The notes under the pieces are model-generated. The model did not search any database, was not told the origin of the DNA, and saw only the letters and a list, made by a program, of their open reading frames with translations. Made by a program: the position numbers and the translations under genes. Of a DNA stretch of 64,000 bases, positions 1 to 64,000 are shown in pieces. Source of the stretch: Yonghaparkia sp. Root332 (GTDB taxonomy: Bacteria; Actinomycetota; Actinomycetes; Actinomycetales; Microbacteriaceae); NCBI RefSeq assembly GCF_001425665.1, contig NZ_LMCX01000001.1:652623-716622 (forward strand), given 5' to 3'. Position 1 is the first letter of the stretch, and every line of letters starts with the position of its first letter.

Positions 1-2
1 TC

Positions 3-980
3 TCGGGCGAGCTCGCTGACCGCGACCCGCTGCTGTGCCTTGAGGCGACGGGCTCGGTCCCGATCATCGACCCGACCTGCGAGCAGGGGGCGAGCGTCGA
101 CCTGGAGAACATCGCCGGTACGAACGCCACCTTCGAGGTCATCGACGATGGCTCGACGGACGGCACGTACGAGGTGCTGTTCACGGCGAACGACGGCTAC
201 CGGTTCACCGGTGACCAGAAGACGCTGACCGTGACCGGAACGCTCGACCCCAAGGACCAGCGCCTGTGCATCGTCGTCGAGGCCTCCTTCACCCTCCCGC
301 CCGCCACGTGCGAGGTCGGCGAGGACTGGGAGAACCCGATCATCGTCGCCGATGCCGGCGTTCTGTGGGGCGAGCCGATGTTCGACCCGGAGACCCAGAC
401 CGTCTCGATCGAGTTCCTCGCGACCGGCGCGACCGTGTTCGTGATCGAGGTCGACGGGGAGATGACGTTCTCCAAGACGCTCACCGTGACGCTCGATGTC
501 GCCGACCGCGACCCCGAGCTGTGCCTCGAGCCGACCTACGTGGTTCCCGTCATCGACCCGACCTGCGAGCTCGGCGCGAGCCTGGATGTCGCGGGTATCG
601 ACGCGGAGAACGCCACGTTCGTGGTCGTCGATGACGGCACGGAGTCGGGCAGCTACGAGGTCGAGTTCACGGCGCTGGAGGGTTACCGGTTCCCCGGTGA
701 CCAGCTGACGCTGACGGTCTCGGGCGAGCTGGCCGATCGTGACCCGCTGCTCTGCGAGGAGGCGTCGGCGAGCGTTCCGCTCATCGACCCGACCTGCGAG
801 CTGGGGGCGAGCGTGGACCTGGAGAACATCTCCGGCGTCAACGCGACCTTCGAGGTCATCGACGACGGATCTGAGTCGGGCAGCTACGAGGTCGAGTTCA
901 CGGCGCTGGAGGGCTTCCGGTTCGCCTCGCTGACCGCGACCCCGAGCTGTGCCTCGAGCCGACCTACGTGGCTCCTCTGA
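3..980 (+). pseudogene. Repeat-built surface protein, upstream fragment (5' end outside window)
   Basis: This is the first readable piece of a secreted or wall-bound repeat protein; the reading frame is open from base 3. It holds units of about 77 residues (231 bp). Each begins with a Pro-Thr-Cys motif (PTCELGAS) and ends with LADRDPxLC, so there are two conserved cysteines per unit. The core contains a NATFEVIDDGSESG block and an EVEFTALEGYRF block, which resemble small beta-sandwich adhesin repeats. The frame ends at a TGA (978-980) directly after a 34-bp deletion in the fourth unit; the last ~18 residues are out of frame and have no repeat character. The protein continues in another frame from about 930. 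I do not recognise a named family. Either the gene is broken or the repeats were wrongly assembled. Confidence 0.6.
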
Positions 981-1643
981 TCGACGCCACCTGCGAGCTG
1001 GGCGAGAGCCTGGACGTCGAGGGCATCGATGCGGAGAACGCCACCTGGGTCGTTGTCGATGACGGTTCTGAGTCGGGCACGTACGAGGTGCTGTTCACGG
1101 CGGATGAGGGTTACCGGTTCGCCGATGACCAGACGACGCTGACGGTCTCGGGCGAGCTGGCCGATCGTGACCCGCTGCTCTGTGAGGAGGCGTCGGGGAG
1201 CGTTCCGCTGATCGACCCGACGTGCGAGCTCGGTGCGAGCGTGGACCTGGAGAAGATCTCCGGCGTCAACGCGACCTTCGAGGTCATCGACGACGGATCT
1301 GAGTCGGGCAGCTACGAGGTCGAGTTCACGGCGCTGGAGGGCTTCCGGTTCGCTCACGATCTCGGGCGATCTCGCCGACCGTGACCCCGAGCTCTGCCTC
1401 GAGGCGACCTACGTCGCACCGGTCATCGACGCCACCTGCGAGCTGGGCGAGAGCCTGGACGTGGAGGGCATCGACGCCGAGAACGCGACGTTCGAGGTCA
1501 TCGACGATGGCTCGGAGTCGGGCACGTACGAGATCGAGTTCACCGCGAACGAGGGCTACCGGTTCGCCGGTGACCAGCAGTCCCTGACCGTGACCGGCGA
1601 CCTCGCCGGCCCGAACACGGAGCTGTGCCTCGAGGCTGTCGCG
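57..1643 (+). repeat. 231-bp coding tandem repeat array
   Basis: Units start at 57 (divergent), about 294 (divergent), 543, 774, 971, 1202 and 1416. Spacings are 231 bp for 543-774 and 971-1202. They are 197 bp for 774-971 (34 bp short) and 214 bp for 1202-1416 (17 bp short). Both shortenings remove sequence directly after the GFRF codons. The middle units are nearly identical at DNA level, which favours recombination, copy-number change or assembly collapse. Confidence 0.75.
968..1384 (+). pseudogene. Repeat-built surface protein, middle fragment
   Basis: This fragment carries the repeat units that follow the first deletion, now read in frame 2. It starts within CLEPTYVAPLIDATC and contains one full unit (971-1201) and most of another (1202 onward). 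The frame is lost again after EGFRFA near 1352, where 17 bp are missing relative to the 231-bp period, and it stops at 1384. The listed GTG start has no ribosome site and only marks the open segment. Because 34+17=51 bp, the second deletion brings the downstream repeats back to the frame used upstream of the first deletion. Confidence 0.5.
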
Positions 1644-2821
1644 GCGATCGCCGTGACCGACGCGGACTGCTTCTTCGACTCGACGCTCGATGAGGACGGA
1701 TTCACGTCGGAGAACGCCGAATACGAGATCACGGTCTACAACGCCGAGACCCGCGAGTACGAGGTCGTCTTCACGGCCGACTACGGCTACCGCTTCGACA
1801 CGTCGCTCGACGGCGTCAGCGAGGACGGCACGACGAGGACGTTCTCCGGAACGCTCGACGCCGCCGACCCCAATGGCGACGGCTGCGTGCTGCCGATCAC
1901 GGATGCCTCGATCGCGTTCATCGACGCCACGTGCCTCGACCCGCAGTCGCTCGACGAGGAGAGCTTCGTGTTCGACTCCGAGCTCGCGGCGCTCGACAGC
2001 GTGACGTACGACGGGCTCGACTACGAGGTCGTGTTCGTCACGATCGGGGAGGACACCAAGTTCTTCCAGACGGACGAGCCGGTCGAGGGCCGCACGGTAT
2101 CCGAGGACGGGACAGTGCTGACCTTCACGGGAACGCTCGACGGCCCGAACGAGGCGCTGTGCCCCGAGGTCATCGTGCCGCCGATCGTCGTGGTGGATGA
2201 CTGCTTCGAGCAGTCGTACACGATCACCGACGTCGAGGGCGTGACGTACACGCGAACGGTCAACGGACTGGAGCTCCCCGTGAGCTTCGGCGAGGGCGAC
2301 TCAGTCACCTACGAGGCGTCGCCGTTCGACACGATCACGGTCACCGCGACCCCCGACGAGGGATACCTCCTCGATGAGGGCTACGAGCCGTTCGAGTACA
2401 CCTACGCGTTCGACGAGGACTGCCTGCCCACGGCGCCCGTGACGACCGCGTCGGTGACGTGGACGCAGGCCGACTGCCTCGGCAACCCCGGCAGCTACAC
2501 GCTGACGAACGAGCCCGGAGTGATCTGGACCGTCGACGGCGTCGTGGTGGCCGGCAACACGAAGTACACGGCGGCCGTCGGGTCGACTCCGAGCATCGTT
2601 GCGAGCCTCGAGCCCGCCAGCGAGGAGTTCCCGACCGGCTTCGGCTGGAGCAACCCGGCGCAGCAGACCCTCTGGAACCTCGTCTTCGAGGCTGCGGATG
2701 ACTGCCTGCCGACCCTGGCTCTGACCGGTGCGTCCAACGCGCTGGGTGGTCTGGGGGTCATCGCGATCCTGATCATGATGGCCGGTACCGGTCTCGTGGT
2801 CGCTCGTCGCCGGGAGGCTGT

Positions 2822-2845
2822 CGGGTGCCGCTCAGGCGGCACCCG
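2822..2845 (+). terminator. Hairpin terminator after the surface protein gene
   Basis: A perfect 10-bp stem (CGGGTGCCGC / GCGGCACCCG) with a four-base TCAG loop, directly downstream of the basic tail of the sorting signal. There is only a weak T run after it. Its position marks where the surface protein gene should end. Confidence 0.65.
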
Positions 2846-2868
2846 GTTCTGCGTGTCAGCATCACCGC

Positions 2869-3279
2869 GTGATCAGCACCTCCCTCGCCCGCCTGCTGCG
2901 CGACGCGGGCCTGCGCTGGAAGCCCGCCTCCGGCGACCGCTTCCAGATCGACCGCTCCGAGTTCGACGCGGAGGTCTTCACCGTCAGCGACCTCACTATC
3001 GAGCCCCACGAGTACGCCACCGGCACCGTCCTCGGCTTCAACGGCACGACCGAGTGGGCGCTCGACTCCGTGGCGCTCGACGACGCGCTGTGGCTGCCCC
3101 GCGAGGACCAGCTGCGCGACCTGCTCCGCGGAGCGTTCGTGCGCCTCGAGCGCGAGGGCGACGAGTATCGCGTGGTGCTCCGAGACGGGGATGGCGCAGA
3201 GTCGGCGTTCGCGAGCGTGTCGGCGCCCGAGGCCTACGGGCTCGCGCTGCTCTCGATGCTCGAGCGCGTCACCGCCTGA
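2869..3279 (+). CDS. Conserved actinobacterial protein, often labelled CpaE-like
   Basis: A 136-residue soluble protein with a GTG start (ISTSLARLLRDAGLRW...). It has no signal peptide or membrane segment. The sequence contains GFNGTTEWALDS and WLPREDQLRDLL blocks. From memory, short actinobacterial proteins with this organisation are labelled 'pilus assembly protein CpaE', although they lack the CpaE ATPase domain. The true function is unknown to me. It lies between the surface protein terminator and the convergent hemA gene, 21 bp from the hemA stop, and appears to be a single-gene unit. Confidence 0.7.
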   Translation: MISTSLARLLRDAGLRWKPASGDRFQIDRSEFDAEVFTVSDLTIEPHEYATGTVLGFNGTTEWALDSVALDDALWLPREDQLRDLLRGAFVRLEREGDEYRVVLRDGDGAESAFASVSAPEAYGLALLSMLERVTA

Positions 3280-3300
3280 ACCTCGGCCGATCGGGCCGGG

Positions 3301-4629
3301 CTACGCCGTCGCGGCCGACCCGAGGTCGTGGTGCTGCGCCGGCGAGGCGATCGGCGCGGCGACCGCGGGCGCGACGGGCGACGCGAGCGAGCCCGCGGCC
3401 GTCGCCGGTCGCGCGACCGGGATCCCGAAGAGGGTCTCGATCGCGGCGGCCACATCCACTCCGCGACCCGCGACCGCGTGCCGGCGCGCGAGCGTCGAGG
3501 GTGTGTGCAGGAAGACGCTCGTGAGGTGGCGCAGGGCCTCCTCGACGCGGCCGTCGGCATCGCCGCGGCGGCGGGCCCGCTCGATCTCCTCGTCGACGAG
3601 CCCGAGGACGTGCTGACGAAGCGCGACGATCGACGGCTCCACGGCGGCGGCGGTGACGAAGGCGTGGGCCGACTCGGCGACGACGCTGCGCGCCTCCTCC
3701 TCCGCCGACCAATGCACGAGGGGCGCGTGGAGACGGATCGTCTCGAGGTCGAGGAGCGTGACGCCGTCGATCTCGCCGACCGCGGCGTCGACGTTGCGGG
3801 GCAGCCCGAGGTCGACGACGTACGCGGGCGCCTCGGCGGGGACGTCCGCCGCGGAGAGGCTCAGCCGCGTCGTGCACGTGATGACGACATCCGCCCCGCT
3901 CATCGCGGTCGTGAGGTCGCTCGTCCAGTCGAGGCCGTGGCGCGTGCCGAACACCTGCGCGCGACCGCTCGGCGAGTAGACGGTGATGCGCTCAGCCCCG
4001 CGGTCGCGCAGCGCCGCGACCGTCGTGGCGGCGTAGCGGCCGGTGCCGACGAGCACGACCCGCGCCGAGCTCCAGTCGGCGAGGCGGCTGCCGACGAGGT
4101 CGAGTGCGAGGCGGGCGAGGCTGCGGCCCGTGCGGCTCGCATCGCCCTGCGCGCGCGCGGCCCGGGCGGTGCGGATCGCCTCCTGGAAGACGCGATCGAG
4201 GCGACCGGTGGATGCTCCGCTCGCGCGCGCCGCCTGAGCGGCTCGACGCACCTGCCCGGCGATCTCCTCCTCGCCCACGGCGACCGACTCGAGCCCGGCC
4301 GAGACGGCGAAGAGGTGGTGCACGGCGGCGGGGGAGTCGAGGACCTCGGCGGTCGCGGAGACCTCGTGGGGGGCATCCTCGCCGAGAGAGCGAAGGGCGC
4401 GCGAGACGGAGTCGCGGGCGATCGCGTGGGCGTCCTCCGGCGTCGCGTCGGCGGGGGCGTCGACGTCGAGGTAGACCTCGAGGCGGTTGCAGGTCGCGAC
4501 GGTGATCGCCCCGCGGACGGCGGGGTCGGAACCGCGGACGGCCCCTGTGAGCGCCTGGGCGTCGACCGCGAGCCGCTCGAGGACCTCGAACGGCGTGTTG
4601 CGATGGTTGGCGGTGACGCACAGGAGCAC
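3301..4629 (-). CDS. hemA: Glutamyl-tRNA reductase
   Basis: It reduces glutamyl-tRNA(Glu) with NADPH to glutamate-1-semialdehyde, the first committed step of C5-pathway tetrapyrrole synthesis. The 442-residue length fits the family. The catalytic cysteine is Cys47 in TCNRLE (46-51). The HHLF...AGLESVAVGEEEI block (104-123) belongs to the catalytic domain. The NADPH-binding segment VVLVGTGRYA is at 191-200. The C-terminal dimerisation region ends with an Ala/Pro-rich tail. The GTG start is supported by TAGAAT placed six bases upstream on the minus strand, a leaderless-promoter arrangement. It is divergent from the hemE operon, whose last gene hemL uses its product. Confidence 0.95.
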   Translation of the reverse strand: MLLCVTANHRNTPFEVLERLAVDAQALTGAVRGSDPAVRGAITVATCNRLEVYLDVDAPADATPEDAHAIARDSVSRALRSLGEDAPHEVSATAEVLDSPAAVHHLFAVSAGLESVAVGEEEIAGQVRRAAQAARASGASTGRLDRVFQEAIRTARAARAQGDASRTGRSLARLALDLVGSRLADWSSARVVLVGTGRYAATTVAALRDRGAERITVYSPSGRAQVFGTRHGLDWTSDLTTAMSGADVVITCTTRLSLSAADVPAEAPAYVVDLGLPRNVDAAVGEIDGVTLLDLETIRLHAPLVHWSAEEEARSVVAESAHAFVTAAAVEPSIVALRQHVLGLVDEEIERARRRGDADGRVEEALRHLTSVFLHTPSTLARRHAVAGRGVDVAAAIETLFGIPVARPATAAGSLASPVAPAVAAPIASPAQHHDLGSAATA

Positions 4630-4635
4630 GACCCG

Positions 4636-4641
4636 ATTCTA
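4636..4641 (-). promoter_or_regulatory. hemA -10 element (leaderless)
   Basis: TAGAAT on the minus strand ends six bases before the hemA GTG, so transcription would begin at or next to the start codon. No ribosome-binding site is present. Confidence 0.55.
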
Positions 4642-4733
4642 CGGCGCGTCGGCTGGGTGAACCGCCGGGGCGGGGGCGCCGCCCGTCGGCGCCGACCGCG
4701 CCTCCGCCCGGAGGACTCTCGGATTCCAGCGCC

Positions 4734-4739
4734 TATCCT
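4734..4739 (+). promoter_or_regulatory. hemE operon -10 element (leaderless)
   Basis: TATCCT lies six bases before the hemE GTG start, and no ribosome site is visible. It probably drives the whole hemE-to-hemL run, divergently from the hemA promoter about 95 bp away. Confidence 0.5.
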
Positions 4740-4745
4740 TGACGG

Positions 4746-5810
4746 GTGCCGTTGAGCCCCTCCCATCCTCTTGTCGACGGTCGCACGGCGAACGCTCCGC
4801 TCATCCGCGCGTACCGCGGCGACCGCCCCGAGCGCACCCCCGTCTGGTTCATGCGCCAGGCCGGCCGCTCCCTGCCGGAGTACCGCGAGCTGCGGGCCGG
4901 CGGCGACATGCTGCAGGCCTGCCTGACGCCCGCGATGGCGAGCGAGATCACCCTGCAGCCGGTGCGGCGCCACGGCGTCGACGCGGGCATCTTCTTCAGC
5001 GACATCGTCGTTCCCGTGCTGCTCGCGGGCGTCGACGTGCGCATCGTCGGCGGTCGCGGCCCCGTGATCGACGAGCCCGTCCGCACCGCGAGCGACGTGC
5101 TCAAGCTCCGCCCGATCGACCCCGCCTCGCTCGACCCCGTGCGCGAGGCGGTCGCGCTGACGGTCGAGCAGCTCGGCTCGACGCCGCTCATCGGCTTCGC
5201 CGGCGCCCCCTTCACGCTCGCGGCCTACCTCGTCGAGGGCGGGCCGTCGAAGGACCAGATGCGGGCGCGGGCCCTCATGCACAGCGACCCGCACACGTGG
5301 GCGGCGCTCCTCAACTGGTGCGCCGACGTCACGGGCGAGTTCCTGCGCGCCCAGGTCGAGGCGGGCGCGAGCGCCGCGCAGCTCTTCGACTCGTGGATCG
5401 GCTCGGTGTCGCAGAACGACTACCTGCGTCGCGTCGCCCCGCACTCCAAGCGCGCGCTCGACCACCTGCGCGGCCTCGACGTGCCGCAGGTGCACTTCGG
5501 CCTCGGCACCGACCGGATCCTCCGCGAGATCCGCGGCCTCGGCGTCGACGCGATCGGCATCGACTGGCGCCTGCCGCTCGACGAGGCCTCCGAGATCCTC
5601 GGCGGCGACGTCCCGCTGCAGGGCAACATCGACCCGGCCCTCCTCGGCGCACCCTGGCCGACGCTGCGCGCGCACGTCGACTCCGTCCTCGACCGCGGCC
5701 GCTCGGCCCCCGCGCACGTCGTCAACCTCGGCCACGGCGTCCCGCCCGAGACCGACCCCGACGTGCTCACGCGCCTCGTGCGCTACATCCACGGAGAGCA
5801 GTCCGACTGA
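4746..5810 (+). CDS. hemE: Uroporphyrinogen decarboxylase
   Basis: It decarboxylates the four acetate side chains of uroporphyrinogen III to give coproporphyrinogen III. The 354-residue protein carries the family N-terminal signature PVWFMRQAGRSLPEYR (33-48) and the FFSDIVVP segment that supplies the active-site aspartate. It ends with the GHGVPPETDPD motif typical of HemE. It is the first gene of the haem run. Its TGA overlaps the ATG of cgoX by one base (TGATG), indicating translational coupling. Confidence 0.96.
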   Translation: MPLSPSHPLVDGRTANAPLIRAYRGDRPERTPVWFMRQAGRSLPEYRELRAGGDMLQACLTPAMASEITLQPVRRHGVDAGIFFSDIVVPVLLAGVDVRIVGGRGPVIDEPVRTASDVLKLRPIDPASLDPVREAVALTVEQLGSTPLIGFAGAPFTLAAYLVEGGPSKDQMRARALMHSDPHTWAALLNWCADVTGEFLRAQVEAGASAAQLFDSWIGSVSQNDYLRRVAPHSKRALDHLRGLDVPQVHFGLGTDRILREIRGLGVDAIGIDWRLPLDEASEILGGDVPLQGNIDPALLGAPWPTLRAHVDSVLDRGRSAPAHVVNLGHGVPPETDPDVLTRLVRYIHGEQSD

Positions 5811-7177
5811 TGCGCGAGACCCTCGTCGTCGGCGCCGGCATCGCGGGCCTCGTGGTGGCGCGCGAGCTCGTGCTGCAGGGACACCGCGTGCGCGTGCTCG
5901 AGGCGGACGACCGCGCGGGCGGCCAGCTCCTGCGGAAGACGATCGCGGGCATCCCGCTCGACGCGGGGGCCGAGGCGTTCGCGACGCGCGGCGGCACCGT
6001 GCGCACCTACCTCGAGCGCCTCGGCATCGCCGATCGAGTCGTCGCTCCGCTCGACGCCCCCGCGTGGCTGCACGCCCGCACGGGCACGACGGTGCCGCTG
6101 CCCGCGGTGAGCCTCCTGGGCATCCCGTCGGCGCCGCTCGCCGAGGACGTCGTCGCGGTCGTCGGCCGCCGGGCGGCCTGGCGCGGCATGACGGATGCCC
6201 TGCTCCCCGGCCCCGTCGGCGCGAAGTCGGCCACGCTCGGCGAGCTCGTGCGGCGGCGCATGGGCGACGGAATTCTCGAGCAGCTCGTCGCGCCCGTCGT
6301 CGAGGGGATCCACTCCAAGCACCCCGACGAGCTCCCCGTGAGCGTCGCCCCCGGGCTCGTGCACCACCTGCTGCGCGAGAACTCGCTCGCCCGCGCCGTC
6401 GCGCGACTGCGCACCGACGCCCCCGCCGGATCGCTCGTCGCGGGCCTCGACGGCGGCATGGGGATGCTCGTGGACGCCCTGCTCGCCGAGCTCGACCGCT
6501 ACGGCGTGACCGTCGAGTACGGCGTCCGCGTTGCCGAGGTCCACCCTGACCGCGTCGTGCTCGCGGTCGACCCGGACGAAGCGGCCGCCGATCCCGACGC
6601 CGAGCCGGAGGGCGAGATCCGCGAGGGCCTCGTCGTCGTCGCCGCCCCCGGCCTCGTGACTCCCGCCGACGGCCGCGCCGCGACCCGCACGGCGACGCAC
6701 CTCATGACCCTCGTGATCGAGGCGGGCACCGACGCCGCGCGCGCCCTCGCCGCGAACCCGCGCGGCACCGGCGTGCTCGTCGCCCGCGGCACCGACGTCA
6801 CCGCCCGCGCCCTCACGCACGTGAGCGCCAAGTGGGCGTGGGTGCGCGAGGCGGCCGCCGGGCGCGAGGTCGTGCGGCTCAGCTACGAGAGCCCGCCGAC
6901 GGCCGACCGCGCGCGGCGCGACGCCGAGCTGCTGCTCGGCGTGAGGATCCCCGAGATCGCGGTCGTCGCGGCCGAGGCGACCACCTGGCTGCGCGCCGGC
7001 CGCTTCGAGGCCGCGCCGGGCATCCCCATCACCGGCGAGCAGGTGTCGGGCACGGGGCTCGCGAGCGTCATCGACCACGCCCACCGTCTCGCCGAGATCA
7101 TCGGCCCGCCCGCCCCCGAGGCGGCGGCCGGCAGCAGCACCGACCCCGCAGCATCCACTGAAAGGACCGCATCGTGA
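5810..7177 (+). CDS. cgoX: Coproporphyrinogen III oxidase (HemY/CgoX type)
   Basis: FAD-dependent oxidation of coproporphyrinogen III to coproporphyrin III, the reaction HemY-type enzymes perform in Gram-positive bacteria. The 455-residue protein opens with the dinucleotide-binding motif GAGIAG (8-13) followed by RVLEADDRAGG, and contains GMGMLVDAL-type substrate-domain sequence. The neighbouring chdC and cpfC genes support the coproporphyrin-dependent route rather than protoporphyrinogen oxidation. The start ATG overlaps the hemE stop; the stop overlaps the chdC GTG by four bases. Older annotation would call it hemG or hemY. Confidence 0.92.
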   Translation: MRETLVVGAGIAGLVVARELVLQGHRVRVLEADDRAGGQLLRKTIAGIPLDAGAEAFATRGGTVRTYLERLGIADRVVAPLDAPAWLHARTGTTVPLPAVSLLGIPSAPLAEDVVAVVGRRAAWRGMTDALLPGPVGAKSATLGELVRRRMGDGILEQLVAPVVEGIHSKHPDELPVSVAPGLVHHLLRENSLARAVARLRTDAPAGSLVAGLDGGMGMLVDALLAELDRYGVTVEYGVRVAEVHPDRVVLAVDPDEAAADPDAEPEGEIREGLVVVAAPGLVTPADGRAATRTATHLMTLVIEAGTDAARALAANPRGTGVLVARGTDVTARALTHVSAKWAWVREAAAGREVVRLSYESPPTADRARRDAELLLGVRIPEIAVVAAEATTWLRAGRFEAAPGIPITGEQVSGTGLASVIDHAHRLAEIIGPPAPEAAAGSSTDPAASTERTAS

Positions 7178-7839
7178 GCGATCAGCTCGCCTACACCGTC
7201 TACGTCGTGCTGCGGCGCGACCCGCACCGCCCCGCGAGCGGCGGCGGCGTGCAGGAGGCCGTCGCCGCGGTCACCGCGGACGGCGTCACCGTGCGCGGCG
7301 TCTACGACGTGAGCGGGCTGCGCTCCGACGCCGACATCATGCTCTGGCTTCACGGGCCCGACCCCGAGCGGATCCAGGCCGCCGTGCGCACCCTGCGTCG
7401 CGCCGAGCTGCTGTCGACGCTGCTGCCGACATGGAACGCGATGGGCGTGCACGTGCAGGCCGAGTTCAGCCGCAGCCACGCGCCCGCGTTCATGTACGGC
7501 AAGGAGCCCAAGGGCTGGCTCTGCGTCTATCCCTTCGTGCGCTCGTACGAGTGGTACCTGCTGCCGGAGGAGGAGCGCCGCGACATGCTCGCCGAGCACG
7601 GGCGCAAGGGCAGCGCGTTCACGGGCGTGCTCGCCAACACGGTCGCGAGCTTCGCGCTCGGCGACTACGAGTGGCTGCTCGGCCTCGAGAGCGACGAGCT
7701 GCTCGACCTCGTCGACATGATGCGCGACCTGCGCTACACCGAGGCGCGCCGCCACGTGCGCGAGGAGGTCCCCTTCTACACCGGCCGTCGCCTCGACGAC
7801 GCCGAGCTCGACGCCCAGATCATGGAGGTAGTGCGATGA
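7174..7839 (+). CDS. chdC: Coproheme decarboxylase
   Basis: It oxidatively decarboxylates coprohaem to haem b with peroxide, the last step of the Gram-positive pathway; formerly HemQ, of the chlorite dismutase-like fold. The 221-residue protein shows actinobacterial-type active-site spacing: His102 (distal position), Tyr119 in YPFVRSYEWY (the radical tyrosine), Trp127 and His142 (proximal haem ligand). These offsets (+17, +25, +40 from the distal His) match what I recall for the corynebacterial enzyme. GTG start in a GTGA overlap with cgoX; stop in an ATGA overlap with cpfC. Confidence 0.94.
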   Translation: MSDQLAYTVYVVLRRDPHRPASGGGVQEAVAAVTADGVTVRGVYDVSGLRSDADIMLWLHGPDPERIQAAVRTLRRAELLSTLLPTWNAMGVHVQAEFSRSHAPAFMYGKEPKGWLCVYPFVRSYEWYLLPEEERRDMLAEHGRKGSAFTGVLANTVASFALGDYEWLLGLESDELLDLVDMMRDLRYTEARRHVREEVPFYTGRRLDDAELDAQIMEVVR

Positions 7840-9098
7840 CCATCACGAACGGACTCGGCCCCGACGGCCTCGCCGTCGTCGTCGACCTGACCGACGGCCG
7901 CTACGAGGGCGAGCAGTTCGCCCGCGCGGCGACCGACACCGCGCAGAAGTACGCCGTGCCCGGCCACGTCGAGGAGGGCGTCGCCTACGACGCCGTCATC
8001 CTCGCCGGCTTCGGCGGCCCCGAGGGCCAGGACGACGTCATCCCGTTCCTGCGCAACGTCACGCGCGGCCGCGGGATCCCCGACGAGCGCCTCGAGGAGG
8101 TCGCGCACCACTACCGCCACTTCGGCGGCGTGAGCCCGATCAACGAGCAGAACCGTCAGCTGCAGGCGGCGCTGCAGGCCGAGGCCGACCGCCGCGGCCT
8201 GGGGATCCCGATCTACTGGGGCAACCGCAACTGGGATCCCTACCTCCCCGAGGCCCTCCAGCAGGCCTTCGACGACGGCCACCGCACGATCCTCGGCCTC
8301 GCGACGAGCGCCTACTCGAGCTTCTCGAGCTGCCGCCAGTACCGCGAGGACTTCGCGAAGGCCCTCGACGCGACGGGCCTCTGGGGCCAGGTGCGCATCG
8401 ACAAGGTCGGCCAGTTCTTCGACGCGCCCGGCTTCGTCGCCCCGTTCGTGACCGGTGTCGTGGATGCCCTGCGCACGCTCCTCGCGGAGGGCGCCGACCT
8501 CGCGACGACCCGCGTCCTGTTCGCGACCCACAGCATCCCGACCTCCGACGCCGAGCGCAGCGGCCCGCGCGACGTGGACTGGGGCGAGGGCGGAGCCTAC
8601 GCCGCGCAGCACCTCGCGGTGAGCGAGGTCATCATGCGCAAGGCGCTCGCCGAGCTGCGCGCGGAGGGCGCCGACATCCCCGACGTCGACTGGCAGCTCG
8701 TCTACCAGAGCCGATCGGGCCCCCCGACGCAGCCGTGGCTCGAGCCCGACATCAACGACGCGATTCTCCACCACGCCGCCGCCGGCGCGACCGCGATCGT
8801 CATGGTGCCGGTCGGGTTCGTGAGCGACCACATGGAGGTCATGTGGGATCTCGACACCGAGGCGATGGAGACGTGCGAGGAGCAGGGGCTGCGCGCCCTC
8901 CGCGTGCCGACCCCCGGCGTCGATCCCGTCTACGTGAGTGGACTCATCGACCTCGTCGAGGAGCGCCTGCGCGGCGCCGCGAAGAACGAGCGCGTGCGCG
9001 AGACGACCCTCGGCCCCTGGTACGACGTGTGCCGCCCCGGCTGCTGCGAGAACGTGCGCGCGGGCTTCAAGCCCGCCATCTCGGGCCTGCAGCCGTGA
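7836..9098 (+). CDS. cpfC: Coproporphyrin III ferrochelatase
   Basis: It inserts Fe2+ into coproporphyrin III to give coprohaem, the substrate of ChdC encoded just upstream. The 420-residue protein contains the LAGFGGPEG opening, FATHSIPTS with metal-site His232, and a C-terminal [11 protein letters not shown] segment. Cys399, Cys403 and Cys404 together with Cys166 could ligate the [2Fe-2S] cluster known from actinobacterial ferrochelatases. The start chosen at the ATGA overlap gives a ~50-residue N-terminal extension before the core. An internal start is possible but the overlap argues for this one. Confidence 0.92.
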
Positions 9099-10066
9099 TC
9101 CGGCTCGGCACGCGCGGCAGCGCACTCGCGCTCGCGCAGTCGCAGCGCGTCGCCGACTCGATCGCGGCCCGCACGGGGGAGGAGGTCGAGCTCGTGCGCA
9201 TCACGACGCACGGCGACGTCTCGACGGCGCCGCTCGCATCGATGGGCGGGGTGGGCGTGTTCGTCGCCGCCGTGCGCGAGTCGCTCCTCGCCGAGGAGTG
9301 CGACGTCGTCGTGCACTCGCTCAAGGACCTCCCGACGACACCGCACCCGGGGCTCATGGTCGCGGCGATGCCGAAGCGGGCCGACGCGCGCGACGCGGCG
9401 ATCGTGCGGGACGGCATCGCACTCGCCGACCTGCCCGCGGGCTCGAAGGTCGGCACGGGCTCGCCCCGCCGCCAGGCCCAGCTGCGCCGCCGGTTCCCCG
9501 ACCTCGAGGTCGTCGAGCTGCGCGGCAACGTCGACACTCGACTCGCGCGCGTCCTGGGCCGCGAGGCCGGAGCCGCCGCCGACGGCTCGCCGATCGAGGC
9601 CATGACGGCCGACCTCGACGCGGTCATCCTCGCCGCCGCGGGGCTCGAGCGCCTCGGGCACCTCGACGTCGTCACCGAATATCTGGGCATCGACGGATGG
9701 CCGACCGCGCCCGGTCAGGGAGCCCTCGCTGTCGAGACCCGTCGCGATCTCAGCGGCCCGCTCAAGAAGGCCCTCCTCGCTCTCGATCACCGCTCGACGC
9801 GGCTCGCGGTCGAGGCGGAGCGCGCGGTGCTCCGCCGCCTCGAGGCCGGCTGCTCAGCGCCGCTCGGCGCCCACGCGTTCATCGACGGCGACATGATGTT
9901 CCTCGCCTCGCGCGTCTACTCGCCCGAGGGCGACCAGGTCTCGAGCGCGCACGCGCTCTACATCGACGACGCCGACGACCCCGCCGAGGATCTCGCCGCG
10001 CGCGTCGCCGACGAGCTGCTCGCGAACGGGGCAGCGGAACTCGCCCCTCTCGGAGGCGACAAGTGA
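9095..10066 (+). CDS. hemC: Porphobilinogen deaminase (hydroxymethylbilane synthase)
   Basis: It polymerises four porphobilinogens into hydroxymethylbilane. The 323-residue protein begins [13 protein letters not shown], the family N-terminal signature. It carries VHSLKDLPT with the catalytic aspartate region, [11 protein letters not shown], and Cys253 in [10 protein letters not shown], the attachment site of the dipyrromethane cofactor. A short loop insertion ([15 protein letters not shown]) follows [13 protein letters not shown] start in a GTGA overlap with cpfC; the stop overlaps hemB the same way. Confidence 0.95.
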
Positions 10067-11049
10067 GCGATCTCGGCCCGAGCATCCGCCCCCGCCGTCT
10101 GCGGCAGAGCGCGGCGATGCGGCGGCTCGTGAGCGAGACCGATCTGCGGCCCCGTCACCTCGTGCTGCCGCTCTTCGTGCGCGAGGGCGCGACGGACGCG
10201 CAGCCCATCGCCTCGATGCCCGGCGTCGAGCAGCACTCGCTCGACAGCCTGCGCGCGATCGCCGTGCGCGCGGCAGAGGCCGGGCTCGGCGGCGTCATGC
10301 TGTTCGGCGTTCCCGCCGTGCGCGACGCGATCGGGTCGGGCGCGACCGACCCCGACGGCATCCTCAACGTCGCCGCGCGCGCGCTCGCCGCCGAGGTCGG
10401 CGACGCCCTCGTCGTGCAGACCGATCTCTGCCTCGACGAGTTCACCGACCACGGTCACTGCGGGGTCCTGGATGCCCGTGGCCGCGTCGACAACGACGCC
10501 ACGCTCGAGCGCTACGCCGACATGGCCGTCGCGCAGGCGCAGGCGGGCGCTCAGGTGCTGGGCTTGAGCGGCATGATGGACGGCCAGACCGCCGTCGCCC
10601 GCGCCGCGCTCGATGAGGCGGGCTTCACCGACGTCGCCCTGCTCGCCTACTCGGCGAAGTACGCCTCGGCGTTCTACGGGCCGTTCCGCGACGCGGTCGA
10701 GTCGCAGCTGCAGGGCGACCGCCGCACGTACCAGCTCGACCCCGCCAACGGGCGCGAGGGGCTTCGCGAGGCGCTGCTCGACCTCGACGAGGGCGCCGAC
10801 ATCGTCATGGTGAAGCCCGCCCTCGCCTACCTGGACGTGCTGAGGCAGGTCGCGGACGTCTCGACCGTGCCCGTCTGGGCGTACATGGTGTCGGGCGAGT
10901 ACGCGATGATCGCCGCCGCCGCGCAGAACGGCTGGATCGAGGGCGACCGCGCGCAGCTCGAGGCACTCACCTCGATCCGCCGGGCGGGCGCCGACGCCGT
11001 GCTCAGCTACGCGGCGCTCGATCTCGCCGAGAAGGGACTCATCTCATGA
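10063..11049 (+). CDS. hemB: Delta-aminolevulinic acid dehydratase (porphobilinogen synthase)
   Basis: It condenses two 5-aminolevulinates to porphobilinogen. The 328-residue protein has the Schiff-base lysine Lys251 in [11 protein letters not shown] and the second active-site lysine in [13 protein letters not shown]. The metal-site loop reads [14 protein letters not shown] (121-134): Cys123 and Cys133 are kept, but the middle ligand is Asp125 where Zn enzymes have Cys. This places it among mixed or Mg/K-type HemB sites. GTG start in a GTGA overlap with hemC; stop in an ATGA overlap with hemL. Confidence 0.95.
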
Positions 11050-12413
11050 CCCACTTCATCTCGGGCCGCACCCCCACCACCAACGCCGAGGCCTTCGAGC
11101 GCGCGCTCGTCGTGACGCCGGGCGGCGTGAACTCGCCCGTGCGCGCGTTCCGCTCCGTCGGCGGCACGCCCGTCTTCCTCGCGAGCGGCCACGGGCCCTA
11201 CGTGACCGATGTGGAGGGCACCGAGTACGTCGACCTCGTGGGGCAGTGGGGTCCGGCGCTGCTCGGCCACGCGCATCCCGACGTCATCGCCGCCGCGCAC
11301 GCGGCCGTCGACCGGGGTCTCGGATTCGGCGCCGCGTCGACCGGCGAGGTCGAGCTCGCCGAGCTCGTGCTCGACCGGCTGACGCTCACCCCGGCCGACG
11401 GCCCCGAGCGCCGCGGCATCGAGAAGCTGCGCCTCGTCTCGACCGGCACCGAGGCGACCATGACGGCGATCCGACTCGCACGCGGAGCGACCGGCCGACC
11501 GCTGCTCGTGAAGTTCGCGGGGCACTATCACGGGCACTCCGACTCGCTGCTGTCGGAGGCGGGCTCCGGCATCGCGACGCTCGGCATCCCCGGCTCCGCG
11601 GGCATCACCCCCGAGACGGCCGCCCAGACGATCGTCATCCCCTACAACGACGAGGATGCCCTGGCCGAGGTGTTCGCCGCACACGGCGATCGCATCGCCG
11701 CGGTCATCACCGAAGCCGCCGCCGCCAACATGGGGGTCGTGCCGCCGAAGCCCGGCTTCAACAGGCTGCTCGCCGACACCGCGCACGCGCACGGCGCGCT
11801 GCTCATCGCCGACGAGGTCATGACGGGCTTCCGGTCGACGGCCGCCGGCTGGTGGGGGCTCGAGGAGGCCGAGGGCACGCCCTACGACGCCGACCTCACG
11901 ACGTTCGGCAAGATCATCGGCGGAGGCCTGCCGCTCGCGGGCCTCGGCGGTCGCGCCGAGATCCTCGACCTGCTCGCGCCGCTCGGGCCCGTGTACCAGG
12001 CGGGCACGCTGAGCGGGAACCCGGTCGCTGTCGCGACGGGCGCCGCGATGCTGCGCGGCGCGGGCCCCGAGGTGTACGAGCACCTGCCGCGCGTCGCCCG
12101 CACGATCGCCGACGGGCTGTCGAGCGCCCTGTCGGCGGAGGGCGTCGCCCACACCGTCGCCTGGGCGGGCTCGCAGTTCTCGATCTTCTTCCGCGACACC
12201 GCCCCCCAGAACTACGCCGAGGCGCAGGCGCAGGACACCTGGCGGTTCGGACCGTTCTTCCACGCGATGCTCGAGCACGGCGTCTCGCTGCCGCCGAGCG
12301 TCTACGAGGCATGGTTCGTCTCGGCGGCGCACGACGACGCGGCGGTCGAGCGCGTGCTCGCGGCGGCGACGCCGGCGGCGCGCGCGGCCGCGGCCGCGAC
12401 GCCCGCGCTGTAG
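11046..12413 (+). CDS. hemL: Glutamate-1-semialdehyde 2,1-aminomutase
   Basis: PLP enzyme that isomerises the HemA product to 5-aminolevulinate. The 455-residue protein has [10 protein letters not shown] near the N-terminus, the [10 protein letters not shown] phosphate-binding region, [12 protein letters not shown] with the PLP-ring aspartate, and the PLP lysine Lys289 in TFGKIIGGG. The C-terminal ~15 residues are Ala-rich and probably unstructured. It is the last gene of the overlapping haem run; a 400-bp gene-free stretch follows. Confidence 0.95.
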
Positions 12414-12819
12414 CGCGGCCCGGCCTGCGCTGTCGCGCGCGACCGTGCGACCAGCGGCGCTCGCGTCGCCGATGCGCAACTCAGGAACGGGCGAGGCGGG
12501 GGCCGTCAGGCAGCCGGCGATCACGGCGTCGTCGGGCCGACGTTCCTGAGTTGCGCATCGCGCCCGACTGCCCGCGGGCCGCGGCGCGCGCGGCGGCGCC
12601 GCCGGCGCGCGCGGCCGCCGCGGCCCGGCCCGCGCTCCAGCGCGCTCGGGCGACCGCGCGACCAGCGTCGGGGGCAGCGTCGGGGGCTGCGGCGCGAGAC
12701 GGCGTCTGGGAATGGGCTCCATGTCTCCTTCACGCCCCGACCGCGCCCGACTACTCTGGGGAGGTCCCGCGGGCCCCGAATCCGGCCCGCAGGCCCAGTG
12801 GAGAAAGAGGAGTACGACT
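12414..12819. other. Gene-free stretch with a long inverted repeat
   Basis: About 400 bp without a credible gene. It contains the 20-bp inverted repeat described separately (12470-12560). A possible -10 element TACTCT (12752-12757) lies ~60 bp before the downstream small gene. The rest is GC-rich sequence with Arg/Ala-coding shadows in all frames. Confidence 0.6.
12470..12560. repeat. Inverted repeat with 20-bp perfect arms
   Basis: The left arm CGATGCGCAACTCAGGAACG (12470-12489) is exactly inverted at 12541-12560, with a 51-base spacer. It lies between hemL and a small membrane gene. The arms are not self-terminating hairpins followed by T runs, so this looks like an intergenic palindromic repeat element rather than a simple terminator. 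Confidence 0.75.
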
Positions 12820-13176
12820 ATGCGCGGAAAGATCCTGTTCCTGACCGGCCTCGGTGTCGGCTACGTGTTCGGAACCAAGGCGGGGCGCGAGAAGTACGAG
12901 CAGATCTCCCGCACCGCCGCGAAGTTCTGGAACGACCCTCGCGTGCAGGAGCGCGTCGACCAGGTCGAGGACTTCGTCAAGGAGAAGGCCCCCGAGGTCG
13001 CCGAGTTCGTCAGCGGCAACGCCAAGAAGGCCGCCTCGACCGTCACCGGCCGCAAGAGCTCCACCGCGAGCAGGAGCGGCGCGACCACGGCGAAGAGCGG
13101 CTCGGCCGCCTCGAAGAGCGGCTCGTCGTCGACCGGCTCGACCAGCTCGAGCTCGGGCTCGTCGAGCTCGTCCTGA
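12820..13176 (+). CDS. YtxH-like membrane-anchored small protein
   Basis: A 118-residue protein. One N-terminal hydrophobic segment (ILFLTGLGVGYVFGTKAGREKYE) is followed by a charged, probably helical region to about residue 72, and then a low-complexity Ser/Gly/Lys tail that is almost all serine at the end. The segment-plus-AGREKYE organisation is typical of YtxH-like proteins. The ATG is preceded by GAAAGAGGAG, a good ribosome site. It is first of three small genes (12820-13939) spaced 9-19 bp apart, a set that commonly occurs together in Actinobacteria and is usually linked to the envelope; exact roles are unknown. Confidence 0.8.
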   Translation: MRGKILFLTGLGVGYVFGTKAGREKYEQISRTAAKFWNDPRVQERVDQVEDFVKEKAPEVAEFVSGNAKKAASTVTGRKSSTASRSGATTAKSGSAASKSGSSSTGSTSSSSGSSSSS

Positions 13177-13195
13177 CCCCGGCGGAGGTGCGCCC

Positions 13196-13612
13196 ATGAC
13201 GACCCCCCGCACGACTCCGTCCCCCGCCGCCGAGCGCCGCGGGCTGTTCGCGCTGATCGCTGACGTCCCCCGGCTCATCGGCGACCTCGTGCGCGCGGAG
13301 ATCGCGTCGCTCAAGGCCGAGATCGCGGGCAAGCTCAAGGCCGCCGGCATCGGCGCGGGCCTGCTGGTCGGTGCGGGCGTCGTCGCGTTCTTCGCGGCGC
13401 TCGTGCTCATCGCCGCCGGAGTGCTCGCGCTCTCGCTCGTGCTGCCCCCGTGGGCCGCGGCCCTCATCATCGGCGTCGTGCTGCTCATCATCGCCGCCAT
13501 CGTCGCCGCAGCCGGCATCCGCAGTCTCAAACGGGGCATGCCCCCGACCCCCACCGACACCATCGAGAGTGTCAAGGATGACGTCCGCGCGGTGCGCGGA
13601 CAGAGGAAGTAG
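13196..13612 (+). CDS. Putative actinobacterial holin-X family (phage holin-like) membrane protein
   Basis: A 138-residue protein. A polar N-terminus is followed by RLIGDLVRAEIASLKAEI, two hydrophobic helices (about 48-75 and 80-107), and a basic/acidic tail. The pattern matches the 'Actinobacterial holin-X, holin superfamily III' family; despite the name there is no phage context here. It may instead be a structural envelope protein. The ATG is preceded by GGCGGAGGTG, and the gene ends 9 bp before the next ATG. Confidence 0.8.
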   Translation: MTTPRTTPSPAAERRGLFALIADVPRLIGDLVRAEIASLKAEIAGKLKAAGIGAGLLVGAGVVAFFAALVLIAAGVLALSLVLPPWAAALIIGVVLLIIAAIVAAAGIRSLKRGMPPTPTDTIESVKDDVRAVRGQRK

Positions 13613-13621
13613 AGGAGCATC

Positions 13622-13939
13622 ATGACTGATTCCACGAACCCCACCACCGCCACCCCGTACACCACGCCGGCGAGCGCGGCTCCGGTCGGCTCCGACCCGA
13701 GTGCGCTCGAGAATGCGAAGGCAGCCGTGACCGACTCCGTGGAGGCGACCCGCCTCAAGCTCGAGCAGACCCTCGACGCGATCGAGGACAAGTTCGACGT
13801 CAAGAAGCGCACGGACGAGGTCGCCGAGCGCGTGCAGCGCTCGTACGAGGAGAACCCCGTGCCGTGGATCATCGGCGCGACCGCGGTCGCCGTCGGCGTC
13901 ATCGGCCTCGTCGCGTGGGCGATCTTCTCGGACGACTGA
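13622..13939 (+). CDS. DUF3618-like single-span membrane protein
   Basis: A 105-residue protein with a polar N-terminal half. The segment VEATRLKLEQTLDAIEDKFDVKKR resembles the DUF3618 core, and one membrane helix near the C-terminus (WIIGATAVAVGVIGLVAWAIF) ends in SDD. It is last of the three-gene set starting at 12820. The ATG is preceded by AGAGGAGCATC. Function unknown. Confidence 0.75.
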   Translation: MTDSTNPTTATPYTTPASAAPVGSDPSALENAKAAVTDSVEATRLKLEQTLDAIEDKFDVKKRTDEVAERVQRSYEENPVPWIIGATAVAVGVIGLVAWAIFSDD

Positions 13940-13977
13940 GCGTCGCGATGGTCGATTAGGTCGCATCGCGGGTTGGG

Positions 13978-14829
13978 GTGACAATGAAAGAGATGTCCTC
14001 CTCAGCCCGAGATGCGACCATCATCGACCGCACCCCCACCGGTGCGCTGCCGGTGATCAAACCCCTGCTCGGTTGGCGCGTGCTCGTGCCCCGCGGGGGC
14101 AAATGGGGCGACGGCATCTCCGCCGGGCTTCGCGCCCTCGGTGCCGCGCCGGTCATCGCGCCGCTCATCAACTTCGCCGGCACCGAGGACCCCGACGAGC
14201 TGGCCGCCGAGCTGGACCGCCTCCGCGAGGGCGGCTACGCGTGGCTCGTCGTGACGAGCGCCACGACGGTCGACGTGCTCATGAGCCAGGGAGTCCGTCT
14301 GCCCGAGACCACGCGCGTCGCCGCGGTCGGGGAGACGACGGCCAACGCGCTGCAGCTCGCCGGGTACCCCGTGCACTTCGTGCCGAGCGACCACTCGGCG
14401 CGCGGTCTCGTCAAGGAGTGGCCGGGCGAGGCGACCGACGGCGAGGTGCTTGTGCCGCAGTCCGAGATCGCCGAGCCGACTCTCGTCAGCGGACTGCGCG
14501 AGCGCGGGGTCGTGGCGCGGTTCGTGAGCGCGTACCGCACCGTCGGGGTCTCGGCCCCGGCATCCGTCGTGGAGGACGTCGCCGAGGGGCGCATCCGCGC
14601 GCTCCTCGTGAGCTCGGGCAGCGTCGCGCGTCAGATCGCCGACCAGTTCGCCCCGCTGCCGGAGTCGACGGTCGTCGTCTGCATCGGGCCGCGCACCGCG
14701 TTCGATGCGCGCGCGGCGGGCCTGCGCGTCGACCGCATCGCCGAGGAGCGCTCCGCGCAGGCGCTCATCCGGGCGCTCGCCGAGTTCGCGATGGACCCGG
14801 ACGACCGCCGACCGCCCGTCATCCCGTAG
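13978..14829 (+). CDS. hemD: Uroporphyrinogen-III synthase
   Basis: It cyclises hydroxymethylbilane with inversion of ring D to uroporphyrinogen III, the missing step between hemC and hemE in the cluster upstream. The 283-residue protein has the two-lobed HemD pattern: WRVLVPRGGKWG at the start, LVVTSATTVDVL, AAVGETTANAL, then RALLVSSGSVARQIADQF and VCIGPRTAFDARAAGL. Sequence conservation in this family is low, so context carries weight. Starts at GTG 13978, ATG 13984 or ATG 13996 are all possible. It is separated from the main haem run by three small membrane genes. Confidence 0.88.
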   Translation: MTMKEMSSSARDATIIDRTPTGALPVIKPLLGWRVLVPRGGKWGDGISAGLRALGAAPVIAPLINFAGTEDPDELAAELDRLREGGYAWLVVTSATTVDVLMSQGVRLPETTRVAAVGETTANALQLAGYPVHFVPSDHSARGLVKEWPGEATDGEVLVPQSEIAEPTLVSGLRERGVVARFVSAYRTVGVSAPASVVEDVAEGRIRALLVSSGSVARQIADQFAPLPESTVVVCIGPRTAFDARAAGLRVDRIAEERSAQALIRALAEFAMDPDDRRPPVIP

Positions 14830-14850
14830 CGTCCGCGACGCGGAGCCCGC

Positions 14851-15249
14851 TCAGGCAGGCAGCAGCGTGAGGATGCCCGCGAGACCCACCGCGGCGGGCG
14901 CGCCCTGGATGACGGCCCCGGCCCACAATCGCGGCGCCGAGATCGCGAGCGCGAGAGCCGCGACGACCATGACGGCGAGCGCGCTCGCCGCGATGCCGAC
15001 GCCGAGCGCGAGGTCGCCGTTCCAGGCGGTGCCGACGCCGACGACCGCCGCCGCCGCGAGCGCGAGGTTGTAGACGCCCTGATTCGCGGCGAAGAGCCGC
15101 AACGGGCGGGAGTCGTCCTCGACCCGCACGCCGAACATCCGCCGGACCCTCGGGCGAGAGAACGCGAGCGACTCGAGCACGAAGAATCCGATGTGCAGGG
15201 CGGCGGCGAGCACGGCCGCGATGAGGCCGATGGCGCTGAACGGGGTCAT
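14851..15249 (-). CDS. DUF1304 family membrane protein
   Basis: A 132-residue protein with four predicted membrane helices. Features are HIGFFVLESLAF in helix 1, RRMFGV, and the NQGVYNLALA block, which are typical of DUF1304. No biochemical role is established. The ATG has TAGCCT seven bases upstream, suggesting a leaderless mRNA. It lies downstream of putP but is separated from it by a strong terminator. Confidence 0.85.
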   Translation of the reverse strand: MTPFSAIGLIAAVLAAALHIGFFVLESLAFSRPRVRRMFGVRVEDDSRPLRLFAANQGVYNLALAAAAVVGVGTAWNGDLALGVGIAASALAVMVVAALALAISAPRLWAGAVIQGAPAAVGLAGILTLLPA

Positions 15250-15272
15250 GCCCGCGAGGCTAGCCGACGAGG

Positions 15273-15318
15273 CGCTCGGCCCCTCGTCGCGCGAGACCTC
15301 GCGACGAGGGGCCGAGCG
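15273..15318 (-). terminator. Strong hairpin terminator of putP
   Basis: A 19-bp perfect stem (15273-15291 and 15300-15318, arm CGCTCGGCCCCTCGTCGCG) with an eight-base loop. It lies 37 bp beyond the putP stop and upstream of the DUF1304 gene on the same strand, and isolates the two units. Confidence 0.8.
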
Positions 15319-15354
15319 CGCGGCGCGCGCCCGGCCCCCGACGCTCGATGCGGC

Positions 15355-16863
15355 CTACCGCTGGCCGGCCCTGACGGTCGGCACCGACGCGGTCATCGCG
15401 ACCGCGTCGTCGAACTCCTCGATGACTTCCGCGTTCGAGCGGAAGGTGGCGAGGCTGACGGCGACGGTGACCACGAGGCTCGCGATGAAGCCCGGGATGA
15501 TCTCGTAGAGCTCGAAGCCCAGGGCGTCCCAGATGAACACCGTGGCGGCGCCGACGATCATGCCGCTCAGCGCACCCCAGTTGGTGAGCTTGCGCCAGAA
15601 GAGCGAGAGCAGCACGAGCGGGCCGAACGCGGCGCCGAAGCCGGCCCACGCGAAGCCGACCAGCTCGAGAATCGTCCCCTCCGGGTCGAGCGCGATCACG
15701 AGTCCGATGGCCGCGACGAGGAGCACGCACACGCGGCCCATCATGACCAGGAACCGAGACGAGGGCTCGGTCTTCGCGACGACCTTGTAGAGGTCTTCGA
15801 CGAGCACCGACGAGCACACGATGAGCTGGCTCGACACCGTGCTCATGATCGCGGCGAGCACGGCGGCGAGCACGAGGCCCGCGACGAGGGGGTGCAGCAG
15901 GGTCTGGGCCAGGATCAGCACCACCGTCTCGGGATCGTCGATTACGGTTCCGCGGCTCGAGAAGAAGGCGAGGCCCGCGAGACCGCCGGCCACGGCGCCG
16001 ACCAGGGAGAGGATCATCCAGCTCATGCCGATGCGGCGAGCGGGCGTGACGGCTGCCACGTCCTTCAGCGCCATGAAGCGCACGATGATGTGCGGCTGGC
16101 CGAAGTAGCCCAGACCCCAGGACAGCGACGAGACGAGAGCGATCACGGTGGCGCCGGTGAGCGCTGAGCCACCGAGAAGCGACAGGTGATCGGGGGCGAC
16201 GCGAGTCAGCTCGTCGACGGTCGGCCCGAGCCCGCCCATCGTCACCACCGCCATGACGGGCAGCAGGATCAGCGCGATCAGCATGATCAGGCCCTGCGCG
16301 ACGTCGGTCAGCGACGCGCCGAGGAACCCGCCGAACAGCGTGTAGGCGAGGGTGACGCCGGCGACGATCATCATGCCGGTGAGGTAGGTCGATCCGAACG
16401 ACTGCTCGAAGAAGACGCCGCCGGCGACCATCATCGACGCCACGTAGAACGTGAAGAAGACGAGGATCACGAGACCTGACGCGATCCGGAGCACGCGGCT
16501 CGTATCGCGCAGGCGGTTCTCGAAGAAGCTCGGCACCGTGATCGAGTTGCGCGAGCGCTCGGTGTAGGCGCGCAGACGCGGGGCGACGAACTTCCAGTTC
16601 AGGTACGCGCCGATCGTGAGGCCCACGGCGATCCAGCCCTCGATGAGACCGACGGCGAAGATCGCGCCGGGGAGGCCGAGCATGATCCACCCCGACATGT
16701 CGGAAGCGCCCGCGCTGAGCGCCGCGGCCCAGGGCGGAAGCTTCCGACCGGCCAGCAGGTAATCCTCGTGGGATTCGGTCTTCCTGTACGCGTAGTAACC
16801 GATAGCAAGCATCACCGCGAAATAGATGACGATCGCGCCGATCTGATAAATCTCGTCGGACAT
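15355..16863 (-). CDS. putP: Sodium/proline symporter
   Basis: Na+-coupled proline uptake across the cytoplasmic membrane, SSS family. The 502-residue protein has the 13-helix profile, with HEDYLLAGRKLPPWAAALSA after helix 1, ASDMSGWIMLGLPGA in helix 2, GLGYFGQPHIIVRFMALK, and AIMSTVSSQLIVCSS in helix 9, as in PutP. The ATG at 16863 is chosen because AAGGAGAAAC precedes it; a longer upstream frame exists but lacks a ribosome site. putA lies 8 kb away, so uptake and catabolism of proline are both encoded here. Confidence 0.9.
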   Translation of the reverse strand: MSDEIYQIGAIVIYFAVMLAIGYYAYRKTESHEDYLLAGRKLPPWAAALSAGASDMSGWIMLGLPGAIFAVGLIEGWIAVGLTIGAYLNWKFVAPRLRAYTERSRNSITVPSFFENRLRDTSRVLRIASGLVILVFFTFYVASMMVAGGVFFEQSFGSTYLTGMMIVAGVTLAYTLFGGFLGASLTDVAQGLIMLIALILLPVMAVVTMGGLGPTVDELTRVAPDHLSLLGGSALTGATVIALVSSLSWGLGYFGQPHIIVRFMALKDVAAVTPARRIGMSWMILSLVGAVAGGLAGLAFFSSRGTVIDDPETVVLILAQTLLHPLVAGLVLAAVLAAIMSTVSSQLIVCSSVLVEDLYKVVAKTEPSSRFLVMMGRVCVLLVAAIGLVIALDPEGTILELVGFAWAGFGAAFGPLVLLSLFWRKLTNWGALSGMIVGAATVFIWDALGFELYEIIPGFIASLVVTVAVSLATFRSNAEVIEEFDDAVAMTASVPTVRAGQR

Positions 16864-16890
16864 GACGTTTCTCCTTGGTTGTTGGCGCAC

Positions 16891-16922
16891 GCACACGATT
16901 GCGCACACGAACGATCAGCCTA
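16891..16922 (-). promoter_or_regulatory. putP promoter region with direct repeat
   Basis: On the minus strand TAGGCT (16922-16917) is a likely -10. Just downstream, two copies of TCGTGTGC sit 12 bp apart (16891-16898 and 16903-16910), a possible regulator site in the leader. Confidence 0.35.
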
Positions 16923-16980
16923 ACAAAGGCCGAGAATGCCGACGGAGGAATTCTCGCTTTCGATACCGCGAGGAGGGCGT

Positions 16981-18006
16981 CTAGCCGAAGAGCAGCGCGG
17001 CCTCGTCGTAGCGCGACTGCGGCACCGTCTTGAGGGTCCCGAGCGCCTCCTCGAACGGCACAGGAACGATCTCGGTGCCGCGGAGGGCGACCATGCGACC
17101 CCACTGGTGCTCGTTGACGACCGTGATCGCGGCCATGCCGAGGCGCGTGGCGAGCACGCGGTCGAACGCGCTCGGGGTGCCGCCGCGCTGGATGTGCCCG
17201 AGCGTCGTCGCACGCGTCTCGATGCCCGTGCGCTCCTCGATGAGCGGGGCGATGCGCTCGCCGATGCCGCCGAGGCGAGGGCGGCCGAACGCGTCGAGTC
17301 CGCGCTCGGAGTGCGGCTCGTCGTCCTCCGGCAGCGTGAAGCCCTCGGCGACGACGACGAGCGGCGCGCGCCCGCGGTCGTAGGCGCTCTGCACCCACTC
17401 GGCCACCTGGTCGAGGCTCGTCTTCTGCTCGGGGATGAGGATCGCGTGCGCGCCGGCGGCCATGCCCGAATGCAGGGCGATCCAGCCCACGTGGCGGCCC
17501 ATGACCTCGGCGACCATGCAGCGGTTGTGGGCGTCGCCCGTGGTGCGCAGGCGGTCCATCGCCTCGGTCGCGATGCCGACGGCCGTGTCGAAGCCGAAGG
17601 TGTAGTCGGTGGCGTCGAGGTCGTTGTCGACCGTCTTGGGCACGCCCACGATCCTGACCCCCGCATCCGTCAGCCGCTTGGCGGCCGCGAGGGTCCCCTC
17701 GCCGCCGATCGCGATGAGCGCATCGAGGCCGTTCTCGGCCATGACCTCGTTGATGCGCTCGACCCCGCCACGGCCCTCGAAGGGGTTCGTGCGGCTCGTA
17801 CCGAGGATCGTGCCGCCCTGCTTGCTGATGCCCTTGACCTCGTGGCGCGACAGCGGGAGAGTGTCGTTCTCGACGAGGCCCTTCCAGCCGTCCTTGAAGC
17901 CGACGAACTCGTGCGTGTGGACGGTCGTGCCGACGAGCACGGCTCCGCGGATGACGGCGTTGAGGCCGGGAGCGTCGCCGCCGGAGGTGAGCATTCCAAT
18001 ACGCAT
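16981..18006 (-). CDS. pfkA: 6-phosphofructokinase
   Basis: It phosphorylates fructose 6-phosphate to the 1,6-bisphosphate in glycolysis. The 341-residue protein has TSGGDAPGLNAVIRG at the N-terminus, GGEGT at 101-105, PKTVDND with Asp128 at 123-129, and MGRHVGWIA. Gly104 is the ATP-type residue, whereas Lys124 is the residue found in PPi enzymes. This G104/K124 combination is the one known from actinobacterial group III ATP-dependent enzymes, so ATP is the likely donor. A TTAGAT element lies seven bases before the ATG. Confidence 0.93.
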   Translation of the reverse strand: MRIGMLTSGGDAPGLNAVIRGAVLVGTTVHTHEFVGFKDGWKGLVENDTLPLSRHEVKGISKQGGTILGTSRTNPFEGRGGVERINEVMAENGLDALIAIGGEGTLAAAKRLTDAGVRIVGVPKTVDNDLDATDYTFGFDTAVGIATEAMDRLRTTGDAHNRCMVAEVMGRHVGWIALHSGMAAGAHAILIPEQKTSLDQVAEWVQSAYDRGRAPLVVVAEGFTLPEDDEPHSERGLDAFGRPRLGGIGERIAPLIEERTGIETRATTLGHIQRGGTPSAFDRVLATRLGMAAITVVNEHQWGRMVALRGTEIVPVPFEEALGTLKTVPQSRYDEAALLFG

Positions 18007-18154
18007 GAGCTCTATCTAAGTGCGTCAGCGGGCCCGGTGCGAAAACGAGCAGTGACCGACAGTCCCCGTCGCAGGGGGCGGATGCCCGCTAGGGTTCGCG
18101 CTGAGGGAGCCTCAGCGCTCCTGCCCGCCACCCCGCCTGCGACAGGAGACGCGC

Positions 18155-18577
18155 ATGACCGACCCCACGACCCCCGGCACCCCCGACTCGACCGGCCCCG
18201 GTTCGAGCAATCCCGCGACGTATCCGCCGGCTCCGCCCGCGCCCGCCGCGGCTCCCTACCCGGCGCCCGGCGCCGCGAGCGGCGAGGACCCGGGGCGCAC
18301 GCTCGGCATCGTCGCGCTCATCCTCGCCTTCTTCGTGTCGATCGCAGGCCTCGTCGTCGGCATCATCGCGCGCAACAAGTCGAAGGCGGCCGGATACTCC
18401 AACGGCTTCGCGACCGCCGCGATCTGGCTGAGCATCGTGTTCATGATTCTCGGCATCATCCTCGCGATCGTCCTCATCGCGGGCGGCTTCGCTCTCGTGG
18501 GCGGCCTCGCTGAGGCCTGCAACGGGCTCGGCTCCGGCACGTTCGAGGTCGACGGCGTCACCTACGACTGCCCGTAG
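18155..18577 (+). CDS. DUF4190-like membrane protein with Pro-rich N-terminus
   Basis: A 140-residue protein. The first ~45 residues are Pro/Ala/Gly/Thr-rich. Two membrane helices (about 50-70 and 86-112) flank a short basic loop (ARNKSKAAGYSNG), the pattern of DUF4190 proteins. The extracytoplasmic C-terminus has two cysteines. The ATG is preceded by ACAGGAGACGCGC, a good ribosome site. No defined function. Confidence 0.7.
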   Translation: MTDPTTPGTPDSTGPGSSNPATYPPAPPAPAAAPYPAPGAASGEDPGRTLGIVALILAFFVSIAGLVVGIIARNKSKAAGYSNGFATAAIWLSIVFMILGIILAIVLIAGGFALVGGLAEACNGLGSGTFEVDGVTYDCP

Positions 18578-18591
18578 GCTCCATCGACCCC

Positions 18592-18632
18592 GCGGGGGCG
18601 GCCGTGCGCACCGTGCGCTCAGCCGCCCCCGC
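18592..18632 (+). terminator. Hairpin terminator followed by TAGTTTT
   Basis: An 11-bp perfect GC stem (GCGGGGGCGGC / GCCGCCCCCGC) with a 19-base loop, followed directly by TAGTTTT. It ends the DUF4190 transcript. The trailing TAGTTT also serves as the likely -10 of the next gene. Confidence 0.7.
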
Positions 18633-18645
18633 TAGTTTTCGCCCC

Positions 18646-19044
18646 ATGACCGACGCCGCGTCCTTCCTCTCCCTCGCCGACGAGCAGTACGTCCTGCTCA
18701 CGACGACGCGCCGGTCGGGCGTCGACGTCGCCACCCCGGTCTGGGTGGGCCGCGATGGCGACGCGCTCATCGTCACGACGGCGGCGTCCGCCGGGAAGAC
18801 CAAGCGCATCCGTCACACGCCCCGCGTCACGCTGCAGGCGTGCGACCGCGTCGGCGCGCCGACCCCCGGTGCTCCCGTCGTCGAGGGGCGCGCGATCGTC
18901 GACGAGAGCGCGGAGGCCCGCGAGCGGCTCGACCGCGCGTACCGCGAGAAGTACGGCGCCGCGTACGCCGCGATCCGCGCGCTGCAGAAGGTCAGGGGCC
19001 GCTCGGCCGGATCCTCGGTCGTGCTGCGCATCACGCAGGGATGA
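18646..19044 (+). CDS. PPOX-class probable F420-dependent oxidoreductase
   Basis: A 132-residue split-barrel flavin/deazaflavin protein. It has the EQYVLLTTTRRSGVDVATPVWV opening strands, AGKTKRIRHTPRVTLQACD, and a C-terminal SVVLRITQ strand, as in pyridoxamine oxidase-like F420 enzymes. Substrate unknown. The ATG has TAGTTT seven bases upstream (leaderless). The stop overlaps the next gene's ATG (ATGA), so the two are co-translated. Confidence 0.8.
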   Translation: MTDAASFLSLADEQYVLLTTTRRSGVDVATPVWVGRDGDALIVTTAASAGKTKRIRHTPRVTLQACDRVGAPTPGAPVVEGRAIVDESAEARERLDRAYREKYGAAYAAIRALQKVRGRSAGSSVVLRITQG

Positions 19045-20096
19045 CTCTCGCCCCCGACGCGACCGGCCTCTACGCGCCGGGTCGCCCGGTCGACCCGCGG
19101 CAGACGCTCTTCCCCCTGCGCCGCGGGCACGCCGACCCGACCCTCCAGTGGACGCCCGACGGCGCCGCGTGGCGCACCCAGCGCACTCCCGAGGGCATCG
19201 CCCTGGTGCGGATGCTCGCCCGCCGTTCGGCCGCGCCCGACTCCGGCGCCGGCGGGGCGGGGGCGGCGGCCGCCGGGAGCATCGCGGCCACCGAGGTCGA
19301 GCTCGCGGCGTGGGGCCCCGGCGCCGCGTGGTCCCTCCGGCAGGCGCCGGAGCTGCTCGGGGAGGGCGACGACTGGAGCGCGCTCGACGCCCTGCTGGAG
19401 CCGGGAGCGCTCGCCGGCCGCGCGGGCGCGGATGCCGGCGCGAGCCCGATCGGTCCCGAGGTCGTGGCCGGGCTCGCGCGCGTGCGGCGTCGTCACCCGG
19501 GGCTGCGGCTGCTGCGCACGGGCATCGTGCTCGACTCGGCCGTCGCGGCCGTGCTCGAGCAGAAGGTCACGGGGGTCGAGGCCCGACGCGCGTGGCGCAC
19601 GCTCATCCGGCAGCACGGCGAGGCGGCGCCGGGGCCCGCGCCGGAGGGCATGCGGGTCATACCGGGCCCCGAGCGGTGGCGGAGCATCCCGGACCACGAC
19701 TGGCACTCCGCGGGGGTCGGCCCGCAGCGGATGCGCACCATCCGCCGCGTGGCGGCCGTGGCTCCCGCGCTCGAGCGCACCCTCGCCCTCGGCCGCGGCG
19801 GGCCCGCGGTCGCCGCGGCGCTCACGTCGATCCCGGGCGTGGGGGAGTGGACCGCCGCCGAGATCACCCAGCGCGCCCACGGCGACGCCGATGCGATCAG
19901 CGTCGGCGACTTCCACCTCGCCGGTCTCGTCGGGTACGCGCTCACCGGCGAGCGCACCGACGATGCCGGCATGGTGCGGCTGCTCGCCCCGTTCTCCGGT
20001 CACCGGCAGCGGATCGTGCGGCTCATCGCGACGCTCGGCTCGACGGCACCCCGGCAGGGGGCGCGCATGACGATTCAGGACCACCGCCGGCACTGA
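19041..20096 (+). CDS. DNA-3-methyladenine glycosylase 2 family (AlkA-like)
   Basis: It excises alkylated bases in base-excision repair. The 351-residue protein has a variable N-terminal domain (1-140) and an HhH-GPD domain. In that domain LEQKVTG is the conserved helix, LTSIPGVGEWTAAEI the helix-hairpin-helix, and Asp in ISVGDFHLAG the catalytic aspartate. The C-terminus is basic. ATG in an ATGA overlap with the PPOX gene. Assignment to AlkA-like rather than MutY/Nth rests on the VGDFHL motif and the lack of a C-terminal Cys cluster. Confidence 0.85.
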   Translation: MTLAPDATGLYAPGRPVDPRQTLFPLRRGHADPTLQWTPDGAAWRTQRTPEGIALVRMLARRSAAPDSGAGGAGAAAAGSIAATEVELAAWGPGAAWSLRQAPELLGEGDDWSALDALLEPGALAGRAGADAGASPIGPEVVAGLARVRRRHPGLRLLRTGIVLDSAVAAVLEQKVTGVEARRAWRTLIRQHGEAAPGPAPEGMRVIPGPERWRSIPDHDWHSAGVGPQRMRTIRRVAAVAPALERTLALGRGGPAVAAALTSIPGVGEWTAAEITQRAHGDADAISVGDFHLAGLVGYALTGERTDDAGMVRLLAPFSGHRQRIVRLIATLGSTAPRQGARMTIQDHRRH

Positions 20097-20105
20097 GCGC
20101 GGGCC

Positions 20106-20130
20106 CGGGCTGTGGAGGTGCCACAGCCCG
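20106..20130 (+). terminator. Hairpin terminator after the AlkA-like gene
   Basis: A 10-bp perfect stem (CGGGCTGTGG / CCACAGCCCG) with a five-base loop, 10 bp after the stop codon. Confidence 0.65.
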
Positions 20131-20167
20131 CGCGACACCCGGCCGCGCGAGGTCTAGCGTCAGCCGG

Positions 20168-20716
20168 GTGAACATGATCGTCCGCCTGCTCCTGCTGAGC
20201 ATCCGCTCGCGATTCGGGCCCCGGCTCGCCCCCACCGATGTCGCGCGCACGGCCTTCCGCGTGCTGCCCACCGACCTCGACGTGCTCAACCACATGAACA
20301 ACGGCGTGTACCTGTCGATCATGGATCTCGGCCGCATCGACCTCATGGCGCGGTCGGGCGTGTGGCCCGAGCTGCGCCGCCGCGGGTATTACCCCGTCGT
20401 TGTGAGCTCGACGATCACGTATCGCCGCTCGCTCGAGCCGTGGCAGCGGTTCACGGTCGAGAGCCGCATCGTCGGCCTCGACGACGTCGCCGGCTACGTC
20501 GAGCAGCGCTTCGTGCGCGACGGCGAGGTGTGCGCGCGCGGCGTCATCAAGGCGCGCTTCCTCAAGAGGTCCGGCGGCATCGTGCCCATCCCCGAGCTCG
20601 CCGAGCTCTTCGGCCTCGACCCCGACGACCACCCGCTGCCCGAGTGGCTCGCGCACTGGAGCGCCGCCGCGAGCCTGCCGCCGCGCCGCGAGCCGACGCC
20701 GAGCGTCTGGGACTGA
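20168..20716 (+). CDS. 4HBT-type acyl-CoA thioesterase
   Basis: A 182-residue hotdog-fold protein. FRVLPTDLDVLNHMNNGVYL carries the Asp-x(n)-Asn-His-Met-Asn-Asn active-site pattern of 4-hydroxybenzoyl-CoA thioesterase-like enzymes, followed by SSTITYRRSLEPWQRF. It probably hydrolyses acyl-CoA; substrate unknown. The GTG start has TAGCGT seven bases upstream and no ribosome site, so the mRNA is probably leaderless. Confidence 0.85.
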   Translation: MNMIVRLLLLSIRSRFGPRLAPTDVARTAFRVLPTDLDVLNHMNNGVYLSIMDLGRIDLMARSGVWPELRRRGYYPVVVSSTITYRRSLEPWQRFTVESRIVGLDDVAGYVEQRFVRDGEVCARGVIKARFLKRSGGIVPIPELAELFGLDPDDHPLPEWLAHWSAAASLPPRREPTPSVWD

Positions 20717-20771
20717 GAGCCCGCCCGGCGAGGGGGTGGCTCGGGCGCCGCCCGATCGCTACGGTTCGAGG

Positions 20772-21188
20772 GTGAGCCAACCCGAGAAGAGCGCCCCGCG
20801 CAGCAGCGAGCCCGACGACCGGAAGCCGCGCTCCGTCTACGGCGTCGGCGCCGAGCCCGACGTGCAGGCGAGCCTCGCCAACGAGCGCACCGCCCTGTCG
20901 TGGATCCGCACGGGCCTCGCGCTCGTCGCGGGCGGCGTGGCGCTCGCGACGCTCGCGAGCTTCGGCGACCTGCCCGTCGTCATCGTCGCGATCGCGGGCC
21001 TCGCGAGCCTCGGCGGCGGCCTCCTCGCCGTGTGGTCGCTCGTCGGCTGGCGTCGCACCGAGCGAGCGCTGCGGCTCCAGGAGCCGCTTCCGCCGCCCTC
21101 CGCGCTGCCGTGGCTCGTCGGCGCCGTCGTCGCGGTCGCGATCTTCCTCGCCGGATTCGCGGCGTACCAGGCGCTCACGGGCGTCTGA
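20772..21188 (+). CDS. DUF202 (YidH-like) membrane protein
   Basis: A 138-residue protein. NERTALSWIRTGLALVAGGVAL is the DUF202 hallmark, followed by two further membrane helices. The N-terminal ~35 residues are polar. The GTG is preceded by TACGGT six bases upstream (leaderless). The stop TGA overlaps the next ATG by one base, and the next gene is a second DUF202 protein, so the two may form a heteromeric membrane complex. Confidence 0.85.
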   Translation: MSQPEKSAPRSSEPDDRKPRSVYGVGAEPDVQASLANERTALSWIRTGLALVAGGVALATLASFGDLPVVIVAIAGLASLGGGLLAVWSLVGWRRTERALRLQEPLPPPSALPWLVGAVVAVAIFLAGFAAYQALTGV

Positions 21189-21580
21189 TGACGGCGGCGG
21201 ATGCCCGGCGCGAGCCCGATCCCGCCGACGACGCGCAGCGCGCCGTCGCGCGCGAGCCCTCGACGGACACGGGCTTCGTGCGCCGCGCGAGCCCGGCCAA
21301 TCGCACCTCGCTGTCGTGGCAGCGCACGTCGGCGGCCGCCGCGCTCGTCGCGATGTTCGCGGCCTTCACCGCCTTCCGGCTCGGAGAGCCGGGCGTCGCG
21401 ATCGCGGCCGGCGTCGTCGCGCTCGTCGGGCTGCTGGTCGGCGCGACGACTCCGCGTGTCTCCCGCCATCGCCCGGGGGACCGCCACCCCTACGCCTACA
21501 TCGTGCGGGGCGCCATCGTGCTCGGCATGACCGGGCTGCTCGGGGTCGCGCTCGCCGCCTACGCGCTCGTCGACGGGTAG
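21188..21580 (+). CDS. Second DUF202 membrane protein
   Basis: A 130-residue protein. ANRTSLSWQRTSAAAALVAMFAAF is the DUF202 motif, with three membrane helices. The start ATG overlaps the stop of the preceding DUF202 gene (TGATG). Paired DUF202 genes are common in Actinobacteria. It converges on the flavoprotein gene at 21629. Confidence 0.83.
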   Translation: MTAADARREPDPADDAQRAVAREPSTDTGFVRRASPANRTSLSWQRTSAAAALVAMFAAFTAFRLGEPGVAIAAGVVALVGLLVGATTPRVSRHRPGDRHPYAYIVRGAIVLGMTGLLGVALAAYALVDG

Positions 21581-21628
21581 GGCGTCGCAGCCGGCGTCGG
21601 CGCGCGGGCCGCGCCGGGCATCCGACCG

Positions 21629-23239
21629 CTACCGGCTCTCGAGGACCGCCATCGCCGCGTTGTGGCCGCCGATCGCGGAGACCGCGCCGCCGCGCTGGGC
21701 GGCCGACCCGCAGAAGAGGATGCCCGGCAGGCCCGTGTCGACGCCCCAGCGCAGCGCCGGGGTCGAGAGGTCGGCGCCGTCCTCCGCGAACGGCCACGAC
21801 AGGTCGCCGTGGAAGATGCTGCCGGCGGGCAGGCGCAGCGCGTGCTCGAGGTCGCGCGTCGTCTTCGTCTCGAGGCACGGGTTGCCGTCACCGTCGGTCA
21901 TGAGCAGCGGCTCGATGGGCTCGGCGAGAACCGAGTTCAGCGAGTCGAGCACGCCGCGCTCGAACCGCGAGCGCATGTCGTCGTTCGTGCGCTCGGTCAG
22001 GAGCCGGTCGGGGGTGTGCAGGGCGAAGACGGTGAGGGTCTGGGCTCCCGCGGCCTGGAGCTCGGGCGACAGGATCGACGGGTCGGTGAGCGAGTGGCAG
22101 TAGATCTCGGCGGGGATTGGGTCGGGTATTGAGCCGCCCGCCGCCGCATCGTAGGCCGCCTGCAGCTGCGACCACGTCTCGTTGATGTGGAAGGTGCCGC
22201 CGAACGCCGCCGCCGGGTCGATCCTCGCGTCGCGCAGGCGCGGCAGGCGGGTCAGGAGCATGTTCACCTTGACCTGGGCGCCCTCGGCGTCGGGCGCGGC
22301 CGCCCCGAACTCGTCGTCGGCGCCGCCCGCGGCGAGCAGGCGCGCGAGCTCCTGCGGCGAGCAGCCGACGAGGACGTGGTCGGCGGCGATGCTGCGCTCG
22401 TGCTGGTCGCCGCCGCTGCCGCCGACCCCGCCCTGCCGCACCGTCACGATGCGATCGGGGCTCAGCGCGGTCACGTCGGCGTTCGTGGTGAGGATGCTCC
22501 CGGCCAGTCGCGCGGCCCGGGCGAGCTCGCCGCTCACGGCGCCCATGCCGCCGACGGGGACGTTCCAGTCGCCCGTGCCCCCGCCGATCACGTGGTAGAG
22601 GAAGCAGCGGTTGGCGTTGAGGGTGGCATCCACGTTCGGGGCGAAGGTGCCGATGAGCGCGTCGGTGGAGACGACCCCGCGTACGAGATCGTCTGCGAAG
22701 GTGCGCTCGATCGTCTCGCCCACGGGGCGCTCGATGAGGGCATCCCATGCCGCTCTGTCGGCGACGGCCGCGCGCGCCTCGCTGCGCGTCAGCAGCGGGT
22801 CGGTCACCGTCGGGAAGAGTGCGCGGGCGAGGCGCTGCGTGCCCTCGTAGAAGCGGCCCCACGCCTCGGCGTCGGCGGTCGCCTCGAGGGCGGCGAAGGA
22901 TGCGGCGGTCGCGGTGGCGTCGTGGTTGTCGACGAGGAGGCCGCGGTCGGTTCCGGGCAGCGGCGTGTAGGACGAGTAGCGACGCGGCGCGAGGCGGATG
23001 CTCAGCCCGAGGTCGTCGATGATGCGCTGGGGGAGCATGCTCACGAGGTACGAGTAGCGGCTGAGCCGGGCATCCACGCCGGGGAAGGCCTGGGCCGAGA
23101 CAGCGGCGCCGCCGAGCACGTCGAGGCGCTCGAGCACCTCGACCTCAAGGCCGGCGCGGCTCAGGTAGGCGGCGGCGGCGAGGGCGTTGTGGCCTCCGCC
23201 GATGATGACGACGTCGCGGCGCTCGGTGGGCGGGGTCAC
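21629..23239 (-). CDS. Phytoene desaturase-like FAD oxidoreductase (PYROXD2-like)
   Basis: A 536-residue protein. The N-terminal DVVIIGGGHNALAAAAYLSRAG is the FAD-binding Rossmann motif. Mid-region IGGGTGDWNVPVGGMGAV is the substrate-domain signature of CrtI/PYROXD2-type proteins, and the C-terminal GILFCGSAAQRGGAVSAIGGHNAA is the second FAD contact. No carotenoid genes are nearby, so a carotenoid role is not supported. The GTG start is preceded by GAAGGAGCC. Substrate unknown. Confidence 0.83.
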   Translation of the reverse strand: MTPPTERRDVVIIGGGHNALAAAAYLSRAGLEVEVLERLDVLGGAAVSAQAFPGVDARLSRYSYLVSMLPQRIIDDLGLSIRLAPRRYSSYTPLPGTDRGLLVDNHDATATAASFAALEATADAEAWGRFYEGTQRLARALFPTVTDPLLTRSEARAAVADRAAWDALIERPVGETIERTFADDLVRGVVSTDALIGTFAPNVDATLNANRCFLYHVIGGGTGDWNVPVGGMGAVSGELARAARLAGSILTTNADVTALSPDRIVTVRQGGVGGSGGDQHERSIAADHVLVGCSPQELARLLAAGGADDEFGAAAPDAEGAQVKVNMLLTRLPRLRDARIDPAAAFGGTFHINETWSQLQAAYDAAAGGSIPDPIPAEIYCHSLTDPSILSPELQAAGAQTLTVFALHTPDRLLTERTNDDMRSRFERGVLDSLNSVLAEPIEPLLMTDGDGNPCLETKTTRDLEHALRLPAGSIFHGDLSWPFAEDGADLSTPALRWGVDTGLPGILFCGSAAQRGGAVSAIGGHNAAMAVLESR

Positions 23240-23323
23240 GGGCTCGGGCTCCTTCGCGGCGGTGCGGACCCGCGGCGTCGCGGGTCGGGTCTCGTCAGCC
23301 TACGACGGCGAGGGCGGGCGCGC

Positions 23324-24220
23324 TCAGGGCGCGACCGCGCGCGCGAGCACCTCGCGCACCGCGACGATCGCGGGCCGCGAGGCGGCCGAGCGGCGCGCGG
23401 CCGTGAACACCTCGCGCGAGGGCGCTCCCGGCAGGTCGACGAGCCGCACGGGCGCGCGGCCGCCCATCCACAGCAGGTCGGGCAGCAGCGCGACCGCGTG
23501 CCCGGCCTCGATGAGCCGCACGTGCGCCTGCAGGTCGGCGGTCTCGAAGCGCACGTCGGGCTCGAATCCGGCGAGCCGGCACTGCTGCTCGGCCCAGTGG
23601 CGCGACGCGGTGCCGCGCGGCTCCATGACCCAGGCGGCGTCGGCCGCGTCGGCGAGCGACGTGAGCAGAGCATCCGCTCGCACGCCCAGCCGCAGGGCGT
23701 CGCGATGCAGCGGCACGCGGTCGAGCTCGCGCCGCAGCGGGGCGGCGTGCGCGGGGTACTGCTCGCCGATGACGAGGTCGAACTCGCGCGCCCACACCTC
23801 GTCGAGCGCGCTCTCGGGCTCGCGCTGGGTCACCTCGACCCGCAGCGACGGATGCTCCGCCTCGAGCAGCGACAGCGCCCGGGGCACGATGCCGAGCGCC
23901 GCCGACTGGAACACCGCGAGCCGCACGGTGCCCCGCAGCGGCTCGTCCGCGGCGAGGGCGACGGATGCTCCGAGCGCCGATTCGAGGCGCTCCATCTCGT
24001 CGAGAACGCGGCCAGCACCCTCGGCGAGCAGCTCGCCCTGCGGCGTCAGCTGCACGCCGCGGCCGACGCGCTCGAGCAGGGGAACCCCCGCCTCGAGCTC
24101 GAGCTGCGCGAGCTGCTGCGAGATCGTCGACGGGCTGTACGAGAGGGCGCGCGCGACGGCGTGCAGACTGCCGCGGCGCTGCACCTCGCGCAGCAGGCTC
24201 AGGCGGCGCAGATCAAGCAA
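23324..24220 (-). CDS. LysR-family transcriptional regulator
   Basis: A 298-residue regulator with an N-terminal winged helix-turn-helix (LLDLRRLSLLREVQRRGSLHA..., recognition helix SPSTISQQLAQLE) and a LysR substrate-binding domain from about 85. The TTG at 24220 is chosen because AGGAGG lies four bases upstream. The frame extends upstream to 24304, but those residues precede the normal LysR start. It is divergent from putA, 159 bp between starts, and is a good candidate for the putA regulator with a proline-derived or amino-acid effector. Confidence 0.85.
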   Translation of the reverse strand: MLDLRRLSLLREVQRRGSLHAVARALSYSPSTISQQLAQLELEAGVPLLERVGRGVQLTPQGELLAEGAGRVLDEMERLESALGASVALAADEPLRGTVRLAVFQSAALGIVPRALSLLEAEHPSLRVEVTQREPESALDEVWAREFDLVIGEQYPAHAAPLRRELDRVPLHRDALRLGVRADALLTSLADAADAAWVMEPRGTASRHWAEQQCRLAGFEPDVRFETADLQAHVRLIEAGHAVALLPDLLWMGGRAPVRLVDLPGAPSREVFTAARRSAASRPAIVAVREVLARAVAP

Positions 24221-24237
24221 AGGGCCTCCTGTCAATC

Positions 24238-24254
24238 GTTCGAGTATGCCGAAC
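24238..24254. promoter_or_regulatory. Candidate LysR-binding site
   Basis: GTTCG-N7-CGAAC, an interrupted palindrome containing a T-N13-A core, lies 18 bp upstream of the lysR start in the lysR-putA divergent region. The position suits autoregulation and putA activation. Confidence 0.4.
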
Positions 24255-24379
24255 AGTACCGTGCGCAAATGCTCGCTTTTCTCGACGCGCCGCCCGGCGC
24301 ACACTGAGACTCAGCGGGCCCCGCGGCGCCGTGCGGTGTGCGCACGGCCAGGCCCCTCAGCACGGAGGCTGACAGGCTG

Positions 24380-27300
24380 ATGACCATGAGCACCCCGATC
24401 GATCACCCGCTCGACAGCTCACGCGACGGCGCCGACGACGGCACCCACAGCGGCACCGACACTGGCGCCGGTATGACGCGGCCCGACGCCCCCGTGCAGA
24501 GCGCCGTGCACGACGTCGACCGCGACCTCGACGCCCTCACTCCACTCGCCGACGAGGCCGTCGCGCTCGTGCGCCGCTGGCTCGACGAGGCCGGCGACGC
24601 CAAGCCCGACGCCGCGGCCGCGCGCCTCGCCGGCCTGCTGAAAGACCCCGACGGCCTGCACTTCGCGATCGGCTTCGTCGACCGCGTGGCGCGGCCCGAA
24701 GACCTGCGTGTCGCAGCCCGCAACCTCGAAGAGCTCAGCGAGCGCATCCCGAAGTTTCTGCCTGCCCCGCTGCGCGGCCTCATCGCCGTCGGCGGCGGGT
24801 TCGCGCGCTTCCTGCCGAACCCGATCATCCCGATCTCGCGCCGCGTGCTGCGCAGCATGGTCGGCCACCTCATCGTCGACGCGACGCCCGAGAAGCTCGG
24901 CGCGACGCTCGCGAACCTGCGCGAGAACGGCGACCGACTCAACATCAACCTGCTCGGCGAGGCGGTGCTGGGCGACGCCGAGGCAGACAAGCGCCTGGCG
25001 GGCATCCACGCCCTCGTCGCTCGCGACGACGTCGACTACGTGTCGGTCAAGGTCTCGTCGATCGTCAGCCAGCTGTCGATGTGGGCGTTCGACGAGACGG
25101 TCGCGCGCGTCGTCGAGCGGCTCGTGCCGCTCTACGAGGAGGCGGCCCGCAGCGGCACGTTCCTCAACCTCGACATGGAGGAGTTCCGCGACCTCGACCT
25201 CACGATCGCCGTCTTCGAGCGCCTGCTCGACCGGCCCTCGCTGCAGCAGTACGAGGCCGGCATCGTGCTGCAGGCCTACCTGCCCGAGGCGGTGCCGGCG
25301 CTCGAGCGGCTCACCGCGTGGGCGCAGCGCCGCCGGGCCCTGGGCGGTGCGGGCATCAAGGTGCGCGTCGTGAAGGGCGCGAACCTCGCGATGGAGCGGG
25401 TCGACGCCGCCGTGCACGGCTGGCCCGTCGCGGTGCTGCCGAGCAAGCAGGCGAGCGACGCCAACTACAAGCGCGTGCTCGAGCTCGCCCTGCGCCCCGA
25501 CCGCGTCGACGCCGTGCGCATCGGCGTCGCGGGCCACAACCTCTTCGACATCGCCTGGGCGCACCTGCTCGCCGGCTCGCGCGGCGTCTCGAATCGCGTC
25601 GAGTTCGAGATGCTGCTTGGCATGGCGCCCGACCAGACCGAGGCGGTGCGCCGCACGGTCGGCTCGCTGCTGCTCTACACGCCTGTGGTGCACACCGAGG
25701 ACTTCGAGTCGGCCATCAGCTACCTGATCCGCCGCCTGGAGGAGAACGCGAGCACCGAGAACTTCCTCTCCGGAGCCTTCGAGCTCGCGAACTCGCACCA
25801 GATCTTCGCGCGCGAGCAGAGCCGCTTCCTCGCCTCGCTCGCCGACCTCATCGACCACCCGGGCGCGCCCGAACCGCACCGCGTGCAGAACCGGCTGACG
25901 GGGGCGGATGCTGCGCGCGAGCTGCCCCTCGGCGCAACTGCTGCCAGCGTGGGTGTGCGCGACAACTTCGACAACGAGCCCGACACCGACCCGGCGCTGC
26001 CCGCCAACCGGGAGTGGGGCCGCGCGATCCTCGCGCGCGCCGCCGACTCGCAGCTGGGTGCCGACGCCGTGGCCGCCGCCGCGATCGCGACGCCCTCGGC
26101 CCTCGAGCGCGAGATCGCGGATGCCCGCACCGCAGCATCCGCCTGGGCCTCTCGCTCGGCCGACGACCGCGCCGACGTGCTGCACGCCGCGGGCCGCATG
26201 ATGGCCGCGCGTCGCGCCGAGCTGCTTGAGGTCATGGTCGCCGAGGCCGGCAAGACGCTCGCCGAGGGCGACCCCGAGATCAGCGAGGCGATCGACTTCG
26301 CCCACTACTACGCCGAGAGCGCGCGCGAGCTGGCGCGCGTCGACGGGGCGCGGTTCGAGCCGGTGCGGCTGACGGTCGTCGTGCCGCCGTGGAACTTCCC
26401 CGTCGCGATCCCGGCCGGGGGAGTGCTCGCGGCGCTCGCCGCGGGCAGCGCCGTCATCATCAAGCCCGCGCCGCAGGTGCGCCGCTGCGCCGCGGTCATG
26501 GTGCAGGCGCTGTGGGATGCGGGCGTGCCGCACTCGGTTCTCAGGCTCGTCGACGTGCCCGAGAACGCGCTCGGCCAGCAGCTCATGAGCCACCCGGCCG
26601 TTGACCGCGTCGTGCTCACGGGAGCCTTCGAGACGGCGGCGCTGTTCCGCTCGTGGAGGGCCGACCTGCCGCTGCTCGCCGAGACGAGCGGCAAGAACGC
26701 GATCATCGTGACGCCCTCGGCCGATTTCGATCTCGCCGCCGCCGACCTCGCGCGCTCGGCGTTCGGCCACGCGGGGCAGAAGTGCTCGGCGGCGTCGCTC
26801 GGCATTCTCGTCGGGTCGGTCGCCGATTCGCCGGCGTTCCGCCGTCAGCTGGTGGATGCTGTGCGCACGCTGCGCGTCGGCTCTCCCCTCGACCCCACCA
26901 CGGTCGTCGGCCCGCTCATCGAGCCCGCGTCGGGCAAGCTGCTGCGCGCCCTGACGGAGCTCGCGCCGGGCGAGGAGTGGCTCATCGAGCCGCAGCGTCT
27001 CGACGAGTCGGGTCGGCTCTGGTCGCCGGGGGTGCGGCTGGGCGTCGCGCCGGGCAGCGAGTTCCACACGACCGAGTACTTCGGCCCCGTTCTGGGGCTC
27101 ATGCGCGCGCGCGACCTCGACGAGGCGCTCGAGCTGCAGAACACGACGCCGTTCGGGCTCACGGCGGGGCTGCACTCGCTCGACGTGTCTGAGGTCGACC
27201 ACTGGGCCGAGCACGTCGAGGCCGGCAACCTCTACGTCAACCGCGGCATCACGGGCGCGATCGTGCGCCGCCAGCCGTTCGGAGGCTGGAAGCGCTCGAG

Positions 27301-28030
27301 CGTCGGCGGCTCGACGAAGGCCGGCGGGCCGTCGTACGTCGCGGGCTTCGGCACGTGGATGCCCGTCGCGCGCTCGCCGAAGCAGAACCTGAGCTTCCGA
27401 GGGCTGAGCGCGCCCGTGCGCCGCGTGCTCGAGGCGGCGCAGCCGGGGCTCGACTTCGCGGGGTTCGACTTTGCGCGCGCAGGGGCGCTCTCAGACGAGC
27501 GCGCGTGGGCCGACGAGTTCGGAGTCTCGCGCGACGTGAGCGACCTCGGGGTCGAGCGCAACGTGCTGCGCTATCGGGTGCCGACCGAGCCGGTCGTCGT
27601 ACGGCTCGCGGCCGGCGGGTCGTCAGGTTCGCTCGTCCGCGTGCTGCTCGCCGCGGTGCGGGCGGGGGCGCCCGTCGCGGTGTCGACGCCGATCGCGCTG
27701 CCGTCGGCGCTGCTGTCGCTCGCGGAGGAGTTCGACTCGCCGCTCGCCGCGGCCTCGTTCGTGATCGAGAGCGATGCGGCGTTCACGGAGCGCGTCGTCG
27801 CCGAGCGGCCGGCGCGCATCCGCCTCATCGGTGGTGACGGCGGTGCGGCCGATCAGGCGCGCGAGCTGTTCGCCGCCCTCGACGGAGACCCCGACGTCGC
27901 GATCTGGTCGGGCCCCATCACGGCCGCGGGTCGGGTCGAGCTGCTGCCGTTCGTGCGCGAGCAGTCGGTGAGCGTCACGGCGCACCGCTTCGGCAACCCG
28001 TACCCCGCGCTCGCCGAGCTGCCGCTGTAG
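24380..28030 (+). CDS. putA: Bifunctional proline dehydrogenase / L-glutamate gamma-semialdehyde dehydrogenase
   Basis: It oxidises proline to glutamate via P5C. The 1216-residue protein has a proline dehydrogenase barrel at about 130-500 (YVSVKVSSIVSQL, LNLDMEEFRDLDLT, and SYLIRRLEENASTENF carrying the substrate arginines). An aldehyde dehydrogenase domain spans about 580-1030 (VVPPWNFPVAIPAGG, ETSGKN, and catalytic Cys802 in GHAGQKCSAAS). A C-terminal ~190-residue extension is typical of long PutA proteins. No N-terminal ribbon-helix-helix DNA-binding domain is present, so it does not self-regulate like enterobacterial PutA. The ATG 24380 follows CGGAGG at 11 bp; the ATG 6 bp later is the alternative. 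Confidence 0.93.
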   Translation: MTMSTPIDHPLDSSRDGADDGTHSGTDTGAGMTRPDAPVQSAVHDVDRDLDALTPLADEAVALVRRWLDEAGDAKPDAAAARLAGLLKDPDGLHFAIGFVDRVARPEDLRVAARNLEELSERIPKFLPAPLRGLIAVGGGFARFLPNPIIPISRRVLRSMVGHLIVDATPEKLGATLANLRENGDRLNINLLGEAVLGDAEADKRLAGIHALVARDDVDYVSVKVSSIVSQLSMWAFDETVARVVERLVPLYEEAARSGTFLNLDMEEFRDLDLTIAVFERLLDRPSLQQYEAGIVLQAYLPEAVPALERLTAWAQRRRALGGAGIKVRVVKGANLAMERVDAAVHGWPVAVLPSKQASDANYKRVLELALRPDRVDAVRIGVAGHNLFDIAWAHLLAGSRGVSNRVEFEMLLGMAPDQTEAVRRTVGSLLLYTPVVHTEDFESAISYLIRRLEENASTENFLSGAFELANSHQIFAREQSRFLASLADLIDHPGAPEPHRVQNRLTGADAARELPLGATAASVGVRDNFDNEPDTDPALPANREWGRAILARAADSQLGADAVAAAAIATPSALEREIADARTAASAWASRSADDRADVLHAAGRMMAARRAELLEVMVAEAGKTLAEGDPEISEAIDFAHYYAESARELARVDGARFEPVRLTVVVPPWNFPVAIPAGGVLAALAAGSAVIIKPAPQVRRCAAVMVQALWDAGVPHSVLRLVDVPENALGQQLMSHPAVDRVVLTGAFETAALFRSWRADLPLLAETSGKNAIIVTPSADFDLAAADLARSAFGHAGQKCSAASLGILVGSVADSPAFRRQLVDAVRTLRVGSPLDPTTVVGPLIEPASGKLLRALTELAPGEEWLIEPQRLDESGRLWSPGVRLGVAPGSEFHTTEYFGPVLGLMRARDLDEALELQNTTPFGLTAGLHSLDVSEVDHWAEHVEAGNLYVNRGITGAIVRRQPFGGWKRSSVGGSTKAGGPSYVAGFGTWMPVARSPKQNLSFRGLSAPVRRVLEAAQPGLDFAGFDFARAGALSDERAWADEFGVSRDVSDLGVERNVLRYRVPTEPVVVRLAAGGSSGSLVRVLLAAVRAGAPVAVSTPIALPSALLSLAEEFDSPLAAASFVIESDAAFTERVVAERPARIRLIGGDGGAADQARELFAALDGDPDVAIWSGPITAAGRVELLPFVREQSVSVTAHRFGNPYPALAELPL

Positions 28031-28356
28031 GGCGGTCGCGCGCACGGCCGCGCCGCGGTCGACGACGCCTCGCGTCGTTTGCCGCGCCCGCTTCGTTGCG
28101 AGCAGGTCCTTCCGCCCGGTGCGTGTGCACTGACTCCGGCGATCGGGGGCCGCGCCCCCGCCGTTCTGTGGCGGTGCGGGCCTCGCAAGCCGGAACTCCG
28201 GAGTTGGTGCACGCGCCCTTCCAGAAGTGCGGATGGGGTGAATCGCGGTCGGCCGCTCCGCACTGTCAGAAGTCTGCAGCGCAGAGGGCCGGCACCCCCG
28301 CCGCGAGCGCCTGGGCGCGAGGTCGAGGGCGCTGAGCGAAGCGAAGGCGCGGCGGC
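28031..28356. other. Gene-free stretch with small palindromes
   Basis: About 326 bp between putA and the 3' end of the GntR gene, with no credible coding frame. It holds a 12-bp perfect palindrome AACTCCGGAGTT (28194-28205) and an AGTGCGGA/TCCGCACT inverted pair around 28230-28265. Nothing else is recognisable. Confidence 0.55.
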
Positions 28357-28713
28357 TCAGGCTCGCAGCGCGGCGCGCACGAGAGCCAGTGCGGCGTCGT
28401 CAGGCAGGCCGAGGCGGCGGATGCGGTCGGCGAACTGGCGCGCAGCATCCTGAGCCTGGCGCTCGGTCGGGTCGCCCTGCAGCGCGACGAACGAGCCGGC
28501 GCGACCGCGAGTCTCGATGATGCCGTCGGCCTCGAGCTCGCGGTAGGCGCGCGCGACGGTGTTGACGGCGAGGCCGAGCTCCTCGGCGAGGGCGCGCACC
28601 GTCGGCAGCTTCGCGCCGCCCGCCAGCGCCCCCGACGCGACCGCGTCGCGCACCTGCACGCGCAGCTGCTCGAACGGCGGGGTCGCCGAGCGCGGATCGA
28701 TCGTGACGATCAT
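28357..28713 (-). CDS. GntR-family regulator, YtrA type
   Basis: A 118-residue protein: a GntR winged helix domain (IDPRSATPPFEQLRVQVRDAVASG..., LPTVRALAEELGLAVNTVARAYRELE) with only a short C-terminal helix region, as in the YtrA subfamily. Such regulators usually control nearby ABC transporters, but none is adjacent. The ATG has TAGCCT six bases upstream, a leaderless arrangement. Confidence 0.85.
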   Translation of the reverse strand: MIVTIDPRSATPPFEQLRVQVRDAVASGALAGGAKLPTVRALAEELGLAVNTVARAYRELEADGIIETRGRAGSFVALQGDPTERQAQDAARQFADRIRRLGLPDDAALALVRAALRA

Positions 28714-28744
28714 GAGCCGAGGCTACCCGCGCGGCATTCCGCGG

Positions 28745-28806
28745 TTGAGCCGAAATGTGGCGAGTGAGCTAGAACATTTCGGCCCAACCGCCACATTCCG
28801 GCTCAA
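28745..28806. repeat. Intergenic palindromic repeat element
   Basis: TTGAGCCGAAATGTGGCG (28745-28762) is inverted at 28789-28806 with one mismatch. Inside the loop is a third, partial inverted copy (ACATTTCGG at 28774). It lies between the GntR gene and the 3' end of the RamB-like gene and has the shape of a REP/BIME-type element. Confidence 0.65.
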
Positions 28807-28843
28807 GCGCGAGGACGGGAGGACATGGCAGGGCCCGCCGCGC

Positions 28844-30310
28844 CTACACTCCCGCGTGCCGCTCGAGGAACCCGTACACCTCGGTGCGGTCGACCCCCGG
28901 GAAGCTCTCGCGCGGGAGCGCGGCGAGCAGCGACGAGTTGATGCGCGCCTGCGGGCGGGCCGCACCGGCCCAGCGGGCGGCGAGCTCCGGCGGAGCATCC
29001 TGGCAGCAGGCGGGGTCGGGGCAGGTCGACTCGCCGCGCCGCGTCGTCTCGCGCCCGCGGAACCACTTCACGTGCGCGAAGGGGGTTCCGACCGAGATCG
29101 AGAACTCGCCGGCCGACCCCGACTCGATGCGCGACGTGCACCAGTACGTGCCCGTCGGCTTGTCGGTGTACTGGTGGAACGGGCTGAAGCGGTCCGGCTC
29201 CTCGAACACCTGCCGCGCCGACCACTTGCGGCACACCGACTGGCCTTCGACGGCGCCGAGCGCGTCGGTCGGGAAGCGCACCGAGTCGTTCTCGTACGCC
29301 TTCGACAGCACGCCCGACGCCGACACCTTCAGGAAGTGGACCGGGATTCCCAGATGCTCGGTCGCGAGGTTCGTGAACCGGTGCGCGGCGGTCTCGTACG
29401 ACACCGCGAACCGGTCGCGCAGATCCTCCACGGCGAGCTCGCGCTTCGCCTTCGCCGCTTGCAGGAACGCCACCGCGTCGCCCTCGGGCACGAGCAGCGC
29501 CGCCGCGAGGTAGTTCGACTCGACGCGCTGCCGCAGGAACTCGGCGTACGACGTCGGCTCGGGCCGCTGCAGCACGTGCGCCGCGAGCGCCTGCAGCAGG
29601 TTCGTGCGCGGGTCGCGCCCCGGCGCGTTCTGCACCGGCAGATAGATGCGCCCGTTCTCGAGGTCGGTGACCGACCGCGTCGACGGCGGCAGGTCCGTGA
29701 CGTAGTGCAGCGTGAAGCCGAGGTGCGCGGCGAGCTCGGCGGCGAGGCGCTGCGAGAGCGGACCGCCCGCGTGCCCAATGGCCTTCAGCAGGTCGGCCGC
29801 GGTCTGCTCGAGCTCGCCGAAGTAGTTGCCGCGCGCCCGCATCTCGCCGCGCAGCGCTGCGTTCGCGCGTCGCGCCTCCTCCGGCGTCGCCGCGCGCTCG
29901 CGGTGCACCCGCTCGAGCTCGGCATGCAGGGCGAGAATCGTGCGAATCGCATCGTCCGAGAGCGACTTGCGCACCGGCAATGACGGGATGCCCAGGGCCG
30001 CGAACAGCGGACCCTCCTGTACCCGGGTCAGCGCGATCTCGAGCGCCGCCCGCCCCGTGGGAGCCTCGGAGCTCAGCAGCCTCTCGAGGCTCACGTCGAG
30101 CGCCCGCGCGATCGCCTGCAGCTCGCCGAGCTTCGCCTCGCGCTTGCCGTTCTCGAGCACCGAGACGTGCGAGGTCGCGACGCCGATCCGCTCGCCGAGC
30201 TCGGCGAGGGTCAGCCCGGCGTCGGAGCGGAGCTGGCGGATGCGGCGGCCGAGCGTGAGGGGATCGAGCACCTCTTCAGCGTGGCCGGGGGTCTGAGCGC
30301 GGTCGAGCAT
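28844..30310 (-). CDS. ramB: RamB-like regulator of acetate metabolism (short-chain fatty acyl regulator family)
   Basis: A 488-residue protein with an N-terminal XRE helix-turn-helix ([36 protein letters not shown]). It is followed by a long ImmA/IrrE-like region and a C-terminal domain with paired cysteines ([10 protein letters not shown]), as in ScfR/RamB proteins. In corynebacteria RamB controls aceA, aceB and acetate activation genes. Here the gene is divergent from aceA-aceB, which supports the same job. The start is inferred from the MLDRAQ frame; no clear ribosome site precedes it. Confidence 0.85.
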
Positions 30311-30331
30311 GCGACGAGCATCCCACGCCCC

Positions 30332-30355
30332 GCTTTTCGGGCCAACCGAAAAAGC
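30332..30355. promoter_or_regulatory. Candidate RamB operator in the ramB-aceA divergent region
   Basis: GCTTTTCGG (30332-30340) and CCGAAAAAGC (30346-30355) form an inverted pair with one unpaired base. It lies 22 bp before the ramB start, inside an otherwise AT-rich intergenic patch. A second CGATCTTTCGG motif lies at about 30369. These are the only regulator-like symmetric sites between the two genes. Confidence 0.4.
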
Positions 30356-30481
30356 AGGAAATTTCAGTCGATCTTTCGGGGCTCGAGGGCCCGTTCTTCG
30401 GCGAGCGTGGACTCACGGCGGCAGACAGCCCGCCCCGACCAGCCCCGCACGACACGCGGGCACACCGAAGGAGCAGCCCCG

Positions 30482-31792
30482 ATGAGCACCCAGCACCGCA
30501 CCGGCGACCAGACGCAGACCGCCGCCGAGCTCGAGACCGCGTGGAAGACCGAGGCCCGCTGGTCGGGCGTGCAGCGCGACTACTCCGCTGAGGACGTCAT
30601 CGCGCTGCGCGGCACCGTACAGGTCGAGCACACGCTCGCCCGACGCGGCGCCGAGAACCTGTGGAACCTGATCCACACCGAGAACTACGTCAACGCCCTC
30701 GGCGCCCTCACCGGCAACCAGGCAGTGCAGCAGATCCGCGCTGGCCTCAAGGCGATCTACCTCAGCGGCTGGCAGGTCGCCGCGGACGCCAACCTCTCGG
30801 GCCAGACCTACCCCGACCAGAGCCTCTACCCGGCCAACTCGGTGCCCGCCGTCGTCAAGCGCATCAACAACGCCCTGCGCCGCGCCGACCAGATCGCCGC
30901 CGCCGAGGGCACCTCGTCGGGTGCGGATGGCGGCATCGACTGGCTGGCCCCGATCGTGGCGGACGCCGAGGCAGGCTTCGGCGGACCCCTCAACGCCTAC
31001 GAGCTCATGACCTCGATGATCGAGGCGGGCGCCGCGGGCGTGCACTGGGAGGACCAGCTCGCGAGCGAGAAGAAGTGCGGCCACATGGGCGGCAAGGTGC
31101 TCATTCCCACCCAGCAGCACATCCGCACCCTCAACGCCGCGCGCCTCGCGGCCGACGTCGCGGGGGTGCCGAGCATCATCGTCGCGCGCACCGACTCGCT
31201 CGCCGCCGACCTCGTCACGAGCGACATCGACGAGCGCGACCGCCCGTTCCTCACGGGCGAGCGCACCGAGGAGGGCTTCTTCCGCACCCGGCCCGGCATC
31301 GAGACCGTGCTCGCCCGCGGCCACGCCTACGCCCCCTACGCCGACCTGCTGTGGGTCGAGTCGAGCGAGCCCGACCTCGAGCTCGCGCGCACCTTCGCCG
31401 AGAGCATCCACAAGGAGTTCCCCGGCAAGAAGCTCGCGTACAACTGCTCGCCGTCGTTCAACTGGAAGCGCCACCTCGACGACGACACCATCGCCAGGTT
31501 CCAGAACGAGCTCGGCGCGATGGGCTACGCGTTCCAGTTCATCACCCTCGCCGGGTTCCACTCGCTCAACCACTCGATGTTCGAGCTCGCGCGCGGCTAC
31601 AAGGAGCGCCAGATGAGCGCCTACGTCGAGCTGCAGGAGGCCGAGTTCGCCTCCGAGGCAGGCGGCTACACGGCGACCAAGCACCAGCGCGAAGTCGGCA
31701 CCGGCTACTTCGACCGCATCGCGACGGCGCTCAACCCCGAGAGCGCGACGCTCGCGCTCGTCGGCTCGACAGAGGCGCAGCAGTTCCACTAG
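30482..31792 (+). CDS. aceA: Isocitrate lyase
   Basis: It cleaves isocitrate to glyoxylate and succinate, the first glyoxylate-shunt step. The 436-residue protein shows [11 protein letters not shown], metal-binding [11 protein letters not shown], catalytic Cys199 in KKCGHMGGK, and YNCSPSFNW near the C-terminus. The ATG has GAAGGAGCAGCCCCG upstream. aceB follows 57 bp downstream, so the two are probably co-transcribed under RamB-like control. Confidence 0.96.
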
Positions 31793-31849
31793 GCCTGCGC
31801 CGGGCATCCCCTTCTTTCACCGACACGACTCATCTGAGACGAGACGATC

Positions 31850-33535
31850 ATGACCACGTCCACCATCGCCGACCACCAGCTGACCATCGCGGGCCCCATG
31901 CGCCCCCGCTACGACGAGATCCTCACCCCCGAGGCGCTCGCGTTCGTCGCCGAGCTGCACCGCCGCTTCGCGGGCACGCGGCACGAGCGGCTCGCCGACC
32001 GCATGCGCGCCCGGTACGACCTGGGCAACGGGCGCGACCTGCGCTTCCTGCCTGAGACGGCGGATGTCCGTGAGCACGACTCCTGGCGCGTCGCGGGAGC
32101 AGGCCCCGGCCTGGAGGACCGGCGCATCGAGATCACGGGCCCGACCGACCCGAAGATGACGATCAATGCCCTCAACTCGGGCGCGAACGTCTGGCTCGCC
32201 GACCTCGAGGACGCCACGAGCCCGACGTGGGGCAACATCGTGGAAGGGCAGCTGTCGCTGTTCGACGCGATCCGCGAGCGGCTCGAGTTCACCGCCCCCG
32301 GCGTCGACGGCGCCCCCGGCAAGGAGTACCGCGTCACCGCCGAGCGCACGCCCACGATCGTGATGCGCCCGCGCGGCTGGCACCTCGTCGAGAAGCACAT
32401 CGAGTACACCGACCGCTCGGGGCTGCGCCTCGCCGCGAGCGCGAGCCTCGTCGACTTCGGGCTCTACGCCTTCCACAACGCGGCCGAGCTCGTCGCCCGC
32501 GGCCGAGGCCCGTACTTCTACCTGCCGAAGCTCGAGAACCACCGCGAGGCCCGGCTCTGGAACGACGTCTTCACCTTCACCGAGCAGCGCCTCGGGCTCG
32601 ACCACGGCACCATCCGCGCGACGGTGCTCATCGAGACCTTCCCCGCGGCGTTCCAGATGGAGGAGATCCTGTTCGAGCTCCGCGACCACTGCGCGGGCCT
32701 CAACGCCGGCCGCTGGGACTACGTCTTCTCGATCATCAAGAACTACCGGGGTCGGGGCCAGTGGTTCGTGCTGCCCGACCGCGACCGCATCCTCATGACC
32801 CTGCCGTTCATGCGGGCGTACACCGAGCTGCTCGTCAAGACGTGCCACAAGCGCGGCGCTCACGCGATCGGCGGGATGAGCGCGTTCATCCCGAACCGCC
32901 GCGACCCGGAGGTCACGGAGCGCGCGCTCGAGCGCGTCGCCGCCGACAAGCGCCGCGAGGCCGGCGACGGCTTCGACGGCTCGTGGGTCGCGCACCCCGA
33001 CCTCATCCCCGTCGCGCGGGCCGAGTTCGACGCCGTCCTCGGCGACCGCCCGAACCAGCTCGACCGGCAGCGCGACGACGTGCACGTCACGGCGCGCGAC
33101 CTGCTCGACGTGCGCTCGGCCGGGGGCGAGGTCACCCTCGCTGGCGTGCGCGCGAACATCGCGATCACCATCCGGTACCTCGACTCGTGGCTGCGCGGCA
33201 TCGGCGCCGCCGCGATCGACAACCTCATGGAGGACGCCGCGACCGCGGAGATCAGCCGCTCGCAGCTGTGGCAGTGGATCCACCAGGATCACGTCACCGT
33301 CGAGGGCGAGACGATCACGCGCGGCCTCGTCGAGGGGATGCTCGCCGAGGTGCTCGCCTCGCTGCCGCACGCGCCGGGCAGCCGCCTGGCCGAGGCGGAG
33401 GAGCTCTTCCGCACCGTGACCCTCCACGAGGACTTCCCGACCTTCCTCACGGTGCCGGGCTACACGCGGTACCTGGTCGAGCCGGCCGAGGCCGCGCCGG
33501 CGAGCCATGAGCAGCAGGAGGCGCGCGCCGCGTAG
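31850..33535 (+). CDS. aceB: Malate synthase A
   Basis: It condenses glyoxylate with acetyl-CoA to malate. The 561-residue length is that of the A isoform. It shows RPRGWHLVEKHI with the catalytic arginine, the FYLPKLENH segment, LIETFPAAFQMEEI with metal-ligand glutamate, and the VEDAATAEISRSQLWQW-type C-terminal block (here MEDAATAEISRSQLWQW) containing the catalytic aspartate. It forms the glyoxylate shunt with aceA just upstream. Confidence 0.96.
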   Translation: MTTSTIADHQLTIAGPMRPRYDEILTPEALAFVAELHRRFAGTRHERLADRMRARYDLGNGRDLRFLPETADVREHDSWRVAGAGPGLEDRRIEITGPTDPKMTINALNSGANVWLADLEDATSPTWGNIVEGQLSLFDAIRERLEFTAPGVDGAPGKEYRVTAERTPTIVMRPRGWHLVEKHIEYTDRSGLRLAASASLVDFGLYAFHNAAELVARGRGPYFYLPKLENHREARLWNDVFTFTEQRLGLDHGTIRATVLIETFPAAFQMEEILFELRDHCAGLNAGRWDYVFSIIKNYRGRGQWFVLPDRDRILMTLPFMRAYTELLVKTCHKRGAHAIGGMSAFIPNRRDPEVTERALERVAADKRREAGDGFDGSWVAHPDLIPVARAEFDAVLGDRPNQLDRQRDDVHVTARDLLDVRSAGGEVTLAGVRANIAITIRYLDSWLRGIGAAAIDNLMEDAATAEISRSQLWQWIHQDHVTVEGETITRGLVEGMLAEVLASLPHAPGSRLAEAEELFRTVTLHEDFPTFLTVPGYTRYLVEPAEAAPASHEQQEARAA

Positions 33536-33540
33536 GACCC

Positions 33541-33580
33541 CGTCGACCGCGCGTACGACTACTCGTGCGCGCGGTCGACG
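33541..33580. terminator. Bidirectional terminator between aceB and the Lrp gene
   Basis: CGTCGACCGCGCG (33541-33553) is exactly inverted at 33568-33580, and the inner bases extend the stem to near full pairing. The right arm lies inside the last codons of the convergent Lrp gene, so the coding end doubles as half of the hairpin. Confidence 0.7.
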
Positions 33581-33996
33581 AGCCGCGAGAACACGATCGC
33601 CGACCGCGTGTGGTCGACGTTGGGCGCCGACCGCACGCGCTCGAGCGCTTCCTCCATGCTCGGGATGTCGCGCGACCGCAGCCGCACGATCGCGTCGGCG
33701 TCGCCCGTGACGGTGCCGGCCTCCACGACCTCGGGCACGGCGAGCAGGATGCGCCGCAGCTCCTCCGGCGCGACCGTGCCGCGGCAGAACAGCTCGACGT
33801 ACGCCTCGACGGCGAGGCCCTCGACGGCCGGGTCGACCTGCACGGTGAAACCGCGGATCACGCGCTCGGCGACGAGCTTGTCGACGCGGCGCTTGACGGC
33901 CGAGGCGGAGAGTCCGACGACGTCGCCGATGTCGCCGTAGCCGGCGCGGGCGTTCTGACGCAGCTGATCGATGATGCGCGAATCGATGGCGTCCAT
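33559..33996 (-). CDS. Lrp/AsnC-family regulator
   Basis: A 145-residue protein with an N-terminal AsnC helix-turn-helix (DSRIIDQLRQNARAGYGDIG, SASAVKRRVDKLVAERV) and a C-terminal RAM effector domain. Ligand and targets are unknown. The ATG has TACCGT six bases upstream (leaderless). It is convergent with aceB and divergent from the iron transporter operon. Confidence 0.87.
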   Translation of the reverse strand: MDAIDSRIIDQLRQNARAGYGDIGDVVGLSASAVKRRVDKLVAERVIRGFTVQVDPAVEGLAVEAYVELFCRGTVAPEELRRILLAVPEVVEAGTVTGDADAIVRLRSRDIPSMEEALERVRSAPNVDHTRSAIVFSRLVDRAHE

Positions 33997-34095
33997 GGGC
34001 TAACGGTAGGCGACTCGGCGGCGCGGCGGGGCATCCGCACGCACGAATGCTGCGCCGCCGTGAGTTCGCCGGCGCGGGTGGCGTTTCCCGATTGG

Positions 34096-34114
34096 TAAGG
34101 CTAGCCTTACCTGT
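34096..34114. promoter_or_regulatory. DtxR/IdeR-type iron box
   Basis: TAAGGCTAGCCTTACCTGT matches 16 of 19 positions of the degenerate iron-box consensus TWAGGTWAGSCTWACCTWA. It sits in an 18-bp perfect palindrome (34094-34111). It lies 56 bp before the iron-binding lipoprotein gene, so the importer should be repressed by a DtxR/IdeR homologue when iron is plentiful. Confidence 0.75.
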
Positions 34115-34169
34115 GGCAGCGTCGCCGTGTCCTGCACCTCCTCCCCTCCCTCTCCTCCGGAGTCCTTCC

Positions 34170-35189
34170 ATGCGCTCGTCCCGCCCACTCGCCCTGCTCG
34201 CCCTGCCCGTCGCCGGCCTGCTGCTCGCCGGCTGCGCCGCGACCCCCGCCGAGGAGGAGGCGGCGTTCACGCTGTACTCCGGCCGCGATGAGGACCTCGT
34301 GCAGCCGCTCATCGACGCGTTCACCGAGGAGACCGGCATCCAGGTGGACGTGCGCTACGGCAACACCCCGGAGATGGCCGCGCTGCTGCTGGAGGAGGGC
34401 GACGCGACTCCCGCCGACGTCTTCCTCTCGCAGGACGCCGGCGCGCTCGGCGCCTTGAGCGACGCCGAGCTGTTCGCGACGCTCCCGGACGACATCACGG
34501 GCGCCGTGACCCCCGAGTTCAGCTCGACCGACGGCAGCTGGGTGGGCGTCACGGGTCGCGCGCGCGTCGTCGTGTACGACGGCGAGCGCCTGAGCGCCGA
34601 CGAGCTGCCCGACTCGATCGACGGCTACGTCACCGATGAGTGGCGGGGCCGACTGGGCGTCGCGCCGACGAACGCGAGCTTCCAGTCGTTCATCACCGCG
34701 CTGCGCGTCATCGAGGGGGAGGACGCCGCCGAGCAGTGGGCCGAGGCGCTCTCGAACAACGACCCGCAGATCTTCGAGTCGAACGTGCCGATCCTCACCG
34801 CGGTCAACGACGGAGCGCTCGAGGCGGGCCTCATCAACCACTACTACTGGTTCCGTCAGGCGGCCGAGGTCGGCGCCGACAACATGCGCGCGCAGCTGAA
34901 GTTCCTCACCCCGGGCGATGCGGGCTCGATCGTCAACGTCACGGGCGCTGGCCTCCTGAGCGGCGCGGCCGAGAACGAGGACGCCCGTGCCTTCATCGAG
35001 TACCTCGTGTCGCAGGCGGGCCAGGGGTACTTCGTGAACGAGACCTTCGAGTACCCGCTCGTGCCCGGCATCGAGGCCGCCGAGGGTCTGCCCGCTCTCG
35101 AGTCGCTCGTCACGCCCGACTTCGACCTCAGCGACCTCGACTCGCTCCAGCAGTCGCAGGAGCTGCTGTCGCGCGTCGGCCTCATCTAG
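34170..35189 (+). CDS. Ferric-iron ABC transporter substrate-binding lipoprotein (FbpA-like)
   Basis: A 339-residue lipoprotein with lipobox LLAGC and lipidated Cys22. The mature protein opens FTLYSGRDEDLVQPLIDAF, as in Fe3+-binding FbpA proteins. The adjacent tyrosines Tyr225-Tyr226 in NHYYWFRQ match the paired tyrosines that ligate ferric iron in this family. The ATG is placed at the signal peptide. The iron box upstream and the permease and ATPase downstream complete an iron importer. Confidence 0.9.
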   Translation: MRSSRPLALLALPVAGLLLAGCAATPAEEEAAFTLYSGRDEDLVQPLIDAFTEETGIQVDVRYGNTPEMAALLLEEGDATPADVFLSQDAGALGALSDAELFATLPDDITGAVTPEFSSTDGSWVGVTGRARVVVYDGERLSADELPDSIDGYVTDEWRGRLGVAPTNASFQSFITALRVIEGEDAAEQWAEALSNNDPQIFESNVPILTAVNDGALEAGLINHYYWFRQAAEVGADNMRAQLKFLTPGDAGSIVNVTGAGLLSGAAENEDARAFIEYLVSQAGQGYFVNETFEYPLVPGIEAAEGLPALESLVTPDFDLSDLDSLQQSQELLSRVGLI

Positions 35190-35215
35190 CCCCTCGAACC
35201 GGCCGCCGCGGGGCT
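35188..35215 (+). terminator. Weak hairpin between the iron-binding protein and permease genes
   Basis: AGCCCC and GGGGCT (35188-35193, 35210-35215) flank a 16-base loop and are followed by TTTCG. It may attenuate read-through so that the binding protein is made in excess over the permease. Confidence 0.35.
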
Positions 35216-35259
35216 TTCGACCCTGCCGGCTCCCACCCACCGAATGGTCGAATAGCCCC

Positions 35260-36867
35260 ATGACGCTCGCGCCGCAGACCGCGGCGGCCCCCGATCCGGC
35301 GGCCACCGCGGCGCCGCCGCACCCGAGGGCGGATGCCCGAGACGCGTCGAGCGCGACTCGGCCGCCGCTCTGGCTCGAGGTGCTCGCGTCGCTCGCCGCC
35401 CTCGCCGCGAGCATCCCCCTCGTCTATCTGGTGGTGCGCGGGGGCGAGTCGGGCTTCGACCGCATCGTCGAGACCCTGACCCGCGGGCGCGTGCTGGAGT
35501 ACGCCGCGAACTCGCTCGGCCTCGCGGCGGCGACGACGGCGACCGCGCTCGTGCTCGGCACGGCGGTCGCGTTCACGCTGTCGCGGCTGCGGGTGCCGTT
35601 CCCGAGGCTGTGGCTGCTGGCCTCGGCGCTGCCGCTCGCGGTGCCGTCGTTCCTCGCCGGCTACGGGTGGCTCGTGCTGGCGCCGAGCATGCAGGGGTTC
35701 GTGCCGAGCTGGCTGCTGCTGTCGGCGGTGACGATGCCGTACGTGACGCTGCCGGTCGCTGCCGCCCTGCGCGGGGCATCCGGCGACCTCGAGGGCGTCG
35801 CGCGCACGCTCGGCCGCGGGCCGCTCTCGGCGTTCTTCGTCGCGACGTGGCCGCAGGTGCGGCCGGCGGCGATCGCGGGCGGGCTGCTCGTCGCGCTCTA
35901 CGCGCTGAGCGACTTCGGTCTCGTGGCGATGATGCGCTTCCCGACCCTGACGTGGGGCATCAATGCCGCGTACTCGGCGAGCTTCGACCGGGCGCAGGCG
36001 GCCATCCTCGCCCTGCTGCTCGTCGTGCTCGCGCTGCTCGTCGTGCTCGGTGAGCGCACGGCTCGCGGCCGGGTGCCGCGCGCGGCGGCCCGCGCCGTCG
36101 CCCCCCGGACGATCGGGCGGGGGATGCTCCTGTCGCTGCTCCCCGTCGTCGCCGCCGCTCCCGTCGTGGGCGTCGCGATCCCGCTCCTGGGTCTCGCGAC
36201 GCGACTGGTGCAGGCCGAGACGCTACGCGAGCTCGACGTGCCGCGCCTGCTCGCGGCGGTCGGCTCGACGGTGGGGGTCGCGCTCGCGGCTGCCGCGCTC
36301 GCGGTCGTCCTCGCGCTGCCCATCGCGGCGCTCGCCGCCCGCTTCCGCGGCCGGCTCGTCTCGGCCATTGAGTCGGTGGGCTATCTCGGCCACGCGCTGC
36401 CCGGCATCGTGGTCGGCCTGTCGCTCGTGTTCTTCTCGCTCGCGGTGCTGCCCGCGCTCTACCAGAGCGTCGCGGTGCTCGTCTTCGCGTACGCGGTGCT
36501 GTTCATGCCGAAGGCGATCGGCACGATGCGGTCGGGGCTGGCCGACGTGCCGGTGGCGCTCGTGTCGGTGGCGCGCACGCTCGGCGATTCGCCGCTGCGG
36601 GCGTGGTGGCGCGTGACGGTGCCGCTCGCGCTGCCGAGCGTGGGCATCGGCGCCCTGCTCGTGGCGATCGCGACCATGAAAGAATTGCCGGCGACGCTGC
36701 TGCTGCGGCCGACGGGAATCCAGACGCTCGCCACCGAGTTGTGGAACAGGACGGTCGTGTTCGAGTTCGGCGCCGCCGCCCCCTACGCCGCGGTGCTCGT
36801 CCTGATCGCGGCGGTCCCCGCCATGGTGCTCTCGGGCATCCGCAGCACCGCCAAGGAGGAGTTGTGA
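35260..36867 (+). CDS. Iron ABC transporter permease (FbpB-like)
   Basis: A 535-residue double-length permease with about 12 membrane helices and two binding-protein-dependent EAA loops. These are around LEGVARTLGRGPLSAFFVATWPQ and VARTLGDSPLRAWWRVTVPLALP. This two-in-one arrangement is typical of FbpB/SfuB ferric iron permeases. It overlaps the ATPase gene by four bases (GTGA). Confidence 0.9.
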   Translation: MTLAPQTAAAPDPAATAAPPHPRADARDASSATRPPLWLEVLASLAALAASIPLVYLVVRGGESGFDRIVETLTRGRVLEYAANSLGLAAATTATALVLGTAVAFTLSRLRVPFPRLWLLASALPLAVPSFLAGYGWLVLAPSMQGFVPSWLLLSAVTMPYVTLPVAAALRGASGDLEGVARTLGRGPLSAFFVATWPQVRPAAIAGGLLVALYALSDFGLVAMMRFPTLTWGINAAYSASFDRAQAAILALLLVVLALLVVLGERTARGRVPRAAARAVAPRTIGRGMLLSLLPVVAAAPVVGVAIPLLGLATRLVQAETLRELDVPRLLAAVGSTVGVALAAAALAVVLALPIAALAARFRGRLVSAIESVGYLGHALPGIVVGLSLVFFSLAVLPALYQSVAVLVFAYAVLFMPKAIGTMRSGLADVPVALVSVARTLGDSPLRAWWRVTVPLALPSVGIGALLVAIATMKELPATLLLRPTGIQTLATELWNRTVVFEFGAAAPYAAVLVLIAAVPAMVLSGIRSTAKEEL

Positions 36868-37943
36868 GCGACCTCGTCGTGTCCGGCGCGAGCGTGACCC
36901 ACGGGTCGACGCTCGCCGTCGACGACGTGTCGATGACGATCCGCTCGGGCGAGCTCGTCGCCGTGCTCGGCCCGTCGGGCTGCGGCAAGACCTCCCTGCT
37001 GCTCGCGATCGCCGGCCTGCTTCCCCTCCGCGACGGGTCGATCGCGATCGGCTCGCGCGAGCTGTCGCGCCCGGGCCGCACGGTGCCGCCCGAGAAGCGC
37101 GGCATCGGCTGGGTGCCGCAGGAGGCCTCGCTCTTCCCGCACCTCACGGTCGGCGAGAACATCGGGTTCGCCGTTCCGGGCGGCCGCGGCGGCGCCGGTG
37201 CTCGCGGGCGCGCCCGCGCCGAGCGCATCGCCGAGCTCGCGTCGCTCGTCGGCCTCGGCGCCCTCACGAACCGCGCCCCCAACCAGCTCTCGGGCGGGCA
37301 GGCGCAGCGCGTCGCCCTCGCCCGCGCCCTCGCCCCGCGGCCCGACGTCCTCCTGCTCGACGAGCCGTTCGCCGCGCTCGACACCCAGCTGCGCACGGTC
37401 CTGCGCCGAGAGGTCGCCGAGCTGCTGCGCGCCCAGGGCACGACCTCGATCCTCGTGACGCACGACCAGGAGGAGGCGCTGACCCTCGCCGACCGCGTCG
37501 CGGTGCTGCGCGACGGGCACCTGGAGCAGTTCGGCACGCCGGAGGAGATCTACCAGCAGCCGGCGAGCGACTGGGTCGCCCGATTCGTCGGCGACGTCGT
37601 CGAGCTCGACGGAGCCTGGCGCGGCGGCCGCGTGACCTGCGCACTCGGCAACGTCGAGGCGGCGGCGGTCGGCTTCACGCCCGCCGACGGCGACACCGTG
37701 CGGCTCATGCTGCGCCCCGAGTGGATCGTCCCGCGCCCCGACCTGCTCGCGCACGCCGCTGCGGGGGCGGATGCCCGGGTCGCCTCGATCTCGTACGCCG
37801 GCCACGACGCGATGCTGAGCTGCGATCTCACCGCGGGTCTCACGGTGCGCATGCGCATGGCGGCCGTCGACCTGCCGCAGGTGGGGGAGGACCTCCGCCT
37901 CGCCGTGCAGCGGCCGGGGCTCGCGTTCCCCGTGCCGGCGTAG
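36864..37943 (+). CDS. Iron ABC transporter ATP-binding protein (FbpC-like)
   Basis: A 359-residue ATPase: Walker A GPSGCGKT (36-43), signature NQLSGGQAQR, Walker B VLLLDEP, switch His in VTHDQEEA, then a C-terminal OBD-type domain (about 265-359). It energises uptake through the permease encoded upstream. GTG start in a GTGA overlap with the permease gene. Confidence 0.91.
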   Translation: MSDLVVSGASVTHGSTLAVDDVSMTIRSGELVAVLGPSGCGKTSLLLAIAGLLPLRDGSIAIGSRELSRPGRTVPPEKRGIGWVPQEASLFPHLTVGENIGFAVPGGRGGAGARGRARAERIAELASLVGLGALTNRAPNQLSGGQAQRVALARALAPRPDVLLLDEPFAALDTQLRTVLRREVAELLRAQGTTSILVTHDQEEALTLADRVAVLRDGHLEQFGTPEEIYQQPASDWVARFVGDVVELDGAWRGGRVTCALGNVEAAAVGFTPADGDTVRLMLRPEWIVPRPDLLAHAAAGADARVASISYAGHDAMLSCDLTAGLTVRMRMAAVDLPQVGEDLRLAVQRPGLAFPVPA

Positions 37944-37966
37944 TCGCGCGAGCCTAGGCTGACCGG

Positions 37967-39202
37967 GTGACTGACGCCGCGCCCCTCCCGAACCCGGCCG
38001 CGCCCCTGCCCGACCCCGCCGCGCTCGACGCCGCCGACCCGCTCGCCGCGGTCGTCGACCGCTTCGTGCCGGGCGACGACCTCGTCGCCTACCTCGACGG
38101 CAACTCGCTCGGGAGGCCGCTGCGGGCGACGCTCGACGCGCTGCCCGACTTCGTGCGCACGCAGTGGGCCGGGCGACTGATCCGCGGCTGGGACGAGGGC
38201 TGGCTGTCGCTGGGCGAGCGCCTCGGCGACCGCATCGGCGCCGCGTGCCTGGGCGCCGCATCCGGTCAGACGATCGTCGCCGATTCGACCACGGTGCTCA
38301 TCTTCAAGCTGCTGCGCGCCGCGATCGCCGCGCGCCCCGGGAGGACGGAGCTCGTGATCGCGCGCGACGAGTTCCCGACCGACCGATTCATCGTCGAGCG
38401 TCTCGCCGACGACCACGGGCTCACGGTGCGCTGGGTCGACACCGCGCACGACGGTGGCATCACCCCCGAGCTCGCGGCCGAGGTCGTGAGCGAGCGCACG
38501 ATCGCGGCCCTCCTCGGCGGCGTCGCCTACCGCAGCGCGTGGTGGGCCGACATGGCCGCCGTCACGGGCGTCGTGCAGGCCCACGGCGCGCTCGTCATCT
38601 GGGACTGCTCGCACGCTGTCGGCTCGGTCCCGCTCGAGCTCGACGCGTGGGGCGTCGACATGGCGGTCGGATGCTCGTACAAGTACCTCAACGGAGGCCC
38701 GGGCGCCCCCGCCTGGGCCTACGTCGCCGCGCGGCACCAGGCGCAGCTGCGCAACCCGATCCCCGGGTGGCTGGGCGCGGCCGAGCCGTTCAGCATGACG
38801 GCCGGGTTCGAGCCCGCGCCGGGCATCCGTCGCCTCGTCAGCGGAACCCCGCCCATCATCGGCATGCAGCCGATCGCCCACATGCTCGACGAGATCGAGG
38901 CGGCCGGCATGCCCGCGGTCCGGGCGAAGTCGGTCTCGCTCACCGAGTACGCGATCGCGCTCGTCGACGCTCTGATCCCGGATGCCGTGGTCGCCTCGCC
39001 GCGCGATCCCGCGCGTCGCGGGGGCCACATCACGGTCGACCACCCCAACGCTCGGCGGGCCGTCGAGCGGCTCTGGGCCGAGGGCGTCATTCCCGATTTC
39101 CGGCACCCGAGCGGGGTGCGCGTCGGGCTGTCGCCGCTGAGTACGAGCTTCGCGGAGGTCGAGCGGGGCATCCGGGCGCTCGCGGCGGCGCTCGCCGACT
39201 GA
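37967..39202 (+). CDS. kynU: Kynureninase
   Basis: PLP enzyme cleaving kynurenine (or 3-hydroxykynurenine) to anthranilate (or hydroxyanthranilate) and alanine. The 411-residue protein shows AYLDGNSLGRPL near the N-terminus, WDCSHAVGSVPLEL with the PLP-contact aspartate, and PLP lysine Lys239 in GCSYKYLNGGPGAPA, all kynureninase signatures. No other kynurenine-pathway gene is in the window. TAGGCT lies six bases before the GTG, so it has its own leaderless promoter despite being 23 bp after the iron operon. Confidence 0.87.
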   Translation: MTDAAPLPNPAAPLPDPAALDAADPLAAVVDRFVPGDDLVAYLDGNSLGRPLRATLDALPDFVRTQWAGRLIRGWDEGWLSLGERLGDRIGAACLGAASGQTIVADSTTVLIFKLLRAAIAARPGRTELVIARDEFPTDRFIVERLADDHGLTVRWVDTAHDGGITPELAAEVVSERTIAALLGGVAYRSAWWADMAAVTGVVQAHGALVIWDCSHAVGSVPLELDAWGVDMAVGCSYKYLNGGPGAPAWAYVAARHQAQLRNPIPGWLGAAEPFSMTAGFEPAPGIRRLVSGTPPIIGMQPIAHMLDEIEAAGMPAVRAKSVSLTEYAIALVDALIPDAVVASPRDPARRGGHITVDHPNARRAVERLWAEGVIPDFRHPSGVRVGLSPLSTSFAEVERGIRALAAALAD

Positions 39203-39344
39203 GCCGCCCCGCGGGGTTGGAAATACAAGAAGTCCTCGTGCCGACTGCGATTGTCGGCGGTCACCAACAACAATGAGTGTCTATTCGGCGACGCGTCCCG
39301 GGCGGCAATAGGTTGCCCATCTCGGCCGAGAGCGAGGAACTCAA

Positions 39345-40556
39345 ATGACTGACGTCGAGATCGTCCGACTCGAAACCGAGCTGCCCCCCGACGAGGCAGC
39401 AGGGGAAATCGCGAAAGCCGTTAGTGCTCGGCACTCGATCGCTCGTCGGTATGTCTTGCGGCTCAGGCGGCGCAATCCGGAGGCGACTCCCACTGAAGTG
39501 ATCGCCATGCTGGAGCGTCACTACCGCACATCGATTAGTGCGGCGGGAGCGATGATCGCGGCCGGTGCGATCGCAGCCGATGTCGGAATTGCGCTCATCC
39601 CGGTGGCGGGCGCGGCGGCAGTAGGAGTGAAGAGTGCTGGCCAGCAGGCCGCGAAGAAGGCGGGGAAGGAAGCTGTGAAGGTCGCGGCGAAGAATTTGGC
39701 CCTCGGCGCCGCGAAGTCCGGTGCGAAACAGGCTGCGGCCCTGCTCCCAGCGGGGGACGAGCAACTCCAGTTCGAGATCACTGCTGTCTTCGCTCTTGGG
39801 CTCGCCGATATCCACGGGATGACGCTTGATCAGGATCAATCGCACGCTCTCGTCTACGGGCTCACCAATGGGCGGGTGAACAGTAATCAGATTGCTCAGA
39901 TGGCCTCCGATGTCGCCGATTCCGGTACAACCGGGGTTATCGAGACGAGCCGTCGAATCAGCGCGGGAAAGGACGATTGGTCCCATTGGGCGAGCACGCT
40001 CGCCGACGCTCTTCCCGGCGGGGCGGCCCAAAACCTCGTTCGCACCATCCAGACGGGCGAGCTTCAGGGAGTGCAGGAGAACTTGTCCGGAAAGCAGAGA
40101 GCAGCTGTCGAATACGGAGTCTGGGCGCTCGCAGGGGGAGTGACGCGCTTCGTATTCGGTAGGGATGTCATCGAGGAGTCGAGGAGAGCATTCGCAGAGC
40201 CGCCGGAGGAATTTCCGGCGCATCTCGCCCTCGAGGCAGCCAAAGCCGTCGGCGATGACGACGGTGAAGGAAATCGAGCCATCGCTGCGCTCGAGGACGC
40301 CGCGCGAGCAACGGGCACTTGGTTCGTCGACGCAGCCGGGACGGTTCGAGTCGGAGTGTCGTCCGGCGTGGCGGCAGCAGGGGCGGGAATGGCCGTGGCC
40401 GCGGGCACTGTTTCTCGACCGTTCCGAAGCGTCGACCTGGACGGCGACGGAATCCCCGACGAACCGCAGGCGCTCTCAAAGATCAAGAGTGTCGCCAGTC
40501 TGCTGAAGCCGAGGAAGCGCAATTCCGGGGAGTTGCCGGACGAAATTCCCTCCTAG
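39345..40556 (+). CDS. Unrecognised 403-aa protein with Gly/Ala-rich hydrophobic segment and DxDGDG motif
   Basis: I do not recognise this protein. The N-terminus (1-65) is charged and ends with an amphipathic RRNPEATPTEVIAMLERHY block. Residues 66-98 form a Gly/Ala-rich hydrophobic hairpin-like stretch (AAGAMIAAGAIAADVGIALIPVAGAAAVG), then come Lys/Ala helices. A middle domain spans 140-280. Near the C-terminus DLDGDGIPDEP (364-374) resembles a short calcium-binding repeat, followed by a basic tail. GC content and codon choice are visibly lower than in the flanking genes, suggesting acquisition. AGAGGAACTCAA precedes the ATG. It converges on the ABC permease gene 10 bp away. Confidence 0.75.
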   Translation: MTDVEIVRLETELPPDEAAGEIAKAVSARHSIARRYVLRLRRRNPEATPTEVIAMLERHYRTSISAAGAMIAAGAIAADVGIALIPVAGAAAVGVKSAGQQAAKKAGKEAVKVAAKNLALGAAKSGAKQAAALLPAGDEQLQFEITAVFALGLADIHGMTLDQDQSHALVYGLTNGRVNSNQIAQMASDVADSGTTGVIETSRRISAGKDDWSHWASTLADALPGGAAQNLVRTIQTGELQGVQENLSGKQRAAVEYGVWALAGGVTRFVFGRDVIEESRRAFAEPPEEFPAHLALEAAKAVGDDDGEGNRAIAALEDAARATGTWFVDAAGTVRVGVSSGVAAAGAGMAVAAGTVSRPFRSVDLDGDGIPDEPQALSKIKSVASLLKPRKRNSGELPDEIPS

Positions 40557-40565
40557 GCCGCGCCC

Positions 40566-41453
40566 CTACTTCTTCCCGAGCGCCGCGAACTTCGCGATCG
40601 ACAGCGGCACGAACACGAGCAGCAGCACCGCGATGCCGATGAGCACGGTGAGGATGGGATTCTGGGCCGTCCACGCGTCGCCGACGGGCGTTCCCGCGGG
40701 CACGTTGCCGAACAGCTCGCGCGCCGACTGCACGAGCGCCGAGACGGGGTTCCACTCCGAGAAGATCCGCAGCGGGGTGGGGAGGTTCTCGGTGGGCACG
40801 AACGCGTTCGAGATGAACGTGAGAGGGAAGAGCACGAGGAACGACACGTTGTTGATGATCTCGGGGCTGCGCACGCTCATGCCGAGGAAGGCCATGAGCC
40901 ATGAGAACGCGTAGGCGAACAGCAGCAGGAGCGCGACCCCGGCGAGGAACCCCCCGAGCGACGACTCGACGCGCCAGCCGACGATGAAGCCGGTGCCCAT
41001 CATGACGAGCATCGACAGCCCGTTGATGACGAGGTCGCCGTTGGTGCGCCCGACGAGCACGGCCGCACCGCTCATCGGCAGGGTGCGGAAGCGGTCGATG
41101 ATGCCGTCCTTGAGGTCCTGCGCCATCGCCGAGCCCGAGTAGGTCGAGCCGAACACGACGGTCTGGGCGAAGATGCCCGCCATGAGGAACGACGTGTACC
41201 CGCCGGGCACGTCGATCGCGGCGCCGAAGACGAAGGTGAACAGCAGTACGAACATGATCGGCTGCAGCAGCGTGAACACGAGGATGTCGGGCACCCGGAT
41301 GATCTTCATGAGGTTGCGGCGCGTGGCGACCCACCCGTCGCTGAGGAACCTCCCGATCGCCGTCCCCGGCTCCGGTTGCAGGGTCGCGGATGCTCCGCGC
41401 GCGCCGAGCCCGCCCGTCGAGCCGGCCGTCCCGCTCGATCTCACGGTGCTCAT
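40566..41453 (-). CDS. ABC-2 type permease (DrrB-like)
   Basis: A 295-residue membrane protein with six predicted helices. A basic cytoplasmic N-terminus (ATRRNLMKIIRVPDILVFTLLQPIMFVLLF) is followed by the DGIIDRFRTLPMSGAAVLVGR cytoplasmic motif of ABC-2 exporters. The DrrB/daunorubicin-resistance type is suggested by the partner ATPase. The ATG at 41453 is in an ATGA overlap with the ATPase gene; longer upstream frame is inside that gene and is rejected. Substrate unknown. Confidence 0.88.
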   Translation of the reverse strand: MSTVRSSGTAGSTGGLGARGASATLQPEPGTAIGRFLSDGWVATRRNLMKIIRVPDILVFTLLQPIMFVLLFTFVFGAAIDVPGGYTSFLMAGIFAQTVVFGSTYSGSAMAQDLKDGIIDRFRTLPMSGAAVLVGRTNGDLVINGLSMLVMMGTGFIVGWRVESSLGGFLAGVALLLLFAYAFSWLMAFLGMSVRSPEIINNVSFLVLFPLTFISNAFVPTENLPTPLRIFSEWNPVSALVQSARELFGNVPAGTPVGDAWTAQNPILTVLIGIAVLLLVFVPLSIAKFAALGKK

Positions 41454-42433
41454 GCCGCCCCCTTCCCGCCCTCGCCCGGATCCTCCGCCGCGTGCCCGGT
41501 GAGCTGAAGGAAGACGTCGTCGAGCGTGGGTCGTCGCATGCCCGCGTCGTGGAGGGCGATGCCCGCGGCGGTCACCTCGCCGACGATGCGGCTGAGGGCG
41601 GTCGGGCCGTCCTCGACGGGCACGACCCAGGTCTTGCCCTCGTTCGACGGCACCGCCTCGCCCGCGCCGTAGCGCTGGAGGATGCCGCGCACGACCTCCG
41701 TCTCGTCGGCCTCGACGAGCGTGAGCGCGACGCGCTGCCCGCCGACCGACGCCTTGAGCTCGTCGGCGGTGCCCTCGGCGATCACGCGGCCCTCGTCGAT
41801 GACCGAGATCGAGTCGGCGAGACGATCGGCCTCCTCCAGGTACTGCGTGGTGAGGAGCACGGTCGTCCCGCCGCTCACGAGGCTCTCGATGACATCCCAC
41901 AGCGCCAGTCGGCTGCGCGGGTCGAGGCCCGTGGTCGGCTCGTCGAGGAAGAGCACCGGCGGGTTGATGACGAGCGCGCCCGCGAGGTCGATGCGCCGGC
42001 GCATGCCGCCGGAGAAGCCCTTGACCACGCGGTTCTGCGCCTCGACGAGGTCGAAGAGCTCGATGAGCTCGCGCGCCCGCTGCTTCGCCCGCTTCGCGCC
42101 CAGGTGGTAGAGCCGGCCCACCATCTCGAGGTTCTCGAAGCCCGTGAGGTTCTCGTCGACGGCGGCGTACTGGCCGCTCGCGCCGATCATGCGCCGCACC
42201 CGCTCGGGGTCGGCGAGCACGTCGACGCCGTCGATGACCGCCGAGCCGGAGTCGGGGCTGATGAGCGTCGTGAGCACCTTGACGGTGGTCGTCTTGCCGG
42301 CGCCGTTGGGGCCGAGCAGGGCGGTGACGGTGCCCTGCGGCACCTGCAGCGACAGCCCGTCGAGCGCGCGCACGACCGGGGCGCCCTTCGGGGTGTAGGT
42401 CTTGACGAGGTCGCTCGCCTCGATGAACGGCAT
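41450..42433 (-). CDS. ABC exporter ATP-binding protein (DrrA-like)
   Basis: A 327-residue ATPase: Walker A GPNGAGKT (41-48), signature GFSGGMRRR, Walker B PPVLFLDEPTTGLD, and the ~100-residue C-terminal DrrA domain with VVPVEDGPTALSRIV. It pairs with the downstream overlapping permease to form a two-component exporter of the drug/lipid type. The ATG has TAGCAT six bases upstream, a leaderless promoter. It is divergent from the acyl-CoA dehydrogenase gene. Confidence 0.9.
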   Translation of the reverse strand: MPFIEASDLVKTYTPKGAPVVRALDGLSLQVPQGTVTALLGPNGAGKTTTVKVLTTLISPDSGSAVIDGVDVLADPERVRRMIGASGQYAAVDENLTGFENLEMVGRLYHLGAKRAKQRARELIELFDLVEAQNRVVKGFSGGMRRRIDLAGALVINPPVLFLDEPTTGLDPRSRLALWDVIESLVSGGTTVLLTTQYLEEADRLADSISVIDEGRVIAEGTADELKASVGGQRVALTLVEADETEVVRGILQRYGAGEAVPSNEGKTWVVPVEDGPTALSRIVGEVTAAGIALHDAGMRRPTLDDVFLQLTGHAAEDPGEGGKGAA

Positions 42434-42529
42434 GCGCGGATGCTACTCCTGGCCGGCGACATCGTGAGGTCTCGTCGTTCTCCCCACCGCTCCCGGCCGA
42501 CCGTCGGGAGTCGGGCGTAGCCTGGCCCG

Positions 42530-43711
42530 GTGAGCGAGCAGACCGTGCTGTCCCCCGAGCTCCTGCACGGCATCCGCGATCGCGCCCCCGACCACGACGC
42601 TCGCAACTCGTTCTTCTTCGACGACCTGACCGCGCTGCGCGAGGCCGGGTACCTCCGACCGCGCAGCCTCACGGCCGCGGCCCGCGACCAGCGGATGCTC
42701 GCCGCGCACGCTCCCGCGACGGCGCTCGGCATGACCATGCACCTGGTCTGGATGGGCGTCGCCCGCGACCTCGCCGCCGCCGGCGACGACAGCCTCGCGT
42801 GGGTCGCGCGCGACTGCGAGGCGGGCGAGCTCTTCGCCTTCGCGATCAGCGAGGCCGGCAACGACCGCGTCATGACCGACTCGGTGACGCGCGTCGACCG
42901 CGTGCCCGGTGCACCAGACGGCTCCGGCGCCGGCTGGTCGTTCACCGGCACGAAGATCATCACGAGCCTGAGCCCGGCGTGGACGAGGCTCGGCGTGCTC
43001 GGCCGTCACGACCCCGCCGACGCCGATCCCGCGATCGTCCACGGCTTCCTCCTGCGCGAATCCCCGGTCTCGACCCCCGACCGCCTCGAGCTGCACCCCG
43101 CACCCGGCATCGCGCTCACCCCCGACTGGGATTCGCTCGGCATGCGAGCGACCCAGAGCTGGACGACCCGGCTCGACGCGGCGTTCATCCCGGACGAGCG
43201 CGTGTCGCGCATCCTGCCCGTCGGCCCCACGCTCGACCCGTTCCTCCTCGCGATCTCGGCGAACTTCCTCACCCTCATGGCCGCCGTCTACGCCGGGCTC
43301 GCCGACCGCGCCCTCGAGCTCGCCGTCGAGTCCGCCCACCGGCGCACGAGCCTCAAGAACGGGGGAGCGCCCCAGTCGGCCGACCCCGACATCCGATGGC
43401 GGGTGGCGGATGCCGCGCTCGCGCTCGACGCGCTGGCCCCGCAGATCGAGGCCGTCTGCCGCGATCGCGACGCGGGTCTCGACCGGGGTGCGCGGTGGTT
43501 CCGCGACCTGGCGGGGCTCAAGCAGCGCGCCGTCGTCACCGCGCGCGAGGTCGTCGACCAGTGCATGCACATCGCCGGGGGTGGGGCCTATCGCGCGGGC
43601 GACGAGCTCAGCCGCCTGCAGCGCGACGTGCTCGCCGGCATCTACCACCCGAGCGACCCGGAGAGCGTGCACGCGACGGTCGCGGCCGACCTGCTGGGGC
43701 CGCTGCCGTGA
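42530..43711 (+). CDS. Acyl-CoA dehydrogenase-family flavoprotein
   Basis: A 393-residue protein with the three-domain ACAD plan: an N-terminal helical region, a central beta domain (FAISEAGNDRV, WSFTGTKIITSLSPAW, LGMRATQSWT), and a C-terminal helical domain with VDQCMHIAGGGAYRAGDELSRLQRD. The GAYRAGDELSRLQRD end is like the hydroxylase/desulfurisation branch, so the true substrate may not be an acyl-CoA. The GTG has TAGCCT six bases upstream (leaderless). It overlaps the Nudix gene by four bases. Confidence 0.83.
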   Translation: MSEQTVLSPELLHGIRDRAPDHDARNSFFFDDLTALREAGYLRPRSLTAAARDQRMLAAHAPATALGMTMHLVWMGVARDLAAAGDDSLAWVARDCEAGELFAFAISEAGNDRVMTDSVTRVDRVPGAPDGSGAGWSFTGTKIITSLSPAWTRLGVLGRHDPADADPAIVHGFLLRESPVSTPDRLELHPAPGIALTPDWDSLGMRATQSWTTRLDAAFIPDERVSRILPVGPTLDPFLLAISANFLTLMAAVYAGLADRALELAVESAHRRTSLKNGGAPQSADPDIRWRVADAALALDALAPQIEAVCRDRDAGLDRGARWFRDLAGLKQRAVVTAREVVDQCMHIAGGGAYRAGDELSRLQRDVLAGIYHPSDPESVHATVAADLLGPLP

Positions 43712-44241
43712 GCGCCGCACCCTCTGATCGCGACGCGCCCGACGTCGAGCCCACCGACCTCCCCGCCGCGGCCCTCGCCGGCGTCGACCTGCGCGTCGGC
43801 TGCTACGGCATCGTCCACGACGAGCGCGGTGTGCTGCTCGCCCACTGGCGCGAGGGCGCCTACGGCGGTTGGACCCTCCCGGGCGGCGGCATGGAGCCGG
43901 GCGAGCACCCCGAGCAGACGGTCGTGCGCGAGGTGAAGGAGGAGACGGGCTTCGACGTGCGCGTCGACGGGATCCTCGGCGTCGGGTCGATCATCATCCC
44001 GGGCGCGAAGCGGATCCCCGGCCCCGGCCGCGACCTGCAGGGGCTGCGCATCGTCTACCGCTGCACGATCGTCGGTGGCGCGCTCGCCGTCGAGCAGGAG
44101 GGCACGACCGACGACGTGCGCTGGTTCGCCCTCGACGAGGTCGCCGGCCTCGAGCGCGTCGAGCTCGTCGACGACGGGCTTCGTTACGCGGGCCTCGCTC
44201 TGCCGACCGACGACGACGGCCGCGCGCCGGCCTGGTCGTAG
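43708..44241 (+). CDS. Nudix hydrolase
   Basis: A 177-residue protein with a complete Nudix box at 60-82 (G-x5-E-x7-REVKEETGF). It hydrolyses a nucleoside diphosphate linked to another moiety; the substrate cannot be read from sequence. GTG start in a GTGA overlap with the acyl-CoA dehydrogenase gene, and the alpha/beta hydrolase gene follows 14 bp downstream, so the three form one operon. Confidence 0.88.
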   Translation: MSAAPSDRDAPDVEPTDLPAAALAGVDLRVGCYGIVHDERGVLLAHWREGAYGGWTLPGGGMEPGEHPEQTVVREVKEETGFDVRVDGILGVGSIIIPGAKRIPGPGRDLQGLRIVYRCTIVGGALAVEQEGTTDDVRWFALDEVAGLERVELVDDGLRYAGLALPTDDDGRAPAWS

Positions 44242-44255
44242 ACGGGAGTCTGAGC

Positions 44256-45140
44256 ATGCGCGAGTTCGACGTGACGATCGGGGGCGGCGTCCTGCACGCA
44301 TACGACTCCGGCACCGGCGGCGCGCACGCCCTGCCCGTCGTCTGGCACCACGGAACCCCGAACATCGGCACGCCGCCGCGGCCCCTCCTCGACCACGCCG
44401 ACCGGCTGGGCCTGCGACTGGTCGGGTACGACCGGCCCGGCTACGGCGGCTCGACTCCGCGCCCCGATCGCACCGTAGCGAGCGCGGGGGCCGACACCGC
44501 GGACGTCGTCGACGCGCTCGATGCCCCCGACGCGGCCGGCGCGCGGCCGGGCCGCCCCTTCGCCGTCCTCGGCCACTCCGGCGGCGGCCCGCACGCCCTC
44601 GCCTGCGCCGCGCTCCTTCCCGATCGCGTCGTCGCGGCGGTCAGCATCTCCGGCCTCGCCCCCTACGACCCCACGCGCGACGCCGACTGGTTCGCCGGGT
44701 TCAGCGATCTCGGCGCCGCCTCGCTGCGCGCCGCCGTCGCGGGTCGCGCGGCGAAGGAGGAGTACGAGTCGGTCGAGCACGAGGGCGACATGGGCTTCAT
44801 CGCCGCCGACGGCGCGGCCTTCGACGGCGAGTGGGGCTGGATCATGGAGGTCGTCCGCCCCGCCCTCGCCGCCGGCCCCGCCCCGCTCATCGACGACGAC
44901 CTCGCGTACGTCCGCGACTTGGGCTTCGCGCCGAGCAGCATCCGCTCGCCCGTGCGGCTCGTGCACGGCGGCCTCGATCGGATGGTGCCGGCCGCGCACT
45001 CCGCGCAGCTCGCGCGGAGCATCCCGCACGCCGTCATCGATCTCACGCCCGACGACGGCCACATCTCGATCCTGCGTCGCGCGGCCGCCGCGCTCGAGTG
45101 GATCGCGGCGCAGAGAGACGAACGTCCGAATGAGTCGTGA
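44256..45140 (+). CDS. Alpha/beta hydrolase
   Basis: A 294-residue single-domain hydrolase. The oxyanion-hole HHGTP motif follows strand 3, the nucleophile Ser108 is in GHSGGG, an acid residue is in GGLDRMVPA, and the catalytic His is in DDGHIS near the C-terminus. No signal peptide. Substrate unknown. Co-transcribed with the Nudix gene upstream and the small thioredoxin-like gene 15 bp downstream. Confidence 0.87.
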   Translation: MREFDVTIGGGVLHAYDSGTGGAHALPVVWHHGTPNIGTPPRPLLDHADRLGLRLVGYDRPGYGGSTPRPDRTVASAGADTADVVDALDAPDAAGARPGRPFAVLGHSGGGPHALACAALLPDRVVAAVSISGLAPYDPTRDADWFAGFSDLGAASLRAAVAGRAAKEEYESVEHEGDMGFIAADGAAFDGEWGWIMEVVRPALAAGPAPLIDDDLAYVRDLGFAPSSIRSPVRLVHGGLDRMVPAAHSAQLARSIPHAVIDLTPDDGHISILRRAAAALEWIAAQRDERPNES

Positions 45141-45155
45141 GAGGGAGGAGCAGCC

Positions 45156-45482
45156 GTGACCGCTCAGATCACCATCGAGGTCGTGCACATCGACGAGTGC
45201 CCGAACTGGGCGGAGACCGCGGAGGACCTCCGCGCCGTGCTCTCCGAGCTGGGCCGCGCCGACCTCGCCGTCGTCGTGCGACGCGTGACGACCGGGAACG
45301 AGGCGCTCGCCGCGGGCTTCGCGGGCTCGCCGACGATCCTCCTCGATGGCGACGACCCGTTCCCGCACGGCGAACCGACGGGCGAGCTCGCGTGCCGCGT
45401 CTACCTGACCGAGGCGGGGCTCCGCGGCCGGCCGAGCCGCGAGCAGCTGCGCGCCCTGATGGCCGAGCGACTCGCCGGCTGA
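45156..45482 (+). CDS. Small thioredoxin-fold-like protein
   Basis: A 108-residue protein that begins with a VVHIDECPNW strand-turn. It contains AAGFAGSPTILLDGDDPF and ends ACRVYLTEAGLRGRPSREQLRALM. This pattern occurs in short actinobacterial proteins annotated as thioredoxin-like or alkylmercury-lyase-like. There is only one N-terminal cysteine in the place of the CxxC motif, so disulfide reductase activity is doubtful. The GTG is preceded by GAGGGAGGAGCAGCC. Confidence 0.7.
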   Translation: MTAQITIEVVHIDECPNWAETAEDLRAVLSELGRADLAVVVRRVTTGNEALAAGFAGSPTILLDGDDPFPHGEPTGELACRVYLTEAGLRGRPSREQLRALMAERLAG

Positions 45483-45639
45483 CCTCAGTCCGACCCGCGA
45501 TCCGACACCCCGACAGGGGTCGTGCGACCTGTGCGCCGCGGGTCTACCCTGGCCGTGCAACGACCGCGCGCCGGCGGAGCACGAAGCTCGTGCGAGGCGC
45601 GCGAGGCTCCCGTGCGGTCGTGGAGGAGGTCTCTGGACC

Positions 45640-46512
45640 GTGCGCACAGCATCCCTGACCGACACCGGATCGGTGTCGATCCCGCCCCGCACGACGCGCG
45701 GCACCGATGAGAAGCGGCGGATGCTCCTCCGCTCCCTCCTCGTCGTCCTCGCGGTCGGCCAGCCCGTGTCGTCGCTCGTGTTCGACTGGCTCTCACCGAC
45801 GACGCTGCAGTCGGGGGCGGAGTTCTCTCCGCTCGTCCCGCCCGGGGCCTGGTTCGCGATCTGGGGCGTGATCATCCTGCTGAGCCTCGCCTACGCGCTC
45901 GCGCAGGCCCGGCCGTCGACGCTCACCGCGCTGCCGAGCATCCGCGACCGCGTCGCCGGGCCGCTGGGCGTCGTCTTCGCGTGCTTCGGCCTGTGGCTCG
46001 CGACCGCCGCGCTCGGGCAGGACAACCCGCTCGGCCTCGTCGTGTTCATCGTGATCATCAGCGCGCACGTCGTCGCCTGGACGCGCGTGGTTCGCGCCCG
46101 CGACGAGCTCGCCGCCTGGAACCCGCTCGAGCGCGGCCTGCTCTACGGCCTCCTCGGCACCTACTCGGGCTGGACGTCGATGGCGTTCTTCGTGCAGATC
46201 GGCACGGTCGTGCAGGGGTCGGGCGCGCCCGTCGACACCGCGTGGGGTCAGACCTGGCAGCTGCTCGTGCTGCTCGCCGCGAGCGGACTCGCGGTCGCGT
46301 TCGTGCTCGGATCGCGCGCGTCGATCGTCTACGCCGCGACCGTCACCTACGCGCTCGTCGGCGTCGGCATCAGCGCGGGCGCCGCGGGCCTCACGCTGCT
46401 GGTCATCGGGTGCGTCGTCGGCGTCGCGCTGGTGTGGGCATCCGTCATCGTCATCAGGGCGACGGATGCTCGGCACCCCGCCCCGACGGCGCCCGGGTCA
46501 GTGCGCCGCTAG
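45640..46512 (+). CDS. Multi-span membrane protein, TspO-like in part
   Basis: A 290-residue protein. A polar N-terminus of ~27 residues is followed by eight or so membrane helices. The FSPLVPPGAWFAIWGVIILLSLAYAL segment resembles the Pro-Pro-x-W-x-F-x-x-W motif of TspO/MBR-type proteins, as does GWTSMAFFVQI later, but overall it is longer than TspO. No function can be assigned. The GTG is preceded by GTGGAGGAGGTCTC. It overlaps the convergent hydrolase gene by four bases. Confidence 0.7.
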   Translation: MRTASLTDTGSVSIPPRTTRGTDEKRRMLLRSLLVVLAVGQPVSSLVFDWLSPTTLQSGAEFSPLVPPGAWFAIWGVIILLSLAYALAQARPSTLTALPSIRDRVAGPLGVVFACFGLWLATAALGQDNPLGLVVFIVIISAHVVAWTRVVRARDELAAWNPLERGLLYGLLGTYSGWTSMAFFVQIGTVVQGSGAPVDTAWGQTWQLLVLLAASGLAVAFVLGSRASIVYAATVTYALVGVGISAGAAGLTLLVIGCVVGVALVWASVIVIRATDARHPAPTAPGSVRR

Positions 46513-47174
46513 TCGATCCAGCCGAGCTCGCGCAGCCACTCCGCGCAGTCGCGCGTCCAGTTCCGGGCGATCCCGGCCTCCTCCTCGCCGTCGATGCCGT
46601 CGACGAGCCCGAGCCCGTGCCGGCCGCGCGGGTAGACGTGCAGCGCGTGCGGCACGTCGTGCGCGGCGAGCGCCCGCCCGAGCAGGTAGCTGTGCTCGAC
46701 GGGCACGGGCTCGTCGGCCGCGGTGTGCCAGATGAACATCGGCGGCGCTCCCCGCGTCACGAGCCGGTCGATCGACAGAGCGCGGCGCGCCCACGGCCAG
46801 GCGCGCAGGCCGATCAGCTGCTCGCGCGAGCCGCGGTGGGTCGGCAGCTGCATCGACACGACGGGGTAGCCGAGCACGGCCGCGTCGACGAGCCCGCTGA
46901 CCGCGGCGTGCCCGGCGAGGTGCCCGCCGGCGGAGAACCCGACGACCCCGATGCGCTCCACACCGTGCGCCCGCAGCTCGCCGATGTGCCGCCGCACCGC
47001 GTGGAACGGCCCCGGGTGCCGCGTCCGCACCGGGTACTCGAGCACGCTCGCCTCGAGCCCGAGTCCGCGCAGCCACTCGGCGACGGGCTCGCCCTCGTGC
47101 GGGGCGAGGCGCGCATAGCCGCCGCCCGGCAGCACGACGACGTGCGTGCGCGGACCATCGGCTGAGGCGGTCAT
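46509..47174 (-). CDS. Alpha/beta hydrolase, esterase-like
   Basis: A 221-residue hydrolase. LPGGGYARLAPHEGEP is the HGGG-like oxyanion loop, the nucleophile serine is in GFSAGGHLAGH, and RGRHGLGL near the C-terminus carries the catalytic histidine; this is the pattern of acetyl-xylan/carboxyl esterases. The ATG at 47174 is in an ATGA overlap with the serine hydrolase gene; the longer frame upstream is inside that gene. Cytoplasmic, no signal peptide. Confidence 0.83.
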   Translation of the reverse strand: MTASADGPRTHVVVLPGGGYARLAPHEGEPVAEWLRGLGLEASVLEYPVRTRHPGPFHAVRRHIGELRAHGVERIGVVGFSAGGHLAGHAAVSGLVDAAVLGYPVVSMQLPTHRGSREQLIGLRAWPWARRALSIDRLVTRGAPPMFIWHTAADEPVPVEHSYLLGRALAAHDVPHALHVYPRGRHGLGLVDGIDGEEEAGIARNWTRDCAEWLRELGWID

Positions 47175-48160
47175 CGTGCGCTCATCACCGCGTTGAGCAG
47201 CTGGTCCCAGTCGACGCCGACCTCGGGCCGCCACGAGTCGAGGCGGTTGGTGAGCGCCACGACGCACAGGCCGGCGTCGCGCGACATCCAGAACTGCGTG
47301 CCCGTCCAGCCCGTGTGGCCGAACAGCGAGTGGTCGAGGAGCCCCGGTCGGTGCGGCAGGTTCCAGGAGAGACCGAAGTCCTCGAAGCGCTTGATCGGGT
47401 CCTCGTCGAGCACCGGCAGGCCCGAGGTGCGCGGCCGCAGCATCGCTCCGAGGGTGATGGGCGCCACCACGCGCCCGTCACCGGCGAGCAGCGACTGCCC
47501 GATCGCCAAGAGGTCGTGCACCGTTCCGACCGCGCCGGCCGCCGGGTGGCGGGCGGCGAACACGAGCGACGGGTCGTGGCCGGCGAGGTCGGCGTCGTGG
47601 ATCTCGTGCGCGTCCGCCGGGTCGAACGAGAGCGTGCCGGCGCCGGCCGCATCCGCCATCTCGGTGAAGAGGTCGACGAACTCGGCGCCCGTCGCGTGCT
47701 CGAGGATGGCGACGGCGCCCTCGAAGGCGAGGTTGTTGTAGCGGCGCACTGTGCCCGGCACCGATTCGAGCAGCGCGGTCGCGAGCGCCTCCCGCAGCGA
47801 CGCCGGCCCGCCCGAGCCGCCGCCGAGCTCGTGGTCGACGATGCCGGAGGTGTGGCTCAGCAGCCGGCCGAGGGTCGCGGCGCCCGCGGGGGCCTGCGGC
47901 AGGGCATCCCGCAGCGGGGTCTCGCTCGTCAGCAGACCGCGCTCGATCGCGCGCGCGATCGTGAGGCCCGTGAGCGGCTTCGTGACCGAGTAGAGGGCGT
48001 AGCGGTCGTCGACGGTCGCGGTGCGGCCGCCGTCGGAGCCGAACGCCTCGAGTGCGAGCACCCCGTCGGCCGAGCACACGCCGAGCACGCCCGTGGGCAG
48101 CTGGCCGGAGTCGACGCGGGCGCGCATCCAGTCGATGGCGTGGCCGAAGGTGCGGGTCAT
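47171..48160 (-). CDS. Beta-lactamase-family serine hydrolase
   Basis: A 329-residue class C-like fold protein. Ser58-Val-Thr-Lys61 is the SxxK active-site motif, and YNN in RRYNNLAFE supplies the second motif. FGHTGWTGTQFWMSRD near the C-terminus holds the HTG-type third motif. There is no signal peptide, so it is probably an esterase or peptidase rather than a secreted beta-lactamase. GCAGCCC with AGGAG upstream marks the start. Middle gene of a three-gene operon with LLM and esterase genes. Confidence 0.87.
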   Translation of the reverse strand: MTRTFGHAIDWMRARVDSGQLPTGVLGVCSADGVLALEAFGSDGGRTATVDDRYALYSVTKPLTGLTIARAIERGLLTSETPLRDALPQAPAGAATLGRLLSHTSGIVDHELGGGSGGPASLREALATALLESVPGTVRRYNNLAFEGAVAILEHATGAEFVDLFTEMADAAGAGTLSFDPADAHEIHDADLAGHDPSLVFAARHPAAGAVGTVHDLLAIGQSLLAGDGRVVAPITLGAMLRPRTSGLPVLDEDPIKRFEDFGLSWNLPHRPGLLDHSLFGHTGWTGTQFWMSRDAGLCVVALTNRLDSWRPEVGVDWDQLLNAVMSAR

Positions 48161-48187
48161 GGGCTGCTCCTGTGGTGACGGCGCCGG

Positions 48188-49111
48188 TCAGCGCACGCGC
48201 GCGATGACGTCGCGGGCGATGAGGTCGAGGTGGTCGAGGTCGGTCATGTCGACGGTCTGCAGGTAGATGCGGGATGCGCCCAGGCCCCGCAGCCGCTCGG
48301 TCTTCGCGGCGACCTCGTCGGGCGTGCCGACCAGACGGGCGTCGTGCGGCGACTCCGGGTCGATGCCGACGGCCTCGCAGCGCCGGCGGAGCGTCGCCGC
48401 GTCCTCCGCGACGATCGTCGGCAGCGCGACCGACAGCTCGAGCGTGTCGGGATCGCGCTCCTCCTCGAGGCACACCGAGCGCACGTTGGCGAACGTCGAG
48501 GCGACCGTCGCCTCGTCGACGAAGCCGATGTTGAACTCGGTCGCGTAGCGGGCGGCGAGCTGGGGGGTGCGGCGGGGGCCGCCGCCTCCCACGATGACGG
48601 GGATCTGTCGCTGCGCGGGCTTCGGCAGTGCGGGCGCGTCGAGCAGCGAGTAGTGGTCGCCCTCGAACGAGAACGTGGCGCCGTCGGGGGTGGCCCAGAG
48701 GCCCGTCACGATCGCGAGCTGCTCCTCGAGCATCCCGAATCGCTTCTCGGGGAAGGGGATGCCGTAGGCCGCGTGCTCCTTCGCGAACCAGCCGGTGCCG
48801 AGGCCGAGCTCGACGCGGCCGCCCGACATGCCATCGACCTGCGCGACCTGGATGGCGAGGATGCCAGGCACCCGGTACGTCGCCGACGACACGAGCGTGC
48901 CGAGCCGCACCCGGGAGGTCTCGCGCGCGAGGCCGGCTAGCGTCGTCCACGCGTCGGTCGGGCCGGGCAGCCCGTCGCCGTCGCCCATGACGTGGTAGTG
49001 GTCCGAGCGGAACCAGCCGTCGAAGCCGAGCGCCTCGGCGCGCTGCGCGTGGGCGAGCTGCGTCTCGTAGTCGGCGCCCTGCTGGGGCTCGGTGAACGCG
49101 CAGAACTGCAT
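48188..49111 (-). CDS. LLM-class, probably F420-dependent, oxidoreductase
   Basis: A 307-residue luciferase-like TIM barrel. It begins MQFCAFTEPQQGADY, with GFDGWFRSDHY, TSRVRLGTLVSSATYRVPG, GGRVELGLGTGWFAKEH and PVIVGGGGPRRTPQLAARYA, all typical of F420-using LLM proteins. Substrate unknown. AGGAGGAGCATCC precedes the ATG. First gene of the operon that continues with the serine hydrolase 27 bp downstream. Confidence 0.87.
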   Translation of the reverse strand: MQFCAFTEPQQGADYETQLAHAQRAEALGFDGWFRSDHYHVMGDGDGLPGPTDAWTTLAGLARETSRVRLGTLVSSATYRVPGILAIQVAQVDGMSGGRVELGLGTGWFAKEHAAYGIPFPEKRFGMLEEQLAIVTGLWATPDGATFSFEGDHYSLLDAPALPKPAQRQIPVIVGGGGPRRTPQLAARYATEFNIGFVDEATVASTFANVRSVCLEEERDPDTLELSVALPTIVAEDAATLRRRCEAVGIDPESPHDARLVGTPDEVAAKTERLRGLGASRIYLQTVDMTDLDHLDLIARDVIARVR

Positions 49112-49146
49112 GGATGCTCCTCCTGGAGTGCGGCGGTACGTCGAGC

Positions 49147-50262
49147 CTAGAAGAGTGTGGGCGCGGGCTCCGGCGCTCGCTCAGCGCGAGTCAAAAGGGA
49201 GAAGAACGTGCGGTTGATGAAGACGAGGCTTCTGCCGGCCTTGACGGAGATGAGAACCTCGGCCTCGGTCAGGATCTTGAGCCACTTTGTCGCCGTCGGT
49301 CGCGTGACGTCGCATCTCTCCATGACCGTCGTGATCCGGCAGTAGGGCTGCTCGAACAGCACGTCCAGAAGGTCCGCGTTCGCTCCACTGGGGAGCACGG
49401 CCCGCAGTTCCCCCTGCATCTCGCGATAGAGCGCCTGGATATCGTCGATCTTCTCAATCGTCGAAAGAGCGGTCTGCCGAATACCTTCCAGCATGAACTC
49501 GACCCAGTCCTCCCATGCCGCCTCGGCGGTCACGGCGAGAAGCAGCCGGTAGTACTCCGCCTTGTTCTGGACGATGTAGCGAGAGAGGTACAGGATCGGC
49601 TCGCTCAGCAGCCCACGGTCGATGAGAAGAAGGATGTTGACAATCCGTCCAGTACGCCCGTTGCCGTCCGAGAACGGGTTGATTGCTTCGAATTGATAGT
49701 GAGCAAGCGCCATGACGACGAGCGGATCGAGGGCGGTCGAGGTGTGGACGAAGCGCGCCCACGCATCCAACCGCTCCATGAGGAGGCGCTGGCCATCGGG
49801 AGGTGTATAGATCGCCTCGCGGGTGGCCGGATTTCCGATGAACGTCCCCGGAAGGTCTCTCACCCTCATCTCGCGGGCCTGAAGGGTGGAGCAGATGGTG
49901 ATCAACGTCGTCGCCGACAGTGGTCTATCACGAACTCTGCGAACTCCGTCGAGCAGCGCCACGCGGTATCGGAGCGCTTCCTTCGCCTCGGGTCGCGTCG
50001 AATCCTCGTCGAGCTGATCGGCCGCGAAGAGTTCGTCGGCGGTTGTGACGATGTTCTCGATCTCAGAGCTCGCCTGCGCTTCGAGAAGTGGAATGGAGTT
50101 GAGCAGAACCCTCGGGTTCGGGATGCGTCGAGCCGCCTGGTCGAGCGAGGCAAGAGCGGCTCTCGCCTCTGCGACCTGCTTGAGGATGCGCTTTGACTCG
50201 ACATCGATCGGCGGAGGCAGATCCGGCAGATCGTTGTAGGGGCTGTTCGGCGTCCAGACCAT
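49147..50262 (-). CDS. Class II Fic-family protein with an Asn in place of the catalytic His
   Basis: A 371-residue protein: an N-terminal Fic/DOC extension, the inhibitory helix motif SSEIEN (65-70, with Glu69), the Fic core, and a C-terminal winged helix (ITTVMERCDVTRPTATKWLKIL, about 302-330). Fic proteins transfer AMP to target hydroxyls using His of HPFxDGNGR; here the motif at 195-203 reads NPFSDGNGR, so the general base is Asn195. All phosphate-binding residues are kept. It may bind nucleotides without transferring AMP, or act in another way. GC is lower than in neighbours, suggesting acquisition. TAATCT lies six bases before the ATG (leaderless). Confidence 0.87.
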   Translation of the reverse strand: MVWTPNSPYNDLPDLPPPIDVESKRILKQVAEARAALASLDQAARRIPNPRVLLNSIPLLEAQASSEIENIVTTADELFAADQLDEDSTRPEAKEALRYRVALLDGVRRVRDRPLSATTLITICSTLQAREMRVRDLPGTFIGNPATREAIYTPPDGQRLLMERLDAWARFVHTSTALDPLVVMALAHYQFEAINPFSDGNGRTGRIVNILLLIDRGLLSEPILYLSRYIVQNKAEYYRLLLAVTAEAAWEDWVEFMLEGIRQTALSTIEKIDDIQALYREMQGELRAVLPSGANADLLDVLFEQPYCRITTVMERCDVTRPTATKWLKILTEAEVLISVKAGRSLVFINRTFFSLLTRAERAPEPAPTLF

Positions 50263-50410
50263 AGTGAAAGATTAGATGCACGTCGTCAGTTCATGTAAAA
50301 AATCGCCCCAGATTTTGCAATAACTAGTGCAGGAAACAAGATCTTGCTCATAGCGACGCGGTTGCAGCCGCAGCCGTTCCGGCCCGTTGTGCCACTGCTA
50401 GCGTTCGCCC

Positions 50411-51103
50411 ATGAAGACGATCGGCCTCATCGGCGGCATGAGCTGGGAGAGCTCGGCGCTCTCGTACCGGCTCATCAACGAGGAGGTGCGCGACCGTCTC
50501 GGCGGCTTCCACTCGGCACGCGCCGTCATGACCTCGGTCGATTTCGCCGAGATCGAGGCGCTGCAGGCTGCCGACGACTGGGATGCCGCGGGAGCGGTCC
50601 TCGCGCGGGAGGCGCAGGCGCTCGAACGGGCGGGCGCAGAGCTCATCATGCTGTGCACGAACACCATGCACCTGGTCGCCGACCGCATCGAGAGCGCCGT
50701 CGACGTGCCCTTCCTCCACATCGCCGACGTGACGGCTGACGCGATCCAGGCCGGCGGTCAGCGCGCCGTCGGGCTGCTCGGCACCCGATTCACTATGGAG
50801 AAGGCCTTCTACCGCGAGCGCCTGGAGGCGCGCGGCATCACCGTGATCGTGCCCGAGGAGGGCGATCGCTCCGTCGTGCACGACATCATCTACGGCGAGC
50901 TCGTGCACGGCGTCGTGCGTCAGGAGTCGCGGCAGGCGTACCGCGAGGTCGTCGAGCGCCTCGTCGAGCGCGGAGCCGAGGGCGTCGTCCTCGGCTGCAC
51001 GGAGATCGAGCTGCTCGTCGGCGCCGACGATGTCGACGTCGCCGTCCACCCGACGACGCGCATCCAGGCCCGTGCGGCGGTCGCGGCGGCGCTCGCCGAC
51101 TGA
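50411..51103 (+). CDS. Aspartate/glutamate racemase family protein
   Basis: A 230-residue protein of the two-cysteine racemase type. IGLIGGMSWESSALSYRLIN at the N-terminus, Cys in MLCTNTMH and Cys in VLGCTEIELLV are the two catalytic cysteines, so both proton-transfer residues are present. It is closest to the broad-specificity YgeA/aspartate racemase branch. TAGCGT lies six bases before the ATG. A separate unit from the cluster that follows. Confidence 0.87.
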   Translation: MKTIGLIGGMSWESSALSYRLINEEVRDRLGGFHSARAVMTSVDFAEIEALQAADDWDAAGAVLAREAQALERAGAELIMLCTNTMHLVADRIESAVDVPFLHIADVTADAIQAGGQRAVGLLGTRFTMEKAFYRERLEARGITVIVPEEGDRSVVHDIIYGELVHGVVRQESRQAYREVVERLVERGAEGVVLGCTEIELLVGADDVDVAVHPTTRIQARAAVAAALAD

Positions 51104-51157
51104 GAGGAGCCTGACCGGCGCCGCGCGTCACCCGCCTCCCTTGGCTACCGTCGGGGA

Positions 51158-52240
51158 ATGCGTGTCCGCCTGGCCTCCGACCCCGCGTCCCGCGCGCCAG
51201 GGCCCCGCACGTTGCTCGCCGAGCGGCTCGCTCCGCGCTCGGTGCCCGACGCGATCGACACGGCGCGCGACCTCGGTGCGCTCGATGTCGGCGCGGATGC
51301 CCGCGAACGGTCAGCCGGTCCGGCGCCGGCCTCGGCGGGCGACGCGCTGCTCGACCGGTGGGAGGCGCTCGCGACGCTCGGGGCCGTCGACCTCGGCGCG
51401 GCGCGGGTCGTTGAGCCGCACCTCGATGCGCTGAGCATCCTCGCCGAGGCCAAGGCGACCGCGACCGCCGATGCCGGGTCCCTCGACCGCGACCCCGCCG
51501 CCGTCTGGGGCGTCTTCGCGGCGGAGGGCGGCGACGAGCCCCTGCGCGCGCGGCCGACCGCCCACGGCTGGAGGCTCGACGGGGTGAAGCCGTGGTGCTC
51601 GCTCGCGGGCATCCTCGATCGCGCCCTTGTGACCGCCCACCTCGACGACGCGGGCACCCGGCGCCTCTTCGCCGTCGACCTGCGCGCCCCCGGCGTCGCG
51701 GTCGCCGAGGGAGCCTGGGCGGCACGCGGGCTGAGCGAGATCCCGAGCGGGCCGGTGCGCTTCGCCGACGTCGCGGCCGAGCCCGTCGGCGCCGACGGCT
51801 GGTACCTGCAGCGGCCCGGCTTCGCGATCGGCGGCACGGGCGTCGCCGCGTGCTGGTTCGGCGGCGCGGTCGGTCTCGCCCGCTCCCTGCATTCGGCACT
51901 TGCCGCCCGCGCGGACGCTCACGGTCTTGCGCATCTCGGCGCGATCGACGAGCAGCTCGAGGCCGCCCGCCTCGTCCTCGCCGACGCGGCCCGCCGCGCC
52001 CCCGGAGCCGACCGCGCGACGGCGCGCATCCTCGCCAAGCGCGTGCGCGCGACCGTCGCCCGCACGTGCGACGACGTGCTCGCCCGCACTGCCCGCGCGC
52101 TCGGCCCCGCCCCGCTCGCCCTCGACGCCGAGCACGCCAAGCGCGTCGCCGACCTCCAGCTCTACGTGCGCCAGCACCACGCCGAGCGCGACCTCGCCTC
52201 CCTCGGCGAGGCGCTGACCGCGAGCGAGGCGCCATGGTGA
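51158..52240 (+). CDS. Divergent acyl-CoA dehydrogenase homologue (first gene of unknown cluster)
   Basis: A 360-residue protein with a recognisable ACAD plan but divergent sequence. It has a short N-terminus, the central beta-domain strands GWRLDGVKPWCSLAG and GLSEIPSGPVRFADV, and a C-terminal helical domain ending in ADLQLYVRQHHAERDLASLG. The usual catalytic glutamate position is not clear. It probably oxidises or reduces a carrier- or CoA-bound intermediate. TACCGT lies six bases before the ATG. Its end overlaps the PIG-L/methyltransferase gene by seven bases, so the two products are made together. Confidence 0.8.
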   Translation: MRVRLASDPASRAPGPRTLLAERLAPRSVPDAIDTARDLGALDVGADARERSAGPAPASAGDALLDRWEALATLGAVDLGAARVVEPHLDALSILAEAKATATADAGSLDRDPAAVWGVFAAEGGDEPLRARPTAHGWRLDGVKPWCSLAGILDRALVTAHLDDAGTRRLFAVDLRAPGVAVAEGAWAARGLSEIPSGPVRFADVAAEPVGADGWYLQRPGFAIGGTGVAACWFGGAVGLARSLHSALAARADAHGLAHLGAIDEQLEAARLVLADAARRAPGADRATARILAKRVRATVARTCDDVLARTARALGPAPLALDAEHAKRVADLQLYVRQHHAERDLASLGEALTASEAPW

Positions 52241-53619
52241 CGTTCGATGCGGCGGCCCCCGGCACGAGCGCGGCCGTGTGGGCGGCGGATGCCCGGACCC
52301 ACGATCGTCCGCCCCTCGACCTCGACGGCGCGACCGCCCTCGTCGTCATCGCCGCGCACCCCGACGACGAGACGCTCGGCGCCGGCGGGCTCATCGCTAC
52401 GTGCGCGGAGCGCGGCCTGCCCGTGACGGTCGTCGTCGTGACCGACGGCGCCGGGTCGCACCCCGACGACGCGCGCATCGGGCGTCGACGCGCGGGCGAG
52501 CTGCTCGTAGCGCTCGACCTGCTCGGGGTGACGACGGCGCCCGTGCTGCTGGGGTTCCCGGACGGGGGGACGCGCGAGCACCGCGAGGGGATCGCGGCGG
52601 CGCTCGCCGCGGTGCTCGAAGCGGTCGTCAGAGAGGAGCCCGACGGCACGACGGCCGGCGCGCCCGGCCGCATCCTCGTCGCCGCGCCCTGGACGGGCGA
52701 CGGCCACCGCGACCACCGCGTCGTCGGCGAGATCGTGCGCGAGCTCGTCGCGCGCGACGCCGCCTGGCTGACGCTGCTCGCCTACCCGATCTGGATGCGC
52801 CACTGGGCCGACCCCGACCACGCCGCGGTGCCGTGGGAGTCGATGCGCGCGCTGGCGATCGACGCGCGCCGCAAGTCGGCCGCGATCGACGCGCACTCCT
52901 CGCAGCACGCGGGGGAGGAGCCGATGCTGCACGCGCGGTTCCTCGAGAACTTCCGAGGGGGCATCGAGCTGTTCGTGGTGGAGGAGGCCGCGCCCGCCGC
53001 CGCCCCGCCCGCGGCCCCGCTCGGCGCCGACTACTTCGACGCCCTCTACGCCCGCCGCGACGACCCGTGGCGGCTCGCCTCGCGCTGGTACGAGCGGCGC
53101 AAGCGCGACGCGACGATGGCTGTTCTGCCCGCCGAGCGGTACTCCTCGGCGCTCGAGATCGGCTGCTCGATCGGGCTGCTGACCGAGCGCCTCGCCGAGC
53201 GGTGCGACGCGCTGCTCGCCGTCGACATCGCCGAGGAGGCCGTCGCCCTCGCCCGACGGCGGCTCGCCCACCACGCGTCGTCCGCCGCCGTCCGCATCGA
53301 GCATCGCGACGCCCTCCGCGCCCTCCCCGACGGCGTGTTCGACCTCATCGTGCTCTCCGAGGTCGGCTACTACGCCGACCTCGACGCCCTCGACCGGCTC
53401 GTGGTCGCGATCGAGGCCGCGCTGCACCCGGCTGGAGCGCTCGTCGCCTGCCACTGGCGGCATCCCGTCGCCGACTACCCGCTGCGGGGCGACGACGTGC
53501 ACGCGCGCCTCGCACGGTCGTCGCTCGAGCGAACGGTCAGTCACGTCGAACGCGACTTCGTGCTCGAGGTGTACGCGCGCGACGGCCGCTCGGTCGCCGA
53601 GCGCGAGGGGCTCGCATGA
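52234..53619 (+). CDS. PIG-L deacetylase fused to a class I SAM methyltransferase
   Basis: A 461-residue two-domain protein. Residues 30-250 are a PIG-L/LmbE-type Zn deacetylase with AHPDDE at 41-46 and the third Zn ligand in DGHRDH (156-161); such enzymes remove N-acetyl groups from GlcNAc-containing metabolites. A Pro/Ala linker (about 252-264) leads to a NodS-like methyltransferase: ALEIGCSIG (306-314, SAM motif I), VDIAEEAV (330-337) and DLIVLSEVGYY (motif IV). The fusion implies that deacetylation and methylation act on the same molecule. It overlaps both neighbours and is co-translated with the ACAD homologue and the glycosyltransferase. Confidence 0.87.
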   Translation: MVTFDAAAPGTSAAVWAADARTHDRPPLDLDGATALVVIAAHPDDETLGAGGLIATCAERGLPVTVVVVTDGAGSHPDDARIGRRRAGELLVALDLLGVTTAPVLLGFPDGGTREHREGIAAALAAVLEAVVREEPDGTTAGAPGRILVAAPWTGDGHRDHRVVGEIVRELVARDAAWLTLLAYPIWMRHWADPDHAAVPWESMRALAIDARRKSAAIDAHSSQHAGEEPMLHARFLENFRGGIELFVVEEAAPAAAPPAAPLGADYFDALYARRDDPWRLASRWYERRKRDATMAVLPAERYSSALEIGCSIGLLTERLAERCDALLAVDIAEEAVALARRRLAHHASSAAVRIEHRDALRALPDGVFDLIVLSEVGYYADLDALDRLVVAIEAALHPAGALVACHWRHPVADYPLRGDDVHARLARSSLERTVSHVERDFVLEVYARDGRSVAEREGLA

Positions 53620-54281
53620 GCATCGGCGTCGTCATCCCGGCCCGCGACGAGGAGGATCTCATCGGCGACTGCCTCGCCTCGATCGCGCGGGCTTCCGCGC
53701 TCGTGACGGTTCCCGTCGTGGTCGTCGTCGTGGCAGACGGATGCTCGGACTCGACCACCGACGTCGCGCGCGGGTTCGCCGGGGTCGAGGTCGTCGAGCT
53801 CGCGCCCGTCGGCGTCGGCCTCGCGCGAGCGCGGGGTGTCTCGGCCGTGCTCGACCGTGGCGCCCAGTGGATCTCCTGCACCGACGCCGACTCGACCGTG
53901 CCCGAGAACTGGCTCGCCGAGCAGTGGCGGCTGCACCGCGAGGGTCGCGCGCTCATGATCGGCACCGTGCGACCGCGCTTCGCGGAGCTCTCGCCCGCGC
54001 ACGTCGCCCACTGGACGGCGACGCACCGCCGGGGCTTCCCGAACGGGCACGTGCACGGTGCGAACCTCGGGGTCTCGGCGGCCGCGTACCGCGCGGCGGG
54101 CGGCTTCGCCGGGCTCGACGAGCACGAGGACGTCGACCTCGTCGCCCGGCTGCGCGCTCTCGGCGTCGACGAGGTCGCGAGCGACGCGTGCGAGGTCGAG
54201 ACCTCCGCGCGGTTCGACGGCCGCACCGCCGGCGGCTACGCGGGGCACCTGCGGCGCGTCGAGGCCGAGCTCGCCGGCTGA
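53616..54281 (+). CDS. Family 2 glycosyltransferase
   Basis: A 221-residue GT-A-fold enzyme: VVIPARDEEDLIGDCLASI for nucleotide-sugar binding, CTDADSTVPENWL with the metal-binding acidic pair, GANLGVSAAAYRAAGGF and the catalytic acidic HEDVDLVARL. There is no membrane helix, so it glycosylates a cytoplasmic acceptor. The ATG overlaps the stop of the deacetylase-methyltransferase gene (ATGA). Last gene of the three-gene cluster. Confidence 0.88.
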   Translation: MSIGVVIPARDEEDLIGDCLASIARASALVTVPVVVVVVADGCSDSTTDVARGFAGVEVVELAPVGVGLARARGVSAVLDRGAQWISCTDADSTVPENWLAEQWRLHREGRALMIGTVRPRFAELSPAHVAHWTATHRRGFPNGHVHGANLGVSAAAYRAAGGFAGLDEHEDVDLVARLRALGVDEVASDACEVETSARFDGRTAGGYAGHLRRVEAELAG

Positions 54282-54387
54282 CCGGGGGTATCCGGGCCGT
54301 GCGGCACGCGGCGCCGCGCGTGCTCCGCGCGCACGAGCGCCGGGCGCGGGGGCGACGGGAGACCCGTCAGAGCCCTACGGTGGAGGC

Positions 54388-54441
54388 ATGACCCCGACGA
54401 CGCGACGATGCGGCCGCGCGAGCACCGTGAGCGCGCGATGA
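54388..54441 (+). CDS. Possible 17-codon leader peptide before the aldo/keto reductase gene
   Basis: A tiny frame [17 protein letters not shown]. Its ATG has TACGGT six bases upstream, the same leaderless promoter geometry as many genes here. Its TGA overlaps the downstream ATG (ATGA at 54438). The downstream gene has no ribosome site, so translation may be handed over from this peptide. This is inference; it could equally be an untranslated leader. Confidence 0.35.
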   Translation: MTPTTRRCGRASTVSAR

Positions 54442-55283
54442 CGCGATTCTCGCTCCCGCCCGGCGGCGTCGTGCTCGGCGTCGCCTCCCTGGTGCTCAAG
54501 GAGGGCGCGACGATCGACGGGGCGCTCGAGGTCGTCCGCGCGGCCGTGGACGCGGGCGTGCGGGCGATCGACACCGCACGCGCCTATGCCACGGTCGACG
54601 ACGATGCCGCGGGAGAGCGCATCGCGCAGGCGGCGCGCGCGCAGGCCCCGGGCATCCCCATCATCACGAAGGCCGGCCACTTCCGCGTCGCGCGGGCGGC
54701 GTGGGATGTCGACGGGTCGCCCGAGCGCGTCCGGGCCGACGCGCTGCGCAGCCGCGAGGTGCTCGGCGCCCCGCCGTCCCTGCTGCTGCTGCACCGCGCC
54801 GACCGCGTCGACGACATCGACGCGTCGGTGCGCGAGCTGGCCGCCCTGCGCGAGGAGGGGGTGGTCGAGGCGATCGGCCTCTCGAACGCCTCGGTCGAGC
54901 TGCTCGACCGCGCCCGGGCGATCGCCGAGATCGACGCGGTGGAGAACCGCTTCGGCTTCGGCGTCGACCCGGCGACCGAGTACCGCTACTGCGTCGAGGC
55001 GGGCATCCCCTTCCTCGCCTACGCGCCGTTCGGCGGGCCCAAGGCCGAGCCGCTCGCGACCCGCGTGCCCCGCGTCGCCGCCGCCGCGACGGCGCACGGC
55101 ACCTCGGTGCATCGTGCGGCGCTCGCCGCGATGCTCGACGCCATGCCCGGAGCGTGGCCCGTCATCGGCTCGACCCGCGTGGAGTCGGTGCTCGACTCGA
55201 TCGCCGCGTCGGCGCTCGCGGTCGACGACGACCTGCGCCGCGCGTTCGCGGAGGACCTGCGCTCGCGCGGGGTCGGGCTCTAG
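54438..55283 (+). CDS. Aldo/keto reductase family protein
   Basis: A 281-residue TIM-barrel NADPH oxidoreductase. [19 protein letters not shown] carries the catalytic Asp and Tyr, ITKAGHFR the lysine, LLLLHRAD the histidine, and [10 protein letters not shown] and [11 protein letters not shown] bind cofactor. It is shorter than most family members and resembles the L-fucose/D-threo-aldose dehydrogenase branch. Start at 54438 chosen by the ATGA coupling; an in-frame ATG at 54408 has no better signal. Converges on lldD with a four-base overlap. Confidence 0.83.
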
Positions 55284-56512
55284 CCGCGCGGGACGAGCCG
55301 CTGAAGCTGGGTCACGTGGCCCGGCTCGAGCTCGTCGAGGGAACTGACCCCGAGCAGCCGCATCGTGCGGGCCACCTGGTCGCCGAGGATCTGGATGGCG
55401 CGGTCGACGCCCTCGCGCCCGCCGGCCATGAGGCCGTACAGGTAGGCGCGGCCGATGAGGGTGAACCGCGCCCCGAGCGCGATCGACGCGACGATGTCGG
55501 CACCGGACATGATGCCCGTGTCGAGGTGCACCTCGGTGTCGCGGCCGACCTCGCGCACGACCTCGGGCAGCAGGTGGAACGGGATCGGCGCGCGGTCGAG
55601 CTGGCGGCCGCCGTGGTTCGAGAGGGTGATGCCGTCGACGCCGAGGTCGGCGAGGCGCTTGGCGTCGGCGACCGTCTGCACGCCCTTGACGACGAGCTTG
55701 CCGGGCCACTGCTCCTTGATCCACGCCAGGTCCTCGTAGGTGACGGTGGGGTCGAACATGAAGTCGAGCAGCTCGGCGACCGTGCCGTCCCAGCTCGACA
55801 GGCTCGCGAACGCGAGCGGCTCGGTGGTCAGGAAGTCCCACCACCACCACGGGCGGGGGATCGCGTTGGCGATCGTGCCGACCGTGAGCGCGGGCGGGAT
55901 CGAAAACCCGTTGCGCTTGTCGCGCAGGCGCGCTCCGGCGACGGGCACGTCGACCGTCACGAGCAGCGTGTCGAAGCCCGCGGCGGCGGCGCGCTCGACG
56001 AGCTGCATCGACTTCTCGCGGTCCTTCCACATGTAGAGCTGGAACCAGTTCCGACCGGTCGGCGCCGCATCCCGCACGCCCTCGATGCTCGTGGTGCCCA
56101 TCGTCGACAGCGCGAACGGGATGCCCGCGGCGGCCGCCGCTGTCGCCCCCGCGATCTCGCCCTCGGTGTGCATCATCCGGGTGAAGCCGGTCGGCGCGAT
56201 ACCGAACGGCAGCTCGACGCTCTCGCCGAGCACCTCCCACCCGGTATCGACGCGGCTGACATCGCGCAGGATCGCGGGGTGGAACTCGATGTCCTCGAAC
56301 GCCTGGCGGGCGCGTCCGAGCGAGATCTCGCCTTCGGCCGCGCCTTCGGTGTAGTCGAACGGCGCCTTGGGGGTGCGGCGCTGCGCGATGGCGCGCAAGT
56401 CGTGGATCGTGAGTGCGCTCTGCAGGCGGCGCTTCTTGCCGTCGAGCTCGGGGGTCTTGAACTTCATGAGCGGGGCGAGCTCGCTCGGCCGGGGGAATCG
56501 GCGCTGCACCAT
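55280..56512 (-). CDS. lldD: FMN-dependent alpha-hydroxy-acid oxidase / L-lactate dehydrogenase
   Basis: A 410-residue FMN enzyme oxidising L-lactate or a related 2-hydroxy acid. It shows the [17 protein letters not shown]-type substrate loop (here [17 protein letters not shown]), the catalytic His-Gly-Gly-Arg in [10 protein letters not shown], and [20 protein letters not shown] for FMN phosphate. The N-terminal ~60 residues include FDYTEGAAE. It starts two bases after the GntR stop, so both genes share a transcript, as in lldR-lldD operons. Quinone is the likely electron acceptor. Exact substrate is inferred, not proven. Confidence 0.87.
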
Positions 56513-56514
56513 AG

Positions 56515-57243
56515 TCAGTCTCTCTCGTCGGTCGGTTCGTCGTTCGGAGCGCTGCGCGTCGCGTCGTAGCGGGCGAGCAGGCGGTCGCGGGCACCCTCAA
56601 TGTGGGCGCGGGTGAGCCTGCCCGCGGCCTCGGGGTCGCCGCCGGCGACGGCATCGAGGATGCGCTGGTGCTGCTCGACGACGTCGGCGAGCGCGAGGAG
56701 GCGGTGCGCTTGCACCTGGCCCGTGCACAACTCGATCTCGCCCATCAGCAGAGCATGCATGCGTGCGAGTCGGGGAGACGGCTGCGCCTCGACGAGCGCG
56801 CGATGGAAGGCGATGTCGGCTCGGGCCAGCGGGGCCGTGGCGTCGCGATCGGAGGCCGACCCGGCGGGCGCGTGCGCCGCCCTGGCGGCATCGGCGAGCA
56901 TCCGCTGCGCTGCGAGCGCCTCCGACGGCACGATGCCGCGAGTGGCGAGGGCGCGCAACGCCGCCTCCTCGACGATCGCGCGGTTCGCGTACAGGTCGAC
57001 GATGTCGTCGCGCGACAGTTGCGGCACTCGCGCGGTCTTGTGCGCCGTGCGCCGCAGCAGCCCTTCGGCGACGAGTCGCTCCAGCGCGACCTTCGCCGTC
57101 GGGCGGGCGACCCCGAAGCGGTCAGCGACGGCCTGTTCGGTGACGGCGGCTCCCGGGGCCTCACGCTGAGTGAGAATCCGCTCCCGAAGGGCCTCGTATA
57201 CGGCCTCGGGGACCGACGTGACGGCCAGGGCGTCGATGCTCAC
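56515..57243 (-). CDS. FadR-subfamily GntR regulator (LldR-like)
   Basis: A 242-residue protein: an N-terminal winged helix ([44 protein letters not shown]) and a C-terminal all-helical FCD ligand domain (about 85-225) with metal-ligand histidines in AFHRALVEA and EQHQRIL. It most likely senses a hydroxy-acid such as lactate and controls its own gene and lldD. The GTG has TAGCTT seven bases upstream (leaderless), with an operator-like palindrome directly behind it. Confidence 0.86.
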
Positions 57244-57261
57244 GGGGGAGAAGCTATCAGA

Positions 57262-57272
57262 TTGTCATACAA
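57262..57272. promoter_or_regulatory. Candidate GntR operator
   Basis: TTGTCATACAA, a TTGT-N3-ACAA palindrome like known FadR-type operators, lies 19 bp upstream of the regulator's start and just behind its -10 element. It fits autorepression of the GntR-lldD operon. Confidence 0.45.
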
Positions 57273-57333
57273 GTACACGCACCTTCGCGAGAGCGTGCTC
57301 GTCTCTGCGGGGACCAGGCACCAGGGATGCGGA

Positions 57334-58368
57334 CTATCCGACGGCCACGGGTGCCGACCCGCAACCGCACGACTCTCGTCGTGCCAACGAGGGCGCCTCC
57401 AGCGCTCCGTCGAATACCTCACCGGAGAGAGCGGCGAGGAGCCGATGTCCTGCGGTTCGGCCGAGGTCACGGGGGTGAATCGAGACGGAGGAGAGACTCG
57501 GTGTGGTGATCGACGCGAGCTCCACGTCGTCGATGCTGACGACCCGGAGCTCGCTCGGCGAGATCGAGAACTCGTTCAAGGCTCTGAGGACACCGATGGC
57601 GATGATGTCGTTGTGCACGATGAGGGCATCCGGCAGCGGCTCGGCCGAGCCGAGCAGCCGGTGAGCGAGTTCTCGCGCCGCGATGGCGCTCGATGGCGAT
57701 GGGGCGGACCAGGCCTCCATCACGCGCACATCCTCCGCCGCGCACAGCCGGCTGAATGACTCCATGCGCTGTATGCGCGGACCAGCATCACCGATTCCGC
57801 CGAAGTACCCCAGGGATTGAGCCCCGTGCTCCACGACGAGATGCTCGAACGCGATTCCGACGATTTCGGCATCGAGGACGTGGACGATGGGAAGATCCGA
57901 CTCGGGTACGGCTCGGTTGAGGAGGACGACGGGTATGCGCGCTGCCCGCAGGCGCTCGAGCTCGACGGCCGTGGTTCCCAACGCTGGCAGCAGCAGAACG
58001 CCCGCGACCTGCTCCTCGACCAGCTGGCGGAGCACATGCCGCTGCATCGTGAGGTCATCGAAGGTGTTCGACAGGAGGACGATCATGCTTCGGTCTTCGA
58101 GCCCCATCTGCATTCCGATCGCCGCTTCAGCGACGACGGGGTTCGTGATGTCGGGGACGACCAGCCCGATGACGTTCCGCTGCTGGGTTCGGAGACGAAC
58201 GGCATTGCGGTTAGGGATGTACCCGAGTCGTGCGGCCTCGGCCTGGACGCGGAGCCGCGTCTCCTCGGCGATCTTGCTCGCGTCGCGGAGCGCGAGGGAG
58301 ACCGTGGCGCGCGACAGGCCCAGCGCGTCCGCGACCGTCTGCATCGTCACGGGGCCTTCTTGATCCAC
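57334..58368 (-). CDS. LacI-family transcriptional regulator
   Basis: A 344-residue regulator: an N-terminal LacI helix-turn-helix (TMQTVADALGLSRATVSLALRD), a hinge helix (NAVRLRTQQRNVIGL) and a periplasmic-binding-protein-like effector domain. The GTG at 58368 is chosen because GGGGAG lies upstream and it gives the usual short lead before the HTH; a TTG at 58389 is the alternative. It is divergent from the transporter operon, and matching palindromes lie between them, so it should control that operon. The effector is probably a sugar or glycoside. Confidence 0.87.
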   Translation of the reverse strand: MDQEGPVTMQTVADALGLSRATVSLALRDASKIAEETRLRVQAEAARLGYIPNRNAVRLRTQQRNVIGLVVPDITNPVVAEAAIGMQMGLEDRSMIVLLSNTFDDLTMQRHVLRQLVEEQVAGVLLLPALGTTAVELERLRAARIPVVLLNRAVPESDLPIVHVLDAEIVGIAFEHLVVEHGAQSLGYFGGIGDAGPRIQRMESFSRLCAAEDVRVMEAWSAPSPSSAIAARELAHRLLGSAEPLPDALIVHNDIIAIGVLRALNEFSISPSELRVVSIDDVELASITTPSLSSVSIHPRDLGRTAGHRLLAALSGEVFDGALEAPSLARRESCGCGSAPVAVG

Positions 58369-58393
58369 TCCACGATTCTCCCCGTGCAACGTA

Positions 58394-58402
58394 ATTGAAA
58401 CG
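58394..58402. promoter_or_regulatory. LacI operator half-site near the lacI start
   Basis: ATTGAAACG repeats one half of the main operator at 58468-58487. Placed 26 bp before the regulator's start codon, it may allow autoregulation. Confidence 0.4.
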
Positions 58403-58467
58403 TTACATCTGAGAGGCGGCGTGTCGACGATCCGTCTTGCGCGACCGATAAGCGCGAGGTAAGTTGG

Positions 58468-58503
58468 CGTTTCAATCGATTGAAACGTATCAATCGATTT
58501 ACA
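58468..58503. promoter_or_regulatory. LacI operator pair in the transporter promoter
   Basis: CGTTTCAATCGATTGAAACG (58468-58487) is a perfect 20-bp palindrome. A second, weaker copy TATCAATCGATTTACA is centred 18 bp downstream. A plausible promoter has -35 TTGGCG (58464-58469) and -10 TATCAA (58488-58493) with the first operator filling the spacer, so bound LacI would block RNA polymerase. Confidence 0.7.
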
Positions 58504-58550
58504 CTGGCCCTGTTATCCGGTCAGGGTCCCTGCCAAGACAAGGAAGTCAC

Positions 58551-60128
58551 ATGCATCAGACCCATTCGCGCCGCAGCATGACGCGCCCACGTCACCTGCC
58601 TGCCGCCCTTGCAGCGACGGCAGCACTCTCGCTCCTCGCAGGATGCACTGCGGCGGCGCCCGCCAGCGGGCCGGACGAACCGTCCAGCGAGCCGACGCAA
58701 GGTGGGTCAATCAACATCGTGCAGAGCTCGGACATCCAGCTCAACGGCTGGTTCGGGCAGACTCAGCCGAATCTGGGCATCCAGCGCCTGCTCTTCAATT
58801 CGCTCATCCAGATGGACGTGGCGACTGGCGAGCCGCAGCCCTCCCTGGCGGAGTCGTGGGAGCTCACCGACGCCGACACCGTCATCAGCTTCGTGCTGAG
58901 GGATGACGTCTCCTTCCATGACGGAACGCCGATGACGAGCGCCGACGTGATCGCGAGCATCGAAACCCTGCGCACCGAGGGCATCCCGTCGCAGGTGAAG
59001 TCCGTCGCCAACCTCGTGACGGAGATGGACCCCGTCTCCGACACCGAGCTCACCATCACGCTCGAGTACGCGGTGACGAACCTCTTCGACCTCTTCGAGA
59101 TGATGCCGATCATCGATGACGCGACCGTGGACCAGCTGCTGCTCGGTGAGAACTTCAACGGCACCGGGCCCTTCCTGGTCGACGACTACACCCCCGGTCA
59201 GCGAGTGGACATGGTTCGCTTCGACGACTACTGGGGCGACGTGGCCTATCTCGACAGCGTGACCGTCACGGCCGTCCGCGACTCGCAGGCGATGCTCACG
59301 GCGCTGCGGTCTGGTCAGGCGCAGGTTGCCGTCGACCTCGCGCCGCTCGACGCGACGGCCATCCGCGATGATCCTGCTTTCGAGGTCTTCAACGCTCCGG
59401 CCGCCGACGCGGGGTACTACGTCGCGTCGAATGTGAACGTCCCGCTCCTGAGCTCCAAGGAGGTCCGCCAGGCGATCGCGACCGCGATCGACCGAGAGCG
59501 AATCCTCGACCAGGTGCTTGGCGGCAACGGCATCGTGAGCTCGATCCCGTGGACGCCATCCTCCGCGGCCTTCGACGAGTCCCTGCAGAACTTCTACAGC
59601 TACGACGTGGACGCGGCGACCGCGGCACTCGAGGAGGCCGGCGCTGCAGGTGAGCCCGTCAAGGTCTTCTACGACGCCAACAGCGGCATCATGACGGGCA
59701 TCGCCCAGGTGGTCATCTTCGATCTCGAACAGGCCGGACTGCAGCCGCAGGCGGAACCGCTCCAGACTGCGGACTTCCTGACGCGCCTGCGCAATGGCGA
59801 ACTGGACGGGCTCTTCATCAATGTCCACGGCTTCGGTCAGCTCTCGCCAGCGACACTCGTCACGGGCGCCTTCCCCTTCAACGCCAACGGCAACGCCTCG
59901 CAGTTCGACAACCAGACCTATAAGGATCTGGCGAACGCGGTGCGGGTCGAGACCGATGAAGCGGCCGCCGCGGAGAACATCGCGGCGCTGAATGAGTTCT
60001 TCCTCGACGAGCAGTTCGTCTCCGACCTGATCAGCAGCTACCACACGTACGCGATCTCATCGTCGATCAACGGGTTCGAAACGACGATTCTCGACTACCC
60101 GATCCTGGATCGCGTGTATCTCGACTAG
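58551..60128 (+). CDS. Family 5 ABC transporter substrate-binding lipoprotein
   Basis: A 525-residue SBP_bac_5 protein: a signal peptide with lipobox LLAGC (lipid Cys32), a Ser/Pro-rich linker, then SLAESWELTDADTVISFVLRDDVSFHDGTPMTSADV, the family signature, and VRQAIATAIDRERILDQVLGG. Family 5 proteins bind oligopeptides, nickel or oligosaccharides; the LacI regulator favours a carbohydrate or glycoside. ATG with AAGGAAGTCAC upstream. First gene of a transporter operon. Confidence 0.9.
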   Translation: MHQTHSRRSMTRPRHLPAALAATAALSLLAGCTAAAPASGPDEPSSEPTQGGSINIVQSSDIQLNGWFGQTQPNLGIQRLLFNSLIQMDVATGEPQPSLAESWELTDADTVISFVLRDDVSFHDGTPMTSADVIASIETLRTEGIPSQVKSVANLVTEMDPVSDTELTITLEYAVTNLFDLFEMMPIIDDATVDQLLLGENFNGTGPFLVDDYTPGQRVDMVRFDDYWGDVAYLDSVTVTAVRDSQAMLTALRSGQAQVAVDLAPLDATAIRDDPAFEVFNAPAADAGYYVASNVNVPLLSSKEVRQAIATAIDRERILDQVLGGNGIVSSIPWTPSSAAFDESLQNFYSYDVDAATAALEEAGAAGEPVKVFYDANSGIMTGIAQVVIFDLEQAGLQPQAEPLQTADFLTRLRNGELDGLFINVHGFGQLSPATLVTGAFPFNANGNASQFDNQTYKDLANAVRVETDEAAAAENIAALNEFFLDEQFVSDLISSYHTYAISSSINGFETTILDYPILDRVYLD

Positions 60129-60146
60129 GACCGGTTGGCAGGAGAA

Positions 60147-60180
60147 CGGTGGGGTCGGCTCGATCGAGCCGACCCCACCG
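60147..60180 (+). terminator. 34-bp perfect palindrome between binding-protein and permease genes
   Basis: CGGTGGGGTCGGCTCGA is followed directly by its exact inverse (TCGAGCCGACCCCACCG), giving a 17-bp arm hairpin. It lies 18 bp after the binding-protein stop and 19 bp before the permease start, and no T run follows. Such intercistronic stems commonly protect the upstream message and dampen read-through, giving more binding protein than permease. Confidence 0.65.
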
Positions 60181-60199
60181 GATCGAAAGGAATGAATCA

Positions 60200-61146
60200 G
60201 TGTTGATCTTCACCGCGAAGAGGGTGCTGTCGGGCCTGATCGTGCTGCTCGTCGCGTCCGTGGTGATCTTCTTCATCCTGAGGCTCGCGCCGGGCGACCC
60301 GGCAGCCGCGCTTGCGGGCGCCGATGCCGACCAGGCGACGATCGATGCGATCCGCACGCGACTGGGTCTCGACCTGCCCCTCTGGCAGCAGTACGCCTCG
60401 TGGCTCGGCGGGATTCTGACGGGCAATCTCGGAGACAGCTTCATTCTGAGCGCACCGATCGCCGAACTCATCGGCGACAGCCTGCCGAACACCGTCTTCC
60501 TCGCCGGCGGCGCTCTGCTCCTCGCTCTGGTCGGTGGCGCTGTCGTGGGGATCGTCCTCGGCGTCAGTCGTCGGCGCGCGGTCAACAGCGTCTTCACGGC
60601 AGCGAATTCAGTGGCGTTCGCTGTTCCTCCGTACGTCACGGGCGTCTTCCTCACCCTTGTCTTCTCGATCTATCTGGGCGTGCTTCCCTCGGGCGGTGTC
60701 GGTCCCGGGCTCGGCGACCCAGTCGGCGCCATTCCGTATCTCCTGCTCCCCGCCGTCACGCTGGCGCTTCCAACCGGAGCCACCATCGCCCGGTTCCTGG
60801 CCGCATCGATGCGACGCCAGAGGGAGGAGGACTTCGTGCAGGCTGGGATCGCGAAGGGGCTCACCACGACGACGCTCTTCGCCCGTCACGTCATTCCCAA
60901 CTCCCTGCCGCCGGTCCTCACCGTCCTCGGCATCCAGATCGGGCAGCTTCTGGCCGGCGCGATCATCGTGGAGGTCGTCTTCGCCTGGCCCGGGGTCGGC
61001 CAACTGATTTTGCAGTCCGTCATCACCCGTGACTACCTCCTGACCCAAGTGCTGCTGCTTCTCGCCGTGGCCGTATTCGTCGTCATGCAAACGCTGACCG
61101 ACCTGGCCGACGCGGCTCTCGATCCGCGCGTTCGAATGGGAATCCG

Positions 61147-61150
<4 letters not shown>
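60200..61150 (+). CDS. DppB-type ABC permease
   Basis: A 316-residue inner-membrane permease with six helices. The N-terminal AKRVLSGLIVLLVASVVIFFILRLAPGDPA is typical of DppB/OppB, and the EAA loop is around MRRQREEDFVQAGIAKGLTTTTLFARHVIPN. The GTG is preceded by GAAAGGAATGA. Partner of the DppC-type permease with which it overlaps by four bases. Confidence 0.9.
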
Positions 61151-62004
<854 letters not shown>

Positions 62005-62029
62005 CACCGGCCCGAACCTAGGCGCCTTC

Positions 62030-64000
62030 ATGATCCCGCTGCTCTCCGTTCGAGACCTCGTCACCACGTTCCACACTTCCGATGGCCCTGTTCAGGCGGT
62101 GAGAGGAGTCTCATTCGATCTGTCTGCGGGCGAGACACTCGCCATCGTGGGCGAGTCCGGGTCGGGCAAGTCGGTCACAGCGACCTCACTCATGAATATG
62201 GTGCGTGCGCCCGGCCGCATCGAGAGCGGGTCGATCACGTTCAAGGGGGTCGATGTTCTCGCGAAGTCGCGAGACGAGCTCCGCCAGATGCGGGGGGCCG
62301 CGATGAGCATGATCTTCCAGGACCCTGTGGCAGCCCTCGACCCCCTGATGCGTATTCGGGATCAGCTGGGCGAGGCGATCAGAGCCCATAGCGCGATCTC
62401 CGCGTCGGCGGCCAACGCGCGGGCGATCGAGCTCATGCATCAGGTCGGAATCCCCGATCCGGAGGCACGGCTGCGTGACTATCCGCTCGCCTTCAGCGGG
62501 GGGATGTCGCAGCGGGTCATGATCGCCATGGCACTGGCCAATGATCCCGAGGTCATCATCGCCGACGAGCCCACCACCGCACTCGACGTGACGGTCCAGG
62601 CCCAGATCTTGGACGTTCTCGACACACTCAACCGCGACCGCGGCACCGCTGTCATCCTGATCACCCACAACCTCGGTGTCGTCGCCCAGCTCTGCCAGCG
62701 CGTCGCGGTGATGTACGGCGGAAAGATCGTCGAGACCGGGCCGACCGCCGAGGTGTTCGCGAACCCTCAGCACCCGTACACGCGCGACCTGCTGGCCGCG
62801 ACGCCCAAGCTCTCGCAGCCGCGCGACGTGCCCCTCGTCGCGATCTCGGGTCGCCCGCCGACGATGCGCGAGCCCATCATCGGATGCTCGTACGCTCCGC
62901 GCGATCCCCTCGCTGTTGCTCGATGCTTCGTCGAGGCACCCGCTCTGGAACCCGGCGAAGGAGCGCGGCGCCACGCATGCTGGGTGAGCGACGGCACGAC
63001 GTCGCTGCCACCGCGCCCCGAGCTGGGACTCGAGATCGACCAGGCGCCGAGGGCAGCCGCGCCCCGTGGCGCTGCGCTTCTGCAGGTTGCGGATCTCACC
63101 AAGCAGTTCGACGGCCCGCGCGCGCGCGCGTTCGGGCGCAGGCAGCAGGTTCGAGCCGTCGACGGCGTAACGTTCGATGTCCATCAGGGCGAGACGCTCG
63201 GCCTCGTGGGCGAGTCAGGGTGCGGGAAGTCCACGATCGCGAAGCTCGTGCTCGGGGTCGAGTCGCCCACCGGCGGCTCGATCCGATATGCCGGCCAGGA
63301 TTCCACCGTGCTCAGTGCCGCCGCACGGCGCCGGTACAACCGCAATGTGCAGATCGTCTTCCAGAATCCGATGTCGGCTCTGAACCCGCGACGAACCGTG
63401 GGGAGCATGCTGTCCGAGCCGCTGGCGCTTCAAGGGATGCGCGGCCAGGAGTTGCGCGACCGCAGAGACGCTCTGCTCGAACTCGTCGGCATGGATGCGT
63501 CGATCGCCAATCGGTTCCCGCACGAGTTCTCGGGCGGGCAGCGCCAGCGTCTCGTCATCGCGCGCGCCTTGGCGGTCGACCCGCAGCTCATCGTCTGCGA
63601 TGAGGCAGTCGCAGCTCTTGACGTGTCGCTACAGGCGCAGATCATCAACCTGCTGAAGGAGCTGCAGACCAGGCTCGGGCTGTCCTACTTGTTCATCGGA
63701 CACGATCTCGCCACCGTCCGTCACATCGCCGACCGGATCATGGTCATGTATCTCGGTCAGATCGTCGAGCAGGGCACTGCCGAGCAGGTGACCGGCAATC
63801 CTCAGCACCCCTACACGGTGAGCCTGCTCTCCGCTGTGCCGGATCCGGACCCGTCTGCGCTGTCGCGACAACGCGTGATCCTGCAAGGAGAAGTGCCCAC
63901 ACCGTTGAACCCGCCGAGCGGATGCCGATTCCACACGAGGTGCCCGATCGGCCCCACCATGCGCACCGACCGAGAGATCTGCCGCACGGAGAAGCCGACT
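62030..64000 (+). CDS. Fused double ATP-binding protein of the family 5 importer (3' end outside window)
   Basis: At least 657 residues, open to the window edge. Domain 1 (1-260): Walker A GESGSGKS (41-48), signature FSGGMSQRV, Walker B VIIADEPTTALD. An oligopeptide-type C-terminal module follows (GCSYAPRDPL...CW, about 284-325). Domain 2 (from about 345): Walker A GESGCGKS (394-401), signature EFSGGQRQR, Walker B LIVCDEAVAALD, then a second cysteine module (GCRFHTRCP) near the edge. DppD and DppF functions are thus in one chain. The start is uncertain: ATG 62030 leaves 25 bp after dppC; ATG 61973 would overlap it by 32 bp; neither has a good ribosome site. Confidence 0.87.
   Translation, partial: MIPLLSVRDLVTTFHTSDGPVQAVRGVSFDLSAGETLAIVGESGSGKSVTATSLMNMVRAPGRIESGSITFKGVDVLAKSRDELRQMRGAAMSMIFQDPVAALDPLMRIRDQLGEAIRAHSAISASAANARAIELMHQVGIPDPEARLRDYPLAFSGGMSQRVMIAMALANDPEVIIADEPTTALDVTVQAQILDVLDTLNRDRGTAVILITHNLGVVAQLCQRVAVMYGGKIVETGPTAEVFANPQHPYTRDLLAATPKLSQPRDVPLVAISGRPPTMREPIIGCSYAPRDPLAVARCFVEAPALEPGEGARRHACWVSDGTTSLPPRPELGLEIDQAPRAAAPRGAALLQVADLTKQFDGPRARAFGRRQQVRAVDGVTFDVHQGETLGLVGESGCGKSTIAKLVLGVESPTGGSIRYAGQDSTVLSAAARRRYNRNVQIVFQNPMSALNPRRTVGSMLSEPLALQGMRGQELRDRRDALLELVGMDASIANRFPHEFSGGQRQRLVIARALAVDPQLIVCDEAVAALDVSLQAQIINLLKELQTRLGLSYLFIGHDLATVRHIADRIMVMYLGQIVEQGTAEQVTGNPQHPYTVSLLSAVPDPDPSALSRQRVILQGEVPTPLNPPSGCRFHTRCPIGPTMRTDREICRTEKPT

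Follow-up and report, generated by a model that had tools for sequence, protein, structure and literature searches.

The closest described system to the locus studied here is the modification of the Nod factor core in rhizobia by NodC (a GT2 glycosyltransferase), NodB (a de-N-acetylase) and NodS (an N-methyltransferase), with which it has a GT2 enzyme, de-N-acetylation and a NodS-type methyltransferase (MT) in common. Relatives of single domains are found in other systems. The deacetylases MshB and BshB share the PIG-L fold and the metal-site residues with the PIG-L protein of our locus but have different partner genes. The flavin monooxygenases DszC/TdsC and MsuC and the nitrososynthases DnmZ, KijD3 and ORF36 share the acyl-CoA dehydrogenase (ACAD) fold with its flavoprotein, which is without the catalytic glutamic acid of the dehydrogenases, is only about 20% identical to these enzymes and has other partner genes.

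In the window, the 64,000-nucleotide stretch of Yonghaparkia sp. Root332 DNA that was analysed, an ACAD homologue, a PIG-L–MT fusion and a GT2 glycosyltransferase had been predicted to be encoded by three overlapping genes, and we could confirm their position, strand and both overlaps (Table 1). The trio is a copy of a widespread cassette. We propose that this cassette has four biosynthetic functions and leads, in the cytosol, to an oxidised and N-methylated glycoside of an amino sugar that helps the cells to survive stress, an explanation for which we see about as much reason to believe as to doubt. Judged from the protein families, the recurring functions appear to be glycosyl transfer, de-N-acetylation, N-methylation and flavin oxidation. 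The upstream Asp/Glu racemase (50411–51103) and the downstream aldo/keto reductase (54408–55283) were rejected as members, both being absent from the ORF clusters that recur in 20 relatives. The highest 19-residue hydropathy means of the three proteins are 1.47, 2.02 and 2.14, and from these values we judge the peaks to be probably buried helices or strands and not membrane helices.

Table 1: Features of the cassette in the window (position 1 is the first nucleotide of the window).
Feature	Position	Strand	Remarks
ACAD-fold flavoprotein gene, first in cassette	51158..52240	+	360 aa; Gln339 where the catalytic Glu of dehydrogenases is expected
PIG-L/NodS-like methyltransferase fusion gene	52234..53619	+	461 aa
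PIG-L de-N-acetylase half of fusion	52234..52989	+	aa 1–252 (border to the MT half placed by hand between the Pfam matches); candidate metal-site/base residues H42, D44, D45, H158, H161
NodS-like SAM methyltransferase half of fusion	52990..53619	+	aa 253–461; structure of a close relative: 4isc
Small GT2 glycosyltransferase gene	53616..54281	+	221 aa; D90xD92, E171-D172
ACAD/fusion gene overlap	52234..52240	+	7 nt
Fusion/GT2 gene overlap	53616..53619	+	4 nt, ATGA

The ACAD homologue had been called divergent, which was borne out as its sole Pfam match is the middle domain with 31.7 bits, just under the cut-off of 33.3, and NCBIfam yields nothing beyond a weak desulfinase match (18.8 bits). Although the Pfam ACAD domains fall short of the cut-off, the ACAD fold is complete. 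At the column of the catalytic glutamic acid (EGT motif) all 55 cassette ACADs carry a glutamine while the four ordinary ACADs of the same genome carry glutamic acid; a one-residue alignment gap adjoins this column, and some ACADs carry the catalytic glutamic acid at another position. The best profile match of the cassette ACAD is TdsC (8.5e-13) with ordinary ACADs close behind, the best Foldseek match is DnmZ (7.1e-13), and the fold scores are tied between dehydrogenases and monooxygenases (Z 31–32), the top-ranked entry being a dehydrogenase. By these comparisons the protein seems to resemble flavin monooxygenases as much as dehydrogenases, and we regard a monooxygenase fed with reduced flavin as more likely than an acyl-CoA dehydrogenase. 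An equivalence of H88 with the catalytic His92 of DszC had to be rejected since the HMM alignment sets H88 opposite H97. In the same alignment, counted by hand along the printed rows, S148 stands opposite S163 of DszC. Both S148 and Q339 are kept in 105 of 105 sequences, counts of this kind comprising the window and those locus sequences whose best match covers more than 70% of a query. The ACAD of the Deinococcus cassette is a fusion protein whose N-terminal domain is related to a GH1-like protein, and a PDB sequence search with that domain gave no match.

The remaining domains are assigned well above the Pfam cut-offs, with 81.4 bits (cut-off 28.2) for PIG-L (PF02585), 60.6 bits (24) for the NodS domain and 57.9 bits (23.3) for the GT2 (PF00535). 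Residues H42, D44, D45, E46, H158 and H161 of PIG-L (AHPDDE and HxxH), candidates for the metal-site and base roles known from MshB, are kept in 101/101 sequences, and D90, D92, E171 and D172 of the GT2 (DxD and acidic pair) in 89/89; the GT2 and ACAD residues are likewise candidates for the catalytic roles known in their families. For the GT2 no match was obtained in a PDB sequence search. As the MT half reaches 67.7 bits against the NCBIfam equivalog nod_mtase_NodS with its cut-off of 300, it appears to be a relative of NodS and not NodS itself. The nearest fold of the cassette MT is indeed NodS (Z 25.0); apart from NodS and 4isc, the highest-scoring structure reaches Z 20.9. PDB entry 4isc, a putative methyltransferase from Pseudomonas syringae for which no function is given, is itself a cassette MT and almost identical to the one in Pseudomonas avellanae, which is located directly behind the trehalose operon; unlike the MT in the window, the 4isc protein has its own gene and is not fused to PIG-L.

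Similar neighbourhoods had been suspected in other bacteria, and they are conserved far outside close relatives. A scan with the ACAD alone as query, from which 80 beta- and gammaproteobacterial loci were kept (54 from Pseudomonas), revealed the NodS-like MT at 80, PIG-L at 74 and the GT2 at 64 of them, the other three genes being about 5.5 kb away from the ACAD at one locus (L049). The GT2 was not found at 16 and PIG-L not at six of these 80 loci, some contigs of which end early. Further copies are present in alphaproteobacteria, Deinococcus, Nostoc and other Actinomycetota, so that the cassette occurs in at least four phyla (Actinomycetota, Pseudomonadota, Deinococcota and Cyanobacteriota). 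Because the grouping recurs in distant genomes from searches that had not asked for it, it exceeds chance. Gene order varies while the functions stay together, and apart from the four families none is found widely among the neighbouring genes. In Legionella lytica the ACAD is placed after the GT2. In the family to which the window belongs, PIG-L and MT share one frame at 20 of 21 loci, and they do so at L149 too, as expected for enzymes of neighbouring steps. A survey of 29 actinomycetotal loci with 1.5-kb flanks identified the MT at 27, PIG-L at 11 and a NodB-like deacetylase at 16. In all of these 16 (L162–L177, four of them scanned with Pfam) the PF01522 deacetylase, which is unrelated to PIG-L, replaces it. 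The one protein scanned against NCBIfam matched NodB best (112 bits, below the 240-bit cut-off), and it also resembles peptidoglycan deacetylases. Cassettes differ from the ACAD-fold monooxygenase systems in having no flavin reductase except in this NodB-type version, where an NAD(P)H-type reductase of the ferredoxin-reductase kind is added at 15 of the 16 loci (the remaining one stops at a contig end) and might be a partner for an ACAD-fold monooxygenase.

Genes for trehalose, a drought protectant, are located at 55 of 87 loci. In 48, 47 of them from one genus, glgX of the treYZ operon directly precedes the ACAD (gap −26 to +2 nt in 47), in five otsA precedes the cassette, and in Legionella lytica otsB and a GH65 protein stand ahead of it. 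At other loci Dps, catalase or LigD are found nearby. An EcfG-type promoter motif in a fitting place was detected at only one of six alphaproteobacterial cassettes (Paracoccus), with 0.4–0.8 chance matches expected per locus. Neither this link to trehalose and stress genes nor the missing catalytic glutamic acid of the ACAD had been foreseen in the first reading. The gene order would fit trehalose itself as the GT2 acceptor, decorated with an N-methylated amino sugar as a special case of the main explanation, but we consider this unlikely as none of the five trehalose genes searched for was found at 27 of the 80 loci or in the window, and shared regulation would account for the link equally well.

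Still somewhat less probable is a role in modifying a surface polysaccharide or lipid-linked sugar instead of a soluble metabolite. The weak similarity of the GT2 to exopolysaccharide glycosyltransferases, the resemblance of the NodB-like enzyme to peptidoglycan deacetylases, three extra glycosyltransferases upstream in sphingomonads and separate trifunctional GT/MT/deacetylase proteins, which in one of two records have polysaccharide or export genes close by, would all agree with it, but across genera the four genes are not repeatedly accompanied by any membrane protein, flippase or exporter. To a similarly low degree we believe in an ordinary acyl-CoA or acyl-carrier dehydrogenase giving a product with a modified acyl group, for example a lipo-amino-sugar: the full ACAD fold and the Nod factors, the nearest analogue, in which the corresponding sugar bears an acyl chain, speak for it, and the glutamine in all 55 cassette ACADs as well as the lack of an acyltransferase family recurring broadly among the neighbourhood ORF clusters (NodA was not profile-searched) speak against it. 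The original prediction had named mycothiol synthesis as an example of a known pathway with a PIG-L enzyme. That the cassette belongs to a mycothiol- or bacillithiol-like thiol biosynthesis with PIG-L in place of MshB or BshB is hardly credible, even if the PIG-L half is similar to both in fold and sequence and the fusion holds the only PIG-L of the genome. The genes do not look like a mycothiol locus, no MshC exceeds the cut-off in the genome (best match 269 bits versus 485, probably CysRS), the MshB and BshB models stay far below theirs (24.7 versus 224 bits for MshB), and an MT or ACAD is not known to have a role in these pathways.

For the preferred amino-sugar glycoside we infer the following substrates, acceptor, step order, oxidation chemistry, product and physiological role. 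The GT2 would move an N-acetylamino sugar, most likely GlcNAc, onto a cytosolic acceptor, the PIG-L domain would de-N-acetylate this sugar, the NodS-like half of the fusion would methylate the freed amine with SAM as donor, and the ACAD-fold flavoprotein might oxidise the product or its amine. The resulting N-methylated glycoside of an amino sugar would be small and intracellular and, produced alongside trehalose and other stress functions, would act as a protectant or stress metabolite. The predicted glycosylated N-methylated amino-sugar metabolite is supported in part, namely indirectly for de-N-acetylation and N-methylation, by the NodS-like MT, the NodB-like swap in 16 genomes and the PIG-L–MT fusion. 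PIG-L and NodS-like folds also act on other substrates. More speculatively, and with considerable doubt, one might think of a stress metabolite that is new and common to many bacteria: a soluble and possibly trehalose-based amino-sugar glycoside whose de-N-acetylated amine is methylated, perhaps as far as a quaternary ammonium resembling betaine, and/or N-oxygenated by the ACAD-fold enzyme. It would come from a cassette that stays together when reshuffled and in which a NodB-like deacetylase can take the place of PIG-L. A full-text literature search returned neither a description of the cassette nor a pathway name, and it is unmentioned in the available portions of PMC12029717, PMC8982409, PMC6599016, PMC6372562, PMC8202526 and PMC10468529. 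As it is kept in four phyla and in pseudomonads lies only a few bases from trehalose genes, an undescribed stress metabolite can be predicted for common soil, plant-associated and clinical bacteria, and anonymous annotations like PIG-L deacetylase, ACAD family protein and class I methyltransferase as well as the orphan structure 4isc would be joined in one testable pathway.

In comparison with known systems, the trifunctional proteins from Gloeothece and Sulfitobacter indolifex carry, by annotation, a GT, a NodS-like MT and a polysaccharide deacetylase on one chain, and their MT part matches the cassette MT; unlike in the cassette, the annotation of the surrounding 6 kb contains no ACAD and no PIG-L in both records. 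From the Nod pathway, whose type of deacetylase is even present in 16 actinomycetotal cassettes, the cassette differs in its usual deacetylase (PIG-L, a family unrelated to NodB), in its small and apparently soluble GT2, in the additional ACAD-fold flavoprotein and in having trehalose and stress genes instead of symbiosis genes as neighbours. The cassette suggests that chemistry of the NodB/NodC/NodS type extends far beyond symbiosis.

We could trace the cassette well beyond the close relatives of strain Root332, and it is a real, conserved pathway. Its three genes lie where the original prediction had placed them, with overlaps of 7 nt and 4 nt, and Pfam and NCBIfam describe them as an ACAD-fold protein, a fusion of PIG-L with a NodS-like methyltransferase (MT) and a GT2. 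The ACAD homologue had been called divergent and does score slightly below the Pfam cut-off, while none of the three proteins reaches an NCBIfam cut-off. The genome has two WhiB matches, a feature shared by Corynebacterium alone of 14 control genomes, which fits an actinobacterium. The second ACAD-fold protein of the window, which matches PF00441 partially (47.5 bits) and ends in the motif YHPSDPES, may be another flavin monooxygenase-like protein.

Features of the window and of individual cassette loci
Record	Coordinates	Strand	Feature
Window	42530-43711	+	second ACAD-fold protein, 393-aa ORF
Window	49147-50262	-	upstream of cassette: Fic protein, Fic_N and SoFic-like C-terminal domains
Window	51158-52240	+	ACAD homologue, 360 aa
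Window	52234-53619	+	PIG-L/MT fusion
Window	53616-54281	+	GT2
L023, Deinococcus plasmid	3572-5935		ACAD fused to N-terminal domain
L146, Deinococcus plasmid	3698-5947		ACAD fused to N-terminal domain
L024, Acinetobacter soli plasmid	5935-6959		ACAD match split over two overlapping frames
L025, Pandoraea plasmid	7259-7976		GT2 match split over two overlapping frames
L140	4402-7482		annotated trifunctional glycosyltransferase/methyltransferase/polysaccharide deacetylase; MT part matches cassette MT family
L141	3964-7440		annotated and matching as L140

Within the Microbacteriaceae the fusion protein is matched at E <= 1e-30 in 52 of 150 genomes including its own, and at E <= 1e-3 in 100, many of the latter being generic PIG-L or MT matches. 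It is present in one further genome of the genus (G074) and absent from another (G137), and therefore the cassette is accessory. ACAD and GT2 genes accompany the PIG-L/MT match in 19/19 relatives that were fetched as best matches to the fusion, and a broader survey of the phylum finds the ACAD family at E <= 1e-20 in 31/296 genomes. Among 72,556 plasmid records 106 match the fusion, some of them through a single half or as ordinary NodS. All four functions are matched in the first seven plasmid regions, from Kitasatospora, Deinococcus, Acinetobacter, Pandoraea, Bradyrhizobium, Sulfitobacter and Comamonas (with weak, opposite-strand GT2 matches in Deinococcus and Bradyrhizobium), and likewise in Nostoc, with GT2 on the opposite strand, and Methylobacterium. 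The split frames of the A. soli ACAD and the Pandoraea GT2 are possibly broken genes or sequencing errors, and two 'Acinetobacter phage' records (CAKLQF020000002.1 and CAKLQH020000004.1, 305 and 232 kb), whose PIG-L and MT resemble those of Acinetobacter plasmids, are possibly mislabelled plasmids.

An ACAD alignment scanned against genomes of 84,980 species yielded at least 399 confirmed relatives, the best 80 of which were analysed; all 80 are beta- or gammaproteobacterial (54 Pseudomonas), as expected because a Pandoraea sequence headed the alignment. MT is found in 80/80 of these loci, PIG-L in 74/80 and GT2 in 64/80, so that the conserved neighbourhood on which the original prediction depended does exist outside close relatives; in L049 the three lie about 5.5 kb from ACAD. 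When all neighbouring ORFs were clustered, only ACAD, PIG-L, MT and GT2 spanned at least 14 genera, besides one cluster antisense to ACAD. Gene order varies: 152 locus entries (145 distinct, seven places fetched twice) showed, among other orders, ACAD-PIGL-MT-GT, GT-ACAD-PIGL-MT, GT-PIGL-ACAD-MT, ACAD-MT-PIGL, MT-PIGL-ACAD, MT-ACAD-GT and PIGL-MT-GT-ACAD, and MT was not seen in two entries, both with short flanks. Within the window's family PIG-L and MT are encoded in one frame in 20/21 loci, as they are in L149; 99 other entries have them as separate genes. ACAD and PIG-L overlap in 64/74 loci under a most-upstream start rule, which favours overlaps. In 35 loci (between L043 and L099) the cassette is followed by another PIG-L gene, seen in Pseudomonas.

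Five trehalose-gene queries were positive in 53/80 genome loci and negative in 27/80, or positive in 55/87 with seven plasmid loci added. Of the 80, 48 carry glgX (46 also treY and malQ) and five otsA (four also otsB). By the same start rule the distance between the end of glgX and the ACAD start is -26 to +2 nt in 47/48 loci (L075 gave no value), and in the five otsA loci, where ACAD comes after otsA, it is -4 to 109 nt. As 47/48 glgX loci are from Pseudomonas, they count as few independent events. In P. syringae, where PMC8982409 gives the treY/Z operon as PSPTO3125-3130 with glgX last, the cassette would follow the glgX end. For P. fluorescens, an rpoS mutant is reported to have this operon lowered, in passages that name no cassette genes (PMC6372562). 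Other neighbours, scored by eye and given as raw occurrences, include Dps-type ferritin (PF00210) adjoining in 6/20 relatives, a Dps close by in Deinococcus, catalase (Sulfitobacter, Cupriavidus, Novosphingobium, Sphingobium), LigD (Bradyrhizobium, Novosphingobium), CsbD with YqjD (Pandoraea) and otsB with GH65 (Legionella lytica). The listed ORFs of the window itself include no stress- or trehalose-type neighbour. Two sphingomonad plasmids (L143, L147) carry three additional glycosyltransferase genes and catalase upstream.

The chemistry we propose, leading to an N-methylated, oxidised amino-sugar glycoside, is the best-supported reading, short of demonstration; searches of open full texts yielded no description of the pathway. 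In 16/29 loci of the phylum survey (15 from one family, one from another) PIG-L was not found, and in all 16 a polysaccharide deacetylase precedes ACAD, with a reductase after MT in 15. Four of four replacements scanned belong to PF01522, and the single one scanned with NCBIfam fits NodB best, under the equivalog cut-off. An unrelated enzyme expected to catalyse the same reaction at the same place suggests de-N-acetylation of an amino sugar, for which this replacement is the strongest sequence argument. A glycoside is also indicated by the two Deinococcus plasmids, where the N-terminal domain fused to ACAD is akin to a GH1-like protein encoded next to it (E 1e-17). A UDP-galactopyranose mutase gene lies in the vicinity of the L023 fusion.

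The flavoprotein, modelled as a complete ACAD fold (pLDDT 93.0), is predicted, though unproven, to be oxygenase-like. In a joint alignment 55/55 family members have Gln where four ordinary ACADs from the same genome have their catalytic Glu, in a column flanked by a one-residue gap that leaves the exact register uncertain. A profile search of PDB sequences ranked TdsC (8.5e-13), ColB1 (6.9e-11) and DszC (6.6e-10) above ACADs, MsuC and the nitrososynthases KijD3 (5.6e-8), DnmZ (1.5e-6) and ORF36 (2.6e-4). DnmZ is the top Foldseek match, and in VIA-align a dehydrogenase heads the list, tied at Z 31-32 with further dehydrogenases, TdsC and KijD3.

The structure nearest to MT is NodS (3ofk, Z 25.0), followed by 4isc, a putative methyltransferase of P. 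syringae (Z 21.8, 50% identity), and by other methyltransferases at Z 20.9 and lower. The cassette MT of Pseudomonas avellanae is nearly identical to 4isc, so this structure is part of the pathway. The PIG-L half is about equally similar in fold to BshB and to archaeal diacetylchitobiose deacetylase, and the latter shows the best likeness in sequence.
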